The notes beneath the pieces are model-generated. The model saw nothing but the letters and a program-made list of their open reading frames with translations. It was not told where the DNA came from and did no database searches. A program made the translations under genes and the position numbers. From NCBI GenBank assembly GCA_016794625.1, contig JAEUGY010000023.1, forward strand, positions 1-64,000: DNA of 64,000 bases. Direction: 5' to 3'. Source of the DNA: Opitutaceae bacterium. GTDB taxonomy: Bacteria > Verrucomicrobiota > Verrucomicrobiia > Opitutales > Opitutaceae. Positions 1 to 64,000 of the stretch are shown piece by piece (position 1 is the first letter of the stretch; every line of letters starts with the position of its first letter).

Positions 1-606
1 GCCGGCTCCTCCGCCGGTCGTTCCCGCCTCCGCCGAGCCACCGATGCGACGGCACCCGAGGGTGGCGCCGGCACGCGTCTGGGACGCTCCTGGAAGGGTC
101 ACCGCTGGCCGCGGCGCGATGCCGGGTTCACCATGATCGAGACGATTCTCGCGTCCGTGGTATTGCTGATTCTGATTCTTGGCGTATTCGCCGGTCTTGT
201 TCACTCGTATCGGCTTTCGGCCAACACCCGGTATCGCGATCACGCGAGATACATTTTAAAATCATTGGGAGATGAGTTTCTGATTCAAAAGGCGGAGGCG
301 GCCGACGGCTCGCTCAACGCAATGTTTCAACCGACCACCACCGCCACCGGGACCGGCTTGTCCTGGCAGGGCGCCACTGGCGGCACGACCGGCCTGACTG
401 TCACCCTAGGCACTTCCACCGGTGCGCTCATCACGAACGCCGTGGTGACGCGTGACGTCACTTATCTCTCCTCGACCGGCACCGCGGCCACCACGCCGCC
501 CGCCTCGACCGCCGGTCTTCTCCTGCGCGGCGACTTCAAGATAAGCTACACCTACAGCGGCAAATCGTTGGAACAAAAAGTCAGTCTCGTCCGACGCGTC
601 CCATGA
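1..606 (+). CDS. Type II secretion/type IV pilus pseudopilin (GspI-like), 5' partial
   Basis: A minor pseudopilin, expected to be inserted in the inner membrane, cut by a prepilin peptidase and built into a pseudopilus. The frame stays open to base 1, so the start lies left of the window. The first in-frame ATG (133) cannot be the start because it falls inside the class III signal: [12 protein letters not shown], with cleavage after Gly and Glu at +5. A hydrophobic helix ([19 protein letters not shown]) follows. At least 44 codons precede the cleavage site and are rich in Arg and Gly, far longer than a usual prepilin leader. The C-terminal half is Thr/Gly-rich. It overlaps the next pseudopilin gene by ATGA, so the two are probably translationally coupled. 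The GspI/PilV-like assignment rests on gene order (I-J-K like), not on sequence detail. Confidence 0.75.
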
Positions 607-2801
607 GCCACCTTCTTCACCGTTTGCGCAACGTGCGGAACCGCACTCGGCAGGATTGGCGGGCCTTCACGCTCGTCGAGATCCTAATGTCCATCGGAGT
701 CGGTGCGATAATGATTATCGCAGCCACGATGTTTTTTATCAGCGGAAACGTAGCTACGAAAAAGGTCACAAATCTCAACGCGGTCAACGTCAAGGGACGC
801 TTCTCCTTTGATCACATAAGTAAGGAGATGTCGTTGTCCGGGGATCTCAGCGCAGCCAACTTTCAGGCGCCAAACGGCGATTCTACTGCTTTTTCCCGAG
901 TTACCTATCGAGTCAATCTCGGTCTGCCCGGTACCACTTCATACGCGCTTCACACAGCTGAAGAAGTAGTGGTCAATCTGCCCATCGACACGAAGCCCCA
1001 GGCGGGCGACTATCTCGTGCTCGGATCTCCGCGACTAAATGGCGGCGCGGGAGGACGCATTATTGCGGTCAGCGACACGCGAGGCGCTGTTACGCATGGA
1101 GATGTAACTCTAACGCTTGAGGCTTCAATCGCTACACTCTCTGGACGTACTGACGACGTTCCAGCAGACCAGATTGCAACTATTCTCAGAGAGCGCGCCT
1201 ATGCGACCGAGGTGGTTAGCAGCGTGCCGGCATTTGTTTGGTACGACTCGTATCCGGGCGGCACCGCAAAAGTGTTAGCTGCGCCGGTGATCGCGAACCA
1301 GTTTCCCTTCAAGAAGGTAGCCACAGGTTCGGTGGGCTCCGACAAGTTCTTTGTGGACTTCAATCTCGTCTTGGACACCGAGGAATTGAACAAAGTGCAG
1401 GTTCAAACGGGCCGCAGGGACTTTTACTCAAAGAATGCAGTAGCCGGCCTGCTCGTAAACAAGTCAGGTGCCTCCTACAACCTGAGCTACAGTCCTTCGC
1501 CGACTCCCACCCCATCGCCGACTCCACTTCCGACGCCTACTCCGACTTCTGCGCCGACGACGACACCAATACCAACAGAGGCACCTACGCCTACTCCGGT
1601 ACCCACGCCCACGCCGAGCCCCACTCCATCTCCCACGCCGAGCCCTACCCCGACGCCTACATCACCACCGGCACCGACGCCGACGCCCACCCCCACGCCC
1701 ACTCCTAGCCCCACGCCCACACCGCGTCCCACGCCTACTCCGACCCCGACGCCGACTCCAACACCGCGTCCCACGCCGACGCCCACGCCGACGCCGACCC
1801 CGACGCCCACGCCGACGCCTACCCCCACGCCGACGCCCACACCGCGTCCGACCCCCACTCCCACGCCGACGCCCACACCGCGTCCAACCCCCACGCCGAC
1901 TCCGACGCCCACGCCGACGTCACGTCCGACGCCGACCCCGACGCCGACCACGCGCCCGACGCCCACGCCGACGCCCACGCCGCGCCCGACGCCCACGCCG
2001 ACACCTACGCCCACGGCCCGTCCGACGCCCACGCCGACGCCGACCACGCGCCCGACGCCGACCCCGACGCCCACGCCGACGGCACGTCCGACGCCCACTC
2101 CGACGCCCACACCGCGTCCGACGCCCACGCCTACGCCCACTCCGACCGGCCGCCCGACGCCGACTCCGACGCCGACCACGCGCCCGACGCCGACGCCCAC
2201 GCCGACGCCTACACCCACAGCTCGTCCGACGCCCACGCCGACGCCCACGCCGCGCCCGACGCCCACGCCGACGCCGACTCCGACGCCGAGACCCACGCCC
2301 ACGCCGACGCCGACTCCGACGCCCACGCCGCGTCCCACGCCGACACCGACACCTTCGCCCACGCCGCGCCCGACGCCTACGCCGACGCCCACGCCTCGTC
2401 CGACGCCCACGCCGACGCCGACCCCGACGCCGACGCCCACTCCGACGCCTTCGCCCACGCCGACGCCTACGCCGCGCCCGACACCCACGCCCACACCTTC
2501 GCCGACGCCGACCCCGACGCCGACACCCACGCCGACTCCCACGCCGACGCCGACTCCGACGCCGACACCCACGCCGACGCCCACGCCTCGTCCGACGCCG
2601 ACTCCGACGCCGACACCTACGCCGACGCCGACCCCGACGCCGACACCGACGCCCACGCCGACGCCCACGCCGACGCCGACGCCGACACCCACACCTTCGC
2701 CGACGCCTACGCCGACGCCCACGCCGACCCCGACGCCCACGCCGACGGCTCGTCCGACGCCGACGCCGACGCCGCGCCCGACGCCTCGTCCCGATAGTTG
2801 A
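603..2801 (+). CDS. Pseudopilin (GspJ-like) with about 430-residue Pro-Thr repeat tail
   Basis: A 732-residue pseudopilin. The N-terminal signal is [21 protein letters not shown], with Glu at +5 and a hydrophobic helix. The residue before the cut is Ala instead of the near-universal Gly. Residues about 30-296 form an ordinary pilin-like domain. From residue 297 to the end the protein is almost only Pro-Thr dipeptides, broken by single Arg, Ser, Ala or Gly ([13 protein letters not shown] style). The tail is Pro/Thr-rich and positively charged through its Arg residues, and probably forms an extended, possibly O-glycosylated, stalk (inferred). The gene overlaps the upstream pseudopilin by 4 bp and is followed 3 bp later by a GspK/PilX-like gene. 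The opposite strand carries a long Val-Gly frame that is only the mirror of this repeat. Confidence 0.85.
1491..2795 (+). repeat. Degenerate Pro-Thr coding tandem repeat
   Basis: About 1.3 kb of low-complexity DNA made of 6-base units such as ccgacg, cccacg and ccgact, all encoding Pro-Thr. The third codon positions vary freely between units (ccg/ccc, acg/acc/act), so the protein repeat is conserved more strictly than the DNA. That pattern suggests selection on the peptide and not only recent slippage. Arg codons (cgt, cgc) interrupt irregularly. Repeat copy number is likely to vary between strains, and assembly errors are possible here. Confidence 0.9.
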
Positions 2802-2804
2802 GAT

Positions 2805-4778
2805 ATGCCTCCCATGAACCCAACTCGTTCCCGGCTCCGAGATCGCAGCGGTAGTGTCTTAATGACGGTTGTCCTAGTAGTAGTGGTGCTCTCCTTCCTA
2901 CTAGAGAGCGTCATGAGATATAGCTCGAACACGCATCGCAATTCCGTGCGCCAATCGCGCATGGAAAAGGCGAAGCTGGTGGCCGAGAGCGAGATGGAGT
3001 ACCTCTTCTACCGGTGGATAGCGGAGGTGAACCTGGGAACGCCTTCCACCTCGGTGGCCGCCGAAATGGTCACCGACGGCCATTGCGTCGCCAGCCTTTC
3101 GACCGACCAGACACCGTTTTCTTCCACGATTTCCGATGACGGCTGGATCGTTTCCCGGACGATCGAATTCTATTCAATCCCCGGCACGGCGGACGGCAGC
3201 GCCACCGGGCAACGACACGGTACTCGCAACATCGCCCGTAACTACTACTTCACCGCAAGGGTCAGGGCCAAGAAAGACGATCCCATGTTTGGACCCATCG
3301 AGTACCGGGCCGGCCGCCGGTTCGTACGTTCCGAAACCTCTATCCTTCAGTACAGCGTGTTCTACCAGGACGACCTCGAGTTGGCGTCCGGCAGTGACAT
3401 GATCATCAACGGTCCCGTCTCGACCAACGGCAGCGCCTACATTGGCGCCCAAAGCGGCGTGGATATCATCATCACCGACCAACTGAGCGTCTTCAACGGT
3501 TTCAATGGTGCCAGCGACACCACATCTGGCACCACAATGCGCAAACCGGGTGCACCCGGCACCTCGACGCTGCATGCACCTATTTTTGATACTGACCCCC
3601 ACGATGCAGTAACTCCCGATCAAGCCACGGCTCGCGCCAGTCAGGTCGAGAAACTGACGTCGCCCGAAAATTTTGTCGGTGGCGTGAACATCGGCAAAGC
3701 CCTCACCGACTACCCGGAAGCCTACGAAAACGCGGCTGGCGTCACCGACGCCAATGAGGTTTACCGCTCCATCATTGCCCCTCCCCCGAAGCAAACCGAC
3801 GGTACCGCAATCGCCGAGGATCCCACGGTGGCCTCCCGCCGGATGTACAATCGCGCAGGCATCGTGGTGACGATTGCCGAGGCGCTGGATGGAACCATTT
3901 CCGTCAACGTGGGCACGCCCACCAATCCGACGGCCTACAACGCCACGGTCGCCAGCAACATCAATGACATCATCCCGGTCGCCGAGCGCCGCAAGGCGCT
4001 CTATGACAAACGCGAAGGACGAGAAATCAAGACGACGACGCTCGACGTCGGCGCGCTCAAGACCGCGCTCGGGACGCTCTCCACACTGGCATCCGGTTAC
4101 AATGGGGTCGTTTATATTCACGATGAGACTGCAGGAACGCGTGGCCCGGGAGACGGGAGCGGAATACGTCTGAAGAACGGAGCCGACACGCCGAAGATCA
4201 ACGATGTCAATGGAAACCCCAAGGGGTTTGCCGTGGTCTCTAACAACGCGCTGTATGTACAAGGCGACTACAATACAAGCACGGTGGGAATGGCGGGAGG
4301 ACGTACAAACCCAGCCGCGCTTATGGCCGACGCCGTAACTCTCCTATCGGACGGCTGGAACGATGACAACGCCACCGGCACCATCGAGGTCCGCCGCGCC
4401 GACCCCAGCGGCACGAGCACGTCGATGACAATCAATTCCGCCATTCTCACCGGCAACACGCCGTCTTCGGCCAGTCCTCCGGTCAACAGCGGTGGCGTGC
4501 AGAACCTGGTCCGTCTGATGGAGGACTGGAGCGGCTACCGCATCGCGATCAAAGGTTCGATGGGACAACTGTTCACTTCGAAGTACATGAACTCGATCTT
4601 CAAGAGCCCGAGCCAGCCCATCGGGGTCGATCCGGACGGCACGGTCACCAACGATGACCGCGTCTACTACGTGCCGGATGAGCGGGTGCTCGACTTCGAC
4701 CAGGACTTGGCGCGACGTCCCCCGGCCTGGACCCCGACCACGACCGAGTTTCACCGCGGCGACTTCTTCACGTGGTAG
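2805..4778 (+). CDS. Pilus-associated protein with class III-like signal (PilX/GspK-like)
   Basis: A 657-residue protein whose N-terminus (RSGSVLMTVVLVVVVLSFLLESVMRY) looks like a prepilin signal: Gly before the cut, then a hydrophobic helix. It lacks Glu at +5, as GspK and PilX proteins do. The helix continues as an amphipathic stretch (SRMEKAKLVAESEMEYLF), typical of minor pilins. The remaining ~600 residues are an extracytoplasmic domain with no motif I can name. It follows the two pseudopilins with a 3-bp gap, so it probably caps or anchors the same pseudopilus. A second in-frame ATG at 2814 is an alternative start. The family is inferred from N-terminal architecture and gene order. Confidence 0.7.
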   Translation: MPPMNPTRSRLRDRSGSVLMTVVLVVVVLSFLLESVMRYSSNTHRNSVRQSRMEKAKLVAESEMEYLFYRWIAEVNLGTPSTSVAAEMVTDGHCVASLSTDQTPFSSTISDDGWIVSRTIEFYSIPGTADGSATGQRHGTRNIARNYYFTARVRAKKDDPMFGPIEYRAGRRFVRSETSILQYSVFYQDDLELASGSDMIINGPVSTNGSAYIGAQSGVDIIITDQLSVFNGFNGASDTTSGTTMRKPGAPGTSTLHAPIFDTDPHDAVTPDQATARASQVEKLTSPENFVGGVNIGKALTDYPEAYENAAGVTDANEVYRSIIAPPPKQTDGTAIAEDPTVASRRMYNRAGIVVTIAEALDGTISVNVGTPTNPTAYNATVASNINDIIPVAERRKALYDKREGREIKTTTLDVGALKTALGTLSTLASGYNGVVYIHDETAGTRGPGDGSGIRLKNGADTPKINDVNGNPKGFAVVSNNALYVQGDYNTSTVGMAGGRTNPAALMADAVTLLSDGWNDDNATGTIEVRRADPSGTSTSMTINSAILTGNTPSSASPPVNSGGVQNLVRLMEDWSGYRIAIKGSMGQLFTSKYMNSIFKSPSQPIGVDPDGTVTNDDRVYYVPDERVLDFDQDLARRPPAWTPTTTEFHRGDFFTW

Positions 4779-4847
4779 TCGCCTGATGGGCCGGAGGCCG
4801 GCGCGTTCTTCGTCGACCTCCGCGGCTTGGACCACCAGCCTGTCACG

Positions 4848-5300
4848 ATGCGTGTCATCGTGCAGCGTGTGTCTTCTGCCAGCGTGACGGTTGACCACGA
4901 GGTGATCGGCCGGATCGACCACGGATTGCTCCTGCTTCTGGCGGTGGCTCCACCAGACACCCAGGTGGAAATCGACTGGCTGGTGCGCAAGCTCGCCTCC
5001 CTGCGCATCTTCGCCGACGAAGCGGGCGCCATGAACCGCTCCGTGCTCGACGTGCGAGGCTCCTTCCTGGTGATCAGTCAATTCACGCTCTACGCCAGCA
5101 CCCGCAAAGGAACCCGACCGTCCTTCAACGCCGCCGCAGCTCCCGAGCTGGCGCAGACGTGTTACGATCAATTTGTCCGACACCTCGCCACGACCACCCA
5201 CCTCCCGGTCGCCCAGGGTCGGTTTGGGGCTCACATGCAGGTCGCGTCCGTGAATGACGGTCCCGTGACCCTCATCCTTGACACCGAAGTAAAGGAGTGA
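4848..5300 (+). CDS. dtd: D-aminoacyl-tRNA deacylase
   Basis: Hydrolyses D-amino acids mischarged on tRNA (for example D-Tyr-tRNA), acting in the cytoplasm as a homodimer. The 150 residues match the family's usual length. Visible signatures are the N-terminal MRVIVQRVSSASVTV, SQFTLYA at 77-83, and GRFGAHM...NDGPVT at 124-141, which includes the Gly-cisPro pair. The frame is open 7 codons further upstream to 4827, but homologues start at MRxxxQRV, so 4848 is chosen. It is convergent with the TolC-family gene. A 7-bp perfect hairpin (5312-5318/5326-5332) lies between the two. Confidence 0.95.
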   Translation: MRVIVQRVSSASVTVDHEVIGRIDHGLLLLLAVAPPDTQVEIDWLVRKLASLRIFADEAGAMNRSVLDVRGSFLVISQFTLYASTRKGTRPSFNAAAAPELAQTCYDQFVRHLATTTHLPVAQGRFGAHMQVASVNDGPVTLILDTEVKE

Positions 5301-5311
5301 CCACCCCGGTC

Positions 5312-5332
5312 GAGCGCCGGTTATTGGCGCTC
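5312..5332. terminator. Possible bidirectional terminator hairpin between convergent genes
   Basis: A perfect 7-bp inverted repeat GAGCGCC / GGCGCTC with loop ggttatt sits just past the dtd stop and overlaps the stop codon of the convergent TolC-family gene. There is no T-run on either side, so it is a weak candidate, inferred mainly from its placement. Confidence 0.3.
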
Positions 5333-6622
5333 ACCCACCACACTGCGGACGTCACCCCGGGCGCGGGCCAATTCGACCCGGCTGAGGTGATAGAGATAGA
5401 TCGCCTCGTTGAGATTGTCACTCGCCTGCGCCAGCCGATTCTGCGCATCGATGATCTCCCGATTGTCGGCCACGCCCTGCTGAAACCGCCGCTGAGCCAG
5501 TTCCAGTTCTTGTTCGGACAGCCGAAGACTCTTTTCCGCCACTCCGACCTGTGCGAATCGCGAGCGGGCATCCTGATAGGCCAGGCGCATTTCACTGGAA
5601 ATCAAAAGTTCCACCTGACGCAGGCGGTACTCCTGCGACCGAATCTGGGAAAGCACCTGACGCTGGTTGGCCTTGATCCGCCCGGCGTCAAAGACCGGGA
5701 GCGAGTAGCCGAAACCCAACGACCAACCCGGCTGTTCATCGCCGGCCCAAAGCTCCGTATTGCTCAGACTGTAGTCCCCGGAAACGGAGAGCGACCCGTA
5801 ACGCTCTGCCTTGGTTGCCTTGTAGTTCTCATGCACCTGTTCGAGGGCCTTGCGGGTGCGAAGAAAGTCGGCGCGCTGTTCGAACAACGACTTCTCATCC
5901 GCCACCGCAAACGCCGCCTCTTCCGCCCGACGGACCGCAAAGTCTTCCAGCTCGAGCGGTCCGGCCGCCTCGAGATCGAGCAGGCGCTTGAGCAGCAATT
6001 CGCTCTGATAGACCGCCGTCGCCTGCTGCAGGCGCGCCTGCTCCGCGATGGCGAGCTGTGATTCGGCCCGAGTGACATCGATTTGCGTCGCCACCCCCGC
6101 CGCGACTTGATTCTGCGCGAGCCGGACCAATTCACGCGCCCGGCCAATGTTGGCATCGAGCACATCGATGCGCTTCACATTGCGGAGGTGGGCGAAAAAC
6201 GTCTGCGCCACTGTCGCCAGCACGCTCTGAACGGTCTGCTGCAAGTCGAGCTCGGCCACGTCCACCCCGATCTGGGAGGCCCGGTACTGCAGGATTTGCT
6301 GCGGACTGAGCAGTTGGTAAGAGCCAGACAGCCGGGCAGATGCGCTATTTGAGGGAGTGCCCCGGCGCTTCAAGGTCGACGAGACGCTGGGCGACTCGGA
6401 CCTCCGTTGCTGTAATGAGGCCGAAACGGAGGGCAGCAAATCGGCTTTTTGCTGTACCACCGACTCCATCGCCTGCGCCAAGGCCTCGCGGCTCAGCAGG
6501 ACATTGACGTTGACCCGGTCGACCTTCGCCAGAGCGCCCTCCAAGGACAGCCGTGCAGGCGATTGAGCCCAAACGGAGACCACACCTGCGCAAACCCATG
6601 CAAAAATAACGCGGCACAGCAT
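5321..6622 (-). CDS. TolC-family outer membrane efflux protein
   Basis: An outer-membrane channel subunit of the TolC/OEP family, normally a trimer that forms the exit duct for a tripartite efflux pump or type I secretion system. The protein is 433 residues, usual for the family. It has a signal peptide ([20 protein letters not shown]) and two internally repeated halves of long alpha-helical, Gln/Ala/Arg-rich coiled segments (for example [19 protein letters not shown] and [16 protein letters not shown]), the typical OEP repeat. No periplasmic adaptor or inner-membrane pump gene is adjacent, so the substrate cannot be told. The frame allows a GTG start at 6628. The ATG at 6622 gives a cleaner signal peptide. 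Confidence 0.88.
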
Positions 6623-6740
6623 ACCCACTCACGCTCCGCAGGAGTTTGTCCCGGCGCAAGCCTCGGGAGTTGTCCTTTTCGTCAAACATCTCATGGTAAC
6701 ACGTTCCTCTCGTCCCGTCCGCCCACGAAACCACGCCGTC

Positions 6741-8417
6741 ATGCGAATCGGCCTCGCTCAACTCAATACCACCGTCGGAGACCTCGCTGGCAACCGGCGT
6801 CGCATCCTCGACGCCTACGGCAAACTCGTGGCCGACGGCGCCGAACTGGTGGTGTTTCCCGAATTGATTGTCTGCGGGTATCCCCCGCGCGACCTCTTGT
6901 TCAAGCGTCGTTTTGTCAGCGACGTCGAGGAGTCGCTGCGCCTGATCGCCGCCGAAATCGGGGCCGTTCCGGCCTTGATCGGAACCGTCGAGGCGAACCC
7001 GCAGCCCGACGGGCGCCGGTTCTTCAACGCTGCCGCCCTCTGCCAGCACGGCGCCGTGCAACATCACGCCCGGAAGTGCTTGCTGCCGACCTACGATGTC
7101 TTCGACGAGGACCGTTACTTCGAGCCAGCCCCCACCCCGATCATCCTCACCCTGGGAGGCGCCCGAGTCGGGGTGACCATCTGCGAAGACATCTGGACGC
7201 AGCCCCGTGTCGCCCCGCGGCGGCTCTACCATTTCGACCCCGTCAAGTGGCTGGCCGAGCAAAAGGTCGACCTGATGGTGAATCTTTCAGCCAGTCCCTG
7301 GCACTATGAAAAGAGTGACGTCCGCCAGACCCTCGTGACCGACGCGGCCAAGCTCCTCGGCTGTCCCGTCGTGTATGTGAACGCGATCGGCGGCAACGAT
7401 GAGCTGGTTTTCGACGGCCGAAGCCTGGTCGCGAATGCTCGCGGACAGATCACCGCCGGGCTCGCCGCGTTTCGGGAGGAGAACCGGGTGGTGGCCATCC
7501 CCCTCGCGTCCGAGCGAAGCCAGACCGTTCAGCCGCCTGACCCGGTGCCCCTGCTCGCCCCGAGTTTCCGGCAGGAGGAAATGGCGGACATTTATGACGC
7601 CTTGGTGCTCGGGCTGCGGGATTACGCCCAGAAATGCGGGTTCAAACGGGCTTTGATTGCGCTCTCTGGAGGCATTGATTCGGCAGTCGTCGCAGTGCTG
7701 GCCGCCGCCGCATTTGGACCCGAGCAGGTGACCGGCGTGTCACTGCCCTCTTCGATTTCGTCGCAACACTCGCGTGACGACGCCCGCATCCTGGCCGCCA
7801 ATCTCGGCATCCGCTTCGAGACCATTGCCATCGCCGATCCCGTCGCCGCCTGCGAATCAGCCCTCGCCGCCACGTTTGCCGGACGCCCCCGCGATGTGAC
7901 GGAAGAGAACATCCAGGCGCGGGTCCGGGGTGTCATCATGATGGCGCTGTCGAACAAGTTCGGCGCCCTCCTGCTCACCACCGGCAACAAGAGCGAAGTC
8001 GCCGTCGGTTATTGCACGCTGTACGGTGACATGTGTGGCGGCCTCGCGGTGATCAGCGACGTCTTCAAGACCCAGGTCTATTCCCTGTCGCGCTGGATCA
8101 ACCGGGAGCGCGAGATCATTCCCGAGAACAGCATCGTCAAACCACCGAGCGCCGAACTGCGACCCGGTCAGGTCGATCAGGACAGCCTCCCGCCCTACGA
8201 CATTCTCGACGCCATCCTGCGTGGATACGTGGAAGAAGGCCTGTCGCGTCGCGACCTCGTCGCCCGGGGCTTCAATGCCACGGTGGTCGACGACATCGTT
8301 CGCAAAGTGGACCTGAATGAGTACAAACGAAAGCAGGCGGCGCCCGGACTGAAGATCACCCCGCTCGCCTTCGGGGTCGGCCGTCGCATTCCGATCGTTC
8401 AGAAATATGTCTCCTAA
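6741..8417 (+). CDS. nadE: Glutamine-dependent NAD+ synthetase
   Basis: Makes NAD+ from nicotinic acid adenine dinucleotide, ATP and glutamine, the last step of NAD synthesis. It has two domains. The N-terminal nitrilase-type glutaminase has catalytic Glu41 ([12 protein letters not shown]), Lys112 ([13 protein letters not shown]) and Cys148 (GVTICEDIW). The C-terminal synthetase has the PP-loop SGGIDSA at 309-315 and the downstream TTGNKSE motif. The 558-residue length fits the single-chain glutamine-dependent form. The frame is open upstream to 6693, but the conserved MRIGLAQLN starts at 6741. The 3' end meets hemL. Confidence 0.96.
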
Positions 8418-8430
8418 TTTACGCTCGACC

Positions 8431-9705
8431 ATGACCTCGGAACAACTCTTCGCCCGTGCCCGCGAACTCATCCCCGGAGGGGTGAACTCACCCGTCCGCG
8501 CATTCCGCTCGGTCGGGGGGGCGCCCTTCTTTGTCAAGTCGGCCCGCGGGGCGACACTCACCACCGCGGACGGACGCGAGCTGATTGATTTCGTCTGCAC
8601 CTGGGGCCCGGCGATTCACGGCCACAATCACCCCCGGATCAAGGAAGCCATTGCCAAGGCGCTGGAGAACGGCACCTCGTTCGGCACTCCGAATCCGTAT
8701 GAAGTGGAGATGGCCGAGCTCATCGTGCGCTTCGTGCCCTCCATCCAGAAGGTGCGCATGTGCAACAGCGGGACGGAAGCCACCATGTCGGCCATCCGCC
8801 TGGCCCGTGGGTTCACGCGCCGCGACAAGATCATCAAGTTCTCCGGCTGTTACCATGGTCACTCCGACTCCCTCCTGATCAAGGCCGGTTCCGGCGCGTT
8901 GACCCACGGAAATCCGGATAGCGCCGGGGTGCCGGCCTCGTTCGCTCGCGAAACGTTGGTCCTGCCTTTCAATGATCCGGCGGCGGTCGAGGCGGCCTTT
9001 GTCGCCCACCCCGGCGAAATCGCCTGCATCATCGTGGAACCGTACCCGGCCAACGTCGGGCTGATTCTGCCCGAACCCGGGTTCCTGGCTCACCTGCGGC
9101 GCCTGTGCACGGCGCACGGCGCACTCCTCATTTTCGATGAAGTCATGACGGGCTTCCGCCTGGCCAAGGGCGGCGTGCAGGAACTCGAAGGGGTGCAACC
9201 CGACCTTACCACGCTCGGAAAGATCATCGGGGGCGGACTGCCCGTCGGCGCCTTTGGCGGCCGGGCGGACGTGATGAACCTGCTCGCTCCGCTCGGTCCT
9301 GTGTATCAGGCCGGCACGCTCAGCGGCAACCCCCTCGCGATGGCGGCCGGCATTGCCGCATTGCAGTTGTTGGAGGAGGAGAATCCGTATCCGCGCCTCG
9401 CCGCGCTCGGACGCCAGATTCGCGATACCCTGGTCGAAGCCACCCGCGCCAAGGGCCTGCCCGCCCAAGTCCCACAGACCGGCTCGATGTTCTGCCTGTA
9501 CTTCACCCCTCATGCGGTCCGCGACTACGCGACCGCACTGCAAGCCGACGCGACGCTCTTTGGCCGGTACTTCCACGCCAGCCTCGCCAAGGGCGTTTAC
9601 CTGCCGCCCAGCGCGTATGAAGCGTGCTTCATCTCGACCGCCCACGCCGGGGCTTCCATCGATCAGGCCTGCACCCACCTGAGTGACGCCATTCGCTCAC
9701 TCTAG
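8431..9705 (+). CDS. hemL: Glutamate-1-semialdehyde 2,1-aminomutase
   Basis: A PLP enzyme that turns glutamate-1-semialdehyde into 5-aminolevulinate in the C5 route to heme. Seen: the N-terminal [20 protein letters not shown] hallmark, the [14 protein letters not shown] phosphate-binding region, the FDEVMTGFR aspartate loop, and the PLP-binding Lys at about residue 264 ([14 protein letters not shown]). An ATG at 8407 is an alternative start and would overlap nadE by 11 bp. The ATG at 8431 leaves a 13-bp gap and fits homologue N-termini better. It lies about 29 kb from the hemF-hemE-hemG group in the same window. Confidence 0.95.
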
Positions 9706-9708
9706 CCC

Positions 9709-11538
9709 ATGTCCCTTCCGATCCCCAGTCCGCACTTCGCCCCGCCTCGCCCCGACCGCCTTTTCCGCCGGATGGGCCGGGTCGCGGGACTGATCTGCGC
9801 CCTGGTCCTGACGTGGTCCACCGGATACAGTGCCAGCCAGCCGGCGGATGCGCTGCCCATCGCGCTCCACGAGCTGCAGCCTGGCATGAAGGGTGAGGTC
9901 TGGACGGTGTTTCAGGGCACTGCACCCGAGCCCTTCGAGGTGGAGGTCACCGGGGTGGTCCGCAACGCACTCGGCCCGGGCAAGGCGCTGATCCTCTGCC
10001 GCCTGACCGACCCCAGAGTGCAGGCGATGGGAGCGGTCGCCGGCATGAGCGGCAGTCCACTCTACATCGGGGGCCGGATTGCCGGTGCCCTGAGCTACCA
10101 GGTCCAGCGGTTTGAGACGGTGCGTTACGCTGGATTCACTCCGGTCGCAGATCTCGATGAAGTCACCGGCAAACTCTCCGGTCTGCCGGTCGCGCCGGTG
10201 CCCCTGGCGCCGGAGGAGGCGGCTCCGCGTCCTCGTTCAACGGACACCGGTGAGTTCCAGGCGTTGCGACCCGTCTTTGCCTTGACCGGTCTGAGTCCCG
10301 CCGTCGCAGACCTCTTCGGTCCACGCCTGCGGGAATTCGGGTTGTCGACCACCGCTCTCGGCGGATCGGTGGGCGCATCAGGCGCGGAGCTCCCGTCCAC
10401 TCCATCCTCCGGACCTGCGCCCACCCTCCAGCCCGGCGGCGCGGTGGCGGTGGCGCTCGCCACGGGCGACATCACGATCGCAGGGACGGGAACGGTCTCC
10501 CGCGTCGACGGCCGGCGCATCACCGCATTTGGGCATCCGATGCTCGGCATTGGCGAGGTCGCTCTGCCGCTGTGCTCGGCCGACATTGTGGCGATCCTGC
10601 CCTCCAATCTCAATTCGATGAAGGTTTCCAATACGGGCCCGGTCATTGGAACGCTGCTGCAGGATCGATTGTCCGCGGTGGCCGGGGAACTCGGGCCCGG
10701 GCCCGCCATGATCCCGGTCGAAGTCACCACGCCCCGCCGCACCCTTCGCTTCTCCATCGTCAAGCACGCCCAGCTCGCCCCGACGGTGACGGCGATGGGT
10801 GTCACCCAGGCCATCCAGGGTTCCAACGACGCCGGCTTCACAGAGGGATTTCGGGTCGCCACGCGCGTGCTCTTTCCGGGTGTGCGTCCCTACGAAATGG
10901 AGATGCTCTACGCCGGCCCACAGGGATTCGCCGCCGGTTTGGAAGAGTTCCTGCAGCGACTCAACGCCTGCCTGCAGAATCCGTTTGAAAAGATCTTCCC
11001 CACTCAAATCTCCGTGCAGATCTCCCCGCTGGCGCGGCGCCCCTGGGCCTACCTCGACCAAGTTCAGCCCTCGACCACCCGGGCCCGCGCCGGCGACCTG
11101 CTGACGGTCAGTCTGACGGGACGGGACCATCAGGGAGAAGCGTTGCGCCAAGTCATCGAAATCCCGGTGCCACCCGCCTGGGTGGGACGATCGCTTGAAC
11201 TGGTGGTCATGAACGGCCGGGACCTGGACCGTGCCACCGGACAGGCGGCCACGCTCTCCTCGACCGACATTCGCAGCTTTGCCTCGTACCTCGACGCCCT
11301 GCGCGCGTTCCGGCGCCCGGACGGACTGTACGTGGCCGTCGTCGAACGAGCCAGCGCACTGATCGACGAAAACGAACGGATGATCGACGCCCCGGGTTCG
11401 ATCGAGCGAATCGCACAAGCCAGCATCAACACCCGCTACGGTCGCCAGGACATTGCGGTTCCCCTCTGGGAGACCCGGGTATTCCAGGACCGACTGATCA
11501 ATGTCCAGGTCAAGCGACCGCTCTCGGTGATCGAGTGA
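9709..11538 (+). CDS. Secreted SpoIVB-type (S55 family) peptidase-like protein
   Basis: A 609-residue exported protein. It has a signal sequence around residues 22-42 (MGRVAGLICALVLTWSTG), so the true start may be the ATG at 9772. The segment IALHELQPGMKGEVWTVF followed by AGMSGSPLYIGGRIAGALSY (112-131) is the SpoIVB/S55 serine-peptidase signature, with the nucleophile Ser in GMSGSP. A later GTVSRVDGRRITAFGHPML block is also typical of this family. There is no sporulation context, so the role is likely in the envelope and the substrate is unknown. Its stop overlaps the start of the next secreted protein (TGATG), which suggests co-translation and joint function. Confidence 0.75.
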   Translation: MSLPIPSPHFAPPRPDRLFRRMGRVAGLICALVLTWSTGYSASQPADALPIALHELQPGMKGEVWTVFQGTAPEPFEVEVTGVVRNALGPGKALILCRLTDPRVQAMGAVAGMSGSPLYIGGRIAGALSYQVQRFETVRYAGFTPVADLDEVTGKLSGLPVAPVPLAPEEAAPRPRSTDTGEFQALRPVFALTGLSPAVADLFGPRLREFGLSTTALGGSVGASGAELPSTPSSGPAPTLQPGGAVAVALATGDITIAGTGTVSRVDGRRITAFGHPMLGIGEVALPLCSADIVAILPSNLNSMKVSNTGPVIGTLLQDRLSAVAGELGPGPAMIPVEVTTPRRTLRFSIVKHAQLAPTVTAMGVTQAIQGSNDAGFTEGFRVATRVLFPGVRPYEMEMLYAGPQGFAAGLEEFLQRLNACLQNPFEKIFPTQISVQISPLARRPWAYLDQVQPSTTRARAGDLLTVSLTGRDHQGEALRQVIEIPVPPAWVGRSLELVVMNGRDLDRATGQAATLSSTDIRSFASYLDALRAFRRPDGLYVAVVERASALIDENERMIDAPGSIERIAQASINTRYGRQDIAVPLWETRVFQDRLINVQVKRPLSVIE

Positions 11539-13862
11539 TGCCTTTCTCCCTCCCCTTTCGCAGCATGCATGTCGTCCCTTCTTTCCTCCGCGGCGCTTTC
11601 CATCGTTCGCTCGCGCTCGGCGCGGCCACCGCGAGTCTGCTGATCTCGTCCGCCTCCCCTGCCCGGGCCGACGCCCTTTCCAAGTCAGTGGAGATTGATT
11701 TCTTCCGCGACAGCTCCAGCCGGCACCTCAAGGGACTCGCGACCCGGTCGGACGGACGGATCATCGCCGGGCCCACCTTTACGGATCTCAAGGGATCGCC
11801 CCTCGCCGATCTGCTATGGAATCTCGTACCGGCCGGCGATCGGCGATGGCTGGTCGGCACAGGTCCCGACGGCCGGGTATTGGAGCTGACCGTGGACAGT
11901 CGCGAGGGTACCTACCGCAGCGAAACCTTCGCCAAAGTCGACGACGGCCAGGTGTTCGCGCTGACGGCCCTGCCCGACGGGCGCGTCCTCGCCGGAGTCT
12001 CGCCCAACGGCGGATTGTATCTGCTGGAACGCGACAAAACGGTCGCCCGGGTCGTGCTGCCCGTCGACAGCCTGCTCGACCTTTGCCTGATCGACGCCCG
12101 GACTGCACTCGTGGCCACCGGAAACCCAGGACGCATCTACCGTGTCGATCTTGAGCGACTGGCGGCCGCCGGTGTGTCGCCCGAAAAGGTGGTGGATGCG
12201 GCCAAGCTGGAGGAGAAAGGAATTCGACTTTTCGGAGAGGTCCGCGACCGGAACCTACGCCGCCTCGCGATTCACCCCGACGGACGCGTGATTGCGGGCT
12301 CATCGCCCAAGGGCAACCTGTACACGTTTTCGCGCGACGGGGGCGCGCCCCTCATCCTGCATGAAAACCGGGATGCTGAAGTCACCGACCTGGTGATCAC
12401 CCCGGCCGGCGACCTCTATGCGAGTTTCGTCTTTTCCACCACCGCGGGCACCGCCCGGATCAACCGACCGACCCCGGTCGCCCCGACGGGAACCACGGAG
12501 AAAGAGCCCCCGTCGCCGCCTCCGACGGAAGCAGGCGTGCCGGAGCGCTTTTCCGGGCGCAGCAGCCTGGTCTGGTTTCCGGCGGGCGGTGGGTTTCCCG
12601 AGACCCTGCTCTCCCGCACCGGAGTGGCCTTTTACCGGTTCCTGAAGCGAGGCGACCACCTGCTGATCGCCAGCGGCGAACAGGGAGACTTCCTCGGTTA
12701 CGACCTCAAGGAACGACGCTCTCTCACCTTTCCCGGCAGCGCTTCGACGCAACTCAACGGTCTCGCCGTGCTCGACGACCAGCGCCTGCTTGCCCTGCGC
12801 AACAATGCCGCTGGCCTGGCCTTGATTGACTTCTCCGCCTCCGGGACCCGCGAGCTGGAAAGCCGGCGCCTCGACGTTGGCACGCTGGCGCAGCTGGGCG
12901 CGTTTCGTTTCGGCCGGCTCCGCGAGCTCGGCGATCAGGAGATCACGTTGTCGATCAAGACCAACCACGGCAGCGATGAAATCGAGGGCTGGACCGAGTG
13001 GACTTCGCTCGAACCCGTGGAAGGCGGCTGGCAGGTCCAGCCGGCGCTGCGCGGCCGGTACCTGAAGTTCAAACTCGGGGTGAAGTCCACGGTTCCACCG
13101 TCCTTTGAGATCGACAAGGCCCAGCTGCACTACCTCTCGCAGAACCGGCGCCCCGTCCTGACCGATTTCCGGCTCTTCTCCCCCAACTACGCAATTCTCC
13201 CCGCGCCGGTTCCGGCCCCGCCCGCCAGCACCACGCTGGGCCAGCTCCTCGGACAAACCAAGGAGAGCGGGGACGACAAACGCCGCAATGTCCTGCTCGG
13301 CTCTGCGGTAGTCGCGGCGCCCGGCAACCAGATCGCCTACTGGACCCTCAACGATCCGGACGGCGACACCCTGGCGGCGACGTTTTCGTTGCGCCGCCAA
13401 GGCGAAGAAACGTGGACGGATCTCGCCGTGGCCAGCGAAACGCCCTTTGTCCAGTTCGACACCAGCACCCTCCAGGATGGTGTCTACTTCACACGGCTGG
13501 TCGTGACCGAGCAGGCCCCGCGTCCGGTCGCGGACCGGCTGACCCTGCGCTTCGAGACCGACGACCTCATCATCGACCGCACCCCGCCCAAACTCGCCGA
13601 GGCGCAGGCCCGGATCGAAGGCGACCGGCTCGTGCTCCAGGTTCGCGGCACCGACGCCGCCTCGCTGCTGGAAGGGGTGGAGTTCCGTTTCAACAATGGC
13701 CTGACCGAAAGCGTCGAGCAGCCGGTGGACGGTATCCGGGATGGAAGGACAGAAACGTTCCGGCTGGAACTTCCCCTCGCGCGTGTCGCCGGAGCCACCA
13801 GCGTCGAGGTCCTCCTGTTTGACGCCCACGTCAACAGCGTCAGTGCCCGCCTCAGCTGGTGA
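11538..13862 (+). CDS. Large secreted beta-propeller-like protein, function unknown
   Basis: A 774-residue protein with an N-terminal export signal (SLALGAATASLLISSASPARA). Residues about 50-430 hold repeats of the form 'LxxxPDGRVLAGxSPxGxLYxxxRD' (for example ALPDGRVLAGVSPNGGLYLL and IHPDGRVIAGSSPKGNLYTF), as in NHL/WD-like propellers. The C-terminal third looks like Ig/fibronectin-type beta sandwich modules, with a stretch resembling 'YWTLNDPDGDTLAATFSLRRQ'. A GTG at 11535 in the same frame is ignored in favour of the ATG at 11538, which overlaps the S55 peptidase stop by 1 bp. Probably a periplasmic or surface partner or substrate of that protease-like protein (inference). I do not recognise a named family. 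Confidence 0.7.
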   Translation: MPFSLPFRSMHVVPSFLRGAFHRSLALGAATASLLISSASPARADALSKSVEIDFFRDSSSRHLKGLATRSDGRIIAGPTFTDLKGSPLADLLWNLVPAGDRRWLVGTGPDGRVLELTVDSREGTYRSETFAKVDDGQVFALTALPDGRVLAGVSPNGGLYLLERDKTVARVVLPVDSLLDLCLIDARTALVATGNPGRIYRVDLERLAAAGVSPEKVVDAAKLEEKGIRLFGEVRDRNLRRLAIHPDGRVIAGSSPKGNLYTFSRDGGAPLILHENRDAEVTDLVITPAGDLYASFVFSTTAGTARINRPTPVAPTGTTEKEPPSPPPTEAGVPERFSGRSSLVWFPAGGGFPETLLSRTGVAFYRFLKRGDHLLIASGEQGDFLGYDLKERRSLTFPGSASTQLNGLAVLDDQRLLALRNNAAGLALIDFSASGTRELESRRLDVGTLAQLGAFRFGRLRELGDQEITLSIKTNHGSDEIEGWTEWTSLEPVEGGWQVQPALRGRYLKFKLGVKSTVPPSFEIDKAQLHYLSQNRRPVLTDFRLFSPNYAILPAPVPAPPASTTLGQLLGQTKESGDDKRRNVLLGSAVVAAPGNQIAYWTLNDPDGDTLAATFSLRRQGEETWTDLAVASETPFVQFDTSTLQDGVYFTRLVVTEQAPRPVADRLTLRFETDDLIIDRTPPKLAEAQARIEGDRLVLQVRGTDAASLLEGVEFRFNNGLTESVEQPVDGIRDGRTETFRLELPLARVAGATSVEVLLFDAHVNSVSARLSW

Positions 13863-13871
13863 CACGGACCG

Positions 13872-14819
13872 TTAGGCGCGGGGATGGGCGCGATCATAGA
13901 CCGCCCGCAGCCGGGCGGCGCTGACGTGCGTGTAGATTTGGGTCGTCGCGAGTTGGGAATGCCCCAGCAGTTCCTGCACGAGGCGGAGGTCAGCTCCGCC
14001 ATTGAGCAGGTGGGTGGCATAGCTGTGCCGGAGCGTGTGCGGCGTGGCGTCGGCCGGCAGCTCGGCCAGCGCCAGGTACCGCTTGAGCGAACGTTGGATC
14101 GACCGGGCGTCGAGCCGGCGCCCTTCGGAGGTGACGAGCACCGGGGAGCCCGGAGCAAGATCGAGCGCGAACTCCCGCTTCCCCTGGGCCAGCACCGCCA
14201 GCGCGACGCGCCCCAGCGGACAGAGCCGCTCCTTGCGTCCCTTGCCCACTACGCGGGCCACCCCCGAATCAGGATCGATCTGCCCATGCGTGAGCGCGAT
14301 CGCCTCGCTGATGCGCAAACCTCCGCCGTAGATCAACTCCATCGCCAGACGATCACGCCAGGCGACAAAGGCATCCAGAGATCCCTCCCGCTGCAACCGC
14401 TGCGGCCCTTCCAGCAAACGGACCATTTGGGCTTCGGTCAAAAAACGCGGCAACCGACGTTCGAGACGCGGCAGCGGAACTCCGACCAGCGGACTACGCT
14501 GGAGCCGTCCGGCTCGCTGCCAGAAGCGGAAGAACGCGCGCAGCCCGGACACATGGCCGTGGACCGTCCGGCGGTCCCAGCGTCGCTGCGATTCAATGAC
14601 AAAGTCCCGGAGATCGCGCGGGCCCAGCCCGCCGAATCCACGCTCGGAGAGTCCGCTGCCTCGCACCCACGCGCAAAACACAACAAACGCCCGCCGATAG
14701 TTGCGCACGGTGTAGGGTGAATAGCGCCGCTCCAACACCAGGAAGTCGGCAAACGGCGCCCACCACTCCGCCAGGAGCGCCGGCGGGGGATCTTCAGGTG
14801 CGGGAAGCGGCTTGGGCAC
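13872..14819 (-). CDS. xerC: Tyrosine site-specific recombinase (XerC/XerD type)
   Basis: Resolves chromosome dimers at dif together with FtsK. With the GTG start at 14819 the protein has 315 residues, a normal Xer length. An N-terminal SAM-like core-binding domain (15-110) precedes the catalytic domain, which holds Arg169 (GGLRISEA), Lys193 (GKGRKER), His261 and Arg264 (HTLRHSYATH), His287 (LLGHSQL) and the nucleophile Tyr296 (QIYTHV). The frame continues upstream to 14939, but that would place 146 bp inside mazG. The GTG gives a 26-bp overlap. It is the only Xer in the window, in a housekeeping setting, so it is not a mobile-element integrase. The C versus D assignment is not certain. Confidence 0.88.
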   Translation of the reverse strand: MPKPLPAPEDPPPALLAEWWAPFADFLVLERRYSPYTVRNYRRAFVVFCAWVRGSGLSERGFGGLGPRDLRDFVIESQRRWDRRTVHGHVSGLRAFFRFWQRAGRLQRSPLVGVPLPRLERRLPRFLTEAQMVRLLEGPQRLQREGSLDAFVAWRDRLAMELIYGGGLRISEAIALTHGQIDPDSGVARVVGKGRKERLCPLGRVALAVLAQGKREFALDLAPGSPVLVTSEGRRLDARSIQRSLKRYLALAELPADATPHTLRHSYATHLLNGGADLRLVQELLGHSQLATTQIYTHVSAARLRAVYDRAHPRA

Positions 14820-15474
14820 GGGTGTCGACTTCGTGCATGACCCGTCGCGCCTCCAGGCGCAAGGCGCCCTCGGCATCCAGCCCGCGCTTCCGCGCCGCCG
14901 CCGCCAATTCAAAGAGCCGGCGGCCAAGCGAGGCCTCATCGAGGTCCTTGGCGAGCGCGGAAATCCGCTCCTCCGCCACCACCTCGTCGACCGGCAATGC
15001 CTTCTTTTCGATCTGCTTCCAGACCGCTTCCGCGTACATCAAGGCCGGCAAGGCGGGAGGAAGCGATTTGAAGGTCGAGACTGGAGCCGCCTGTCCCCCG
15101 GCACGCTTTTCCTGGGCTTTGATCTGCTCCCATTTGACAAGAACATCGGCCGAGGTGCCGAGTTTGCCGTGGTCACCGAAAACATGCGGGTGCCGGCGCA
15201 CCAGCTTTTCATTCACTTCCCGGGCGACGTCTTCGAGCGTGAAGTGTCCGGCTTCGGAGGCCAACTGCGCGTGGAAAACCACCTGGATGAGCACGTCGCC
15301 CAACTCTTCGCGCATGTGGGCAAAATCCAGCAAATCAATGGTCTCGATCAACTCGCTGACCTCATCGATCAGGCAGCGCACCAACGAGGCATGCGTCTGC
15401 TCCTGGTCCCACGGGCAGCCCCCGGGCGCCCGCAGTCGGGCAATCGTCTGGCGAAGTTCCTCCATGGCACTCAT
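14794..15474 (-). CDS. mazG: Nucleoside triphosphate pyrophosphohydrolase MazG
   Basis: Hydrolyses (d)NTPs to the monophosphate plus pyrophosphate, for nucleotide-pool cleaning and control of stress nucleotides. The N-terminal MazG domain shows GGCPWDQEQTHASL, the EVSELIETID metal-binding helix (38-47) and EELGDVLIQVVFHA (56-69). The family's RRHPHVFGD motif follows. A second, weaker MazG-like half makes up the C-terminus, as in the E. coli type. The frame extends to 15516, but MSAMEELRQTI at 15474 matches the usual N-terminus. It is co-transcribed with and overlaps the downstream recombinase gene. Confidence 0.92.
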   Translation of the reverse strand: MSAMEELRQTIARLRAPGGCPWDQEQTHASLVRCLIDEVSELIETIDLLDFAHMREELGDVLIQVVFHAQLASEAGHFTLEDVAREVNEKLVRRHPHVFGDHGKLGTSADVLVKWEQIKAQEKRAGGQAAPVSTFKSLPPALPALMYAEAVWKQIEKKALPVDEVVAEERISALAKDLDEASLGRRLFELAAAARKRGLDAEGALRLEARRVMHEVDTRAQAASRT

Positions 15475-15578
15475 GGCCCTTGGGTAGCGCATGGCGGGTG
15501 GGCAACGCACGAACAAACTGAAGCGCCAAACTCCGAACTCGTTTTCCCGGGGGCGTTGTGTTTGCTGCCAGACGACTC

Positions 15579-16379
15579 ATGTCCGACAAACTCACTGAGA
15601 TCATGGCGTGGAAGCGTCAGGAGATCGCGCCCTCCGTCCGGCCCGTTTCTCTCGACGAGCTCCGCTCGGTCGACGCGTCCCTGCCACGGCCGCCATCGTT
15701 GGCCGAAGCGTTGCGCCGCCCGGACGGCACCCTGGCGGTCATCGCGGAAATCAAGCGCCGTTCCCCCTCTGCGGGCGCGATCGCGGCCGGGATTTCCGCC
15801 CGGGAACAAGCCCTGCGCTACCGCGCCGCCGGCGCCAGCGCACTGTCGATCCTGACCGACGAGCGCTACTTTGGAGGGACTCTGGCCGACCTGCGCGAGG
15901 TGACCGCACACTTTCGCGCGGAAGGTCCTGCGCTGCCCTGCCTGCGCAAAGACTTTATGGTGCACCCCATCCAGGTCCTCGAAGCCCGGGAAGCGGGAGC
16001 GAGCGCAATCCTGATCATCGTCCGGGCGCTCGATGACGAAGAAATCGCAACCCTGGCCCGGGCCGCCGACGCCGCCGGCCTCGATGCCCTCTTCGAGGTG
16101 CATACCGAAGCGGAAGTACAGCGGGCCCAGCGACACGGGGCTCGCATCATTGGCGTGAACAATCGCGACCTCGCCATCTTTAAAACCGATCTGGGCCTGA
16201 GCGAGCGGCTGATCCCACTGTTTCGGCAGCACTGCATCGCCGTGAGCGAAAGCGGCATTTTCACCGGGGCCGACGCCCGCCGCGTGCGAACCGCCGGGGC
16301 CAACGCCATTCTCTGTGGTGAAGCCCTGATGAAGGCGCCCAGCCCAGGCGACTTGATCGCCGCGTTCCGACTCCCCTGA
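15579..16379 (+). CDS. trpC: Indole-3-glycerol-phosphate synthase
   Basis: Closes the indole ring from CdRP in tryptophan synthesis. A single-domain TIM barrel of 266 residues. Seen: VIAEIKRRSPSAG (catalytic Lys, beta-1), LRKDFMV (catalytic Lys), FEVHTEAE (Glu), GVNNRDL and VSESGIF for phosphate binding. The start at 15579 (MSDKLTEIMAWKRQEI) is preferred to 15558. No other trp gene is nearby, so the pathway is scattered. Its stop overlaps the rsmA start by one base (TGATG), suggesting an operon. Confidence 0.95.
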   Translation: MSDKLTEIMAWKRQEIAPSVRPVSLDELRSVDASLPRPPSLAEALRRPDGTLAVIAEIKRRSPSAGAIAAGISAREQALRYRAAGASALSILTDERYFGGTLADLREVTAHFRAEGPALPCLRKDFMVHPIQVLEAREAGASAILIIVRALDDEEIATLARAADAAGLDALFEVHTEAEVQRAQRHGARIIGVNNRDLAIFKTDLGLSERLIPLFRQHCIAVSESGIFTGADARRVRTAGANAILCGEALMKAPSPGDLIAAFRLP

Positions 16380-17215
16380 TGCCCCTGTCCCCCTCAGAAA
16401 CCCGTTCGCTGCTGGCTCGCCTCAACCACTTTCCCAAGCGGGCGTTGGGACAGAATTTCCTGGTCGATGGCAATATTGTGCGCAAGTCGCTCGAGCTCGG
16501 GCAGGTGGCCGCCGGGGATGCCGTCGTTGAGATCGGCCCCGGCTTGGGCACGCTGACCGAAGCACTTCTGACGCTCGGGGCCGAAGTCTGGGCCGTCGAA
16601 CAGGATCCGGCGCTCTTCCGCTACCTCGAGACCACCCTCCTGCCCAGGTTTCCATCGCAGCTCCATCTCCAGGAAGGTGACGCGATCGAACTCCCCTTGG
16701 CCGGTTATCACAGCGCCACCGACCCTGGACGAGTGAAAGTGGTGGCCAACCTGCCCTACGCGATTTCGTCACCGTGGATGGAAGGAGTGCTGACCGGCGT
16801 CCTTCCATCGCGCCTGGTGTTGATGCTGCAAAAGGAAGCGGCCGACCGTTACGGTTCGCCTCACGGCAGCAAGACCTTTGGCGCGATCTCCATCTTTCTC
16901 CAGTCGGCCTATGATCTGGCTCCAGGCCACTCGGTTTCTGCGGCCTGTTTTCATCCTCGACCCGAGGTCGATTCCTGCCTGCTGCATCTCGTCCGAAAAC
17001 CACAGCCCTTCCTCTTCCCGCCCGAAATCAGAGCGCTGATCCGCCTGCTCTTTCAACAGCGCCGGAAGCAGATCGGCTCCCTCCTGCGGGGGAAACTGCC
17101 AGACGGCGGCGCCACCTGGCTGCAGCAATTGCAGAATTGGGGACTCAGTCCCCTCGCCCGGCCCGAAGAGATACCCGTGACGGCCTGGCAGCATCTTGTG
17201 CAACCTGCTGCTTGA
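16379..17215 (+). CDS. rsmA: 16S rRNA (adenine1518-N6/adenine1519-N6)-dimethyltransferase
   Basis: Dimethylates two adjacent adenines in helix 45 of 16S rRNA late in 30S assembly (KsgA). The 278 residues fit the family. Visible are PKRALGQNFLVD, the SAM motif VVEIGPGLGTLTEAL, the acidic AVEQDPAL strand and the catalytic ANLPYAISSP (NLPY). The C-terminal helical domain (IRLLFQQRRKQIGSLLR) is present. It is translationally coupled to trpC by a 1-bp overlap. Confidence 0.95.
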   Translation: MPLSPSETRSLLARLNHFPKRALGQNFLVDGNIVRKSLELGQVAAGDAVVEIGPGLGTLTEALLTLGAEVWAVEQDPALFRYLETTLLPRFPSQLHLQEGDAIELPLAGYHSATDPGRVKVVANLPYAISSPWMEGVLTGVLPSRLVLMLQKEAADRYGSPHGSKTFGAISIFLQSAYDLAPGHSVSAACFHPRPEVDSCLLHLVRKPQPFLFPPEIRALIRLLFQQRRKQIGSLLRGKLPDGGATWLQQLQNWGLSPLARPEEIPVTAWQHLVQPAA

Positions 17216-17251
17216 ATTACGTTCACCTCGGAGCACACTATCCCTTTTCCC

Positions 17252-17926
17252 ATGCGTTCGCTTCGTTTCTCTTTTCTCGCGAGCCTCCTCCTCGCGTCCG
17301 TCTCCGTGAGCATCACCCAGGCCCAGGTCCGACTGGCCGGTCGAGTCGAAGGCACTTACTACATTGCTCCCACGGGTTCGTACAAGATCGCCATTCCGGT
17401 GTTGCCGGAACTCGGAGGGAAGATCGTCGATACACCGGAAGTCGTCACCTTTGAGGACGACTTCAATGTCCACGCCAGTCTCGCGTGTTTCCGCATGGAT
17501 GCGACCCAGCGCTGGGAACATGAAACCCGAGGACGTCGTGACTACCTGGTCTGGTTTTTCACCAATTTCGTCCAGGCCGACTTCCAAAGCCGCTTCACCG
17601 GTTCCAAGGTCGAGAGCGCCAAGTTCATTCCCGCGATGGAAGGAGGAGCGTTGCTCTGCTTCAATCTGCTCCCGGGAGGCACGATGTTCGCCGACCGTCC
17701 CAGCTTTAGCACGACGGACGACGTCTTTGTCGCCAAACGAGGCAATCTTTTGTTTTTGCGCGATGGCTTCGTCTATGTGCTGAGCATCGAGCTCGCCGAA
17801 CGCGCGCTCGAACGTCGTACCTACGACAAGACCGTTGAGCAAGAAGACGAATTGCTGCGGAAACGCCTGATGGAAATGCTGGGACGTATCACGTTCCTCA
17901 CCCAGTCCGCCGAACCGGCCAAGTAG
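17252..17926 (+). CDS. Secreted protein of unknown function
   Basis: A 224-residue protein with a clear signal peptide (MRSLRFSFLASLLLASVSVSITQAQ). The mature part is mixed alpha/beta, has a few Cys residues that are not arranged as a known motif, and ends in a charged helix (TYDKTVEQEDELLRKRLMEMLGR). Nothing in it identifies a function. It starts 36 bp after rsmA and may share its transcript. Probably periplasmic. Confidence 0.65.
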   Translation: MRSLRFSFLASLLLASVSVSITQAQVRLAGRVEGTYYIAPTGSYKIAIPVLPELGGKIVDTPEVVTFEDDFNVHASLACFRMDATQRWEHETRGRRDYLVWFFTNFVQADFQSRFTGSKVESAKFIPAMEGGALLCFNLLPGGTMFADRPSFSTTDDVFVAKRGNLLFLRDGFVYVLSIELAERALERRTYDKTVEQEDELLRKRLMEMLGRITFLTQSAEPAK

Positions 17927-17946
17927 GGCCGCGGATCCGCGCCCGA

Positions 17947-18198
17947 ATGATTTCCCTTACGGAGCTCGTCACAACCCTCGTGGTCGGTCTCATCGCCGGA
18001 TGGCTCGGCGGTGTCCTGACCAAAGGCCGCGGGTTTGGATGGATCGGCAATCTGGTGGTGGGGGTGATCGGAGCCGTTCTTGGCAGCGTGCTTTTTGGCA
18101 TCATCGGCCTTGGAGCCACGCACCTGGTCGGCCGGATACTTTGCGCCTTGGTCGGCTCGCTTATTTTTCTCTCCCTCCTTCGATATGTACGGAGGTAG
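17947..18198 (+). CDS. GlsB/YeaQ/YmgE family small membrane protein
   Basis: An 83-residue inner-membrane protein with three hydrophobic helices and the family's Gly-rich pattern (LIAGWLGGVLTKGRGFGWIGNLVVGVIGAVLGSVL). The family is often called 'transglycosylase-associated' or stress-response, but no biochemical role is firmly assigned. The length matches the family (about 80-90). It lies 20 bp after the secreted unknown. Confidence 0.82.
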   Translation: MISLTELVTTLVVGLIAGWLGGVLTKGRGFGWIGNLVVGVIGAVLGSVLFGIIGLGATHLVGRILCALVGSLIFLSLLRYVRR

Positions 18199-18336
18199 GC
18201 TTCAGGCTCCCCGCCGGCGTAGGCCGGGTCGGGATTGGCGCAGTCGCAACGACCAACGAAGTCGGCCGGACAAGGATGGGAGAGTCAGACGATTCAACCT
18301 TTACAGCTCGTACCACCCACGTACTGTAGCTCTGTC

Positions 18337-18591
18337 ATGACCTCCTTCGTGTCGATTTTTGCCGTGTTTGGCCTCGGTGGTCCCGAGTTGTTGCTCATTC
18401 TCGCCGTGGTTCTCCTGCTCTTCGGTGCGAAGAAGCTCCCGGAACTTGCCAAGGGCCTCGGCCGCTCGGTCAAGGAATTCAAGAAGGCGTCCGTCGAAGA
18501 AGAAGAGGACGTCACCACCCCCAAGACGTCGGCCTCCGTGGCGGCTGAGCCCAAGAAGGTCGAGCCCGTCCGTACCCACGGAGCAAACTAA
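18337..18591 (+). CDS. tatA: Sec-independent translocase protein TatA
   Basis: A pore-forming component of the twin-arginine export system. The 84-residue protein has an N-terminal membrane helix ([28 protein letters not shown]), the conserved Phe-Gly hinge ([16 protein letters not shown]) and an amphipathic helix, followed by an acidic and Pro/Lys tail. The frame is open upstream to 18235, but the ATG at 18337 gives the normal TatA N-terminus. TatB and TatC are not in the window, so TatA versus TatB cannot be fully separated. The short hinge motif favours TatA. Confidence 0.88.
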
Positions 18592-18699
18592 GAAGCCTGG
18601 CTGGCCTCCAGGGGTGAACGAACCTGCGGGTGCGTCTCCCCAGCCCGGTCCCGGGTGCCCTCTCGACGTTCACGGTTCGTCGATGGCATGAAACATCGC

Positions 18700-18727
18700 T
18701 TGACGCTGTCCGGCCGTAGCCTTTACT
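18700..18727 (+). promoter_or_regulatory. Candidate sigma-70 promoter for rpmF-plsX-fabH
   Basis: TTGACG (18700-18705), a 16-bp spacer and TTTACT (18722-18727) match five and four of six consensus bases of the -35 and -10 boxes. The site is 68 bp upstream of the rpmF ATG, in a 204-bp non-coding gap. A GCCCG/CGGGC hairpin at 18753-18769 falls in the predicted leader and could be a control element. All of this is prediction from base pattern only. Confidence 0.35.
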
Positions 18728-18795
18728 CCCTCCCTTTCACACACCTCACAAGGCCCGGAACGTTCGGGCTGAGTGACTCCTAACTCCTTCCGACC

Positions 18796-18975
18796 ATGGC
18801 TAATCCGAAACGCAAGCAGTCCAAACGCCGCAGTGCCAATCGCCGCGCGGCCAATGCCTTCAAAGCTCCCGAGCTCGCCCGGGATCCGAGCGATGGTTCG
18901 GCTTGCCGTCCTCACCGCGTGAATCCGAAGAGCGGCACGTACCGCGGTCGCCAGGTACTCAGCGTCGAAGTCTGA
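18796..18975 (+). CDS. rpmF: 50S ribosomal protein L32 (zinc-free form)
   Basis: A 59-residue basic protein: MANPKRKQSKRRSANRRAAN at the N-terminus, then a C-terminal RPHRVNPKSGTYRGRQVL, which aligns with the L32 segment HRVCPSCGxYKGREV. The four zinc cysteines of the C+ form are absent; VNPKSG stands where VCPSCG is expected and a single Cys remains before the RPHR motif. This gene is short and easily missed. It heads the classic rpmF-plsX-fabH cluster, 37 bp upstream of plsX, so the identity is well supported by context. Confidence 0.93.
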   Translation: MANPKRKQSKRRSANRRAANAFKAPELARDPSDGSACRPHRVNPKSGTYRGRQVLSVEV

Positions 18976-19012
18976 TCGCCGACGCCTCGACCGCGTATCC
19001 TACCTCTCTGCG

Positions 19013-20074
19013 ATGGGTTCCCTATCCGGAGTTCCAGCACGGATCGCGGTCGACGCGATGGGAGGAGATTTAGGGCCGTCCGAAGTCATTGCGGCCCTTC
19101 AACTTGCATTGAGGGAATTCCCGTCCCTCTGCCCCGTCACCGTGGTGGGTGACCAGGCCATCCTGAATCCCCTTCTCGCTGCGCAGGGCCTCGCCGGCCA
19201 CGAGAAGGTCACCGTGTTCCACGCCTCCGAGGTCATTCGACCCGATGACGAGGTGATGGCTGCAATAAAGCGCAAAAAAGATGCGTCCATGTTGCGAGCG
19301 ATCGAGTTGGTGAAGGACGGAACCGCTTCCGCGGTCGTCAGTACGGGCAACACCAAGATTCTTGTCGCCGCAGGTACGCTCAAACTCAAGACGCTCAATG
19401 GAGTCGAGCGTCCGGCCCTTGCCCCGGTCATTCCCCGCGATCAGGGTCACTTTATTCTGATCGACGCCGGCGCCAATCCCGATTGCCGCCCGGAACACCT
19501 GGTCCATAACGCCATCCTGGGCAACCATTACTGTCAACTCGAACTCGGAGTGGCCTCGCCGCGGATCGGCCTTTTGACCATTGGGACCGAGGAAGGCAAA
19601 GGGAACAGCCTCATCCATGAAACCCACGAGGCGCTCAAGCGGCTCGGAAGCTTGGTCAACTATGTCGGGCCCATCGAAGGATTTCAGGTGTTTTCAAATC
19701 ACGTGGATGTCGTTGTTTGCGATGGTTTTACGGGGAACATCTGCCTGAAGAGCTGGGAATCGCTGTCGAAGTTCTTCCGCAACGAACTTCGCGAACAGAT
19801 TTCCAGCAACCTCCTGCGCAAGGCCGGAGCATTCCTTGCCCAGGGAGCGTTCCTCGGACTGAAACGTCGGATTCAACCCGAACGCTACGGAGGCGCACCG
19901 TTGCTCGGGTTGCGGGGTGGCGTAATCAAAGCCCACGGTTCGGCCAATCGATTCGCGCTGATGAACGCCATGCATGACGCCAGTGAGTTCATCCGAGTCG
20001 AACTCAACCACCGCATCGAAACCGACATCGCCCGAGCCAATGAAGTGGTTCGCCCAGCGTCGACTGTCGCCTGA
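19013..20074 (+). CDS. plsX: Phosphate acyltransferase PlsX
   Basis: Converts acyl-ACP to acyl-phosphate, the donor for PlsY in phospholipid synthesis. The 353 residues fit. Seen: IAVDAMGGDLGPSEVI at the N-terminus, VVSTGNTKILVAAGTLKLK, LIDAGANPDCRPEHL, IGLLTIGTEEGKGN and VVCDGFTGNICLKSWES. It sits between rpmF and fabH, the conserved order in many bacteria, which links ribosome protein and membrane-lipid synthesis. The start is at the ATG 13 codons before VDAMGGD. Confidence 0.96.
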   Translation: MGSLSGVPARIAVDAMGGDLGPSEVIAALQLALREFPSLCPVTVVGDQAILNPLLAAQGLAGHEKVTVFHASEVIRPDDEVMAAIKRKKDASMLRAIELVKDGTASAVVSTGNTKILVAAGTLKLKTLNGVERPALAPVIPRDQGHFILIDAGANPDCRPEHLVHNAILGNHYCQLELGVASPRIGLLTIGTEEGKGNSLIHETHEALKRLGSLVNYVGPIEGFQVFSNHVDVVVCDGFTGNICLKSWESLSKFFRNELREQISSNLLRKAGAFLAQGAFLGLKRRIQPERYGGAPLLGLRGGVIKAHGSANRFALMNAMHDASEFIRVELNHRIETDIARANEVVRPASTVA

Positions 20075-20112
20075 ACCCCGACCGCTCGATCCTCCTTCGC
20101 GCACCCGCACGC

Positions 20113-21090
20113 ATGGCCAACCCGGCAATCGCTTTCCTCGGCACTGGCGCCTACGTCCCCTCCCGCATCCTCGGCAATAACGAGATCGCCCAGCGCGTTG
20201 AGACCTCGGATGAGTGGATCGTGTCCCGCACGGGGATTCGCGAACGCCGGATCGCCGCGCCGGAAGAAACCGTCTCGGACATGGCGACCGCAGCCGCGCG
20301 CGTGGCGCTCGACGATGCGGGCATCTCGGCTGATCAGATTGACCTCATCATTCTGGCGACCATCACGCCCGATCTGGCCATGCCAGCCACCGCCTGCCTG
20401 GTGCAACAGAAACTGGGTGTTTCGGAGCGCGCCGCCTGCTTCGACTTGAATGCCGCCTGCACCGGCTTTCTCTATGCGATCGACACCGCATGGGCCTTGC
20501 TCGCGTCCGGCCGTTACCGTCATGCCCTCGTCATCGGGGCGGAAAAACTGTCTTCCGTCCTGGATTGGACCGATCGCTCCACCTGTGTCCTTTTCGGCGA
20601 TGCCGCCGGCGCGGCCGTGCTGGGCCCGGCCCGCGCGCCCAACTCCGGCATCATGGGAACCCGTCTGCACACCGTGCCGGGCGCGGCTGAATTGCTTTAC
20701 ATTCCCGGCCCGGAAGTATCCCTCAATCCGTTGGACTCAAGACGATTACTACGGATGAAAGGTCGCGAGGTGTTTAAGTTCGCCGTGCGCGCGATGGACG
20801 TGGTGGTCCGGGAATTGTTGGAACAACATCAGCTCGAGGCGCATCAAATCGACCGCGTCATCCCTCACCAGGCGAACCTTCGGATCATCGATGCGATCGC
20901 CAGCTCTCTGAAACTCCCCTTGGATCGTTTTTACATCAATCTGGATCGCTACGGCAATACGTCGGCAGCGTCCATTCCACTCGCTCTCCATGAAGCCCGC
21001 CAACAAGGAGGCATCCGTCCGGGTGACCTCACGCTGCTCGTCGCATTTGGGGCGGGCTTGACCTACGGTGGCGCCTTGGTTCGCTGGTAA
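20113..21090 (+). CDS. fabH: 3-oxoacyl-ACP synthase III
   Basis: Starts fatty-acid synthesis by condensing an acyl-CoA with malonyl-ACP. The 325-residue thiolase-fold enzyme shows TSDEWIVSRTGIRERRIA, catalytic Cys116 (LNAACTGFLYA), His in VIPHQANLRIIDAI and Asn in YGNTSAASIPLAL. It is 38 bp after plsX. The BamD-like gene starts 10 bp after its stop, so the transcript may continue. Confidence 0.96.
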   Translation: MANPAIAFLGTGAYVPSRILGNNEIAQRVETSDEWIVSRTGIRERRIAAPEETVSDMATAAARVALDDAGISADQIDLIILATITPDLAMPATACLVQQKLGVSERAACFDLNAACTGFLYAIDTAWALLASGRYRHALVIGAEKLSSVLDWTDRSTCVLFGDAAGAAVLGPARAPNSGIMGTRLHTVPGAAELLYIPGPEVSLNPLDSRRLLRMKGREVFKFAVRAMDVVVRELLEQHQLEAHQIDRVIPHQANLRIIDAIASSLKLPLDRFYINLDRYGNTSAASIPLALHEARQQGGIRPGDLTLLVAFGAGLTYGGALVRW

Positions 21091-21100
21091 CCCTCCTGTC

Positions 21101-22138
21101 ATGACCCATTTGTTCGTTCGCACGTGCCGTGCCCTGTGTCTCGCGATTGCTGTCGGTTCTCTCGCGGGCGTTGTCCGCGCCGAGTTGGTCTGGACGCCAC
21201 AGACGGGCTGGCGGGTCGATGGGGGCGTGCTCTCAGGTCTGGTCGGAGAGGAAGGAAAGCGCGCCGTCGAGATGATGAACAAGGCGCGACAGGACGAGGA
21301 GCGGCAGGACTATGGCGATGCCGCCAAGAACTACGAGAAGGTGGGCAAGCGCTTCGGCAACTCCGTCTACGCTCCGGAAGCTTATTACCGTGCCGCGCGG
21401 ATGAGACTCCAGCGCAAGCAGTACTTCAAGGCGCACGAGAACTTCCAGCAAGTGGTCGGCCGGTATCCAAATTACCCTCGTTTCAGCGAGATTGTCGGAG
21501 AGCAGTATCGCATCGCCAGCGCCCTTCTCGATGGCGCACGCAACCGGCTTTGGGGCAAGATTCCCGGCTTTGCCAACCGCGAGAAGGCGATCGAGTACTT
21601 CGAAATCCTCCTGGCCACGGCACCGTACAGCGACTACGCCCCGCTCTCGTTGATGAACATCGCCCGGGCCCACCAAAAGCTCGGCAATGACGAGGAGGCG
21701 ATCGACGCGCTGGATCGCATGATCAATACCTACCCGCAGAGCCTGCTGGCCCCGGACGCTTATCTGAAGCTCGCCCAAACCCACGCCACGCTGGTCGACG
21801 GTCCCTACTACGATCAAGGGTCCACCCGCGAAGCCGTCACCTACTTCGAGGACTTCATGATTCTCTTCCCGAGCGACGCCAACGTCGGAGCCGCGGAAAA
21901 GGGATTGAGCGAAATGAAGCGCGTGCTCGCGGAGAGCAAAATGAAGATCGCGGATTTCTATTTCTACAAGCGGGACAACTACACAGCGGCGCGCGTCTTC
22001 TACAATGAGGCGATCACCGTGTTCCCCGACTCCGCCGTGGCGCAGAAAGCCCGGGACCAACTCGCCAAGGTGGAGGCCGCCGCCACCGCCGCCGGAGCCG
22101 CCGTGGGCAAACCCAAGAAGCGTTTTCTCCTGTTCTAA
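21101..22138 (+). CDS. bamD: Outer membrane assembly factor BamD-like TPR protein
   Basis: A 345-residue exported protein with a signal peptide (CLAIAVGSLAGVVRA) without an obvious lipobox. It has at least five tetratricopeptide-like units, for example YGDAAKNYEKVGKRFGNS, QYFKAHENFQQVVGRYPNY, KAIEYFEILLATAPYSDYA and AIDALDRMINTYPQSLLAP. This is the BamD/YbgF layout in which each unit handles a 'pre-assembly' helix pair. Length is above the usual ~240-270 residues because of extra repeats. The adjacent lptE-like gene supports a role in the outer membrane. The frame opens at 21068, inside fabH; the ATG at 21101 gives the signal peptide. Confidence 0.8.
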   Translation: MTHLFVRTCRALCLAIAVGSLAGVVRAELVWTPQTGWRVDGGVLSGLVGEEGKRAVEMMNKARQDEERQDYGDAAKNYEKVGKRFGNSVYAPEAYYRAARMRLQRKQYFKAHENFQQVVGRYPNYPRFSEIVGEQYRIASALLDGARNRLWGKIPGFANREKAIEYFEILLATAPYSDYAPLSLMNIARAHQKLGNDEEAIDALDRMINTYPQSLLAPDAYLKLAQTHATLVDGPYYDQGSTREAVTYFEDFMILFPSDANVGAAEKGLSEMKRVLAESKMKIADFYFYKRDNYTAARVFYNEAITVFPDSAVAQKARDQLAKVEAAATAAGAAVGKPKKRFLLF

Positions 22139-22179
22139 TCGCGCGTTGGGCCCGGCGATTACGACCTGCACCTTCTGGC

Positions 22180-22722
22180 ATGAGAGTTCTCGATGCCGTT
22201 GTCTCCGCCAGCATGCTGCTGGCGCTGCTGCTGGGCACCGGGTGTGGACATTACCGCTTGGGCACCGGGGTCGACACGGATTTCAAAACCCTCTACGTCG
22301 CTCCGGTTGAGAACAGCGCCGCCCTCCCGCAGGGCGTGGCGCTCATCAGCACTCAGATCCGCGACGCCTTCCTCCGGGACGGACGCCTGCGGCTGGTGAA
22401 CTCCGCCGCAGAGGCGGATGCGACGCTCTCCATCCGCCTGACCACCTACCAGCGGGATGTGGCCACGGTACTGCCGAATGACACCGGACTCGCGCGAAAG
22501 TTTGAACTCTCGCTTTCGGCGACCGCGACTCTGACCGACAACCGGGCGCATCGGCCTTTGTTTGCCAACCGGCCGCTCGCGGTCCGGCGTCAGGCCTATA
22601 CCGACGATCCCCGCGCGCCGAACCAATTTGGTCAACAACGCCACAGTGAGTATCAGGCGTTGCCCTTGCTGGCGGCATCACTGGCTGAATCGGCCGTCTC
22701 CGCTGTTCTTGACCGTTGGTGA
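22180..22722 (+). CDS. lptE: LPS-assembly lipoprotein LptE-like
   Basis: A 180-residue putative lipoprotein: a hydrophobic signal ends in LLGTGCGHY, with Cys22 as acyl site. The -3 Gly is not a perfect lipobox. The mature start HYRLGTGVDTDFKTLYVAPVEN resembles LptE ('YxLxxg...fktiyVpxfeN'), followed by TQIRDAFLRDGRLRLV and a tail of paired LPLLAASLAESAVSAVL. LptE plugs the LptD translocon that delivers lipopolysaccharide. The position directly after the BamD-like gene fits. LptD is not in the window. Confidence 0.8.
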   Translation: MRVLDAVVSASMLLALLLGTGCGHYRLGTGVDTDFKTLYVAPVENSAALPQGVALISTQIRDAFLRDGRLRLVNSAAEADATLSIRLTTYQRDVATVLPNDTGLARKFELSLSATATLTDNRAHRPLFANRPLAVRRQAYTDDPRAPNQFGQQRHSEYQALPLLAASLAESAVSAVLDRW

Positions 22723-22845
22723 AGGTGCCAGCCGGTCCACCGCGGTGCTTGCGCAGGTCCAGGCGAGCCTGTACGGTTTCTCTCCGACGCCTCCGTGCCT
22801 GATTGTCTGGCCGTGCTTCTGGGGAAGACGTCAAATCATTCCGCC

Positions 22846-23502
22846 GTGCCGCATTCGCCGATCCTCGCTCCCTCCCTTCTCGCCGGTGACCATGCCCACC
22901 TCGCGGCCAGCGCACGCCTGATTGCGGAGGCTGGGATTTCCTGGGTCCATCTCGACATCATGGACGGGCATTTCGTGCCCAACCTGACGTTCGGACCGCA
23001 AACCGTCACCGCCCTCCGCCGGAACTCGTCCCTCTTCTTCGACACCCACCTGATGCTCGATGAGCCGCACCGCTACATCGAGGCTTTCGCCAAAGCCGGA
23101 TCAAATCTCATCAGCATCCATATCGAACCCTCGTATGACCACCGAGCCACGCTGGCACGGATCCGCGCCTTGGGGTGCCAGAATGGAATTGTGCTTAATC
23201 CCGGCACCCCCGCCGAGGCGGTGCGCGACCTGCTGCCGGAGGTCGATCTCGTCCTGGTGATGACGGTGCAACCAGGATTCGGCGGTCAGGCATTCCGCCC
23301 GGCCATGCTGGAGAAACTGACCACGCTGGACGCGTGGCGGCGGGAGGGAAACCTGACCTTTCGTCTCGAAGTGGATGGAGGAATCGATCTCGTCACCGGA
23401 TCAAGCTGCCGCCGGGCCGGGGCGGACACCTTTGTCGCCGGCACCTCCTTTTTCTCCGCGGCCGATCCTCGCGCCTACGCGCAGGCCATCGCCTCGTGGT
23501 AA
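22846..23502 (+). CDS. rpe: Ribulose-phosphate 3-epimerase
   Basis: Interconverts ribulose-5-P and xylulose-5-P in the pentose phosphate pathway. A TIM barrel with ILAPSLLAGDHAHL, VHLDIMDGHFVPNLTFGP (catalytic Asp and metal His), THLMLDEP, MTVQPGFGGQAF and LEVDGGID. No ATG fits: the likely start is the GTG at 22846 (MPHSPILAPSLLAGD, 218 residues). A GTG at 22795 would add 17 unrelated residues. The 123 bp before it hold nothing I can name. Confidence 0.93.
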   Translation: MPHSPILAPSLLAGDHAHLAASARLIAEAGISWVHLDIMDGHFVPNLTFGPQTVTALRRNSSLFFDTHLMLDEPHRYIEAFAKAGSNLISIHIEPSYDHRATLARIRALGCQNGIVLNPGTPAEAVRDLLPEVDLVLVMTVQPGFGGQAFRPAMLEKLTTLDAWRREGNLTFRLEVDGGIDLVTGSSCRRAGADTFVAGTSFFSAADPRAYAQAIASW

Positions 23503-23517
23503 CGATTCACCAAGGTC

Positions 23518-24003
23518 ATGACCCCTCTCGTTGTACTCGAGGCGCTGAGCTACCTGGTGACCATCATCGCCCTGCCCTTCGCCATCTGGGTTTTCATCAA
23601 GGAACAACGGAAGGAACGGGCCAACGATGACGAGGAAGTCTACCTGAAGCTCGCCGACGACTATGAGTCGTTTCTTAAGCTGGTCCTGCAGCACACCGAT
23701 CTCCGCCTGCTCGCCCCGATGGCGGAGCAACCGAAGCTGACGGCGGAGCAGATGGAGAAACGGCACGTGCTGTTCGAAATCCTCATCGCCCAGTTTGAGC
23801 GAGCTTACATCCTGGTTTACGAAGAGTCGATGACCCGGCAGGCGGCACGGCTCTGGCAGACCTGGGAGGACTACATGCGTTCCTGGTGCCGGCGCAGCGA
23901 CTTCCGGTCGCAGCTTCCCCTTTTGCTCGAGGGCGAGGACGCCGGTTTTCAGGCCTACATCCGGCGCGTCGCGGCGGAGGAGTCGACCCGGGTCGCGTCG
24001 TAG
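23518..24003 (+). CDS. Small membrane-anchored protein, function unknown
   Basis: 161 residues with one N-terminal membrane helix (LSYLVTIIALPFAIWVFIKEQ) and a cytoplasmic alpha-helical, charged domain (FERAYILVYEESMTRQAARLWQTWEDYMRSWCRR). The Trp/Arg-rich WQTWEDYMRSWCRR stretch is distinctive. No enzyme motif is visible. It is 15 bp after rpe and convergent with the binding-protein gene. Confidence 0.65.
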   Translation: MTPLVVLEALSYLVTIIALPFAIWVFIKEQRKERANDDEEVYLKLADDYESFLKLVLQHTDLRLLAPMAEQPKLTAEQMEKRHVLFEILIAQFERAYILVYEESMTRQAARLWQTWEDYMRSWCRRSDFRSQLPLLLEGEDAGFQAYIRRVAAEESTRVAS

Positions 24004-24010
24004 TCGAGGA

Positions 24011-25633
24011 TCAGTTACGCCCCAGGGCGATCGCTTCCGCCCGCCGGTAGTTGGCGCGGAAGAGCCGGCCCAGTTCGTTCGCCAGCGAAATCTCGTCGAC
24101 CTTGTTCTTCGAGTTGAGGGCTCGTTTGATCCGACCGCCCGTTTCCGCATACGACACCGCCGACAAGTCCTGCAGCACGCGCAGGGCTTCACTCCGCCGC
24201 GGTTCCGGGGCGCCGAGGATCGCCCGCCATGCCTCCTTCAACTCCTCGTGGGAATCCAGGCACATGACTCGGATGACAAAGGACATTTCCCGGAAAAGGC
24301 CCCCGGTCCAGGCGGTATGATAGACAAGCTGGTCGGTGACATCGAACGGCGCGTCCTGGGGATCGCTGCGCAGGTCCTTCCACGCGTCCTGCCGGTAGAA
24401 GTCCTTTCGGACCGGCAACCGACGCAGGGCGAACCGTTCAGGACCGCCTTCCGTGCCCGGTTTGAAGTTCCAGAGCTTTTGTCCCTCCATCGAAAGCACG
24501 AAATCGATGAACGCCTCCGCCGCCGGGCGATTCGGAGCCCCGCGCAGCAACGCAATGGGGTCCACTGAGCTGACGGTGCCGCCGACCGGTGAAAGGTAGC
24601 CAAGCCTGTCACTGCGATCACGCCGGCGCACGGCCTCCTCCTGCTGACGACCATAGAAGTCGATGCACATGCCAACGGCACAATTGCCCGTGGCGACATC
24701 GATGGGCGGCTTCTGTGAGGTATCGGTGAAATAACGGGCGTTCGCTCCCGTGAGTTGCAGGAGGCGCAGCCCCTCGATCCAGCCTTCCTCCACCGCCTGT
24801 TTTTCCAAGTCGCGAGGCGCGGCCTGGGGATTCTCGCGTGTCAGTGCCACGACCCGGCGCTGCATTTGCTGCTGGATCACGTTTTCAAACGCCTTCGCAA
24901 TGGAGCCACTCTTGGTCGGATCCGCCAGGGCCACTTCTCCCAGCAATTTGGGATGCTTGAGATCTTCCCATTGCGCGGGCTCGCCGGGAAATCCCAGTCG
25001 ACGCAATGAATCCCGATTGAAGACCATGCCATACGCACTCAACACGGTCCCCACCCAGCGTCCCTGCGCATCCCAATACTCCTCCCCCGCGAAGGTTTGC
25101 GGAATGATCTCCGGCACGAACCATTCCGGGTGACGCTGCAAAACCCCGCTGTCCACCAAGCGACCCGCCTGCGCCTGACGAATGAAGTCGTAGGTGCCCC
25201 CTCCGAAAAAGAGATCGATGCGGCAGCTGATCGTGGAGGCCAGAAACACCGCCCGCGCCTCCCGGGCGACGGGTGGCGCGTCGTCGGCGAGCCGGTGGTT
25301 GGCAAAGGCCGTCTGCACCTCATTGCTCCACGGCCGGCGCAAGGTATTGGTCCAATGGTTCTGGAACGCCGCAGTGTACTCGCCCTCAAGGAACCGGGCG
25401 ATCTCACTGGTCCCTCCGATCACCCGCCAGTCGATGAAAACGGAGCGACCGGTCTTCTTCCGGTACCAGGACTGGAAGGCGAGTCCGAATTCGTGCCGAA
25501 TCGCCTCGTTGTGCGGAGTGATGATGACGAGCGACTCATCGAACGACTGCCCTCCGCCCTTATCCGGTCGCAACAGGAACGGGAGAGCGACCGTCGTCAC
25601 CAACGCCACGATGATCAGGATCCGCTTCAGCAT
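24011..25633 (-). CDS. ABC transporter substrate-binding protein (family 1)
   Basis: A 540-residue periplasmic binding protein with an N-terminal membrane or signal helix (LKRILIIVALVTTVALPFLL), then SFDESLVIITPHNEAIRHEFGLAF, the start of a family 1 solute-binding fold like iron(III) and spermidine/putrescine binding proteins. The ~500-residue mature part is longer than usual and ends in an extra helical region. It lies 47 bp downstream of an ATPase gene of the same transporter type. The substrate is not visible; iron or polyamine is a guess from family resemblance. Confidence 0.8.
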   Translation of the reverse strand: MLKRILIIVALVTTVALPFLLRPDKGGGQSFDESLVIITPHNEAIRHEFGLAFQSWYRKKTGRSVFIDWRVIGGTSEIARFLEGEYTAAFQNHWTNTLRRPWSNEVQTAFANHRLADDAPPVAREARAVFLASTISCRIDLFFGGGTYDFIRQAQAGRLVDSGVLQRHPEWFVPEIIPQTFAGEEYWDAQGRWVGTVLSAYGMVFNRDSLRRLGFPGEPAQWEDLKHPKLLGEVALADPTKSGSIAKAFENVIQQQMQRRVVALTRENPQAAPRDLEKQAVEEGWIEGLRLLQLTGANARYFTDTSQKPPIDVATGNCAVGMCIDFYGRQQEEAVRRRDRSDRLGYLSPVGGTVSSVDPIALLRGAPNRPAAEAFIDFVLSMEGQKLWNFKPGTEGGPERFALRRLPVRKDFYRQDAWKDLRSDPQDAPFDVTDQLVYHTAWTGGLFREMSFVIRVMCLDSHEELKEAWRAILGAPEPRRSEALRVLQDLSAVSYAETGGRIKRALNSKNKVDEISLANELGRLFRANYRRAEAIALGRN

Positions 25634-25680
25634 GATCGCAGGGTGAGTTCAGGTCGCACGATCAGCGTGGCAGCGAGCAC

Positions 25681-26748
25681 CTATGCGGTCAGGACCACCA
25701 CATCCTCAGGCTCAACGGAGGCGTAAAGCTCGCCCTTCGTTGCGCCCATGTGGCGAGGATTGAGCTCGTAGATCTTCAGATCCACATCGCCGACCAGAAA
25801 GTCATATTGGGCAATCTCTCCGAGATAAACCGACTCACCAATGCGACCCCGCACCGCGTTGCGTTCGACCCGGGCATCGCCCAGCGACCAGCATTCGGGG
25901 CGGATCGAAAGCGTCACCGCCGTCCCGATCGCGGGGGGAGCCGAGGGATCTCCCAAGATCCCTTCGAAACGACCAATCGCCGTTTCCACCATCACCCGTT
26001 CGCCTTCCCGGCCGACCACCTTGCCCTCAAGAAAATCCGTATCACCGATGAAGTTCGCCACGGTCTTCCGGCGAGGACGGCGATACACATCGCGCGGCGT
26101 TCCCACCTGCAGGATGTGTCCGCTTTCCAGAATCGCCATGCGGTCCGAAATGGAAAGCGCCTCCTTCTGGTCGTGGGTGACGTACACGGTCGTAAGTTTG
26201 AACTCCTTGCAGACCCGACGAATCTCGGTGCGCATCTCCAAACGCAACTTGGCGTCCAAATTGGACAAGGGCTCATCCAGGAGCAGACAGCGTGGCCGAA
26301 TGACCAGAGCGCGAGCGAGGGCGACGCGCTGCTGCTGCCCTCCGGACAGCTGGTTGGGGCGGCGCTCCCCATAGGCGCTCATGCGCACGGACTCGAGCGC
26401 CTCGCCAACGCGCCGTTTGATTTCATCCGCCCCGACCTTCCGCTCCTCGAGGCCAAAGGCGACGTTCTGCGCCACGGTCATGTGCGGCCAAAGCGCATAA
26501 CTTTGGAACATCATGCCCGTGTTTCTCTTGTGCGGCTCAAGTCGGGTAACATCCTCGCTACCAAAGAGGATACGTCCCTCATCGGGAATGTAAAACCCCG
26601 CCATGCTCCGGAGAAGCGTCGTCTTGCCGCAACCGCTGGGACCAAGCAGGAAAAACAGCTCTCCCGCCTCGATCGTCAGGTCAAGCCCATGGAGCGCCAC
26701 GGTGGTGCCGAACCGTTTGGTAAGTTTCTCGATGCGAATCGCTATCAT
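25681..26748 (-). CDS. ABC transporter ATP-binding protein (PotA/FbpC type)
   Basis: A 355-residue ATPase of the CUT1/polyamine/iron import class. Seen: Walker A GPSGCGKTT, Q-loop MMFQSYALWPHMTV, signature LSGGQQQRVALARAL, Walker B LLLDEPLSNLDAKLR, H-loop VYVTHDQKEALSI, and a C-terminal TOBE-like domain (about 250-355). The frame stays open to 27093, but the true start is MIAIRIEKLTKRFG at 26748. It is divergent from hpt and precedes the binding protein. No permease gene is adjacent. Confidence 0.93.
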   Translation of the reverse strand: MIAIRIEKLTKRFGTTVALHGLDLTIEAGELFFLLGPSGCGKTTLLRSMAGFYIPDEGRILFGSEDVTRLEPHKRNTGMMFQSYALWPHMTVAQNVAFGLEERKVGADEIKRRVGEALESVRMSAYGERRPNQLSGGQQQRVALARALVIRPRCLLLDEPLSNLDAKLRLEMRTEIRRVCKEFKLTTVYVTHDQKEALSISDRMAILESGHILQVGTPRDVYRRPRRKTVANFIGDTDFLEGKVVGREGERVMVETAIGRFEGILGDPSAPPAIGTAVTLSIRPECWSLGDARVERNAVRGRIGESVYLGEIAQYDFLVGDVDLKIYELNPRHMGATKGELYASVEPEDVVVLTA

Positions 26749-26869
26749 ATCGGGACCGTGGTCGCGACCGAAGCAACGTTTGGCCCGCGCCTGAGTCAAA
26801 AGAAATAACCGTCGGCAAATACGATGGGAACCTTGCGCCTTTGGCCGGGATTTTACTTCTTCCCCTTGC

Positions 26870-27448
26870 ATGCCTGCGAACGCATCCAAGTCTCCCGCCC
26901 ACGCCGATCTTGAGTCGATCCTCGTTTCCGAACAAGCGATCAAGCGCCGTCTCAAGAAACTGGGTGCGGAAATCAAGGCGGTGTACGGCGACGAGGAAAT
27001 CACCGTGGTGTCGATCATCAATGGCGCCATTCTCTTCACCGCCGACCTGCTGAGAGAGATCCCTAACCCGGTCCGTTTGGACTGCATACGCATCTCCAGC
27101 TATCGTAATTCGACCAAGTCCCACGGGAAACCACAGCTGCTTCACAGCCTGTCCCTCGACATCGCCAATCGCCACGTGCTGCTGATCGATGACATTCTCG
27201 ATACAGGCAAGACGTTGTCCATGGTCGTAGGGTTGATCGCCAAGCAGTCGCCGGCCAGCGTCAAGGTCTGCGTCCTGCTCGACAAGAAGGGCCGGCGTGA
27301 AGTCCCGTTCGAGGCCGATTTTGTGGGATTCGGGATCCCTGACAAATTCGTCGTCGGCTACGGCCTGGATTTCGCCGAACGCTACCGCAACCTTCCGTGC
27401 ATCGGCGTGCTCAAGCCTCAACTACAGAATCCCCCCGAGTGGGCGTGA
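26870..27448 (+). CDS. hpt: Hypoxanthine phosphoribosyltransferase
   Basis: Salvages hypoxanthine and guanine to IMP and GMP with PRPP. A type I PRTase of 192 residues with the PRPP loop VLLIDDILDTGKTL, a flexible RISSYRNSTKSHG segment, and the C-terminal VGFGIPDKFVVGYGLDFAERYRNLP typical of Hpt. It is divergent from the ABC genes and convergent with uvrB. Its product IMP is the branch point for guaB and purA further along this window. Confidence 0.94.
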   Translation: MPANASKSPAHADLESILVSEQAIKRRLKKLGAEIKAVYGDEEITVVSIINGAILFTADLLREIPNPVRLDCIRISSYRNSTKSHGKPQLLHSLSLDIANRHVLLIDDILDTGKTLSMVVGLIAKQSPASVKVCVLLDKKGRREVPFEADFVGFGIPDKFVVGYGLDFAERYRNLPCIGVLKPQLQNPPEWA

Positions 27449-27464
27449 GCCGGCGCATCGTCCG

Positions 27465-29513
27465 TTAACGGCGCCGGGCACCGGGGCGGCGCCCGCTGCC
27501 ACTGCGACGCGATGCCGGTCCGCCTTCGAGGGCGCGAACGGTCTTCCGCTGGTAATCACCGCTGCGAAGGGCATTGATCTGATCGCGCAGCAACGCCGCC
27601 CGCTCAAACTCGAGCCGTCCCGCCGCCTCCGTCATATCGTTCTCGAGTTCAGCAATCACGGCCGCGACATCCTCGCCGGACTCCTCGACGACCGCACCCG
27701 CGTCGGACTCCACTCCCGATCCATCATAGGTGTGCAGGCTCGCCTGGGCAGCACGCTTGACGGAACGGGGGGTGATGCCGTGCAGCGTGTTGTGCTCGAT
27801 CTGCTTCGCGCGACGGTACTGCGTGACTTCGATCGTGCGATTGATGGACGCGGTGCGCTGGTCCGCATAAAAGATCACCCGACCACACTCGTGACGCGCG
27901 GCGCGTCCGGACGTCTGGATCAGGGAAGTTTCACTGCGCAGGAACCCCTCCTTGTCCGCATCGAGAATCGCCACCAGGGCCACCTCCGGCAGGTCGAGGC
28001 CCTCCCGGAGCAGGTTGATGCCCACCAGCACGTCGAAATTGCCAAGCCGGAGGTTGCGCAGGATTTCCACCCGCTCGATCGCGTCAATGTCACTGTGCAG
28101 GTACTCCACCCGGATCTTCGCGTCCCGGAGGAAGGTCGTCAGGTCTTCCGAGAGACGTTTCGTCAGTGTCGTGACCAGCACGCGCTCGCCCGCTCCGACG
28201 GCTTTGCGGATCTCGGCGATCAGGTCCTCCACCTGGCCCTTAGTGGGACGGATCGTGATCTCCGGGTCAAGCAGTCCGGTCGGTCGTATCAACTGTTCTG
28301 CGACCACTGAGGACCATTTCAGCTCGAGGGGCGCAGGCGTGGCCGAAACAAAGAGGGTCTGCCCCGTGATCTGCCGGAATTCCTCGAAACTCTGGGGTCG
28401 GTTTTCGAGGGCCGAGGGCAGTCGAAATCCAAAATCGACCAGCACCTGTTTGCGCGCACGATCGCCATTGAACATGCCGCCGATCTGGGGCAGGGTCGCA
28501 TGGCTTTCATCGATCATGAGAAGGAAGTCCTTCGGGAAGAAATCGATCAGACAAAAGGGCCGGGAGCCCGGACTCCGGCCGGCCAGGTGCATCGAGTAGT
28601 TTTCGATGCCGTTGCAGAAGCCCATTTCTTGGAGCATCTCCAGGTCGTAGTTGGTGCGCATCCGGATCCGTTGCGCCTCGAGGTAAAGCGACTTGGACTC
28701 GAACTGCCCCACCCGCTCGTCGAGCTCCTTCTTGATCGCGGCAATCGCGCCATCGAGCTTTCCCTTGGTGGTGACGTACTGGTTCGCCGGATAAAGATCA
28801 AACTGTTCGAGGGTGCGAAGCACGGCCCCGCTGACCGGATCAAACTCGCTGATGGCCTCGACGTCGTCACCCCAGAGCTCGACCCGCAGCGCCTGCTCGC
28901 TGTACGCCGGCATGATGTCGATCACGTCGCCGCGCACTCGGAACCGGCCGCGCTTCAGCTCATAGTCGTTGCGCTCGTAAAGATTGTCCACCAACCGTTC
29001 CAGCAGCCGGCCGCGTCCCATCGCCTCGCCGCGCCGCAGGGATATCCGCAGATCCTGAAAGTCCTCCGGGGAACCGAGGCCGTAAATGCAGGAGACGCTG
29101 GCGATGACGATGACATCCCGGCGCGACACCAATGAACTGGTCGTCGCGATCCGCAGCCGCTCGATCTCCTCGTTGATCGAGGAGTCCTTTTCGATGTAGG
29201 TGTCGGACGAGGCCACGTAGGCCTCGGGCTGGTAGTAGTCGTAGTAACTGACAAAATATTCGACGGCGTTCTCCGGAAAGAAGTTCTTGAATTCCGAGTA
29301 AAGCTGGGCGGCCAGCGTCTTGTTGTGCGAGATGATGAGGGTCGGGCGATCGCACCGGGCGATCACATTCGCCATGGTGAAGGTCTTGCCGGACCCGGTG
29401 ACGCCGAGAAGCGTCTGATCGCGGTTTCCCTCCTGGATCGAGCGAACCAGGGTCTCGATGGCCTGGGGCTGATCCCCGGTGGGCTCATAGTCGGCGTGCA
29501 GTTTAAAGAGCAT
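27465..29513 (-). CDS. uvrB: Excinuclease ABC subunit B
   Basis: The damage-verifying helicase-like subunit of nucleotide excision repair. The 682-residue protein starts with FKLHADYEPTGDQPQAIETL and carries Walker A GVTGSGKTFTMAN, the beta-hairpin YYDYYQPEAYV, DESHATLPQ, and the C-terminal UVR motif (AELENDMTEAAGRLEFERAALLRDQI), followed by a basic Arg/Gly tail. The frame opens at 29606, but MLFKLHADY at 29513 is the family start. It overlaps the HAD gene's stop by 11 bp. Confidence 0.97.
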   Translation of the reverse strand: MLFKLHADYEPTGDQPQAIETLVRSIQEGNRDQTLLGVTGSGKTFTMANVIARCDRPTLIISHNKTLAAQLYSEFKNFFPENAVEYFVSYYDYYQPEAYVASSDTYIEKDSSINEEIERLRIATTSSLVSRRDVIVIASVSCIYGLGSPEDFQDLRISLRRGEAMGRGRLLERLVDNLYERNDYELKRGRFRVRGDVIDIMPAYSEQALRVELWGDDVEAISEFDPVSGAVLRTLEQFDLYPANQYVTTKGKLDGAIAAIKKELDERVGQFESKSLYLEAQRIRMRTNYDLEMLQEMGFCNGIENYSMHLAGRSPGSRPFCLIDFFPKDFLLMIDESHATLPQIGGMFNGDRARKQVLVDFGFRLPSALENRPQSFEEFRQITGQTLFVSATPAPLELKWSSVVAEQLIRPTGLLDPEITIRPTKGQVEDLIAEIRKAVGAGERVLVTTLTKRLSEDLTTFLRDAKIRVEYLHSDIDAIERVEILRNLRLGNFDVLVGINLLREGLDLPEVALVAILDADKEGFLRSETSLIQTSGRAARHECGRVIFYADQRTASINRTIEVTQYRRAKQIEHNTLHGITPRSVKRAAQASLHTYDGSGVESDAGAVVEESGEDVAAVIAELENDMTEAAGRLEFERAALLRDQINALRSGDYQRKTVRALEGGPASRRSGSGRRPGARRR

Positions 29514-30192
29514 GCGTTGGGGAGGAGGTACCGTCGACCAAGTTGACCAGATCCGCAATGTCGAGCTGGTCGAGACGATCGACAATCCGGTCCGCCCGTC
29601 CGACAAGGTCGGAGCCCGGATGGGTGGTCGCCACGGCCACCGCCTTCATACCGCCGGCCCGCGCCGCCTCCAAACCGACAAAGGCATCTTCGAACACCAC
29701 ACACCGCGCAGGGGACAGGCCGATGACGCGGGCGGCCTTGACGAACACATCCGGGTGCGGCTTTCCTTCGACCACATCCTCGGACGAAACAATGCCTCCG
29801 AACGCGGATTCAAGTCCAAGCCTCGCGAGCACCGCGACGATGTTCAACCGGTGCGACGAGGAGCCGATGCAAGTCCTCACACCCGCGTCCTGCAGGCGGC
29901 GCAGAAACTCCCGGACGCCCGGCAACGCCTCAATTCCGATCTCGGCTACGATCTCCCGGTAGAGCGCCTCCTTGCGCAGCGAAAGGCGGCGGATGTCCTC
30001 CGGATCGCGACTCCACTCCAGCAGGTTGGGAATGATCCATTCGTTCTTTTTCCCGAATCCACGCAGGAAGTGACCGGCCGGGAGCAACTTCCCGATTTCA
30101 TGAGCCAATCGTTCCCAGCTTTGCTCATGATGCCGCGAGGAATCAATGATGACGCCATCCCAATCAAAAATCACTCCATAGCGTGGGTTCAT
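29503..30192 (-). CDS. HAD-superfamily phosphatase (beta-phosphoglucomutase-like)
   Basis: A 229-residue hydrolase with HAD motif I FDWDGVIIDSS, a helical cap (residues about 15-85), motif II IGSSSHR, motif III Lys in EGKPHPDVF, and motif IV FEDAFVGLEAARAGGMK. This is the subgroup I cap-type of beta-phosphoglucomutase/phosphatase. The substrate cannot be read from the sequence. The start MNPRYGVIFDWDG at 30192 is conserved; the open frame upstream to 30951 is the shadow of the ankyrin gene. It is co-transcribed with uvrB. Confidence 0.88.
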   Translation of the reverse strand: MNPRYGVIFDWDGVIIDSSRHHEQSWERLAHEIGKLLPAGHFLRGFGKKNEWIIPNLLEWSRDPEDIRRLSLRKEALYREIVAEIGIEALPGVREFLRRLQDAGVRTCIGSSSHRLNIVAVLARLGLESAFGGIVSSEDVVEGKPHPDVFVKAARVIGLSPARCVVFEDAFVGLEAARAGGMKAVAVATTHPGSDLVGRADRIVDRLDQLDIADLVNLVDGTSSPTHAL

Positions 30193-30315
30193 AGGCAACG
30201 GTGCCCTGCCGGGGGAACAACGCAACCCGAGCGCCGCAGCTCGTCCAAGTCCAATCACGCGGCGGCCTTGGATTTTCGCTGTTGTCGACGCAACCGGGTC
30301 AGATTGAGTGGTGCT

Positions 30316-31323
30316 GTGAAGGACCTCGACGCTTGCTTCCGCGCCTTGCGCGAACCGGGTACGCCCCTGCCCAGCGACCTGTTCACGGCCGACACCCTTT
30401 CGCGCAAGAACGAATCGGGTACCTCGGTGTTGCATGTCGCGGCCAAACACGGCCGATTGCGGGAGTTTCCCGCCGCGGTCGTCACGGAGTCCCGACTGCG
30501 GCAAAAAAACGATGCCGGTTACACGCCCCTGCATCTGGCGGCCCTCTCCGGACACCTGACCCAAGTGCCGGCCGGATTGATCACCGCGGATTCGCTGCGA
30601 GTGCGCAGTAACTCCGGCTTCACCGTCCTGCATTGCGCTGCTTCCGGCGGACATTTGGCCCAACTGCCGGCGGCCCAGCTCACCCCGGAGGCACTGCGCC
30701 TGCGCAACGACCTGGGTGAAACCCTGCTGCACGTGGCGGCCGAGCACGGTACCCTCGATCGTATTCCCCGCTCCCTGCTGACGGTCGAAGCCCTCGCCGA
30801 ACGGACCATCAGTGGCGAAACCGTCTTCCACGTGGCGGCCATGAACGGCAACCTGACCCAAATTCCGGTCGCTTTGACGAGCGACGAAGCGCTGCGAACC
30901 ACGACCTCCGCCGGAGACACGGTATTCCACGCGGCGGCCATTGCCGGACACCTGGGCACACTCCCGCCGGCTTCACTCACCCGCGACCATCTCGCACTTC
31001 GCAGCAAATCGGGATACTCCGTGATCCACGCTGCGGCCGAAACCGGTCAGTTGCAGTTTATCCCTCCCCAACAGCTGACGGCCGACCTCTTGCTGACGAA
31101 AAACGACCATGGAGATACCCCGCTCCATGCCGCGGCGTTTGAAGGTCACTTGGACCAGGTTCCGGCCCAGCTTCTCACACCCGAGTCCATGAATGTGCGC
31201 AACTACGACGGTGCCACGCCCCGCCAAACCGCGATCGACCGCGGCTTCCAGGATCAGTTGCCAGATGAACTGCAGCCCGGCGGCCTGCAACGACTTAAGC
31301 GATTTCTTCGCCTGAAGCGCTAA
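30316..31323 (+). CDS. Ankyrin repeat protein with nine exact 33-residue repeats
   Basis: A 335-residue cytoplasmic protein with no signal peptide. From about residue 22 it consists of nine repeats of exactly 33 residues, pattern 'LTxExLxxRNxxGxTxLHxAAxxGHLxQxPxxL'. The ninth is degenerate (TPRQTAIDRGF), acting as a C-cap, then a basic tail (LQRLKRFLRLKR). This 'PxxLLTxExL' ankyrin variant is seen in Verrucomicrobia (from memory). The likely start is the GTG at 30316; a TTG at 30304 is possible. The long upstream open frame in this phase is antisense to the HAD gene. Probably protein binding; partner unknown. Confidence 0.85.
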   Translation: MKDLDACFRALREPGTPLPSDLFTADTLSRKNESGTSVLHVAAKHGRLREFPAAVVTESRLRQKNDAGYTPLHLAALSGHLTQVPAGLITADSLRVRSNSGFTVLHCAASGGHLAQLPAAQLTPEALRLRNDLGETLLHVAAEHGTLDRIPRSLLTVEALAERTISGETVFHVAAMNGNLTQIPVALTSDEALRTTTSAGDTVFHAAAIAGHLGTLPPASLTRDHLALRSKSGYSVIHAAAETGQLQFIPPQQLTADLLLTKNDHGDTPLHAAAFEGHLDQVPAQLLTPESMNVRNYDGATPRQTAIDRGFQDQLPDELQPGGLQRLKRFLRLKR

Positions 31324-31488
31324 GGTCCCTCGTTTGCAGGGCCGGCGGTCTGCGTCAGAGGGCGTAGGATGCCCTCCCCCTGCATCATGACGGAGTTGGA
31401 TCTCCGCCTTTTCCTCGGTCCACTGCGGTTTCGCCAAGGCGTGCGCAGTGATTCTGCTTTCCACTCCCAGGTGGCTTGTCTTCAGTAG

Positions 31489-32844
<1,356 letters not shown>

Positions 32845-32870
32845 TTGGCGCCTACGTCGGTTTCACTCCC

Positions 32871-32898
32871 AGCCGGTCGCTCTGCGACCGGCTTTTTT
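32871..32898 (+). terminator. Rho-independent terminator after enolase
   Basis: A perfect 10-bp stem AGCCGGTCGC (32871-32880) / GCGACCGGCT (32884-32893) with a TCT loop, running directly into six T residues (32893-32898). It lies 27 bp past the eno stop. The T-run is on the plus side only, so it ends the eno transcript and does not serve the convergent response-regulator gene that stops at 32901. Confidence 0.9.
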
Positions 32899-32900
32899 GT

Positions 32901-33290
32901 TTACTCGTCCTCGTCGGGATCCGCGACAATCTCGAGCAGTTGACGGACAATCTGCTGGGCGGAGGTGTCCTTGCGGATGAATCCGTCGGCACCGGCGTTC
33001 ACCGCAGCCATCACGGCGGAAGCCGAGGCTTCGCACGTGAAGATCACCGCGTAAACGGCTTCGTCCTCGAGCCGGATCTGCTTGAGCACATCCATGCCGG
33101 AAAGCGGGCCGGCCAGATTGAGATCGATCAAAATCAACTCCGGCTTTTTCTCGCGAAACAGGTTCAGTCCAAGCTCGGCGTCACCCGCCTCCAAACAGGC
33201 ATGGATCCCCGCCTGGCGGAGCAACTGCATCGCGTAGACCCGCACGTGCTGCTCGTCATCAATGATCAGGGCGGAATTTGGAAGTGCCAC
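32901..33290 (-). CDS. Receiver-only response regulator
   Basis: A 129-residue CheY-like protein with no output domain. Acidic pair Asp11-Asp12 (LIIDDEQ), phospho-acceptor Asp56 (LILIDLNLAG), Thr85 (IFTCEA) and Lys108 (FIRKDTS) are all present, so it should be phosphorylated. A GTG start at 33290 is used. No histidine kinase is in the window. It follows the esterase on the same strand by 59 bp. The role (motility, phosphorelay or other) is not visible. Confidence 0.88.
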   Translation of the reverse strand: MALPNSALIIDDEQHVRVYAMQLLRQAGIHACLEAGDAELGLNLFREKKPELILIDLNLAGPLSGMDVLKQIRLEDEAVYAVIFTCEASASAVMAAVNAGADGFIRKDTSAQQIVRQLLEIVADPDEDE

Positions 33291-33349
33291 GGATCTATGT
33301 GCCTAAGAACTCCTGTAGCCGGTACAAGCCTCGATTGCAGGCGTCGAGG

Positions 33350-34132
33350 TCAAGTCAGCCCCCACCCTTCCGCGTGGAACGCCAGCGCTTCGCGGATGTG
33401 CAGGTCCCAATAATCCCACGTGTGGCCCCCGGCAAACTCGTGGTACTGGTGCGGTACGGCCAGATCGAGGAAGGCGTGGTGGAGACGACGGTTATCCTCC
33501 ACGAGAATGTCGTCGGTGCCACAATCCAGCCAAATCCGGGGGAGCAACCCTGCCTGTTTGGCCTGCTGCGCAAGATGCAGCACATCGTGCGGTGTCCCGA
33601 CCGGAGCCGAACCAAAAATGCGCCTCATTTCCTCGACGAAATCCTCCGACCAGCCCCGGTCGCGGGCTGCAGCCCGAAACGCATCCACTCCAGAGCGCCC
33701 CGCCCAGCCCACCGCTCCGGAGTGGCTGTGGACCGAACCAAACCGGCCCGCATATCCCAAACCAATGCGCAACGCACCATATCCGCCCATGGACAATCCT
33801 CCAATAGCGCGAAGCTCCCGGGTTCGCCCGACGGGAAGAAGCCGCTCCACGGCCGCCGGTAGCTCCTCCCCAAAATGCTGCGCATACGGAGGCCCTTGGT
33901 CGTGGTTGGTGTAGAAGCTCCGGTAGCCGTCGGGCATCACCACCACGATGGGTCGACCCGCGACATACTGCTCGATCCGCGACCGCCGGATCCAAATCGT
34001 CGCGTCGTCGGACAAGCCATGCAGGAGGTAGAGCACGGGAAACGGTCCCGCCCCCGTGTCGGGGACGAGCACTTCCGTCGTCGTCTGTTTGCCAAGACAG
34101 GCACTCTTCCAGCGCAAGGTGATCCAGGCCAT
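33350..34132 (-). CDS. Esterase of the tributyrin esterase/esterase D family
   Basis: A 260-residue alpha/beta hydrolase: oxyanion region VLYLLHGLSDDATIW, nucleophile elbow GGLSMGGYGA (Ser114), an acid near DCGTDDILVED, and the catalytic His in GGHTWDYWDLH. The arrangement is that of acyl esterases and S-formylglutathione hydrolase-like proteins. No signal peptide is seen, so it is probably cytoplasmic. It starts 9 bp after the RlmI-type methyltransferase stop, in one operon with it. Confidence 0.85.
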   Translation of the reverse strand: MAWITLRWKSACLGKQTTTEVLVPDTGAGPFPVLYLLHGLSDDATIWIRRSRIEQYVAGRPIVVVMPDGYRSFYTNHDQGPPYAQHFGEELPAAVERLLPVGRTRELRAIGGLSMGGYGALRIGLGYAGRFGSVHSHSGAVGWAGRSGVDAFRAAARDRGWSEDFVEEMRRIFGSAPVGTPHDVLHLAQQAKQAGLLPRIWLDCGTDDILVEDNRRLHHAFLDLAVPHQYHEFAGGHTWDYWDLHIREALAFHAEGWGLT

Positions 34133-34141
34133 GGTGACGCC

Positions 34142-35323
34142 TCAGTCGACTCTCACGAGATAGCCCCGCAGGTATTCGCTCTCCGGCATGGTGATCAGGA
34201 CCGGATGGTCGGGAGGCTGATGGGCGAACTCCACCACGCGGACCCTTCGCTTCGCATCCGCCGCCGCATCGGCGAGCACTGACCGGAGGTCCGCATCCTG
34301 CATGTGATGGGAGCACGTGTAGGTGGCCAGAAGGCCACCGGGCGCAAGCCGCTGCATGGCCCGCAGATTGATTTCCTTGTAACCGCGAAGAGCCCCTTCG
34401 AGCGCACTTCGCGATTTGGCGAAGGGCGGTGGATCCAGCACGATCACGTCCCACAGCGGTTCTCCCTCGCGTGCGGGATCATTGAACCAGTCGAAAACGT
34501 TGGCCGTCTCAAAACGAGCCCGCACTCCCGCGCGCTCCGCATTGCGCCGCGCGGCGGATACGGCCTCTTCCGCGCTGTCCAGCCCGAGGACCTCCACCGC
34601 GCCCGCGCGCGCGGCATGCAATGCGAACGCGCCCTGATTGCAGAACGCATCCAGCACCCGACGCCCCTGGCAATGGCGGGCGACCGCGGCGTGCTGCTGC
34701 CGCTGGTCGAGGTAAAACCCCGTCTTTTGTCCGCCCTGCAGATCGAGCCAGTACTCAAAACCGTCCACGACGACCCAGCGGGGGTCCCAGGATCGTCCTG
34801 TCTGGGTGGATACTTCCAGCGGCAGCCCCTCGAGTCTCCGGATGGGGGCGTCGTTGCGAAAGATGATTTCGGCCGGACCAAAGACCGACATCAGCAGCTG
34901 GCCCACCCACGCGCGCCGCTTTTCCAGCGCCAAGGTCTGGATCTGCACCACCAGGGTGTCGCCATACTGATCGACCACGAGTCCCGGAAGGTCGTCCGCT
35001 TCGGACCAGACCAACCGCCGTGTCGTCTTCCAGAAGGGTCCCAGTGCTTCGCGCCGCGCGTGGGCGCGTTCCAGGCAGCCCCGCAGGAACCCCTCATCCA
35101 AGGCCACCCGTTCCCGCGCCAGACGACGCCAAACGATCTGCGAGCGGGAATTGTAGATGCCGCAACCGAGAAACCGTCCGGTGCGGTCGCGACAGTCCAC
35201 CACCTCGCCGTCAAAAGAAGGCGCCAGCAAGGATTCCACCTCGTTCGCAAACACCCAAGGGTGTCCAGTCATGGAACGGGCTCGGACATTGGGCTTCAGC
35301 TTGAGGCAGGCGGCAGGCGACAT
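34142..35323 (-). CDS. rlmI: RlmI-type 23S rRNA cytosine-C5 methyltransferase
   Basis: A class I SAM methyltransferase of 393 residues. An N-terminal PUA-like domain (HPWVFANEVES) precedes an EEHEE-like insert. The catalytic domain holds the SAM motif VLDAFCNQGAFALHAARAGA, DVIVLDPPPFAKS (motif IV) and the catalytic Cys in ATYTCSHHMQDAD. This matches RlmI, which makes m5C1962 in 23S rRNA. The specificity is inferred from family. It heads the rlmI-esterase pair, downstream of two 46-residue membrane protein genes. Confidence 0.85.
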   Translation of the reverse strand: MSPAACLKLKPNVRARSMTGHPWVFANEVESLLAPSFDGEVVDCRDRTGRFLGCGIYNSRSQIVWRRLARERVALDEGFLRGCLERAHARREALGPFWKTTRRLVWSEADDLPGLVVDQYGDTLVVQIQTLALEKRRAWVGQLLMSVFGPAEIIFRNDAPIRRLEGLPLEVSTQTGRSWDPRWVVVDGFEYWLDLQGGQKTGFYLDQRQQHAAVARHCQGRRVLDAFCNQGAFALHAARAGAVEVLGLDSAEEAVSAARRNAERAGVRARFETANVFDWFNDPAREGEPLWDVIVLDPPPFAKSRSALEGALRGYKEINLRAMQRLAPGGLLATYTCSHHMQDADLRSVLADAAADAKRRVRVVEFAHQPPDHPVLITMPESEYLRGYLVRVD

Positions 35324-35428
35324 TCCCTCACCTCAACGTAGCCCTCACAAAGTAAAAGCTCAAAGTGGGTTCCGACCAAAGACTCTCCGGGCGGAACTCC
35401 GCTCTCCCCGACGCGTCAACCGAAGGTG

Positions 35429-35569
35429 TCAGTCCTTGCCCGGACGCGACTTCGACAGGTGATAGCCATCCTTGTCCTGATAACCCGTGGGTGCTTCCCA
35501 CACCGCAGACACGACCACCACCAAACCTGCGCAGGAAATTACGCCAAGAATGACAAGGAGGGTGATCAT
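35429..35569 (-). CDS. 46-residue membrane protein, copy B of a related pair
   Basis: A short gene, ATG at 35569 to TGA at 35429, encoding 46 residues. The N-terminal membrane helix (ITLLVILGVISCAGLVVVV) is followed by a short polar tail APTGYQDKDGYHLSKSRPGKD. The tail shares P-x-G-Y-x-D-x-x-G-[FY]-H with the equally long protein encoded at 35696-35836. A 9-bp inverted repeat lies upstream. I see no clear Shine-Dalgarno. The function is unknown. Evidence of coding is the conserved size and tail motif of the pair. Confidence 0.65.
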   Translation of the reverse strand: MITLLVILGVISCAGLVVVVSAVWEAPTGYQDKDGYHLSKSRPGKD

Positions 35570-35628
35570 AGGGGGTAACGAACCGTGTTGCCGTCTCACG
35601 CCCCTAGCAAGTCCTAATACGCATTTCT

Positions 35629-35651
35629 ACCCATTCCAAACCGGAATGGGT
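35629..35651. repeat. 9-bp perfect inverted repeat between two small membrane protein genes
   Basis: ACCCATTCC (35629-35637), loop AAACC, GGAATGGGT (35643-35651). It lies between the stop of copy A (35696) and the start of copy B (35569). No T-run follows on the minus strand, so it may be an operator or RNA hairpin and not a simple terminator. Confidence 0.45.
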
Positions 35652-35695
35652 TACCTTTTGGAGGAGAAATCGTACTGTCGTTCTAGCCCTGCCGT

Positions 35696-35836
35696 CTATT
35701 CCGCAGCCTTGCGTCCGTAATGAAATCCAGTGGCATCCTCATAACCTTCCGGGATCTTCACGTCATTGAGAGCTTTGATCAGAAAGCCCATGGAGGTGAC
35801 GAAACCGGCGGCAGCGAGGATGTAGACGATAGCCAT
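35696..35836 (-). CDS. 46-residue membrane protein, copy A of a related pair
   Basis: ATG at 35836 to the stop at 35696, 46 residues. A membrane helix (AIVYILAAAGFVTSMGFLI) is followed by the tail KIPEGYEDATGFHYGRKAAE. The tail shares P-x-G-Y-x-D-x-x-G-F-H with copy B, and the two genes are identical in length and orientation. A much longer open frame in this phase (up to 36853) is only the shadow of prfC. Function unknown. A small subunit of a membrane complex is a reasonable guess but unproven. Confidence 0.65.
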   Translation of the reverse strand: MAIVYILAAAGFVTSMGFLIKALNDVKIPEGYEDATGFHYGRKAAE

Positions 35837-36037
35837 GACGTTGTAGGAAAGGTGTCGGCACGGCTCTGAAGAAACTTTTGGCGGTTTCGTGCAAATGAGG
35901 GATTCACCTCTCACTCCTGGGGGTTCGCCTGACGGGAAACGGGGAAAGGTTGAGCGAAAACACGTCGACCCTGCGCTCGGCGCGCCCACTTTGCGCTTTC
36001 CCCCGGGAGCCTCGGCCCCTTCCCTTCGCCCTTGCCT

Positions 36038-37687
36038 ATGTCTCCTGCCGCCGAAATTGCCCGCCGCCGTACCTTCGCGATCATTTCGCACCCCGATGCC
36101 GGCAAGACCACGCTGACGGAGAAATTCCTCCTTTACGGCAATGCCATCCACCTCGCGGGCACGGTCACCGCACGCAAGAACCAGCGGGCCACGGCGTCGG
36201 ATTGGATGGAGCTGGAGAAGCAACGTGGGATCTCGATCAGTTCCACGGTGCTTCAGTTCGACTACCGGGGGTTTGCCGTCAACCTCCTCGACACACCGGG
36301 TCACAAGGACTTCTCCGAAGATACCTACCGGGTCCTCACCGCTGTGGATGCCGCGCTGATGGTGATCGATGCCGGCAAGGGCGTGCAGGCGCAAACCCGC
36401 AAACTGTTCGAGGTCTGCCGCCGGCGGGGAGTTCCGATCTTTACCTTTATGAACAAGTGCGATCGGCCCACGCTGAACCCGATCGCTCTGATCGACGAGT
36501 TGGAGCATGTGCTGGGACTGCAGGCCAGTCCGGTCATCTGGCCCCTTGGCAACGGCCCATCGTTCCGCGGTGTCTTTGATCGGCGCTCCCGTGAAGTACA
36601 CCTGTTCGAACGCGTGCCCGGGGGTGCCTACCAGGCTCCGGTCAATGTCACGTCGCTGGAGGACGAGGCGGTACGAGCAAAACTCGACGACTACACCTAC
36701 GGTGAAGTGACGGAACAATTGGAGATGCTGGACGGAGCGGGCCATCCCTTCGATTTGGCGGCGGTGCAGGCCGGCCGGCAGACGCCGGTCTTTTTTGGCA
36801 GCGCCGTGAATAACTTCGGCATCCAGCTGCTCCTCGACGGTTTCCTGCAGCACTCCGTTCCTCCGGCTCCGCGCAAAATCTCGGTGCCGGTCACGGCTGA
36901 CACACCGCGCCTAGCTCACGGCGACGTAGCCACATCGTTCGTCCCCGTAACCCATCCCAAGTTTTCCGGTTTCGTGTTTAAGATTCAGGCCAACATGGAC
37001 CCGAAGCATCGCGATCGTATCGCCTTCCTTCGGGTGTGCTCGGGCAAATTCAGCCGCGACATGACCGTGCTCCACCAGCGCACCGGCAAGACCGTCCGGC
37101 TCTCATCCTCGCACAAACTCTTTGGGCAGGAACGCGAAACCGTCGATGAAGCATGGCCCGGTGATGTGATCGGACTCGTGGGGCACGACTCGTTCGGCAT
37201 CGGGGACACCCTGACGGAGGACCGGGGAATTGTGTTTGACGAAATCCCCCGGTTTCCCCCCGAAGTTTTCACCTACATCTCAAATCCCAACCCCTCGGAT
37301 TCAAAGAAGTTCCGCGCCGGCTTGGATCAGCTCCTGCAGGAAGGGGTGGTGCAGTCGTTTACCGCCCGCCACGCCCCGCCGGGAGCCACCTTGCTGGCGG
37401 CGGTCGGTCCGCTGCAGTTTGAAGTGGTGCAATACCGTCTGCAGTCAGAATACGGCGCCGAGTCCCGCTTGGAAGCATGCCCGTGGACTCTGCTGAAGTG
37501 GCTTGAACCTCACCCCAGCCTGAAGAATACCCAGCTGCTCGTGGTCGCAACGGGCGTGAGTTTCGGCACGGACAAGTTCGACCAGCCGGTGGCCTTGTTT
37601 CCAAACGATTGGACGATGCGCTATTTCCTCGAAAAGAATCCGGAGCTCAAGCTGCACGATCTTCCCCTCGAGCAAACTCGCCTTTAG
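36038..37687 (+). CDS. prfC: Peptide chain release factor 3
   Basis: A GTPase that removes RF1/RF2 from the ribosome after termination. The 549-residue protein shows G1 SHPDAGKTTLTEKFLLYG, the switch region RGISISSTVLQFDY, G3 LLDTPGHKDFSEDTYR, G4 FMNKCDRP, and domain II/III text ending LKWLEPHPSLKNTQLL. A TTG at 36032 precedes the ATG used here. It is followed 26 bp later by the D,D-carboxypeptidase gene. The 201-bp gap before it, up to copy A, shows no recognised site. Confidence 0.95.
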   Translation: MSPAAEIARRRTFAIISHPDAGKTTLTEKFLLYGNAIHLAGTVTARKNQRATASDWMELEKQRGISISSTVLQFDYRGFAVNLLDTPGHKDFSEDTYRVLTAVDAALMVIDAGKGVQAQTRKLFEVCRRRGVPIFTFMNKCDRPTLNPIALIDELEHVLGLQASPVIWPLGNGPSFRGVFDRRSREVHLFERVPGGAYQAPVNVTSLEDEAVRAKLDDYTYGEVTEQLEMLDGAGHPFDLAAVQAGRQTPVFFGSAVNNFGIQLLLDGFLQHSVPPAPRKISVPVTADTPRLAHGDVATSFVPVTHPKFSGFVFKIQANMDPKHRDRIAFLRVCSGKFSRDMTVLHQRTGKTVRLSSSHKLFGQERETVDEAWPGDVIGLVGHDSFGIGDTLTEDRGIVFDEIPRFPPEVFTYISNPNPSDSKKFRAGLDQLLQEGVVQSFTARHAPPGATLLAAVGPLQFEVVQYRLQSEYGAESRLEACPWTLLKWLEPHPSLKNTQLLVVATGVSFGTDKFDQPVALFPNDWTMRYFLEKNPELKLHDLPLEQTRL

Positions 37688-37713
37688 GTTTCCGCCCGAG
37701 AACCGCCTCACGC

Positions 37714-38715
37714 ATGATCGCTCGACGCCTGTTTGCCGCCGCCCTCTTGCTGGCCGTCCCGTTGTCCTGGGTTCAAGGGGCGTCGAAGGCTGCGCCCGCG
37801 CCTTACCGGAGCGCGCTGGTGATGGACGCCGCCTCCGGCAAGATTCTATTCGAGGACAAGGCGGACGCGCCGCGAGCGCCGGCCAGCGTGACCAAATTGA
37901 TGACCTTTCTGCTGGTGCACGATCAGATGGTCGCGGGCGCGCTCAAACTTTCCACGACGATTCAAATCACCAGGGCCGACGCAGCCGTCGGTGGCAGCCA
38001 AGTCTGGCTGGCGGAAGGGGAAACGTTTTCTGTCGAGGAACTTCTCTACGCCTTGATGATCCAGTCCGCCAACGATGCAGCGCACGCGCTCGCGCGGGCC
38101 AGCCATGGCTCGAAAGAGGCGTTTGTCGTTAAGATGAATGAACGGGCGAAAGCCCTGGGTATGACTCAGACCACGTTCCGCACGCCGCACGGACTGCCTC
38201 CCACCAATCGTAAACTGCTCGACGGTGACGTCACCACCGCGCGCGACCTCTCCCTGCTTTGCCGCGAACTGGTCTTGAAGACCAACCTGCTCACCTTCAC
38301 GTCGGTCAAGGAACGGGTGTTCCGACCCGGCCAGCCAGCGCCCAAGGAGGTGATCATGCGCAACCATAATCACCTCGTGGGAAAAGTGCGCGGTGTGGAT
38401 GGGCTCAAAACGGGCTACACGGCGCTGGCCGGTTACTGCCTCGCCGCCACGGCCGAGCGCGAAAACCGCCGCGTCATCGTGATTCTTCTCGGCGGGCCGG
38501 ACGTGACGACCCGGGACGTCAAGGTGGCCGAGTTGATCGAAACCGGATTCACGCTCGCACCGCCGGCGTCAGGCTTTGTGACCACTCCGCCAAGCCCGTT
38601 TGTGGGCACCACCGGACCAGTCACGACCCCGCAACCCACGCCCTCGCGACCCGCGGTCGCCCCGACCCGACCGGATGCTCCCCCGACGGTACGATTCCCA
38701 CCCCCCAAGCCCTGA
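37714..38715 (+). CDS. dacA: D-alanyl-D-alanine carboxypeptidase (PBP5/6 type)
   Basis: Trims the terminal D-Ala from peptidoglycan pentapeptides in the periplasm. A 333-residue protein with a signal peptide ([18 protein letters not shown]), S-x-x-K as SVTK (58-61), S-x-N as SAN (118-120) and KTG (232-234). After the catalytic domain the usual C-terminal beta domain and membrane-binding helix are replaced by a Pro/Thr-rich tail ([21 protein letters not shown]), so anchoring differs from E. coli PBP5. The frame opens earlier inside prfC, but the signal peptide fixes the ATG at 37714. The gene symbol is by family, not orthology. Confidence 0.9.
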
Positions 38716-38726
38716 ATTTGTCTCGC

Positions 38727-39647
38727 ATGGCCCCCGACCTTCCTGCTGTTGAAACGTACCTTCGTGGACTGCAAGATCGCATCTGCCTCGCATTGGAGGC
38801 GGAGGAAACGGGCGCCCGGTTCAAGGAAGACGCCTGGAAACGGCCCGAGGGAGGAGGCGGAAGAACCCGCCTTCTGGCCGACGGTGCGGTGTTTGAAAAG
38901 GCCGGGGTTGCCTTTTCGCACGTGAGCGGGACCCAGCTCCCTCCGTCTGCCACGGCCCACCGCCCCGAGCTCGCCGGAAAACCGTGGCAGGCTCTGGGCG
39001 TGTCCCTGGTCATCCACCCGCGAAATCCGTTCGTCCCCACCAGTCACGCCAATGTGCGCTTTTTCCTCGCCGATGCGGAGGGTCCCCATCCCGCCTGGTG
39101 GTTCGGAGGCGGATTTGATCTCACCCCCTACTACGGGTTCGACGAGGATGTGGTTCATTGGCATCGCACGGCACGCTCCGCCGTACAGGCCGTCGCACCG
39201 GAGCTCTATCCGCGGATGAAGAAAGCCTGCGACGACTACTTTTACCTCAAGCACCGCAAAGAACCCCGGGGCGTGGGCGGCCTGTTTTTTGACGATCTCA
39301 ATGAACTGGGATTCGAACGTTCCTTCGCGCTCATGCGCCGGGTGGGTGATGCGTACCTCGAGGCTTACCAGCCGATCGTGGCCCGCCGCAAGGACCTGCC
39401 GTTCACCGACCGCGAGCGACAATTTCAGCTGTATCGCCGTGGCCGTTACGTCGAATTCAACCTCGTCTGGGACCGCGGCACGCTCTTCGGCCTCCAGAGC
39501 AACGGGCGCACGGAATCGATCCTGATGAGTCTGCCGCCCCTCGTGCGCTGGGACTACGCCTGGACGCCCGAACCGGGCAGCCCGGAGGCCCGGCTCCATG
39601 ACCACTTCCTCCAGCCACGCGATTGGACCGAGCTCGGCTCGTCCTGA
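38727..39647 (+). CDS. hemF: Oxygen-dependent coproporphyrinogen III oxidase
   Basis: Decarboxylates coproporphyrinogen III to protoporphyrinogen IX using O2. The 306-residue enzyme shows the family text [56 protein letters not shown] and [18 protein letters not shown]. The start is the ATG at 38727; a TTG at 38718 is nearer the preceding stop. It leads hemF-hemE-hemG, with hemE 13 bp on. Its presence points to aerobic heme synthesis. Confidence 0.95.
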
Positions 39648-39660
39648 CCTCTGAACACCC

Positions 39661-40692
39661 ATGAATTCACGCGAACGCTTCCTTGCCGCCGCCTCCTGCC
39701 AGCCTCTTGAACGCCCCCCGATCTGGGTCATGCGTCAGGCCGGCCGCTACCTGCCGGAATACCGGGAACTGAAGTCGCGCTCTTCATTTCTGGAGATGGT
39801 GAAGACACCGGAACTGGCGGCCGAGGTCACCCTCCAGCCGCTCCGGCGCTTTCCCGGAATCGATGCGGCCATTCTGTTTTCCGACATCCTAGTCATTCCG
39901 GAAGCACTGGGTCAGCCGTACCATTTTCGCGATACCGGCGGCATCGCCATGCAGTACCGGATTGAGACACGCCAGCAGGTCGACCAGTTGATTGCGCCTG
40001 AAGAGGTGCCCGGTCGGCTGAACTACGTCGCAGAAACGCTGACTCGACTCCGCAAGGAGCTCGGAGGCCAGCGGGCCTTGCTCGGGTTTGGCGGTTCGCC
40101 GTGGACGCTCGCCACCTACATGGTGGAAGGCGGCAGCTCTGAGGAATTCGAGCGCATCAAACTGCTCTTCTACACCGACCGGGCCTTGTTCGACGCGCTG
40201 CTGGAAAAACTCACCGCCGCACTCATCGCTTATTTCAAAATGCAGATCGCCGCGGGCGCAGACGCCATTCAGATCTTCGATTCCTGGGGTGGCATCATCG
40301 CCGGTTGCGACTACGAGGCCGCGTCGCTGCGCTGGATCCGGGAGATCATTTCCCAGCTCCCCGCCGACTTCCCCATCATCCTTTACGCCAAAGGAACCGG
40401 CTCCCACCTGATCGACCAGACGTTTTGCGGCGCTCGCGTGTTGAGCATCGATTGGTCCGTCGACCTGCGCGCGGCACGCGCCCTGGTGCCAAAAACCATT
40501 GCGCTCCAAGGCAATCTCGACCCGCTCTTGATGCAGACGACCCCGACGATTGTGGCCCAGGAATCGACACGGCTTCTCGAGTCCATCCGAGGACAATCAG
40601 GCCACATCTTCAACCTGGGACATGGAATCACGCCTCAGGCGAAGATTGAATGCATGCAAACCCTCATTGATACCGTAACCCGCTGGCGATAA
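39661..40692 (+). CDS. hemE: Uroporphyrinogen decarboxylase
   Basis: Removes the four acetate carboxyls of uroporphyrinogen III. The 343-residue TIM barrel shows ERPPIWVMRQAGRYLPEYRE (active-site Arg region), ILFSDILVIPEALG (catalytic Asp), and GFGGSPWTLATYMVEGG. It is placed 13 bp after hemF. The gap to hemG (72 bp) contains a palindromic site. Confidence 0.97.
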   Translation: MNSRERFLAAASCQPLERPPIWVMRQAGRYLPEYRELKSRSSFLEMVKTPELAAEVTLQPLRRFPGIDAAILFSDILVIPEALGQPYHFRDTGGIAMQYRIETRQQVDQLIAPEEVPGRLNYVAETLTRLRKELGGQRALLGFGGSPWTLATYMVEGGSSEEFERIKLLFYTDRALFDALLEKLTAALIAYFKMQIAAGADAIQIFDSWGGIIAGCDYEAASLRWIREIISQLPADFPIILYAKGTGSHLIDQTFCGARVLSIDWSVDLRAARALVPKTIALQGNLDPLLMQTTPTIVAQESTRLLESIRGQSGHIFNLGHGITPQAKIECMQTLIDTVTRWR

Positions 40693-40735
40693 ATCGACCA
40701 AATTGGCACGAAAGAGGCCAAGAAATGACCAGACG

Positions 40736-40770
40736 TGACACTGTAAATAACGTAGTGTCATTCCGTGACA
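40736..40770 (+). promoter_or_regulatory. Palindromic operator-like site at the hemG start
   Basis: TGACACT (40736-40742), an 11-bp spacer and AGTGTCA (40754-40760) form one inverted repeat. The second arm then forms TGTCA-ttccg-TGACA (40756-40770), which overlaps the GTG start of hemG at 40765. There are thus three TGACA/TGTCA half-sites in 35 bp. This looks like a regulator-binding site or an mRNA hairpin that could control hemG translation. No regulator gene is adjacent. Confidence 0.45.
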
Positions 40771-42162
40771 TCGGACGCATCCCACCTCCTCCCCATCGCC
40801 GTGATCGGCGGTGGCGTCACTGGCCTCTCCACCGCCTTCGCTCTCGCCCGCTCGGGACGCCGAGTACGGCTGTTTGAAGCATCGGATCGGCTGGGAGGTG
40901 CCGTGCAATCGGAGACCATCGAGGGTGGATGGCTGGCCGAAGCAGGTCCGAACACGCTCTTGCTCAGTGACCCGAAGGTCCGGACCCTCTTCGACGATCT
41001 GGGTTTGGCCTCGGAGTTGCGCACCGCGCGACCCGAAGCGAAGCATCGCTACCTCGTTCGCAACGGAAAACTCTGGGCGCTCCCCACGTCGCCGGGATCG
41101 TTTTTGTCCACCGGGCTCTTTTCCGCGCGAGCCAAGTTCGGAATCGTTGCCGAACTCCTCAAGCGACCGCGGACGCGCACCACCGACCTCAGCCTCGCCG
41201 CGTTGATTGAATCCCATTTTGGGCGCGAGATTGTGGACTATGCGCTCCAACCGTTTGTGAGCGGGGTATTTGCCGGCAATCCGGCAAAGCTCTCCGCCAA
41301 ACATTCGTTTCCTCAGCTCTGGGAAGCGGAACAGCAGCACGGGTCCCTCATCCGCGGACAGATCGCCAGTGCGAAGGCGCGCAAAGCCCGCGGCGAACCG
41401 CGTGGCACGATCGTGTCCTTTCCCGATGGTCTCGCCACCATCCCGCGCCGCTTGGCGGACCGACTGCCCGCCGGGACCATTGAATGCCGTGCCAAGATCG
41501 AATCACTGCTCACGGATGGCGCCTGGAAACTGGTCTGGAGCAGGGATGGCACCACGACGACGGAATCGTTCGCCGCGGTGATCACGACGGTGCCGGCACA
41601 CGCGCTGGCACGCCTGTCGGTCGGCCCCTTGGGAGAGCGCCCCTTGGCTGCTTTGGACGCGATCGAATATCCTCCGGTGGCGTCACTCTTCCTCGGCTAC
41701 CGACGCGATCAGGTGGCTCATCCACTGGACGGATTTGGGCTTCTCATTCCCGCGTTGGAGCGCCGCGCTTTGCTCGGGGTGCTGTTTTCGTCCAGTCTCT
41801 TCGCCGGACGCGCCCCGGATGGCCATGTCGCCATCACCGTCATGATGGGAGGAGCTTCATCCCCTGATCGCGCCCAGCTCGACACGACCGCAGCGCTCGA
41901 GCTGGCGAAACGCGAACTGGCCTCCTTGCTCGGAGTCACGGGCGAACCTTCGATCGTGAGACACCATCGCTGGCCGCGAGCGATTCCTCAGTATAACCTC
42001 GGTTATGAGCGATTCCTCGACGCCATCGCTCGTACGGAAGCCAACCATCCGGGATTGTTCGTGGGAGGTCACATCCGGGATGGCATTTCGCTGAGTCAGT
42101 GCCTTACCTCCGGCATGCGCCTCGCGGAGCGTGCCTCGAACCACGCCCTTCGCGCTTCCTGA
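40765..42162 (+). CDS. hemG: Protoporphyrinogen oxidase (HemY type)
   Basis: Oxidises protoporphyrinogen IX with O2 using FAD. The 465-residue flavoprotein has an N-terminal dinucleotide motif (IAVIGGGVTGLSTAFAL), RLGGAVQSETIEGGWLAEAGPNTLLLSD, and a C-terminal GHIRDGISLSQCLTSGMR for FAD binding. It starts at GTG 40765; no ATG is available before the FAD fold. A palindromic site overlaps the start. It is the third heme gene after hemF and hemE. Confidence 0.92.
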   Translation: MTSDASHLLPIAVIGGGVTGLSTAFALARSGRRVRLFEASDRLGGAVQSETIEGGWLAEAGPNTLLLSDPKVRTLFDDLGLASELRTARPEAKHRYLVRNGKLWALPTSPGSFLSTGLFSARAKFGIVAELLKRPRTRTTDLSLAALIESHFGREIVDYALQPFVSGVFAGNPAKLSAKHSFPQLWEAEQQHGSLIRGQIASAKARKARGEPRGTIVSFPDGLATIPRRLADRLPAGTIECRAKIESLLTDGAWKLVWSRDGTTTTESFAAVITTVPAHALARLSVGPLGERPLAALDAIEYPPVASLFLGYRRDQVAHPLDGFGLLIPALERRALLGVLFSSSLFAGRAPDGHVAITVMMGGASSPDRAQLDTTAALELAKRELASLLGVTGEPSIVRHHRWPRAIPQYNLGYERFLDAIARTEANHPGLFVGGHIRDGISLSQCLTSGMRLAERASNHALRAS

Positions 42163-42199
42163 CGCCAGGGCAGTCGAATTGCACTTAGGTCCATGGGGC

Positions 42200-42215
42200 G
42201 CCAGATATGTCTGGC
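42200..42215. terminator. Short hairpin between hemG and ileS
   Basis: GCCAGA (42200-42205), loop TATG, TCTGGC (42210-42215), 38 bp after the hemG stop. There is no T-run, so it is a weak terminator candidate. It is followed by TTGACT (42222-42227) and, 16 bp on, TACCCT (42244-42249), a possible promoter for ileS. An AGGAGG at 42228-42233 is 35 bp before the ATG, too far to be its ribosome-binding site. Confidence 0.25.
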
Positions 42216-42268
42216 CCTGCCTTGACTAGGAGGACTGGCAACATACCCTCTGCCGCCTTTTCTTTGGC

Positions 42269-45169
42269 ATGGCGCAAGACCTTAAGGACACTCTGCTACT
42301 CCCCAAAACCGATTTCCCCATGCGGGCGAATCTCGTGCAGCGAGAGCCCGCCCGGCTCGCTCATTGGGAGTCCAACCACCTCTACCGTGCCATCCAAAAT
42401 CGGCGGGAGGGTCGTCCCGCGTTTGTGCTGCATGATGGGCCTCCCTTCACCAATGGGGACGTGCACATCGGCACTGCACTCAACAAGAGCCTCAAGGATA
42501 TCACGCTTCGCTACAAATCGATGCGAGGGTTTCGGACGCCCTATGTTCCGGGCTGGGACTGTCACGGATTGCCCATTGAGCAGAAGGTCGCGCGGGAGTT
42601 GCAGTCGAAGAAGGAAACGGTGTCGGTTTCCGAGCTAAGGGCCCGTTGCGACCGTTTTTCGGAATCTTGGATCGCCCTGCAGAAGAAACAATTCAAGCGG
42701 CTGGGCGTATTGGCGGACTGGGAAAACGAGTACAAAACCAAGTCTCCCGCCTTTGAAGCGGACATTGTTCGCACCTTTGCCACATTCGTGGAAAAGAACC
42801 TGGTCTACCGGAGCAAAAAGCCGGTCTATTGGTCGATCCCGTTCGAGACTGCGCTCGCCGAGGCGGAAATTGAGTACCGCGACCACGTTTCGCCATCGAT
42901 CTGGGTGCGTTTTGTCGTGACCCCGGAAGCGGCCGCCCCCTTTGGCCTGGCAACGGACAAACCGCTTTCCGTGGTGATCTGGACGACGACACCCTGGACG
43001 ATTCCAGCCAACCTTGCCGTCGCCGTGCACCCTGAAGTGGACTACGTGGTGGCGGACATCGGTCCTGAACGCATCATTGTCGCCGAAGCACTGCTGCCGT
43101 CGGTCACCACCGCGGCGAAGGTCGAAGGCGCGGTTACCATCGTAGAGCGGCGACCAGGGCGGACGCTGGAGCATCTCGCAACCCGGCATCCCTTCATTCT
43201 CCGATCCTCACCCGTGGTGCTCGCGGACTATGTCACTACGGACAGCGGAACCGGAGCTGTACATACGGCGCCGGGACACGGCGCCGAGGACTACGTTACG
43301 GGCCTCAAGTACGGCCTACCGATTTACTGCCCTGTGGGTGATGACGGACGCTATGTGGCGGATGATCAGCTGCCGGGTGATCTGGTTGGGTTGACGACCT
43401 TGGAAAGCACGGAGGACCTCGAAGCCAAACGGACCTCCCCCGCCAATATCGCCGTGCTCAAGAAGCTGGGCGAAGCCGGGGCTTTGCTCGCCAAGCAACG
43501 CTACACCCACAGCTATCCGCACTGCTGGCGTTCGAAAACTCCCATTATCTTTCGGGCCGTGGACCAATGGTTTGTCAGCCTCGACGGTGCACCCGGCACC
43601 GCGGGAACGACCCCCACTCCCCGCCAAACCGCGTCCCAGGCAATCGGATCCGTCACGTGGGTGCCGGCGTGGGGCGAAAACCGAATCCGCGGAGCCGTCG
43701 AAGCTCGTCCGGATTGGTGTATCAGTCGGCAACGTTCCTGGGGAGTGCCGATCGTGGCCTTTTACGATGCGTCCAGGAAGCCATACCTAGACGCGGGTGT
43801 GGTGCGGAGCGTTGCGGCCAAGATCGCCTCCCAGGGTTCCAACATCTGGTACGACCTGACGGCGAAGGAAATTCTGAGTGGCATTCCCCTTCCCGCCGGA
43901 TGGCCGGCCGGAGAGGATCTGACCTGCGGTCGCGATACGTTGGACGTTTGGCTCGATTCCGGCTCCTCGCATGCCGCCGTGCTCGCGCACGGTCAGGGTG
44001 GAACCCATTGGCCCGCCGACCTCTACATGGAGGGCAGCGATCAACACCGCGGGTGGTTCCAGTCCTCGCTATGGACTGCGGTGATCGCCCGCGGATCCGC
44101 CCCCTACAAGGCCGTGCTGACCCACGGGTTCATCGTGGGAGAGGATGGCAAGAAAATCTCAAAGTCGGGTCAGTACGAAAAGCCGCCCACCTCGGACAAT
44201 TACATCGCACAATACGGCGCCGATGTCATCCGGCTGTGGATCGCCTCACAGAATTTTACGGAAGACATCACCCTCTCGGACAAGATTCTGAACAACGCGG
44301 CGGAAGCGTACCGTTTGTTCCGCAACACCTTCCGCTACCAGCTTTCCACGCTCTTCGACTTTGATCAGTCGCAGCATGCGGTCCCGCTCGAAGCTCTCGA
44401 TACGTTGGACCGTTGGGCGTTGCACCAGACGGCAACGCTAGTGAAGGAATGCGAAGCCGCCTACGACGCGTACGAGTTCCATCGCGTGAACCAACTCTGC
44501 AATCAGTTCTGTGCGGTCACGCTTTCGGCGGTCTACCACGATGTCCTGAAGGATCGGCTTTACACGCTCCGATCGGATCATCCTCTCCGCCGGTCGTCCC
44601 AGACAGCCATTCACCATGTGTTTCAGACATTGGTGCGACTGCTGGCACCGATCTTGACGCTCACGACGGACGAAGCGTGGTGTCACGCCACCTTCAAGTC
44701 TGATTTTCCGGACCCGGCGCGCTCCAAAGGCGACCAGGCCCACCTCGCTTCGGTGCATCTGCAGGACTGGCCGGAGGTCGACTCCAAATGGCTCCAACCC
44801 GAAGTGGAAGGCGATGTCGCTGCGCTGCTCGATGTGCGTCGGCGCGTCAATGAGGCGATCGAACCGCTGCGCGCGGCGGGCAAGCTGGGCAAGTCCCTGG
44901 ATGCAGCTGTGACTCTCGTTGTATCCGACGCTGGACTGCGCCGCGTGCTGGAGAAACACCGCGACTTCCTCCCGGAGTTGTTCATTGTTTCTCACGTGGA
45001 CGTGGCCGCCGGCCCATCCACCGCACCCGACGCGTCACCGGTTTCCGTCACGGTCCGGCATGCTCAGGAACTGGGTTATGTCCGCTGTCCGCGATGCTGG
45101 CGCTGGGTTCCAGCCCTTCAATCCACCGCTCACGGCGATGTCTGCGCACGTTGCGCCGACGCACTCTAG
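42269..45169 (+). CDS. ileS: Isoleucyl-tRNA synthetase
   Basis: Charges tRNA-Ile; class I synthetase of 966 residues with an editing (CP1) domain. Seen: the HIGH-type DGPPFTNGDVHIGTALNK, GWDCHGLPIE, editing-domain text VVIWTTTPWTIPANLA, the KMSKS-type loop KKISKSGQYEKPP, and a C-terminal zinc knuckle (CPRCWRW...CARC) retained in full. The conserved start MAQDLKDTLLLPKTDFPMR fixes 42269. The gene is followed 26 bp later by the DksA-like gene. Confidence 0.97.
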   Translation: MAQDLKDTLLLPKTDFPMRANLVQREPARLAHWESNHLYRAIQNRREGRPAFVLHDGPPFTNGDVHIGTALNKSLKDITLRYKSMRGFRTPYVPGWDCHGLPIEQKVARELQSKKETVSVSELRARCDRFSESWIALQKKQFKRLGVLADWENEYKTKSPAFEADIVRTFATFVEKNLVYRSKKPVYWSIPFETALAEAEIEYRDHVSPSIWVRFVVTPEAAAPFGLATDKPLSVVIWTTTPWTIPANLAVAVHPEVDYVVADIGPERIIVAEALLPSVTTAAKVEGAVTIVERRPGRTLEHLATRHPFILRSSPVVLADYVTTDSGTGAVHTAPGHGAEDYVTGLKYGLPIYCPVGDDGRYVADDQLPGDLVGLTTLESTEDLEAKRTSPANIAVLKKLGEAGALLAKQRYTHSYPHCWRSKTPIIFRAVDQWFVSLDGAPGTAGTTPTPRQTASQAIGSVTWVPAWGENRIRGAVEARPDWCISRQRSWGVPIVAFYDASRKPYLDAGVVRSVAAKIASQGSNIWYDLTAKEILSGIPLPAGWPAGEDLTCGRDTLDVWLDSGSSHAAVLAHGQGGTHWPADLYMEGSDQHRGWFQSSLWTAVIARGSAPYKAVLTHGFIVGEDGKKISKSGQYEKPPTSDNYIAQYGADVIRLWIASQNFTEDITLSDKILNNAAEAYRLFRNTFRYQLSTLFDFDQSQHAVPLEALDTLDRWALHQTATLVKECEAAYDAYEFHRVNQLCNQFCAVTLSAVYHDVLKDRLYTLRSDHPLRRSSQTAIHHVFQTLVRLLAPILTLTTDEAWCHATFKSDFPDPARSKGDQAHLASVHLQDWPEVDSKWLQPEVEGDVAALLDVRRRVNEAIEPLRAAGKLGKSLDAAVTLVVSDAGLRRVLEKHRDFLPELFIVSHVDVAAGPSTAPDASPVSVTVRHAQELGYVRCPRCWRWVPALQSTAHGDVCARCADAL

Positions 45170-45195
45170 TCCGCATCTCTTTTCCTTTTTCGAAC

Positions 45196-46107
45196 ATGGC
45201 CCAAAACAAAAAACCCTCTCCCGCCAAAGCCGCACCCACCGCCCCCAAAAAGTCGGAATTGCCGGAGAAGAAAGCCGCCGTCGCTCCCGCCAAACCGGCG
45301 CCGGTCGAAGCACCCGCCAAGGTGGCCAAACCCGCCGACAAGGAAAAGGGCAAGGCGCGCGATGCCCTGCGGAGCCGCATTTTGGGCAGCAAGAAGCCGA
45401 TCAAACCGATTGCCTTCTCACTCGAGGAGGTGCGCGAGATCGCCAAGACCGTGGCAACCAAGACACCCGAGCCATCGGAAAAGGCCCCGAAGGCTGCCAA
45501 CGGCCTGAAGTCTCCGAAGACCGAGACCGCGAAGGTGGAAGCCAAACCTGCGCAACCCAATCATGTGAAGGCCGCCTCGCTGGCGGACATCCTTGGCTTC
45601 AACCCGCGGAAGGCTTCCAAACCCCAGGCCGACGACGAATCCAACATCCCGGAAAAGTATCGTCGTTACTTCCGTCTGTTGATGGACCTCAGGAATCACG
45701 TCACGGGTCAACTCGACCAGCACACGGAAGACACGCTGAAGCGATCCTCCAAAGACGACGCCGGTGACTTGTCCAGCTACGGACAGCACATGGCAGATGC
45801 CGGCACCGACACGTTCGACCGCGATTTCGCCCTCAGCCTCGTCTCGAGCGAGCAGGAGGCGCTGTCCGAGATCGAGGCAGCGATCCAGCGTATCCGCACG
45901 GGCACGTACGGCATTTGCGAGATCACCCAGAAGCCGATCGCGAAGGAACGTCTTCTGGCCGTGCCCTTCACCCGTCATTCGGCGGAGGCGCAAAAGGAAA
46001 TCGAGCGCAACCGTTATCGGACACGCACCGGCGCCGGGCTCTTCGGTGAAATCGGTGAGGAAGGCGCGAGCCTCTCCGGTGGTGGCGACGACGGCGGCGA
46101 TGAATAG
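45196..46107 (+). CDS. DksA/TraR-family regulator with long Lys/Ala/Pro N-terminus, zinc ligands lost
   Basis: A 303-residue protein. Residues about 1-150 are a low-complexity Lys/Ala/Pro region. The C-terminal ~150 residues carry the DksA-type coiled coil (YFRLLMDLRNHVTGQLDQH...SSEQEALSEIEAAIQRI) and the region RTGTYGICEITQKPIAKERLLAVP, which aligns to the DksA C4 zinc finger. Only one Cys is left; the others are Thr and non-Cys, so zinc binding is unlikely. It probably binds RNA polymerase through the secondary channel (inferred). The frame opens upstream inside ileS, but MAQNKKPSPAKAAP at 45196 starts a clean N-terminus. A lipoprotein signal peptidase follows. Confidence 0.82.
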   Translation: MAQNKKPSPAKAAPTAPKKSELPEKKAAVAPAKPAPVEAPAKVAKPADKEKGKARDALRSRILGSKKPIKPIAFSLEEVREIAKTVATKTPEPSEKAPKAANGLKSPKTETAKVEAKPAQPNHVKAASLADILGFNPRKASKPQADDESNIPEKYRRYFRLLMDLRNHVTGQLDQHTEDTLKRSSKDDAGDLSSYGQHMADAGTDTFDRDFALSLVSSEQEALSEIEAAIQRIRTGTYGICEITQKPIAKERLLAVPFTRHSAEAQKEIERNRYRTRTGAGLFGEIGEEGASLSGGGDDGGDE

Positions 46108-46136
46108 GAACGGGATGAAGGTTCACTCCTAACCGC

Positions 46137-46715
46137 TTGAGTTCCGAATCCTCTCTTTCGCAGGAAGGTCCGCCGGCCGCCCTGCCGCCCGGACCGGAGC
46201 CCCCCGCGCCTCCCTCCGGCATGGGCGCTCGCCTGGGTTCCTACAAGCTGCTTTGGATCCTCGCCCTCGGCACCTTCGCCCTCGATCAGGCGACGAAGAT
46301 CTGGATCAGTTCACACATGCCCTTGGGCACCTACGGGCCTCCGGGGGCAGTGACGGTCATCGACGGTTTCTTCTACCTGGTACATGTGGGCAATACCGGC
46401 GCCGCCTGGAGTATGTTCACCGGCAAGAGCGTCTTTCTCGCCGCGCTCGCCTTTGTGACCTTGGGCGCCATCTTCATCTGGCGTCATACCCTCGGACTTC
46501 GCCACCGCTTCGTGCAAGTCGGATTCGGACTTCTGTGCGGAGGAATCGCGGGAAACCTCGTCGACCGCCTCGCGCATGGTCATGTGATCGATTTTCTCGA
46601 CTTTCATTTCGGAAGCTACGTCTACCCAACGTTTAACGTTGCCGACTCCGGTATTTGCATCGGAGTCGTACTTTACATGATCTGGTCGCTGAAGACACCT
46701 GACGCGAACCCGTGA
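46137..46715 (+). CDS. lspA: Lipoprotein signal peptidase
   Basis: Cleaves lipoprotein signal peptides in the inner membrane. Four hydrophobic helices are present. The catalytic Asp residues are in [11 protein letters not shown] and [22 protein letters not shown] and [11 protein letters not shown] are family motifs. Two starts are possible: TTG at 46137, which gives a Pro-rich extension ([17 protein letters not shown]), or ATG at 46221, which gives the standard ~164 residues. The extension is unusual and the ATG is at least as likely. It is 29 bp after the DksA-like gene on the TTG reading. Confidence 0.9.
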
Positions 46716-46797
46716 GCGATTTGCGGAGGACTTTGGCTCCCGTGCGGAGAATCCATTTGCCCTTCGGGTCGCCAGCTCTACTTCCTTCCCGGCAACC

Positions 46798-48384
46798 ATG
46801 ACACCGGTTGCTCTTCCTTCCGATTCGGGGGTTTTCATCGACGACGAGTTCTACCTGCCGGCTGACTCGTTCTTCCGCGCCAATCAGCCGACGGCGCTGA
46901 CCTTTGACGATGTCTCTCTCGCCACGCTGTATTCGGACATCCTGCCCAAGGACTCTGACACCTCGACCGACCTTTCCGATTCGCTGAGCCTGTCGATCCC
47001 GATCATCTCGTCGGACATGGACACCGTGACCGAGGCCAAGATGGCAATCACGATGGCGCTGAACGGTGGGCTGGGACTCATCCACTACAACATGCCGGCC
47101 AAAGACCAGGTCAAGGAAGTGGCCCGCGTCAAACGCCACATCCATGGGCTGATCCAGGATCCCATTACCGTTTCTCCCGACCAGCTCGTCGGTGACGTGC
47201 TCGCCCTGATCGAGCAGAAACGCTACGGCTTTCGGACCTTTCCCGTGGTCGAAGCCTCCGGACGTTTGATGGGCCTGCTCTCCGGCAGCACCGTGCGGGA
47301 CCGGTACAAGTCAAAACGCGTGGCCGATGCCATGGTTCCGCGACGCGACATCATCACGGTGCACGAGAAACGGCTCCAACCGGATCCCATTGCCGCCGCC
47401 GACAGCTTTTTCATGGAGAACATCGGTATCCATAAAATGCTCGTGGTCGACGATGCCGATCGACTCCGTGGCTTGGTGACGTTTTCCGATGTGGAACGGA
47501 TCACTGCGGAGGCCAAATCGCGCCGCAAGCCGGCACGGGACTCCGAATTTCGGCTGGTGGTGGGAGCGGCGATCGCCCCGGTGCGCAAGCCTGACGGTTC
47601 GCTCGATCGGGACCGCGTGATCACCCACGTGGGCAACTTGATGGACGAATCGATCGACGCCATCGCCATTTCCACCGCGCACGGCCACACGGCGGGCGTG
47701 GGAGACATGGTGAAGATGCTGCGGGCCAGCTTCCCCAGCCTGACGATCATCGCCGGCAATGTGACGAGCGGCGCGGGCGTTCGATTCCTCGCCGAGTGCG
47801 GCGCAAGCGCGATCAAGGTCGGACAAGGCCCGGGCTCGATTTGCACCACCCGCATTGTCGCCGGCGTCGGTATTCCCCAGCTCACGGCGCTATTCGTCGC
47901 CAGCCGTGAAGCCGCCCGGTGTGGTGTTCGGACCATCGCGGATGGTGGCATCACCAAGAGCGGCGATATCGTGAAAGCGCTTTCGCTGGCCGATGCCGTC
48001 ATTCTGGGAGGCCTGCTCGCCGGTTGCCGGGAAGCACCCGGTGAAATCATGGAAATCAACGGCAAGCTCTACAAACAGTACCGCGGCATGGGCTCCCTTT
48101 CGGCCATGAAGGCGGGGAGTGCCGCCCGGTATGGTCACGACAAGAACGACAGCACCCGCAAATTGACGGCCGAAGGCATTGAGGCGCTCAAGGAGGTGTC
48201 GGGTTCCGCCGATGACGTTCTCTCCGGGCTGGTTGGAGGGGTGCAGAGCGGCATGGGCTACCTCGGGGCATCGACGCTGCCGGAACTCAGAACGAAGGCC
48301 CGATACGTTCGTGTCAGCCCAGCCGGACAGAAGGAGGCTGCGCCGCACGACGTGGTGGAGATCAAGACCCAATCCAAGGGTTGA
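46798..48384 (+). CDS. guaB: Inosine-5'-monophosphate dehydrogenase (divergent)
   Basis: Oxidises IMP to XMP, first step to GMP. The 528-residue protein has the barrel with two CBS domains (about 115-240), catalytic Cys in [24 protein letters not shown] and GMGSLSAM, and a flap with an Arg-Tyr (AARYGHD). Compared with E. coli GuaB, the Asp that contacts NAD in the (I)DSSHGHS loop is Ser here (AISTAHGHT), and the flap segment differs ([11 protein letters not shown]). It lies 111 bp before purA, which uses the same substrate. Confidence 0.9.
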
Positions 48385-48495
48385 TTGGCCGCAAGCTGCG
48401 GTCCAACGGGCGCTTTTTCGTTTGCGCTGCGCCAGCTCCGTCCGTTTCAACGTTCGGGCAACAGGGGTAGAACCTCGGTTGCCATTTTTGGAACC

Positions 48496-50046
48496 ATGTC
48501 ACTCCTGCCCTTTTCCAGTCAGCTCATCGCGGATGTTGGTATTTCCCTCGGGGATGAGGGGAAGGGTCGACTCATCCCGGAAATCACACACGAACTCGCG
48601 GGCACCCGGTCGCGCGTGTCGGTCGTGCTCAAGGTCAACGGAGGAGCTAATTCCGGCCATACGGCGGCGGGCATCAAGCTCAACCTCCTCCCTTCCGGTG
48701 TCGTCGAGCGGGACGTCAATCACCTCGCCATCGGCAGCGGGGTCGTCGCCGACCCACGCAAGGTGCATTGGGAAGCGCAGCCACTCGAGCGAAAGGGCTA
48801 TGCGGTGTATTCGCGTCTTCTGATCGATGAACGCACCTTGGTCTCTGATCTCACCCATCGCCTGCTCGACCTGGCTTGGGAAGACTACCGGGTCAATGTC
48901 TTGGCGGAAGAGCCCCGCGGTTCCACGGGACGTGGGATCACGCCCGCCTATCAGGACGAAGTCGGACAGTGGCAAATCACGTTTTCAGACTTCCTCGCGG
49001 GAAAAAACTACTTTGCGCGTAAACTGTCGCAGCGCGTCGACCGAGCGCTGCGGACCATTGAGCACGTCTGCCGCGTGGCTCCGGCCACCTTCGCGGGCTT
49101 TTTTGACAAGTTGACCGCAGCTGAAACACGGGCGAATGCCGAAGCCATCGAGCTGGGAGTGTTTTCATCCGCCGAATTCGATTTCTCACGTTTCCGCGGT
49201 CCTGGGCCCTTTGGGATCAATGTCGACGCACTGACAGAAACCTATTGGGCCGCAGGCACCGGCCTCGCCGCAAACATCGGTGAAGTCCGCGAGCTGATCC
49301 TGCGGGAAACCGCGGCGGGTCGCAGCGTGATCGGCGAATTCGGCCAGGCCTACTGGCTCGATAAACGTCACGGCTTTTCTCCAAACGTCACCGCCTCCCA
49401 TACGTTCACCCCTGAGTTTTTCGAAAGCGCAGGAATTCCAGTCCAGTCCATTCACACGTTCGGCGTCGCCAAAGCCTACGACACCAAGGTGGGCACCCAT
49501 ACCTTCATCACGGAAATGGATCCTGCGCATCCCCTCACGGCGCGACTCAAGCAGCTCGAGTTCGGAACCAGCACGGGGCGGCAGCGCATGGTCGGCTGGT
49601 TCGATGCCGTCGAAAAGGGAGACGCGCTGCGGTACGGCGGGTTTCAGGATGTAATGATCAACAAAGCCGATGCCCTCACTCATGGCGGCGAGTGGCAGGG
49701 CGAACTGCTGATCGCGGTGGCCTACGAGGATCCGCAGGGCAGACGCTTCCATCACGTGCCTCGCAACGAGGCCATCCGCCGCACGCTCAAGCCAATCTAC
49801 ACCCGGCATCCGGGCTGGAAAGCGGACATTTCCCAGGTGCGACACTTCGCCGATCTTCCGCTCGAAGCACGGGCCTACGTGGCCGCGATGATGAAATCCA
49901 TCGTCACTGTGGCCTATGGCGAGGGCGTATCGCCACCGTCCGAAAAGCTGCCCAACCTGCGTTATCTCGGCGTGGGTCCGGATCCGTCCCAAATCATCAA
50001 GGACATCCCGTCCACGACGGAGCTCCTGCGCTACACCGGCCCTTGA
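48496..50046 (+). CDS. purA: Adenylosuccinate synthetase (long, divergent)
   Basis: Condenses IMP and aspartate with GTP, first step to AMP. Seen: GTP-binding LGDEGKGR (catalytic Asp kept, Trp and Lys of WGDEGKGK changed), [11 protein letters not shown] with catalytic His, [25 protein letters not shown] and [16 protein letters not shown]. The 516 residues exceed the usual ~430. The extra length is spread through the middle. The frame opens earlier at 48385, but [15 protein letters not shown] at 48496 leads into the GDEGKG motif. Confidence 0.9.
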
Positions 50047-50047
50047 A

Positions 50048-51355
50048 CTAAAAGTCCTGCAGCCGGCCTTCGCCGGCGCCCATCTCCGGTGCGATGCGCG
50101 TGAGCACTTCGCCCAGCAGATACACGGAACCAGTGATGACCAAAAGGTCCGCATCGGTTCCGGCCCGGCAGGTATGGCGATCGGGAAACAGTTCCTCCAA
50201 CGTAGCGCGCACGACGCGGCCGGAGTAACTCCGGGGAATCAGCGCTTCAAGCTCCTCGTATGAACAGGCGCGAGCCTGATGAGGCACCACCAGGTGGATC
50301 TCTTTCGCAAAATCCGCGATGGTGGTCAGCAGCGCCCCGGCCCTCGCTGCACCCAACGCCCCGGTGATCACCACAGGCCGCTTTCCGGTCGTACCCACCA
50401 ATCGTTCGAGGTTGCTCCGCAGGACGTCTGCCCCCTCCGGGTTGTGCGACGCATCCAGGATCAGGGGGCGACCACTGAGGCTCACCCGTTGCCACCGTCC
50501 CGGCCAGCTGACCTTCTGCAACCCGGCGGTCACCGTTTCTGAACTGAACGCCCAGCCCGGACCCATCGCACGCGCCATCAAGGTGGCGGTCGCCGCGTTC
50601 CAACGCTGGTAATCTCCTTCAAGATTCGTGGTCGGATAGCAGGCAATGTCCTCACCAAAGACTTCACGGACGGAGTACACCTGGCACCCCCGCTCCCTCG
50701 CGATGGCTCGCGCCACCCGTTCCGCCCCCGGCGGAAGCCGACCAAGAACCACGGGTTTGCCCGGCTTGATGATCCCGGACTTTTCCATGGCGATCTGCTC
50801 GGGCGTATGGCCAAGCATTTCGCAGTGATCGAGGCTGATGGAGGTGATGGCGGAAACCTCAGGATCCACCACATTCGTCGCGTCCAGCCGCCCCCCCAAA
50901 CCGACCTCAATCACCGAAAGCTGACAGCCCCGGCGTTGAAACTGGAGGAACGCCATCGCGGTCATGAACTCAAAAAAACTGGGGTGATCGTCCGGCGCCG
51001 TCCGGGCCAGCGCTTCCGCCACCGGGCGGAGTTGACGGGTGAACGCTACGATCTCGTCGTCGGTCAAAGGGGTACGGTCCACCTGAACCCGCTCTCCCAG
51101 CCGGACCAGATGAGGAGACGTGTACAGGCCCACGCGGTATCCCGCTTGCCTTGCAATCGCGTCCATCATCGCCGCCGTGGAACCTTTGCCGTTCGTCCCG
51201 GTAATGTGCACGACGGGCACAGCCCGCTCGGGATGGCCCAGCGCCTCGACCAATCCCCGCATGCGATCAATGCCAAACTTCAAGCCACGGGCCTTGAGCG
51301 AAAACAAGTAGTCCTGAACTGCAATGTACTCAGGCGAAAGCGTCGATGGAATCAT
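50048..51355 (-). CDS. folC: Folylpolyglutamate synthase/dihydrofolate synthase
   Basis: Adds glutamates to folate (and may make dihydrofolate). The 435-residue Mur-ligase-type enzyme shows the P-loop HITGTNGKGSTAAMM, SPHLVRLGERVQVD, EVGLGGRLDATNVV, SLDHCEMLG and LILDASHNPEGA. The start is the ATG at 51355; a GTG at 51370 adds five residues. It is the last gene of truA-comF-accD-folC and nearly touches the convergent purA. Confidence 0.95.
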   Translation of the reverse strand: MIPSTLSPEYIAVQDYLFSLKARGLKFGIDRMRGLVEALGHPERAVPVVHITGTNGKGSTAAMMDAIARQAGYRVGLYTSPHLVRLGERVQVDRTPLTDDEIVAFTRQLRPVAEALARTAPDDHPSFFEFMTAMAFLQFQRRGCQLSVIEVGLGGRLDATNVVDPEVSAITSISLDHCEMLGHTPEQIAMEKSGIIKPGKPVVLGRLPPGAERVARAIARERGCQVYSVREVFGEDIACYPTTNLEGDYQRWNAATATLMARAMGPGWAFSSETVTAGLQKVSWPGRWQRVSLSGRPLILDASHNPEGADVLRSNLERLVGTTGKRPVVITGALGAARAGALLTTIADFAKEIHLVVPHQARACSYEELEALIPRSYSGRVVRATLEELFPDRHTCRAGTDADLLVITGSVYLLGEVLTRIAPEMGAGEGRLQDF

Positions 51356-51398
51356 GGGCCAGGTCCACACTGCGGTCCGGACCGCAAGCGTCGATCCT

Positions 51399-52265
51399 TC
51401 ACCGACGCGACCACGTCGACTGCTTCTTCACGAACAGCGCGGACAGCAGCAACCGCAGATGGGAACGCATCTCCAGCCGACTCACAATCTGGTCAATCAA
51501 TCCGTGCTTGAGGAGGAACTCCGAACTCTGGAATCCAGGCGGAAGCGTTTGCTTCGTGGTTTCCTTGATCACGCGCGCCCCTGCGAACCCGATCAAGGCT
51601 CCAGGTTCGGCAATGTTGACATCACCCAAGGTGGCGAAACTGGCAGTGACTCCACCCATGGTGGGATGCGTCAGTACTGAGATGTAGGGAAGTTTGGCCT
51701 CGGCCAGGCGACCCAACGCGGCGCTCGTCTTCGCCATCTGCATCAACGAAAAAATTCCTTCCTGCATCCGCGCACCGCCCGACGCGCTGAAGATGATGCA
51801 GGGAATCTTGAGCTTCAGTGCGACTTCAATGGCACGCGTGATCTTTTCCCCGGCGGCCGAGCCCATGGCGCCGCCACAAAACCGAAAGTCCATTACGGCC
51901 ACGGAAACGCGAAGTCCCTCCAAAGTTCCCGTGCCGCAAATCACCGCTTCGTTTAATCCGCTTTCCCGTTCATATTTCTTGATCCGATCGGGGTAGGCTT
52001 GGGAATCGACGAATCCAAGCGGATCTGCGGATCGCAGGGTGACGTCCGCTTCCACAAAACTGTCCGGGTCGAAGAGAGCCGCGATGCGCTGCCGGGCACC
52101 AATGGGGAAGTGGTATCCGCTCTTGGGCACCACCATCTGGTTCGCCTCAAGCTCCTTGTTGAAGACGATCTCTCCGGAGATGGGGCACTTGGTCCACAGT
52201 CCCTTCGGGATGTCCTTCTTCTTGACGACGACGGTGGAGTACTTCGGCTTGCTGAAAAGCGACAT
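51399..52265 (-). CDS. accD: Acetyl-CoA carboxylase carboxyltransferase subunit beta, zinc ribbon degenerate
   Basis: With AccA it transfers CO2 from biotin to acetyl-CoA. The 288-residue protein has the carboxylase core ([63 protein letters not shown]). The N-terminal zinc ribbon, normally CxxC-x15-CxxC, reads [10 protein letters not shown]...[10 protein letters not shown]: three of four Cys are gone (C-x-x-S and V-x-x-S). The start [10 protein letters not shown] at 52265 is used. It sits between comF and folC. Confidence 0.95.
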
Positions 52266-52299
52266 AGCGCGAGAGGAAACTGAGGAAGGAACGAAGACC

Positions 52300-53082
52300 T
52301 TAGCCGTGACCAAACGTGACGACGTCGAGCGTCAGACAACCCGCGTTGCGAAGCACGCGAGCGCAGCTGTTGAGAGTTGAACCCGTGGTGAAGACATCAT
52401 CGACAAGCATGTAATGCTGGTCGGGCAGGATGTGAGCACCCGGGACCAGTGCAAAGGCATTTTTCAGGTTCTCCATCCGGTGACGTCGATCAAATGCCGT
52501 CTGGGTCACCGTATCGACAACCCGCTGCAAACAAGGGAGAACGCACGTCCGCTCTCCCGCCGCCGCTGCCAGCAAGTCTGCGATCAAGCGACATTGGTTG
52601 AAACCACGCTCACGCAGCTTCCGCGGATGGAGCGGGACTGGCACCAGGATGGCATTTCGGACATGGTCAAGGAGGTGCGGTGACGAACGAAGAATGGCCT
52701 CGATGTCCGTAAGCACATGCAAACCATGATGATACTTGAGCTCAATGAGCAACGACCGAGCCACGCCGCGAAAGACGACCGCGGTGCATCCCCGACGGAA
52801 CGCCGGCCGCAAACCGGCGCAATGCGAACACGTTCGTGGCCCCTCCACCTCCCCGTGGAAGGGGTGGCCACACACGTCGCACGCCGGAGGCACCACCCGC
52901 GGCAGCGCGAGCAAACATTGCCGGCAAACATGCCGATAGGGCTGATTTTCTTCCACCAAACCGTGACATCCCAGACAGACCGGTGGGAACACCACATCCT
53001 TCGCAGCCTGGTGAGCCTTGAAGGCGTCAGCCAGGCGGTGAAGCCGTTGACTCCAGCGAGCGAAGTGACCGAAGGCTATCAC
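52300..53082 (-). CDS. ComF-family phosphoribosyltransferase-like protein
   Basis: A 260-residue ComF homologue, of the type linked to DNA uptake or nucleotide salvage. N-terminal double zinc motifs (CLGC...CRQC, CDVC...CSHC) are intact. The C-terminal PRTase domain has the PRPP loop [17 protein letters not shown]. The start is the GTG at 53082, which overlaps the truA stop as GTGA, so the genes are translationally coupled. The open frame to 53232 lies within truA. Its role in DNA uptake here is inferred from the family only. Confidence 0.88.
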
Positions 53083-53879
53083 TCGTCCTGAACCGGAGCC
53101 GTTCCCGTGGCCCCACCCTGGTAAAACACTTTCTCGAGAAAGAGCCCCTGCGGAGGGGCCGTTTCGACCGCCGCGGTGCGGACACCGGAAGCGAGAAACT
53201 GGGAGAGCTGCGCAGCGGTCAATTTGCCCCACCCTACGCTCACCAAGGCACCGACCAGACTCCGCACCATTTTGTAAAGAAACCCATCCGCCTCGGCGAT
53301 GATGGTCAGATGTCGCCCTTTTTTCCGAATCTCCAGCCGACGCAACGTGCGAACCGTATCCTGGTTGGCCGCGCCGTTATTGGCGGAAAACGCCGCGAAA
53401 TCATGACGCCCGCGCAGCCGCTCAGCCGCTGCGATCATGGCATCAATCCGGGGCGCCGTGGGTCGCTCGATCGACCAGACGAAGGGCCGCAGAAAAGGAT
53501 CTGCATCCCCTAAATAAATACGATAGCTGTAACGTTTGCCCGTCGCACTGAAACGCGCATGGAACGTAGCCGGCACCGGCCGCACCGATTTGAGCTGCAA
53601 TCCCGCGGGCAGGTTCACACGCAAAGCGGCCCGGAGGCGCTCCGGAGCATGCTTCCACGGCAGATCAAAGTGAAAAACCTGGGCCAAGGCATGCACGCCC
53701 GCATCCGTCCGTCCACTTCCGTGGATCCGAACCAGCCCGCCGGCCACTTCACTGAGGCGAGCCTCAATCACATCCTGAATGCTCCGCCCCCCGACCTGAC
53801 TCTGCCATCCCGCAAAGGACGTACCATCATACGCACAGATGACCTTCCAGCGGAGGGATGGAGAGAGCTCAGCACGCAT
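53079..53879 (-). CDS. truA: tRNA pseudouridine38-40 synthase
   Basis: Makes pseudouridines at 38-40 in the tRNA anticodon stem. A 266-residue enzyme with YDGTSFAGWQSQ and catalytic Asp59 in GSGRTDAGVHALAQVFHFD, then FSATGKRYSYRIY and RRLEIRKKGRHL. It heads truA-comF-accD-folC. The 93-bp region upstream contains tandem GACACCTC repeats (53941-53956) and AT-rich sequence near its start; a promoter there is possible but not defined. Confidence 0.94.
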   Translation of the reverse strand: MRAELSPSLRWKVICAYDGTSFAGWQSQVGGRSIQDVIEARLSEVAGGLVRIHGSGRTDAGVHALAQVFHFDLPWKHAPERLRAALRVNLPAGLQLKSVRPVPATFHARFSATGKRYSYRIYLGDADPFLRPFVWSIERPTAPRIDAMIAAAERLRGRHDFAAFSANNGAANQDTVRTLRRLEIRKKGRHLTIIAEADGFLYKMVRSLVGALVSVGWGKLTAAQLSQFLASGVRTAAVETAPPQGLFLEKVFYQGGATGTAPVQDE

Positions 53880-53940
53880 GTTAAAGCAATTTATTTACTA
53901 TAAATGATCCGATGTCGAGCCCTTTGCCCCTGCGTTCCCT

Positions 53941-53956
53941 GACACCTCGACACCTC
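53941..53956. repeat. Tandem GACACCTC octamer repeat
   Basis: Two perfect direct copies of GACACCTC lie in the 93-bp gap between truA (start 53879) and ruvX (stop 53973). Next to them CAGGG-atagaaa-CCCTG can form a hairpin. Purpose unknown; it may be part of the truA upstream region. Confidence 0.4.
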
Positions 53957-53972
53957 AGGGATAGAAACCCTG

Positions 53973-54407
53973 TTAAATGTCTTCGACCACGGGAGGCAGG
54001 TCGAGGTGCTGGTTAAGGTAATCCTGCAAGATCAAGGTGGCGGCCCGGGAATCGACCCGTCCACTCGCACGAAGGTCGCGTCGATTCTGTTTCGGAATGG
54101 TCGATTCTGCTTCGCTGGACGTCAGGCGTTCATCCACCAAGTGAACGGGAAGCGAGAATCGCTGGTGAAGGCGCTCGGCAAAGCGCTGCGCCTCGATCGC
54201 TTTCGGGCCTGCGCTGTCGTCCATGTTCAAGGGCCAGCCCACCACCAAGGTGGTGATCCGTCGCTTCTGAATCAGCGTTGCCAAGGCCTCCATCCGTTCG
54301 GACTCCGTCAGGCCTAGAAGCGCAGGCAATGGCGTGGCGACTCCAATCTCGTCACCATAACTCAGGCCCACCCGTTTAGTCCCGTAGTCTATGCCCAGAC
54401 AGCGCAT
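53973..54407 (-). CDS. ruvX: Putative pre-16S rRNA nuclease/Holliday junction resolvase-like YqgF
   Basis: A 144-residue RNase H-fold protein: MRCLGIDYGTKRVGLSYGD, TLVVGWPLNMDDSAGPKA, LVDERLTSSEAES and a final Asp/Arg-rich ATLILQDYL. YqgF family proteins process the 5' end of 16S rRNA. Its start is 13 bp after the upstream guanylyltransferase stop, so they share a transcript. Confidence 0.92.
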   Translation of the reverse strand: MRCLGIDYGTKRVGLSYGDEIGVATPLPALLGLTESERMEALATLIQKRRITTLVVGWPLNMDDSAGPKAIEAQRFAERLHQRFSLPVHLVDERLTSSEAESTIPKQNRRDLRASGRVDSRAATLILQDYLNQHLDLPPVVEDI

Positions 54408-54420
54408 TCCACCCCTGCGT

Positions 54421-55509
54421 TCAAAGCCACTGCGCGCCGCCCTCTTCCGCTTCCAGGCGCTTGATCAGCGACTTGATCTCCTGACACCGCGCCTTGGGAA
54501 CGACCAACGTCGCATCTCGAGTATGAACCACGACACAATCATCCAACCCCAGCAAAGCCACGAGATGGCCCTCCTCGGTCACCACAATATTGTTCCGGCC
54601 CTGCTCAATCACCACTCGCCCGCGGGACACATTGCCCTGGCTGTCGGCCGACTGATGGCGCACCACGGCTGGCCACGCTCCCACATCGTCCCAATCGAAC
54701 GAAGCAGGAAGGACCACCACGCGATCCGATTTCTCCAGGAGCGCATAGTCCACCGATATCTTTTCCAACTTTGGATAAACCTCCGCCAGCGTGGAGCGCA
54801 AAGGCCGGCCGCGAGCAAGGGCCCGACGCACCGGCTCGATGCCCGCAATCAGGGCGGGGGCGTGTTGCTGAAAGGAGGCGAGAACCGTGGAGACGCTCCA
54901 AACAAACATACCCGCATTCCACACATAATCACCCGACTTCAGGTACGCCTTGGCCAATTTCAGGGGCGGTTTCTCGACAAACCGCCTAACGTGGAAGAGC
55001 GGCCGCTTCTGGATACGTTTCCACGGTGCGCCCTGCTGAATGTAGCCGAAACCCGTGGCCGGCTCGTGGGGCTTGATTCCGATGGTGACCAGCACGTCAG
55101 CACTCTCCGCGGCTTTGAATGCCGCATCCAAATCGCGAAGATAGGCGGATCGGTCATGAATTACATGGTCGGCCGGCAACACGGCAAAAACACCATTTGG
55201 GTCGCGCGACTCGATCAAAACGGAAGCTAGAACGACGGCCGGAGCGGTGTCCCGACCGACCGGCTCGACCACCACATTTCCGGGAGGCAGCGAGGGGCAG
55301 CACGAACGAACCGCCTTCGCCTGAACCGCGCTGGTGATCACATACACATTGGCCGGCGGCACCAACGCACTTACTCGATCCAATGTCTGCGTCAGCAAGG
55401 GCTTCTGACCCACGATCGGCAGCAGGTGCTTCGGTCGCCGACTGCGACTTTGCGGCCAGAACCGTTCACCTTTTCCGCCCGCGATGATGACAATAAATCG
55501 TTGAGCCAT
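54421..55509 (-). CDS. manC: Mannose-1-phosphate guanylyltransferase
   Basis: Makes GDP-mannose from mannose-1-P and GTP for cell-surface polysaccharides. A 362-residue nucleotidyltransferase with MAQRFIVIIAGGKGERFWPQSR at the N-terminus, RPKHLLPIVGQKPLL, VVVEPVGRDTAPAVVLAS, FAVLPADHVIH, FVEKPPLKLAKAYL and WNAGMFVWS. It lacks the C-terminal isomerase (cupin) domain of the fused ManC/AlgA form. The frame opens at 55683, but MAQRF at 55509 is the family start. It is divergent from the MoeB-type gene. Confidence 0.9.
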   Translation of the reverse strand: MAQRFIVIIAGGKGERFWPQSRSRRPKHLLPIVGQKPLLTQTLDRVSALVPPANVYVITSAVQAKAVRSCCPSLPPGNVVVEPVGRDTAPAVVLASVLIESRDPNGVFAVLPADHVIHDRSAYLRDLDAAFKAAESADVLVTIGIKPHEPATGFGYIQQGAPWKRIQKRPLFHVRRFVEKPPLKLAKAYLKSGDYVWNAGMFVWSVSTVLASFQQHAPALIAGIEPVRRALARGRPLRSTLAEVYPKLEKISVDYALLEKSDRVVVLPASFDWDDVGAWPAVVRHQSADSQGNVSRGRVVIEQGRNNIVVTEEGHLVALLGLDDCVVVHTRDATLVVPKARCQEIKSLIKRLEAEEGGAQWL

Positions 55510-55574
55510 GACACCCACTATCGACGGGTTGAAGGGGACCAAGCAATTTCCATTTGCAGGGGGCCGGAGTTGCA

Positions 55575-56765
55575 GTGTCTTGGTCATTTGTGGATTCCCT
55601 CTCGCCCGATGAACTGGCCCGTTATAGCCGTCACCTCTTGCTCGAGGAGCTGGGTCGGGAGGGCCAGCTTCGTCTGAAGGCATCCCGCATGTTGGTGATC
55701 GGGGCCGGCGGGCTCGGCAGTCCCGCCGCCTTATATCTCGCCGCCGCCGGCGTGGGAACCATTGGAATTGCGGACTTTGACCGGGTGGAACGCCACAATC
55801 TCCAACGGCAACTCCTCCATACTGACGCGACGGTCGGCCAGCCTAAAGTGCGATCCGCCGCCGACCAGCTCGCGCGCACCAATCCCCACATTCGAATCCA
55901 CGAACACCCGCTGGCGGTTTCCGAAGCGAACGCACTGGAACTGTTTTCGTTATATGACGTCATTATTGACGGCACGGACACCTTTTCGGTCCGTTATCTC
56001 AATAATGATGCCGCTGTTTTGACCCAGCGACCGTTAGTCCATGGCAGTATCTATAAGTTCGAAGGGTCCGTCGCCGTGTTTGCGCCGCAGCGGGGTGGTC
56101 CCTGTTACCGCTGCCTGTTTCCAGAACCGCCTGCACCGGGAAGTGTGCCCAATTGCGGTGAGGCCGGAGTACTTGGAGCCCTTTGTGGTGTGATCGGGAG
56201 TTTGCAGGCGTTGGAAGCCATCAAACTCTGCACCGGTTTGGGTCAACCCCTGATTGGCCGGCTTCTTACGTTTGACGCGTTGAACGCCTCGTTCCGCACG
56301 CTGAAAGTCCCTCGTGATCCCCACTGCCCGGTTTGTGGACAGGCTCCTTCCATCCGTTCCCTGCAAGCCAGCCGCTACTTGCCCACCTGCGAAAAGCCAG
56401 TGCCTTCCCAATCACCTCTTCCCATGCCCGACGCTCCCTCCCCTCCCCTTGAAATTTCGGTGCAACAAGCAGCTGACTGGCTGCGCACCCGGTCCGATCA
56501 AGTCGTCATAATTGACGTGCGTGAACCCTATGAAACCGAGATTTGCTCGGTCAGCGGCACGCGCTCCATTCCCATGCAACAAATTCCGGCGCAGCTCGGC
56601 AGTCTGCCCAAGGACCGCCATCTGCTGATCCTTTGCCACCTCGGAGGGAGAAGCATGCGCGTGACCGAGTTCTTGCGCAAGAGCGGCTTCCCGCAGGTCA
56701 GCAATATTGCCGGAGGCATTGAGGCCTGGGCCATGGAGGTAGATCCTTCGCTCCGTCGCTATTGA
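55575..56765 (+). CDS. MoeB/ThiF-type adenylyltransferase fused to rhodanese
   Basis: An E1-like sulfur-carrier activating enzyme with a C-terminal rhodanese domain. The N-terminal domain has LSPDELARYSRHLLLEELGREGQ, ATP-binding GAGGLGSPAALYLAAAGVGTIG, and zinc cysteines in CYRCLFPEP and CPVCGQAP. The linker is Pro-rich (about 285-300). The rhodanese domain holds the active-site loop LCHLGGRSMRV. This is the MoeZ/MOCS3 architecture. No MoaD or ThiS gene is in the window. Possible starts are GTG 55575, GTG 55590 and TTG 55554; I chose 55575. Confidence 0.85.
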   Translation: MSWSFVDSLSPDELARYSRHLLLEELGREGQLRLKASRMLVIGAGGLGSPAALYLAAAGVGTIGIADFDRVERHNLQRQLLHTDATVGQPKVRSAADQLARTNPHIRIHEHPLAVSEANALELFSLYDVIIDGTDTFSVRYLNNDAAVLTQRPLVHGSIYKFEGSVAVFAPQRGGPCYRCLFPEPPAPGSVPNCGEAGVLGALCGVIGSLQALEAIKLCTGLGQPLIGRLLTFDALNASFRTLKVPRDPHCPVCGQAPSIRSLQASRYLPTCEKPVPSQSPLPMPDAPSPPLEISVQQAADWLRTRSDQVVIIDVREPYETEICSVSGTRSIPMQQIPAQLGSLPKDRHLLILCHLGGRSMRVTEFLRKSGFPQVSNIAGGIEAWAMEVDPSLRRY

Positions 56766-56869
56766 TATCTGGGCGGTGGGAGGACCGCCGCCTTGCGTGG
56801 AGGGCGGACCGTCGTGTTGCACGGCCGACCCGAAACGTCACCTCGCGTCAGGATGTCGTTTCCGGACGC

Positions 56870-56897
56870 AAAAAAACCCCGGCGCCAGGCCGGGGTT
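56870..56897 (-). terminator. Rho-independent terminator of the coiled-coil/HTH gene
   Basis: On the minus strand, a 9-bp stem AACCCCGGC / GCCGGGGTT with a 5-base loop is followed by seven T residues (plus-strand A at 56870-56876). It lies 23 bp past the stop of the minus-strand gene ending at 56921. The opposite side lacks a T-run, so it is one-directional. Confidence 0.88.
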
Positions 56898-56920
56898 GAT
56901 AAAAAATATTACCCTCCCAA

Positions 56921-57313
56921 TCAACTGGATGCGGAAGAGGAGCGCGCTTTGACCAAGCCGAGGGCCTTCTTGATATTCTGCACGCTGGGCAGTGAAATCT
57001 TCAGCGCCTTCGCGATTTCCGCGCCGGTCTTTCCTTCGTCCACAAGCGCCTTCACCTGCGCCTTCGTCTCCTCCGTGATCTTGGCCCGCGTGCGCTTGGC
57101 CGGTTTCGCAGCTGGCTTCGACTTTGCCTTGCGACGACCACCATCCTTTTGCGCTGCCTTCAATGCCTTGATGAAAGCATTGAGATCCGAAAATCCATAA
57201 TCAGAGGGAAGATTGGCCAAGGCGGTGGTTCGCTCCGCAGAGATCGTCTGCTCCATCTCCGCAAGTTTAGCCTTGGCCGCCACGAGTTGGTTTATTTTGT
57301 CGATAAAGGGCAT
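56921..57313 (-). CDS. Small coiled-coil protein with C-terminal helix-turn-helix
   Basis: A 130-residue basic protein. An N-terminal helix (INQLVAAKAKLAEMEQTISAER) looks like a dimer coiled coil. A Lys/Ala/Arg linker (DGGRRKAKSKPAAKPAKRTRAK) follows. The C-terminus (TEETKAQVKALVDEGKTGAEIAKALKISLPSVQNIKKALGLV) has a resolvase-type helix-turn-helix. The layout is H-NS/MvaT-like (oligomerising N-terminus, DNA-binding C-terminus), which suggests a nucleoid-associated protein, but no named family is certain. The start MPFIDKINQ at 57313 is used; another lies six codons upstream. A strong terminator follows it. Confidence 0.72.
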   Translation of the reverse strand: MPFIDKINQLVAAKAKLAEMEQTISAERTTALANLPSDYGFSDLNAFIKALKAAQKDGGRRKAKSKPAAKPAKRTRAKITEETKAQVKALVDEGKTGAEIAKALKISLPSVQNIKKALGLVKARSSSASS

Positions 57314-57430
57314 AGTCCTGTATGCAATCATGACGACGGGTCATATCAAGCGCTAAGTTTGACTATAGAATCCAATATACACGCCTCGCTTTTGCGATGA
57401 CTTCGGCACGCAACCGGCTTTGCATGCTCC

Positions 57431-58378
57431 ATGCCTTCTCACCACACGCTCGATGAGTCTCCGACCGTTCACCGCTGGAACAATGCCTGGCCGGCCCGTC
57501 TGACCATCGCCCCGGGTGACACGGTGACCTTGCGCTGCGCGGACTCCAGCGGTCGCCAGGTGCAGCCCGGGTGGACCGCACAAGACTTCAGTCGTAAGTT
57601 CGATCCGCTCAAGGTCCACGCCCTGACCGGACCGGTCGCCGTTGAAGGGGCCGAGCCCGGGGATGTGCTGGAGATCAAGATCGAGGGATATCAACACCAT
57701 GGATGGGCATGGACCAGTCTCATTCCTGGACTGGGTCTGCTCGCCGATGACTTCCCCCACCCACATCTCTTTCACTGGAAACTCGACGGTCACGAGACTC
57801 GTTCCATGCCCGGAGTCACGCTCGACCTACATCCTTTTGCAGGAATCATCGGTGTGCAACGAGCGGAAGCCGGCGAATTCCGCACGCGGGCGCCGGGTCC
57901 GTTCGGAGGCAATATGGACGTGCGCCACCTCACGGCCGGTACGACACTCTATTTGCCGGTCTTTACCGCCGGAGCCAATCTTCTGGCGGGTGATTGCCAC
58001 GCCGCGCAGGGTGATGGCGAAGTATGCATCAATGGCATGGAGGCGCCCATGGAAATCACCCTCAGCATTCGTCTCCAAAAAGGGCGTCCGCTTCGTGCGC
58101 CTTATGCGATCTGCACAGGCCCCTTGGTGCCGCCACGCTATGCGGCCAGTCCGTGGCATCTCTTCATTGAATCCGACGAAGTACCCCGCGAAGCCTGCAA
58201 ACGTGTCGTCCGCCGCGTGATCGAGTATGTGGTCAACCGGCTGGGCATTTCGCCGGAGCTAGCCTATACGCTTTGCAGCGTAGTTCTTGATCTCAAGGTC
58301 AGCCAGCTGGTCAATGTGCCCACCACCACAATCACCGGATACCTGCCTGAGGCCATTTTCCAGTCTCCTCAGCGCTGA
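57431..58378 (+). CDS. Acetamidase/formamidase family protein
   Basis: A 315-residue hydrolase of the FmdA/AmdA family. Seen: PGDTVTLRCADSSGRQ, a Gly/Asp-rich GGNMDVRHLTAG, and GDCHAAQGDGEVCINGMEAPMEITLS, which carries the metal-linked active site of the family. Such enzymes cleave short amides to ammonia and carboxylate. The true substrate is not visible. It starts a run of catabolic-looking genes, with an SDR on the other strand following. Confidence 0.88.
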   Translation: MPSHHTLDESPTVHRWNNAWPARLTIAPGDTVTLRCADSSGRQVQPGWTAQDFSRKFDPLKVHALTGPVAVEGAEPGDVLEIKIEGYQHHGWAWTSLIPGLGLLADDFPHPHLFHWKLDGHETRSMPGVTLDLHPFAGIIGVQRAEAGEFRTRAPGPFGGNMDVRHLTAGTTLYLPVFTAGANLLAGDCHAAQGDGEVCINGMEAPMEITLSIRLQKGRPLRAPYAICTGPLVPPRYAASPWHLFIESDEVPREACKRVVRRVIEYVVNRLGISPELAYTLCSVVLDLKVSQLVNVPTTTITGYLPEAIFQSPQR

Positions 58379-58382
58379 ACAC

Positions 58383-59171
58383 TCAAATTGTCATGGCGTG
58401 ATAGCCGCCATCCACGACCACCTCGGCCCCGGTGATGAATCCGCCGGCGGAGTCACTCGCCAGCAATAAGGTGGTCCCAATCAATTCCCGAGCCTCTCCA
58501 AAGCGCTTCATCGGCGTGTGCCCGAGGATGCTCGCGACGCGGTCCGGGGATAGGATCTTGCGATTCTGCTCTGCCGGAAAGAAACCGGGCACGAGCGTAT
58601 TGACACGGACTTTTTTGGGCGCCCATTCCCGCGCCAGATTCTTGGACAGATTGTGCACCGCGGCTTTGCTCGCCGAATACGTGAACACCCGTGAAAGAGG
58701 TACGATGCCCGACATGGAGCCAAGGTTGATGATCGATCCACCCTCACCCCTATCCACCAAGTACTTCCCAAACACCTGACAGCCCAGAAAGACGCTTTTC
58801 ACATTGATCTTCATGATCCGGTCGAACTCGTCTTCGGCAATATCGAGGAACGGCGTGGCCGAATTCGTGCCCGCGCCGTTGACGACAATATCAACCCGAC
58901 CCGAGCGCTGGAGCACGGCCTCCAGAATCCCTTGCACTTCGGTCTTGCTGCTTGCCTCGGCCGCATGGAAGTAGGCTCGGCCACCTGCGGCGGCGATGGT
59001 GTCCAGACGCCCCTGGGCCTTCTCGGCATTACGGCCGACCAAGACCACCTCGGCTCCCGCACCGGCAAGCCCACCTGCCATGGCGCTGCACAACTCCCCA
59101 GTGCCACCAATCACGACGGCAACCTTGCCGTGCAATGAAAACAAAGTCTCGAGGAAAGAGGGGGTCGGCAT
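58383..59171 (-). CDS. SDR-family oxidoreductase (mannonate/fructuronate type)
   Basis: A 262-residue short-chain dehydrogenase: Rossmann motif [24 protein letters not shown] in [12 protein letters not shown], catalytic Ser in IINLGSMSG, and YSASK with PGFFPAE in the substrate lid. LCSAMAEGLAxAGA is common to D-mannonate oxidoreductase-like SDRs, so a sugar acid is a plausible substrate (inference). It is convergent with the acetamidase and divergent from the MBL gene. A GCCCGC/GCGGGC inverted repeat (59191-59216) is in the shared upstream region. Confidence 0.85.
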
Positions 59172-59254
59172 AGACCGGCTTTGTCGGACGGCCCGCAGCT
59201 CCTGGCAATCGCGGGCTTGCTTAAAGTTAAACCTCCCCTTCCGTAGTGACCTTC

Positions 59255-60142
59255 ATGGCCAAGATACCGATCGAAGACACGTTTGCAGACGTCATCAACA
59301 AGGCCCAGCGTGGCCTGCAAATCAGCGACGCGGATCTTTGCGCCTGGGCCAACGTGAGCGCAGAAGATCTCGCTGCCGTGAAGGCCGGCAAACCGGTGAT
59401 CGCCGTGATCAGGCGCGTGGCGCGGCATCTTCGTCTCGCTCCCAATCCCCTCGAATCCATCGCACGAAAAGAGTGGTATCCGACGCAGCCGGTATTCCCG
59501 CGGGGCTTTGCGATGTTCAACACCGATTGTGGCGACATGACCGTCAACAACTATGTGGTGTGGGACGTCAAAAGTAACGTGGCCGCTGTTTTCGACACAG
59601 GCGCGAACTGCGACGAACTCCTCAACTTCGTAAAGGCAAGCCGGCTTGAGGTGCACTATATCTTTATCACCCACACCCACGAGGACCACATCGCGGCACT
59701 CGATCCTCTGGTCAAGGCAACCAGAGCGCAAGTGTGGTCCCATGAGCTGGAGCCGGTCGCGCTGGCGGGTGCAAAAGTCTTCAAGGAAAACTCCTACTTC
59801 CATCTCGGCGAGGTCGCGATCAAGACGTTGAAGACGAGCGGCCATTCGCCGGGCATGACAACGTTTTATATCACAGGCTTGAGCTGGCCTCTGGCCATCG
59901 TGGGAGACAGCGTGTTCGCCGGGTCCATGGGAGGCAGCGCGACGGCCTTCCGCGAACAATATGAAAACGACATCCAGAAAATCATGAACCTGCCCCGCGA
60001 CACCGTCATCGCCCCCGGACACGGTCCGCTCACGACTGTGGCGCAGGAGAAGCTGCATAATCCTTTCTTTGCGTCTCGTACGGAAAAGAACAACCTCTCG
60101 GAAATCATCTCCAAACCCAATCCTACCTCTACCAATGTCTGA
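59255..60142 (+). CDS. Metallo-beta-lactamase fold hydrolase with N-terminal HTH-like domain
   Basis: A 295-residue protein. Residues about 8-70 look like a Cro/XRE-type helix-turn-helix (ISDADLCAWANVSAEDLAAVKAGKPVIAVIRRVARHLRL). The rest is an MBL-fold hydrolase with HTHEDH (140-145), GHSPGMTTF and GDSVFAG metal motifs, and a distal PGHGPLTT. The fusion suggests a regulated or DNA-tethered hydrolase. The GTG at 59246 is a possible start; the ATG at 59255 is chosen. The last 8 bp overlap the next dehydrogenase gene. Confidence 0.85.
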   Translation: MAKIPIEDTFADVINKAQRGLQISDADLCAWANVSAEDLAAVKAGKPVIAVIRRVARHLRLAPNPLESIARKEWYPTQPVFPRGFAMFNTDCGDMTVNNYVVWDVKSNVAAVFDTGANCDELLNFVKASRLEVHYIFITHTHEDHIAALDPLVKATRAQVWSHELEPVALAGAKVFKENSYFHLGEVAIKTLKTSGHSPGMTTFYITGLSWPLAIVGDSVFAGSMGGSATAFREQYENDIQKIMNLPRDTVIAPGHGPLTTVAQEKLHNPFFASRTEKNNLSEIISKPNPTSTNV

Positions 60143-61019
60143 TAAAATTGCATTTGTTGGTGTTGGCCGCATGGGAGCCAACATGGCGCGGCGTCTTCAC
60201 GAATCCGGCTTTGCGGTTGCCGCAGTTTATGATGCCTACGCTCCGGCGGCGGCGGCGCTCGCTCAGGAACTCAAGGTCACCCACGCGAGCACGTTGGCGG
60301 CTGTCACCGCATCCGCCGACGTGATCATTACCGTCGTGACGGATGATGCGGCCCAGTTGAGCGTCTTTGCTGAAAGCGGCGACTCCCTGCTGACCGGTGC
60401 CCGCGGGAAGATCTTTATCAATTGCGCGACACTCGCTCCGAAAACGCATATTGAGACCGAACGACGCGCCCGCGCCGCGGGTGCGTCGTCGCTCGAAGGA
60501 TGCATGGCCTCCTCCATTCCCCAGGCGCGGGCCGGTACGCTCTATCTCATGTGCAGCGGCGAACGCAGCGTCTTCGATCGGGTCAAGCCGGTGCTGGACA
60601 AGCTCTCCACGGGGCCACGCTATATCGGACATACTGGGCAGGCAGCGCAGGTGAAGGCTTTGGTCAACATGGTCATGAACATCAATACAGCAGCGCTGGC
60701 CGAAGGTCTCGGTCTGGGCGCCGCTCTTGGCCTGGATCTGGACATGTTGCGCGAGGTGTTTGCCCAAACGGGTGCGGCGTCCCAGGTCCTCAAGACGGAT
60801 GGCGAGGATATGCAGAATCGGGCCCACGATTGCTATTTTTCCGCGGCCCATGCCGCCAAGGACTCGGGCATCGCTTGGACTCTGGGGGTCGAATCAGGTC
60901 TGAATCTCCCCCTTTCTGCGGCCACCAAGCTTCAATTCGAGCGTATGAACGCCCTCGGCCTGGGGCAGCTCGACAAGAGCGGGATCGCGGAATTGACCTT
61001 CAAAGGTCGCCGGGGCTGA
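60135..61019 (+). CDS. 3-hydroxyisobutyrate dehydrogenase-family NAD(P)-dependent oxidoreductase
   Basis: A 294-residue beta-hydroxyacid dehydrogenase. Rossmann motif FVGVGRMGANMARRLHESG, substrate-binding LEGCMASSIPQARAGTLYLM (a variant of the 'DAPVSGG' loop), and the catalytic Lys region QAAQVKALVNMVMNIN. The reaction could be on 3-hydroxyisobutyrate, tartronate semialdehyde or a similar small hydroxyacid. It overlaps the MBL gene by 8 bp and is probably co-transcribed. A palindrome-rich element follows its stop. Confidence 0.87.
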   Translation: MSDKIAFVGVGRMGANMARRLHESGFAVAAVYDAYAPAAAALAQELKVTHASTLAAVTASADVIITVVTDDAAQLSVFAESGDSLLTGARGKIFINCATLAPKTHIETERRARAAGASSLEGCMASSIPQARAGTLYLMCSGERSVFDRVKPVLDKLSTGPRYIGHTGQAAQVKALVNMVMNINTAALAEGLGLGAALGLDLDMLREVFAQTGAASQVLKTDGEDMQNRAHDCYFSAAHAAKDSGIAWTLGVESGLNLPLSAATKLQFERMNALGLGQLDKSGIAELTFKGRRG

Positions 61020-61024
61020 GCCGC

Positions 61025-61108
61025 TCTAGCGTTGGCGCCGGTTCGCGCCGGCTAGACCTCGGGACGCTTCGGGACTCCGTTCCTGAAGCGACTCCCCGCG
61101 AAGCGGGG
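61025..61108. repeat. Palindrome-rich intergenic element (REP-like)
   Basis: Three stacked inverted repeats in 84 bp between two convergent genes. TCTAGC...GCTAGA (61025-61056) encloses GGCGC/GCGCC. GCTTC (61066-61070) pairs with GAAGC (61085-61089). CCCCGC-GAA-GCGGGG (61094-61108) is a tight hairpin. No T-run follows, so this is not a plain terminator. It resembles REP/BIME repeats, but copy number in the genome is unknown here. Confidence 0.55.
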
Positions 61109-61116
61109 CGGTGGTC

Positions 61117-61887
61117 TCATCGACGCGCAGCGCGCAGACACCGCTCAAACTCTTCCGGCAGCGGTGCTCGTGCTCCAAAAGCGATGCGGCGCCCGGACCA
61201 TTCGTAGTCGAAACGCGTCTCTGCGGAGTGCAGGAACATTCGCCGCTCACCGGTGCGTTTCGCGAATTCCCGGTTGGCGCGAAAATCTCCATAGGTGGCG
61301 TCGCCCACGATCGGCATGTGGCGGTCGGCGCATTGTACACGGAGCTGGTGGCTCCGGCCGGTTTTCGGCTCGAGTTGAATCAATGCGAGGGGTGGCATGC
61401 CGGGTTGGTGAGCGAGCAGCCGCATGTGCGCCTCGGCCGGCAAATTGCCGGATCGCTCTGTCCGGACCATCCCTCCTTGTTTTTGCACGGCAAGCCGGTC
61501 CCTCCACACCTGCACGGGCGGGGTGGGCGAACCAAAAACCAATGCCTGATAGATCTTCTTCACGCGCTGGAGCTTGAATTGGGCCCGCAGGGCCAGCGCC
61601 AATGCCTCGGTTCGTGCCGCCAGGATCACCCCCGAGGTTCCCGCATCGAGTCGGTTGAGGAGGTAGGCCCGATGTTGGATCGGACCCGCAGTCCATTCAT
61701 AGTACTCTCCGTCGAGTCGGTAAGATGCCGCCAGTACGGACCGCTTCTGATCCGAAGGTTCATTCGGATGGGAAAGAAGGCCCGCGGGTTTCGAAAGGGC
61801 GATCACTCCCAGCGGATCCCGGTTCAACACACCCGCACCCGGGCCAAGCGGAAAGGTCCGCCAATAATCATCCGATCCGTCGATCAC
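61117..61887 (-). CDS. RluA-family pseudouridine synthase
   Basis: A 256-residue RNA pseudouridine synthase: catalytic Asp81 in LLNRLDAGTSGVIL, an SKPAGLLSHP N-terminal motif, and EPKTGRSHQLRVQCADRHMPIVGD. Substrate RNA is not identifiable from the sequence; no S4 domain is seen. It starts with GTG at 61887, overlapping the TonB-like gene stop by 4 bp (GTGA), so translation is coupled. It is the last gene of the SDR-Maf-TonB-like-RluA run. Confidence 0.9.
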   Translation of the reverse strand: MIDGSDDYWRTFPLGPGAGVLNRDPLGVIALSKPAGLLSHPNEPSDQKRSVLAASYRLDGEYYEWTAGPIQHRAYLLNRLDAGTSGVILAARTEALALALRAQFKLQRVKKIYQALVFGSPTPPVQVWRDRLAVQKQGGMVRTERSGNLPAEAHMRLLAHQPGMPPLALIQLEPKTGRSHQLRVQCADRHMPIVGDATYGDFRANREFAKRTGERRMFLHSAETRFDYEWSGRRIAFGARAPLPEEFERCLRAARR

Positions 61888-63020
61888 GGATTATAGTAAA
61901 AGGTGAACGTCATCTCCTGCTCACGCCCCAAAACCGCAATCATTTCATCACTCCAGCGTCCATAGGGTGCACGCGCCGTGATCGCACTGACCGAGGCCCG
62001 CTTGGCCTGCAACGGCGACTCGCCTTCATCCGGCGCAATATCGGTGATCTCACCCTTGTCGTTGATGGAAAATTTCACGCGAACAATCGTCCCCGCCGGC
62101 GGATAAACCGACCCCTGTTCAATGATCTTTTCCCATTGGACCTGGACCGTCTCGATCAACTTCTGCAAGTAGGCGCCGTACTCACTCCACTTTGCATTGT
62201 AAGCAATAGGGCCAATATTCTGCGTACCTAGCTGGTTGTCTCGTAGAAAGGCCGGGCGCGAATTGCGTTGCTCAACGCGTTCCCGCTGCGCCGGGCGGCG
62301 GGGATCAATCCGGATGACTTGTCCATTGAACGACACCACTTCCCGCACTTCGGAATCACCGTCAACCACCTCATTTGATCGCTTGCTTCCCGGCGGGGGC
62401 AGCTTGGCTATGTTGCTGCCCACGCTGTCCGGAGACTCACCTTCAAACTTCTCAAACCCGGGGAGCGGTGCTTGGGCCAGCGTCTGCGCCTTGGCGGCCG
62501 CCTCCTCGGCGGCTTGCTGCTCTTCCGCCGTCGGCGGTGTGGGCGGGACCGGCGGTTCGAGCTCCTTCAGGCGTCCGGTCACAATCGCCGTGCTTTCCTT
62601 CTCCTTGTCGCCTGCGAGCGCCGGTGCATCACTCTTGCCATCCGGGGTCGGCTTTTCCTGGGCAACCTGCTGGTTCTGGGCTCCAAAATTCTCCGTCTTG
62701 TCCGGTGGATTGTCGGGGGCGTCGGGGTTGATTTCGACGAACTTGAACGGCTTGGGCGGTGGCGTGGGCGCCGCGGCCACCTTGGGTGTCTCTTCCGGTT
62801 CCAATTCAACCGTGAACACCCGATCCCCTTTTGGCCCCGGAGATGTGACCGCCGTACGCTTGAGCAAATGCGGCAGCGCGAGGATCAGCAGCAAATGAAA
62901 CAGGATCGTCGCGACTACCCCGATCTGGACAGAACGCGTTTCTCCATTCCGCGACAAACGTGGCCAGCCCATGCGCCGGCGGGGACGCGGAGGACCGGGG
63001 GGGGACGAAAGAGTCGACAT
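61884..63020 (-). CDS. TonB/TolA-like envelope protein
   Basis: A 378-residue membrane-anchored protein. A short cytoplasmic basic N-terminus precedes one membrane helix (about 31-52, SVQIGVVATILFHLLLILAL). A long Pro/Lys/Glu-rich periplasmic region follows (about 60-280; KPFKFVEINPDAPDNPPDKTE and PVPPTPPTAEEQQ). The C-terminal domain has YGAYLQKLIETVQVQWEK and AGTIVRVKFSINDKGEI, as in TonB C-terminal domains. It is probably an energy-transducing linker to the outer membrane. No ExbB/ExbD is in the window. The start is the ATG at 63020; one at 63044 would overlap Maf. Confidence 0.75.
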   Translation of the reverse strand: MSTLSSPPGPPRPRRRMGWPRLSRNGETRSVQIGVVATILFHLLLILALPHLLKRTAVTSPGPKGDRVFTVELEPEETPKVAAAPTPPPKPFKFVEINPDAPDNPPDKTENFGAQNQQVAQEKPTPDGKSDAPALAGDKEKESTAIVTGRLKELEPPVPPTPPTAEEQQAAEEAAAKAQTLAQAPLPGFEKFEGESPDSVGSNIAKLPPPGSKRSNEVVDGDSEVREVVSFNGQVIRIDPRRPAQRERVEQRNSRPAFLRDNQLGTQNIGPIAYNAKWSEYGAYLQKLIETVQVQWEKIIEQGSVYPPAGTIVRVKFSINDKGEITDIAPDEGESPLQAKRASVSAITARAPYGRWSDEMIAVLGREQEMTFTFYYNP

Positions 63021-63036
63021 GGAAGAAGAACCTGGA

Positions 63037-63612
63037 TCAGCCAACCAGACCTGCCTGCGTGAGCAATTGTTTCGTGAGACTCAGTGGCAACCCAACAATC
63101 GTCGACCACTCGCCCTGAAATCCCGCCACAATCATATCGCCGTGCTCCTGAATCGCATAACCTCCCGCTTTATCAAATACATGCACGTTTGCTAGGTAGC
63201 GGTCGATCGTCTGCTCGTCGAGCGATCGGAAGGTGACCTCACTGGTCGCCCCCGCGTCGAGCCGCAAACCGGTCTGAAGACAGCGCAGCGACAGACCGGT
63301 GAAGACCCAATGGGAGCGTCCCGACAGCCCGCGCAACATGGCCCGAGCCTCCGGCAACGAGCCAGGCTTGTTCAGCGCCCGGCCTTCCAGAAAGACCGTG
63401 GTGTCCGCGCCGAGCACCACCGCTTCCGGAAAACGCTCGCTCACCCAGCCGGCCTTGAGGGCGGCATTGTGCGCCACCATTTCGCGTGGATCGGTGGCCG
63501 GATCCTCGTTCTCAATGACCCGCGCCACCTGAATGGAAAACGGGACGCCCAACTGTTCGAGCAGCTCTCGGCGTCGAGGCGAGGCCGAAGCGAGGATCAA
63601 GGGACGCGACAT
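63037..63612 (-). CDS. Maf-family nucleoside triphosphate pyrophosphatase
   Basis: A 191-residue Maf protein: LILASASPRRRELLEQLG at the N-terminus, VLGADTTVFLEGRALNKPGS, and FDKAGGYAIQEHGD. Maf enzymes hydrolyse dTTP, UTP and modified nucleotides. The start MSRPLILASAS at 63612 follows the SDR stop by 4 bp. The frame upstream to 63633 overlaps that stop and is not used. Confidence 0.93.
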   Translation of the reverse strand: MSRPLILASASPRRRELLEQLGVPFSIQVARVIENEDPATDPREMVAHNAALKAGWVSERFPEAVVLGADTTVFLEGRALNKPGSLPEARAMLRGLSGRSHWVFTGLSLRCLQTGLRLDAGATSEVTFRSLDEQTIDRYLANVHVFDKAGGYAIQEHGDMIVAGFQGEWSTIVGLPLSLTKQLLTQAGLVG

Positions 63613-63616
63613 GCGC

Positions 63617-64000
63617 TCACTCCCCTGCTCCACCGACGGTGAGCGATCGACCGTTGTCCTTCGGTCCCAACCCCAGAATGAATGGCGCCGCCCTCCGGAC
63701 CCAGTCTTCAGCTTTCGGATACGACGACGCCCCGTCGGCCCAGGCCAGGCGGAGCATGTCCGTGTCGATAACCCCGGGGTTGAGCGGGACCGCCGCCATG
63801 CCTCGCGGAAGCTCCGCCGCCAATGCCTTGGTCAGACCTTCAATTCCCCACTTCGACATGCAGTAGGGAGCCACATCCGGAGAGACACTTCGTCCCCAAC
63901 CGGAGGAAAAGTTTACGATCACACCTCGGTTGGCCTCCACCATGGCGGGCACGAAGTGACGGATCACATTGGCCACGCCGCGGAGGTTGATATCAACGAG
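63617..64000 (-). CDS. SDR-family oxidoreductase, N-terminus cut by the window
   Basis: The C-terminal part of a short-chain dehydrogenase that runs in from the right edge. Seen: LVDINLRGVANVIRHFVPAM at the edge, catalytic Ser in VIVNFSSGWGRS, catalytic Tyr/Lys in YCMSKWGIEG, and LNPGVIDTDML. A GTG at 63976 is only an internal Val. It stops 4 bp before the Maf start, so it belongs to that operon. The substrate is unknown. Confidence 0.85.
   Translation of the reverse strand, partial: LVDINLRGVANVIRHFVPAMVEANRGVIVNFSSGWGRSVSPDVAPYCMSKWGIEGLTKALAAELPRGMAAVPLNPGVIDTDMLRLAWADGASSYPKAEDWVRRAAPFILGLGPKDNGRSLTVGGAGE

Follow-up and report, generated by a model that had tools for sequence, protein, structure and literature searches.

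The window, a stretch of 64,000 nucleotides from an Opitutaceae bacterium (GCA_016794625.1; contig JAEUGY010000023.1, positions 1 to 64,000), contains two short ORFs, here called sORF1 and sORF2. They lie between an rlmI-like gene, downstream of sORF1, and prfC, divergent from sORF2. Two genes of 46 codons on the same strand, each with a membrane helix followed by a polar tail, had been expected from a first reading of this DNA, and both were found on the minus strand. The products start with a hydrophobic helix at the N-terminus and continue with the polar tail. The features of the locus are the following, with the neighboring genes named by reading their sequences and not from a family search:

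34142..35323, minus strand: rlmI-like SAM methyltransferase gene, downstream of sORF1 (named by sequence reading)
35429..35569, minus strand: sORF1, 46 codons, translation MITLLVILGVISCAGLVVVVSAVWEAPTGYQDKDGYHLSKSRPGKD; TM helix at about residues 2-25 and predicted beta-hairpin tail APTGYQDKDGYH
35608..35634, minus strand: conserved element, candidate promoter or operator, about 40-65 bases before the sORF1 ATG, ATGGGTAgaaATGCGTAtTAG..ACTTG
35696..35836, minus strand: sORF2, 46 codons, translation MAIVYILAAAGFVTSMGFLIKALNDVKIPEGYEDATGFHYGRKAAE; TM helix at about residues 2-26 and predicted beta-hairpin tail PEGYEDATGFHYG
35866..35910, minus strand: block of about 45 bases, candidate promoter or leader, upstream of sORF2, GAGGTGAATCCCTCATTTGC..GAAA.CG.CAAAAGTTTCTTCAG
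36038..37687, plus strand: prfC (release factor 3), divergent from sORF2 (named by sequence reading)

The two tails pair without gaps (PTGYQDKDGYH in sORF1, PEGYEDATGFH in sORF2), and both carry the motif P-x-G-Y-x-D-x-x-G-[FY]-H. Their alignment scores 43 by Smith-Waterman, where shuffled sequences average 16.5 and only 4 of 20,000 shuffles do as well, so the likeness is not due to chance, as the original prediction held. One gene was also said to be masked by a shadow frame of prfC. This is true of sORF2, which forms the 3' end of a 385-aa frame running antisense into prfC.

Both ORFs recur in tandem with no internal stop in the congener G001 (C508:5720-6092). In sORF2, the comparison of G000 with G001 gives 25.3 synonymous differences in 32.2 sites and 10.8 nonsynonymous differences in 105.8 sites (pS 0.785, pN 0.102). 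Both shifted same-strand frames contain stops and have the pS/pN pattern reversed; the antisense frame is open, yet its pattern is reversed as well. The other gene, sORF1, is common to all seven congeneric species examined, with no internal stops and with pN/pS from 0.07 to 0.53 in all pairs, while sORF2 is found among them only in G000 and G001. Between these two genomes, pairwise alignment shows 74-75% identity inside the ORFs versus 60-71% in the surrounding intergenic DNA. Since pN/pS is low in the window genes, sORF1 and sORF2 are real protein-coding genes under purifying selection. The suggestion of a duplicated and diverged pair holds in part: one small membrane protein is present in two copies that have diverged, but a direct tandem duplication is not shown, as sORF2 has this narrower distribution and the tree of 48 columns neither recovered nor rejected the window pair as sisters (AU p 0.26). 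A third copy in the same genome is located on C48, near ECF-sigma-like and FecR-like genes.

Homologs with the tail motif, predicted for relatives, are present in the genus, the family, the phylum and further out. With a profile built from 12 members, about 50 of 150 genomes in the bacterial family proved to have relatives (E up to 0.001), often several in each. The DNA pattern AP.GY[QE]D..G[FY]H, searched over 84,980 prokaryote species, returned 107 stretches; a hand calculation that assumes equal base frequencies puts the number due to chance at about 1. By record title, almost all are from Verrucomicrobiota (Opitutaceae, Pelagicoccus, Limisphaera/Pedosphaera, Chthoniobacterales and others), and six loci are from Ignavibacteriota (L066, L083, L094, L115, L121, L135). 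The remaining titles are two Sphingomonas, one Chloroflexi, one Patescibacteria, one Armatimonadetes and two Acidobacteria bins. In bins titled Acidobacteria and Verrucomicrobia, the proteins L078 and L129 are identical and L090 and L117 differ by one residue, which suggests that the Acidobacteria contigs were misbinned. The family is carried by 17 of 77 genomes related to one Ignavibacteriota member and by 19 of 77 around one Limisphaerales member. A strongly hydrophobic segment, not demanded by the pattern, precedes the motif in 147 of the 155 motif ORFs in the loci examined for it, with redundant copies counted in.

Viral contigs of IMG/VR contain 39 stretches with the same DNA pattern, and a looser pattern gives 52. 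These are nearly always short ORFs (mostly 40-60 codons) encoding a hydrophobic helix and the tail, on contigs of 33-63% GC. They are placed inside tight, mostly same-strand clusters of small ORFs, and we regard the carriers as phages because DnaB-like helicase, primase, DNA methyltransferase, repressor and terminase genes are found nearby; no obvious lysis genes were seen beside these copies. A ribosome-binding sequence (AGGA/GGAG/GAGG) occurs before the ATG in 19 of 34 phage members, whereas ATGs taken at random from these loci have one in 8% of cases. In one phage subgroup, pS is 0.13-0.94 versus pN of 0.01-0.19. One Sphingomonas member comes from strain Leaf10, the only one of 100 related genomes to carry it, and the gene is also on the IMG/VR contig L295; the copy is thus phage-borne and the profile specific. 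Cultured phages (INPHARED) and PLSDB plasmids gave no match by tblastn, a weak search for so short a query. The window copies are chromosomal, while the members on viral contigs are phage-encoded. The family is therefore far larger than the local pair and includes phage members.

None of 60 members matches Pfam or NCBIfam at E 0.01, and scans with single proteins found no family either. In PHROGs, no family covers the motif; among the 60 members two families were matched by one member each (E 0.002), and one member has a weak match to phrog_14464 'membrane protein' (E 0.006) over the helix part only. The PDB search by sequence returned nothing but a weak antibody-loop match, and Foldseek and VIA-align gave no significant match. 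The top viral structure in BFVD (A0A6J5MJB3; 36% identity over 36 columns, E 0.51, not significant) is an uncharacterized 45-aa protein of an uncultured Caudovirales phage, possibly an unnamed family member. We found no description of the family in the open-access literature. Considering these searches, sORF1 and sORF2 belong to a family of about 40-60 residues from Verrucomicrobiota, Ignavibacteriota and many environmental phages that is undescribed in Pfam, NCBIfam, PHROGs, PDB and open-access papers.

The family consensus is A-P-[ELV]-G-Y-[EQ]-D-E-x-G-F-H-[YF]-G-[KR]-P, several letters of which were fixed by the scan pattern itself; the independent signs are the helix ahead, the E at P+6 (69%), the G at P+12 (64%) and the profile matches. 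In bacteria and phages alike, conservation is far higher in the tail than in the anchor. AF2 predicts for sORF2 a helix at residues 2-26 and strands at 32-34 and 37-39 (mean pLDDT 83.8, from 70 aligned sequences), and for sORF1 a helix at 2-25 and strands at 29-32 and 35-38 (mean pLDDT 88.1, from 62 sequences). The tail is thus predicted to form a beta-hairpin, a prediction resting partly on the same alignment that shows the tail conservation, and its invariant D and G agree with a type I turn that has a G bulge. A cytoplasmic position of the tail is probable, since the first six residues seldom contain K or R (mean 0.08), which are commoner both in the four residues preceding the motif (mean 0.57) and in the tail. 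The topology may not be uniform across members, because only 43% of them have K or R immediately ahead of the motif. A cleaved signal peptide was considered and rejected by reasoning, as the N-terminus is not positive and a Pro follows the Ala at the would-be cleavage point.

Some members have no TM helix, both in chromosomes (for example L198, L203, L265, L270, L354, L355, L357 and L358) and in phages (L314 and L329). By helical moment, the amphipathic helix is clear in L265, L314 and L329, while most helices of TM-less members are not above shuffles. TM and TM-less members occur together in the Limisphaerales genomes G697, G702, G879, G882, G883, G894, G902 and G944. Since TM-less members exist, and stand beside TM forms in several genomes, the predicted hairpin and not the anchor is the constant part of the family. 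The Limisphaerales pairing gives the impression that these genomes require a soluble isoform as well as a membrane one.

Chromosomal copies (about 100 loci) are mostly stand-alone, in lineage-specific slots whose genes are likewise named by reading their sequences. The usual one in Opitutaceae is prfC/rlmI, where both genes also adjoin the homologs of several other genera; in Pelagicoccus and related Opitutales it is next to hemF or a response regulator, in Limisphaerales next to aroF, and in G024 between mraZ and rsmH. This last member (G024:C77, L217, at about 1157) stands at the head of a division and cell-wall cluster. Tandem pairs were found in the rlmI/prfC slot of G000, G001, G123, G158 and G024, and at other places in G008 (C1), G005 (C39) and G007 (C47). 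Across these loci the neighbors vary, with no fixed partner gene or linked complex genes, and the partner cannot be named from context because the recurring neighbors are lineage-specific.

Upstream of sORF1, the TGCGTA element is found in all 7 congeneric species, and in five congeners it is a direct repeat with a 10-base period (TGCGTAATTCTGCGTAATAGACTTG). It resembles an operator that a response-regulator-type activator would bind, or else a promoter of an unusual kind. The block upstream of sORF2 (35866..35910) is nearly identical between G000 and G001 in pairwise alignment, and the flanking DNA is not. An Rfam search over 34900-36300 gave no match, this block included. The scan for sigma-70 promoters and terminators returned no promoter and one terminator-like stem, with no excess over shuffles. 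A 9-bp stem (ACCCATTCCAAACCGGAATGGGT) was observed between the ORFs at 35629-35651, with a T run following it on the plus strand.

Our preferred explanation, to which we give a probability of about 0.42, is that a cytoplasmic hairpin, tethered to the membrane, docks onto a partner that is widely conserved, and that phages borrow this hairpin to act on the host early. The anchor would be replaceable, usually one TM helix and sometimes a short non-TM helix, while the constant cytoplasmic beta-hairpin AP-x-GY-[EQ]-D-E-x-G-FH-[YF]-G would act as the docking ligand and, on the inner side of the membrane, recruit or modulate a conserved partner in bacteria. In Verrucomicrobiota and Ignavibacteriota, stand-alone copies may serve as regulators or adaptors, and phages would carry their copy early against the same partner. 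A ligand is suggested because the tail is constant across phyla and phages while the anchor changes freely; as no partner was found, the docking is what we infer. The presence of the tail in Verrucomicrobiota, Ignavibacteriota and many phages suggests that it plugs into something common in bacteria. Phages seldom keep so constant a motif without an effect on the host, so the tail could be a ready bait for a conserved membrane-associated target.

A stronger form of this explanation, which we consider doubtful, has a natural chignolin-like hairpin, brought to the inner side of the membrane by interchangeable anchors, binding one universally conserved bacterial target, with membrane and soluble isoforms acting as regulators in Verrucomicrobiota and Ignavibacteriota and unrelated environmental phages seizing the target early in infection. 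Chignolin (GYDPETGTWG) is an artificial, designed beta-hairpin of 10 residues. The tail core GYEDETGFH shares with it the GY, the acidic turn, the ETG and an aromatic residue in the second strand, besides the hairpin predicted by AF2; no homology is implied. The chignolin sequence is present in PMC6435801 and PMC9410030.

The small size and single TM helix also recall known accessory proteins of membrane complexes. KdpF, CydX, AcrZ and MgtS are single-pass membrane regulators of 30-60 aa, easily overlooked in annotation, and each pairs with one transporter or oxidase. If the family were an accessory subunit of one such complex, as CydX, KdpF and AcrZ are, its TM helix would pack on a large membrane protein and the tail would lock it, which fits the stand-alone genes and the conserved juxtamembrane AP that opens the tail. 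We consider this unlikely: it is the tail that stays constant, whereas TM sequences vary, members without TM occur beside TM members in the same genome, and linked complex genes are absent in about 100 loci. Compared with those regulators, the family also differs by its strictly conserved (predicted) hairpin tail, its phage members and the absence of a fixed partner gene and of any Pfam or NCBIfam match.

It is likewise improbable that the family is a phage-derived factor for superinfection exclusion or host takeover, of which bacterial copies would be domesticated protective remnants. The 39 viral contigs with the motif, the Sphingomonas member and the repeated tandem and dispersed paralogs of host genomes are in line with such an origin, and phage morons (in PHROGs, 'moron, auxiliary metabolic gene and host takeover') are also small TM proteins of phage accessory clusters. 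In contrast to them, our motif is outside every PHROG and the close relatives are stable chromosomal genes of Verrucomicrobiota. The prfC/rlmI slot is shared by copies in several Opitutaceae genera and the genes are under purifying selection, so the copies look inherited and cellular, and the chromosomal copies examined are outside recognizable prophages.

Type I toxin-like hydrophobic peptides of the Hok, Ldr or TisB kind, multi-copy and controlled by antisense RNA, share the length, the single TM helix and the multi-copy tandem occurrence, but we hold this explanation to be very improbable, since here the conserved part is the polar tail and not the TM helix, TM-less members exist and no Rfam match lies near the window copies. 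Short ORFs are common in a GC-rich genome, but a chance likeness of two spurious ORFs is already refuted by the shuffle test, by selection and by the large family recovered in an independent DNA scan.

Returning to the proposed docking hairpin, its significance is that Pfam, NCBIfam and PHROGs lack a family found in two bacterial phyla and in many environmental phages; the shortness of its members, about 45 residues, is the probable reason. The interchangeable anchors are a natural experiment that separates the tether from the ligand, and the Opitutaceae of the window, with tandem copies by prfC and rlmI, are a suitable test ground.

In the remaining surroundings of the window, the region 36038-45169 contains co-directional genes for prfC, D-alanyl-D-alanine carboxypeptidase, hemF, hemE, protoporphyrinogen oxidase and ileS, and the order from prfC to ileS is mostly kept in congeners. 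A candidate frame with ankyrin-like repeats on the plus strand (30200-31323) overlaps another candidate frame on the minus strand (29503-30951) that has an HAD-phosphatase-like gene.
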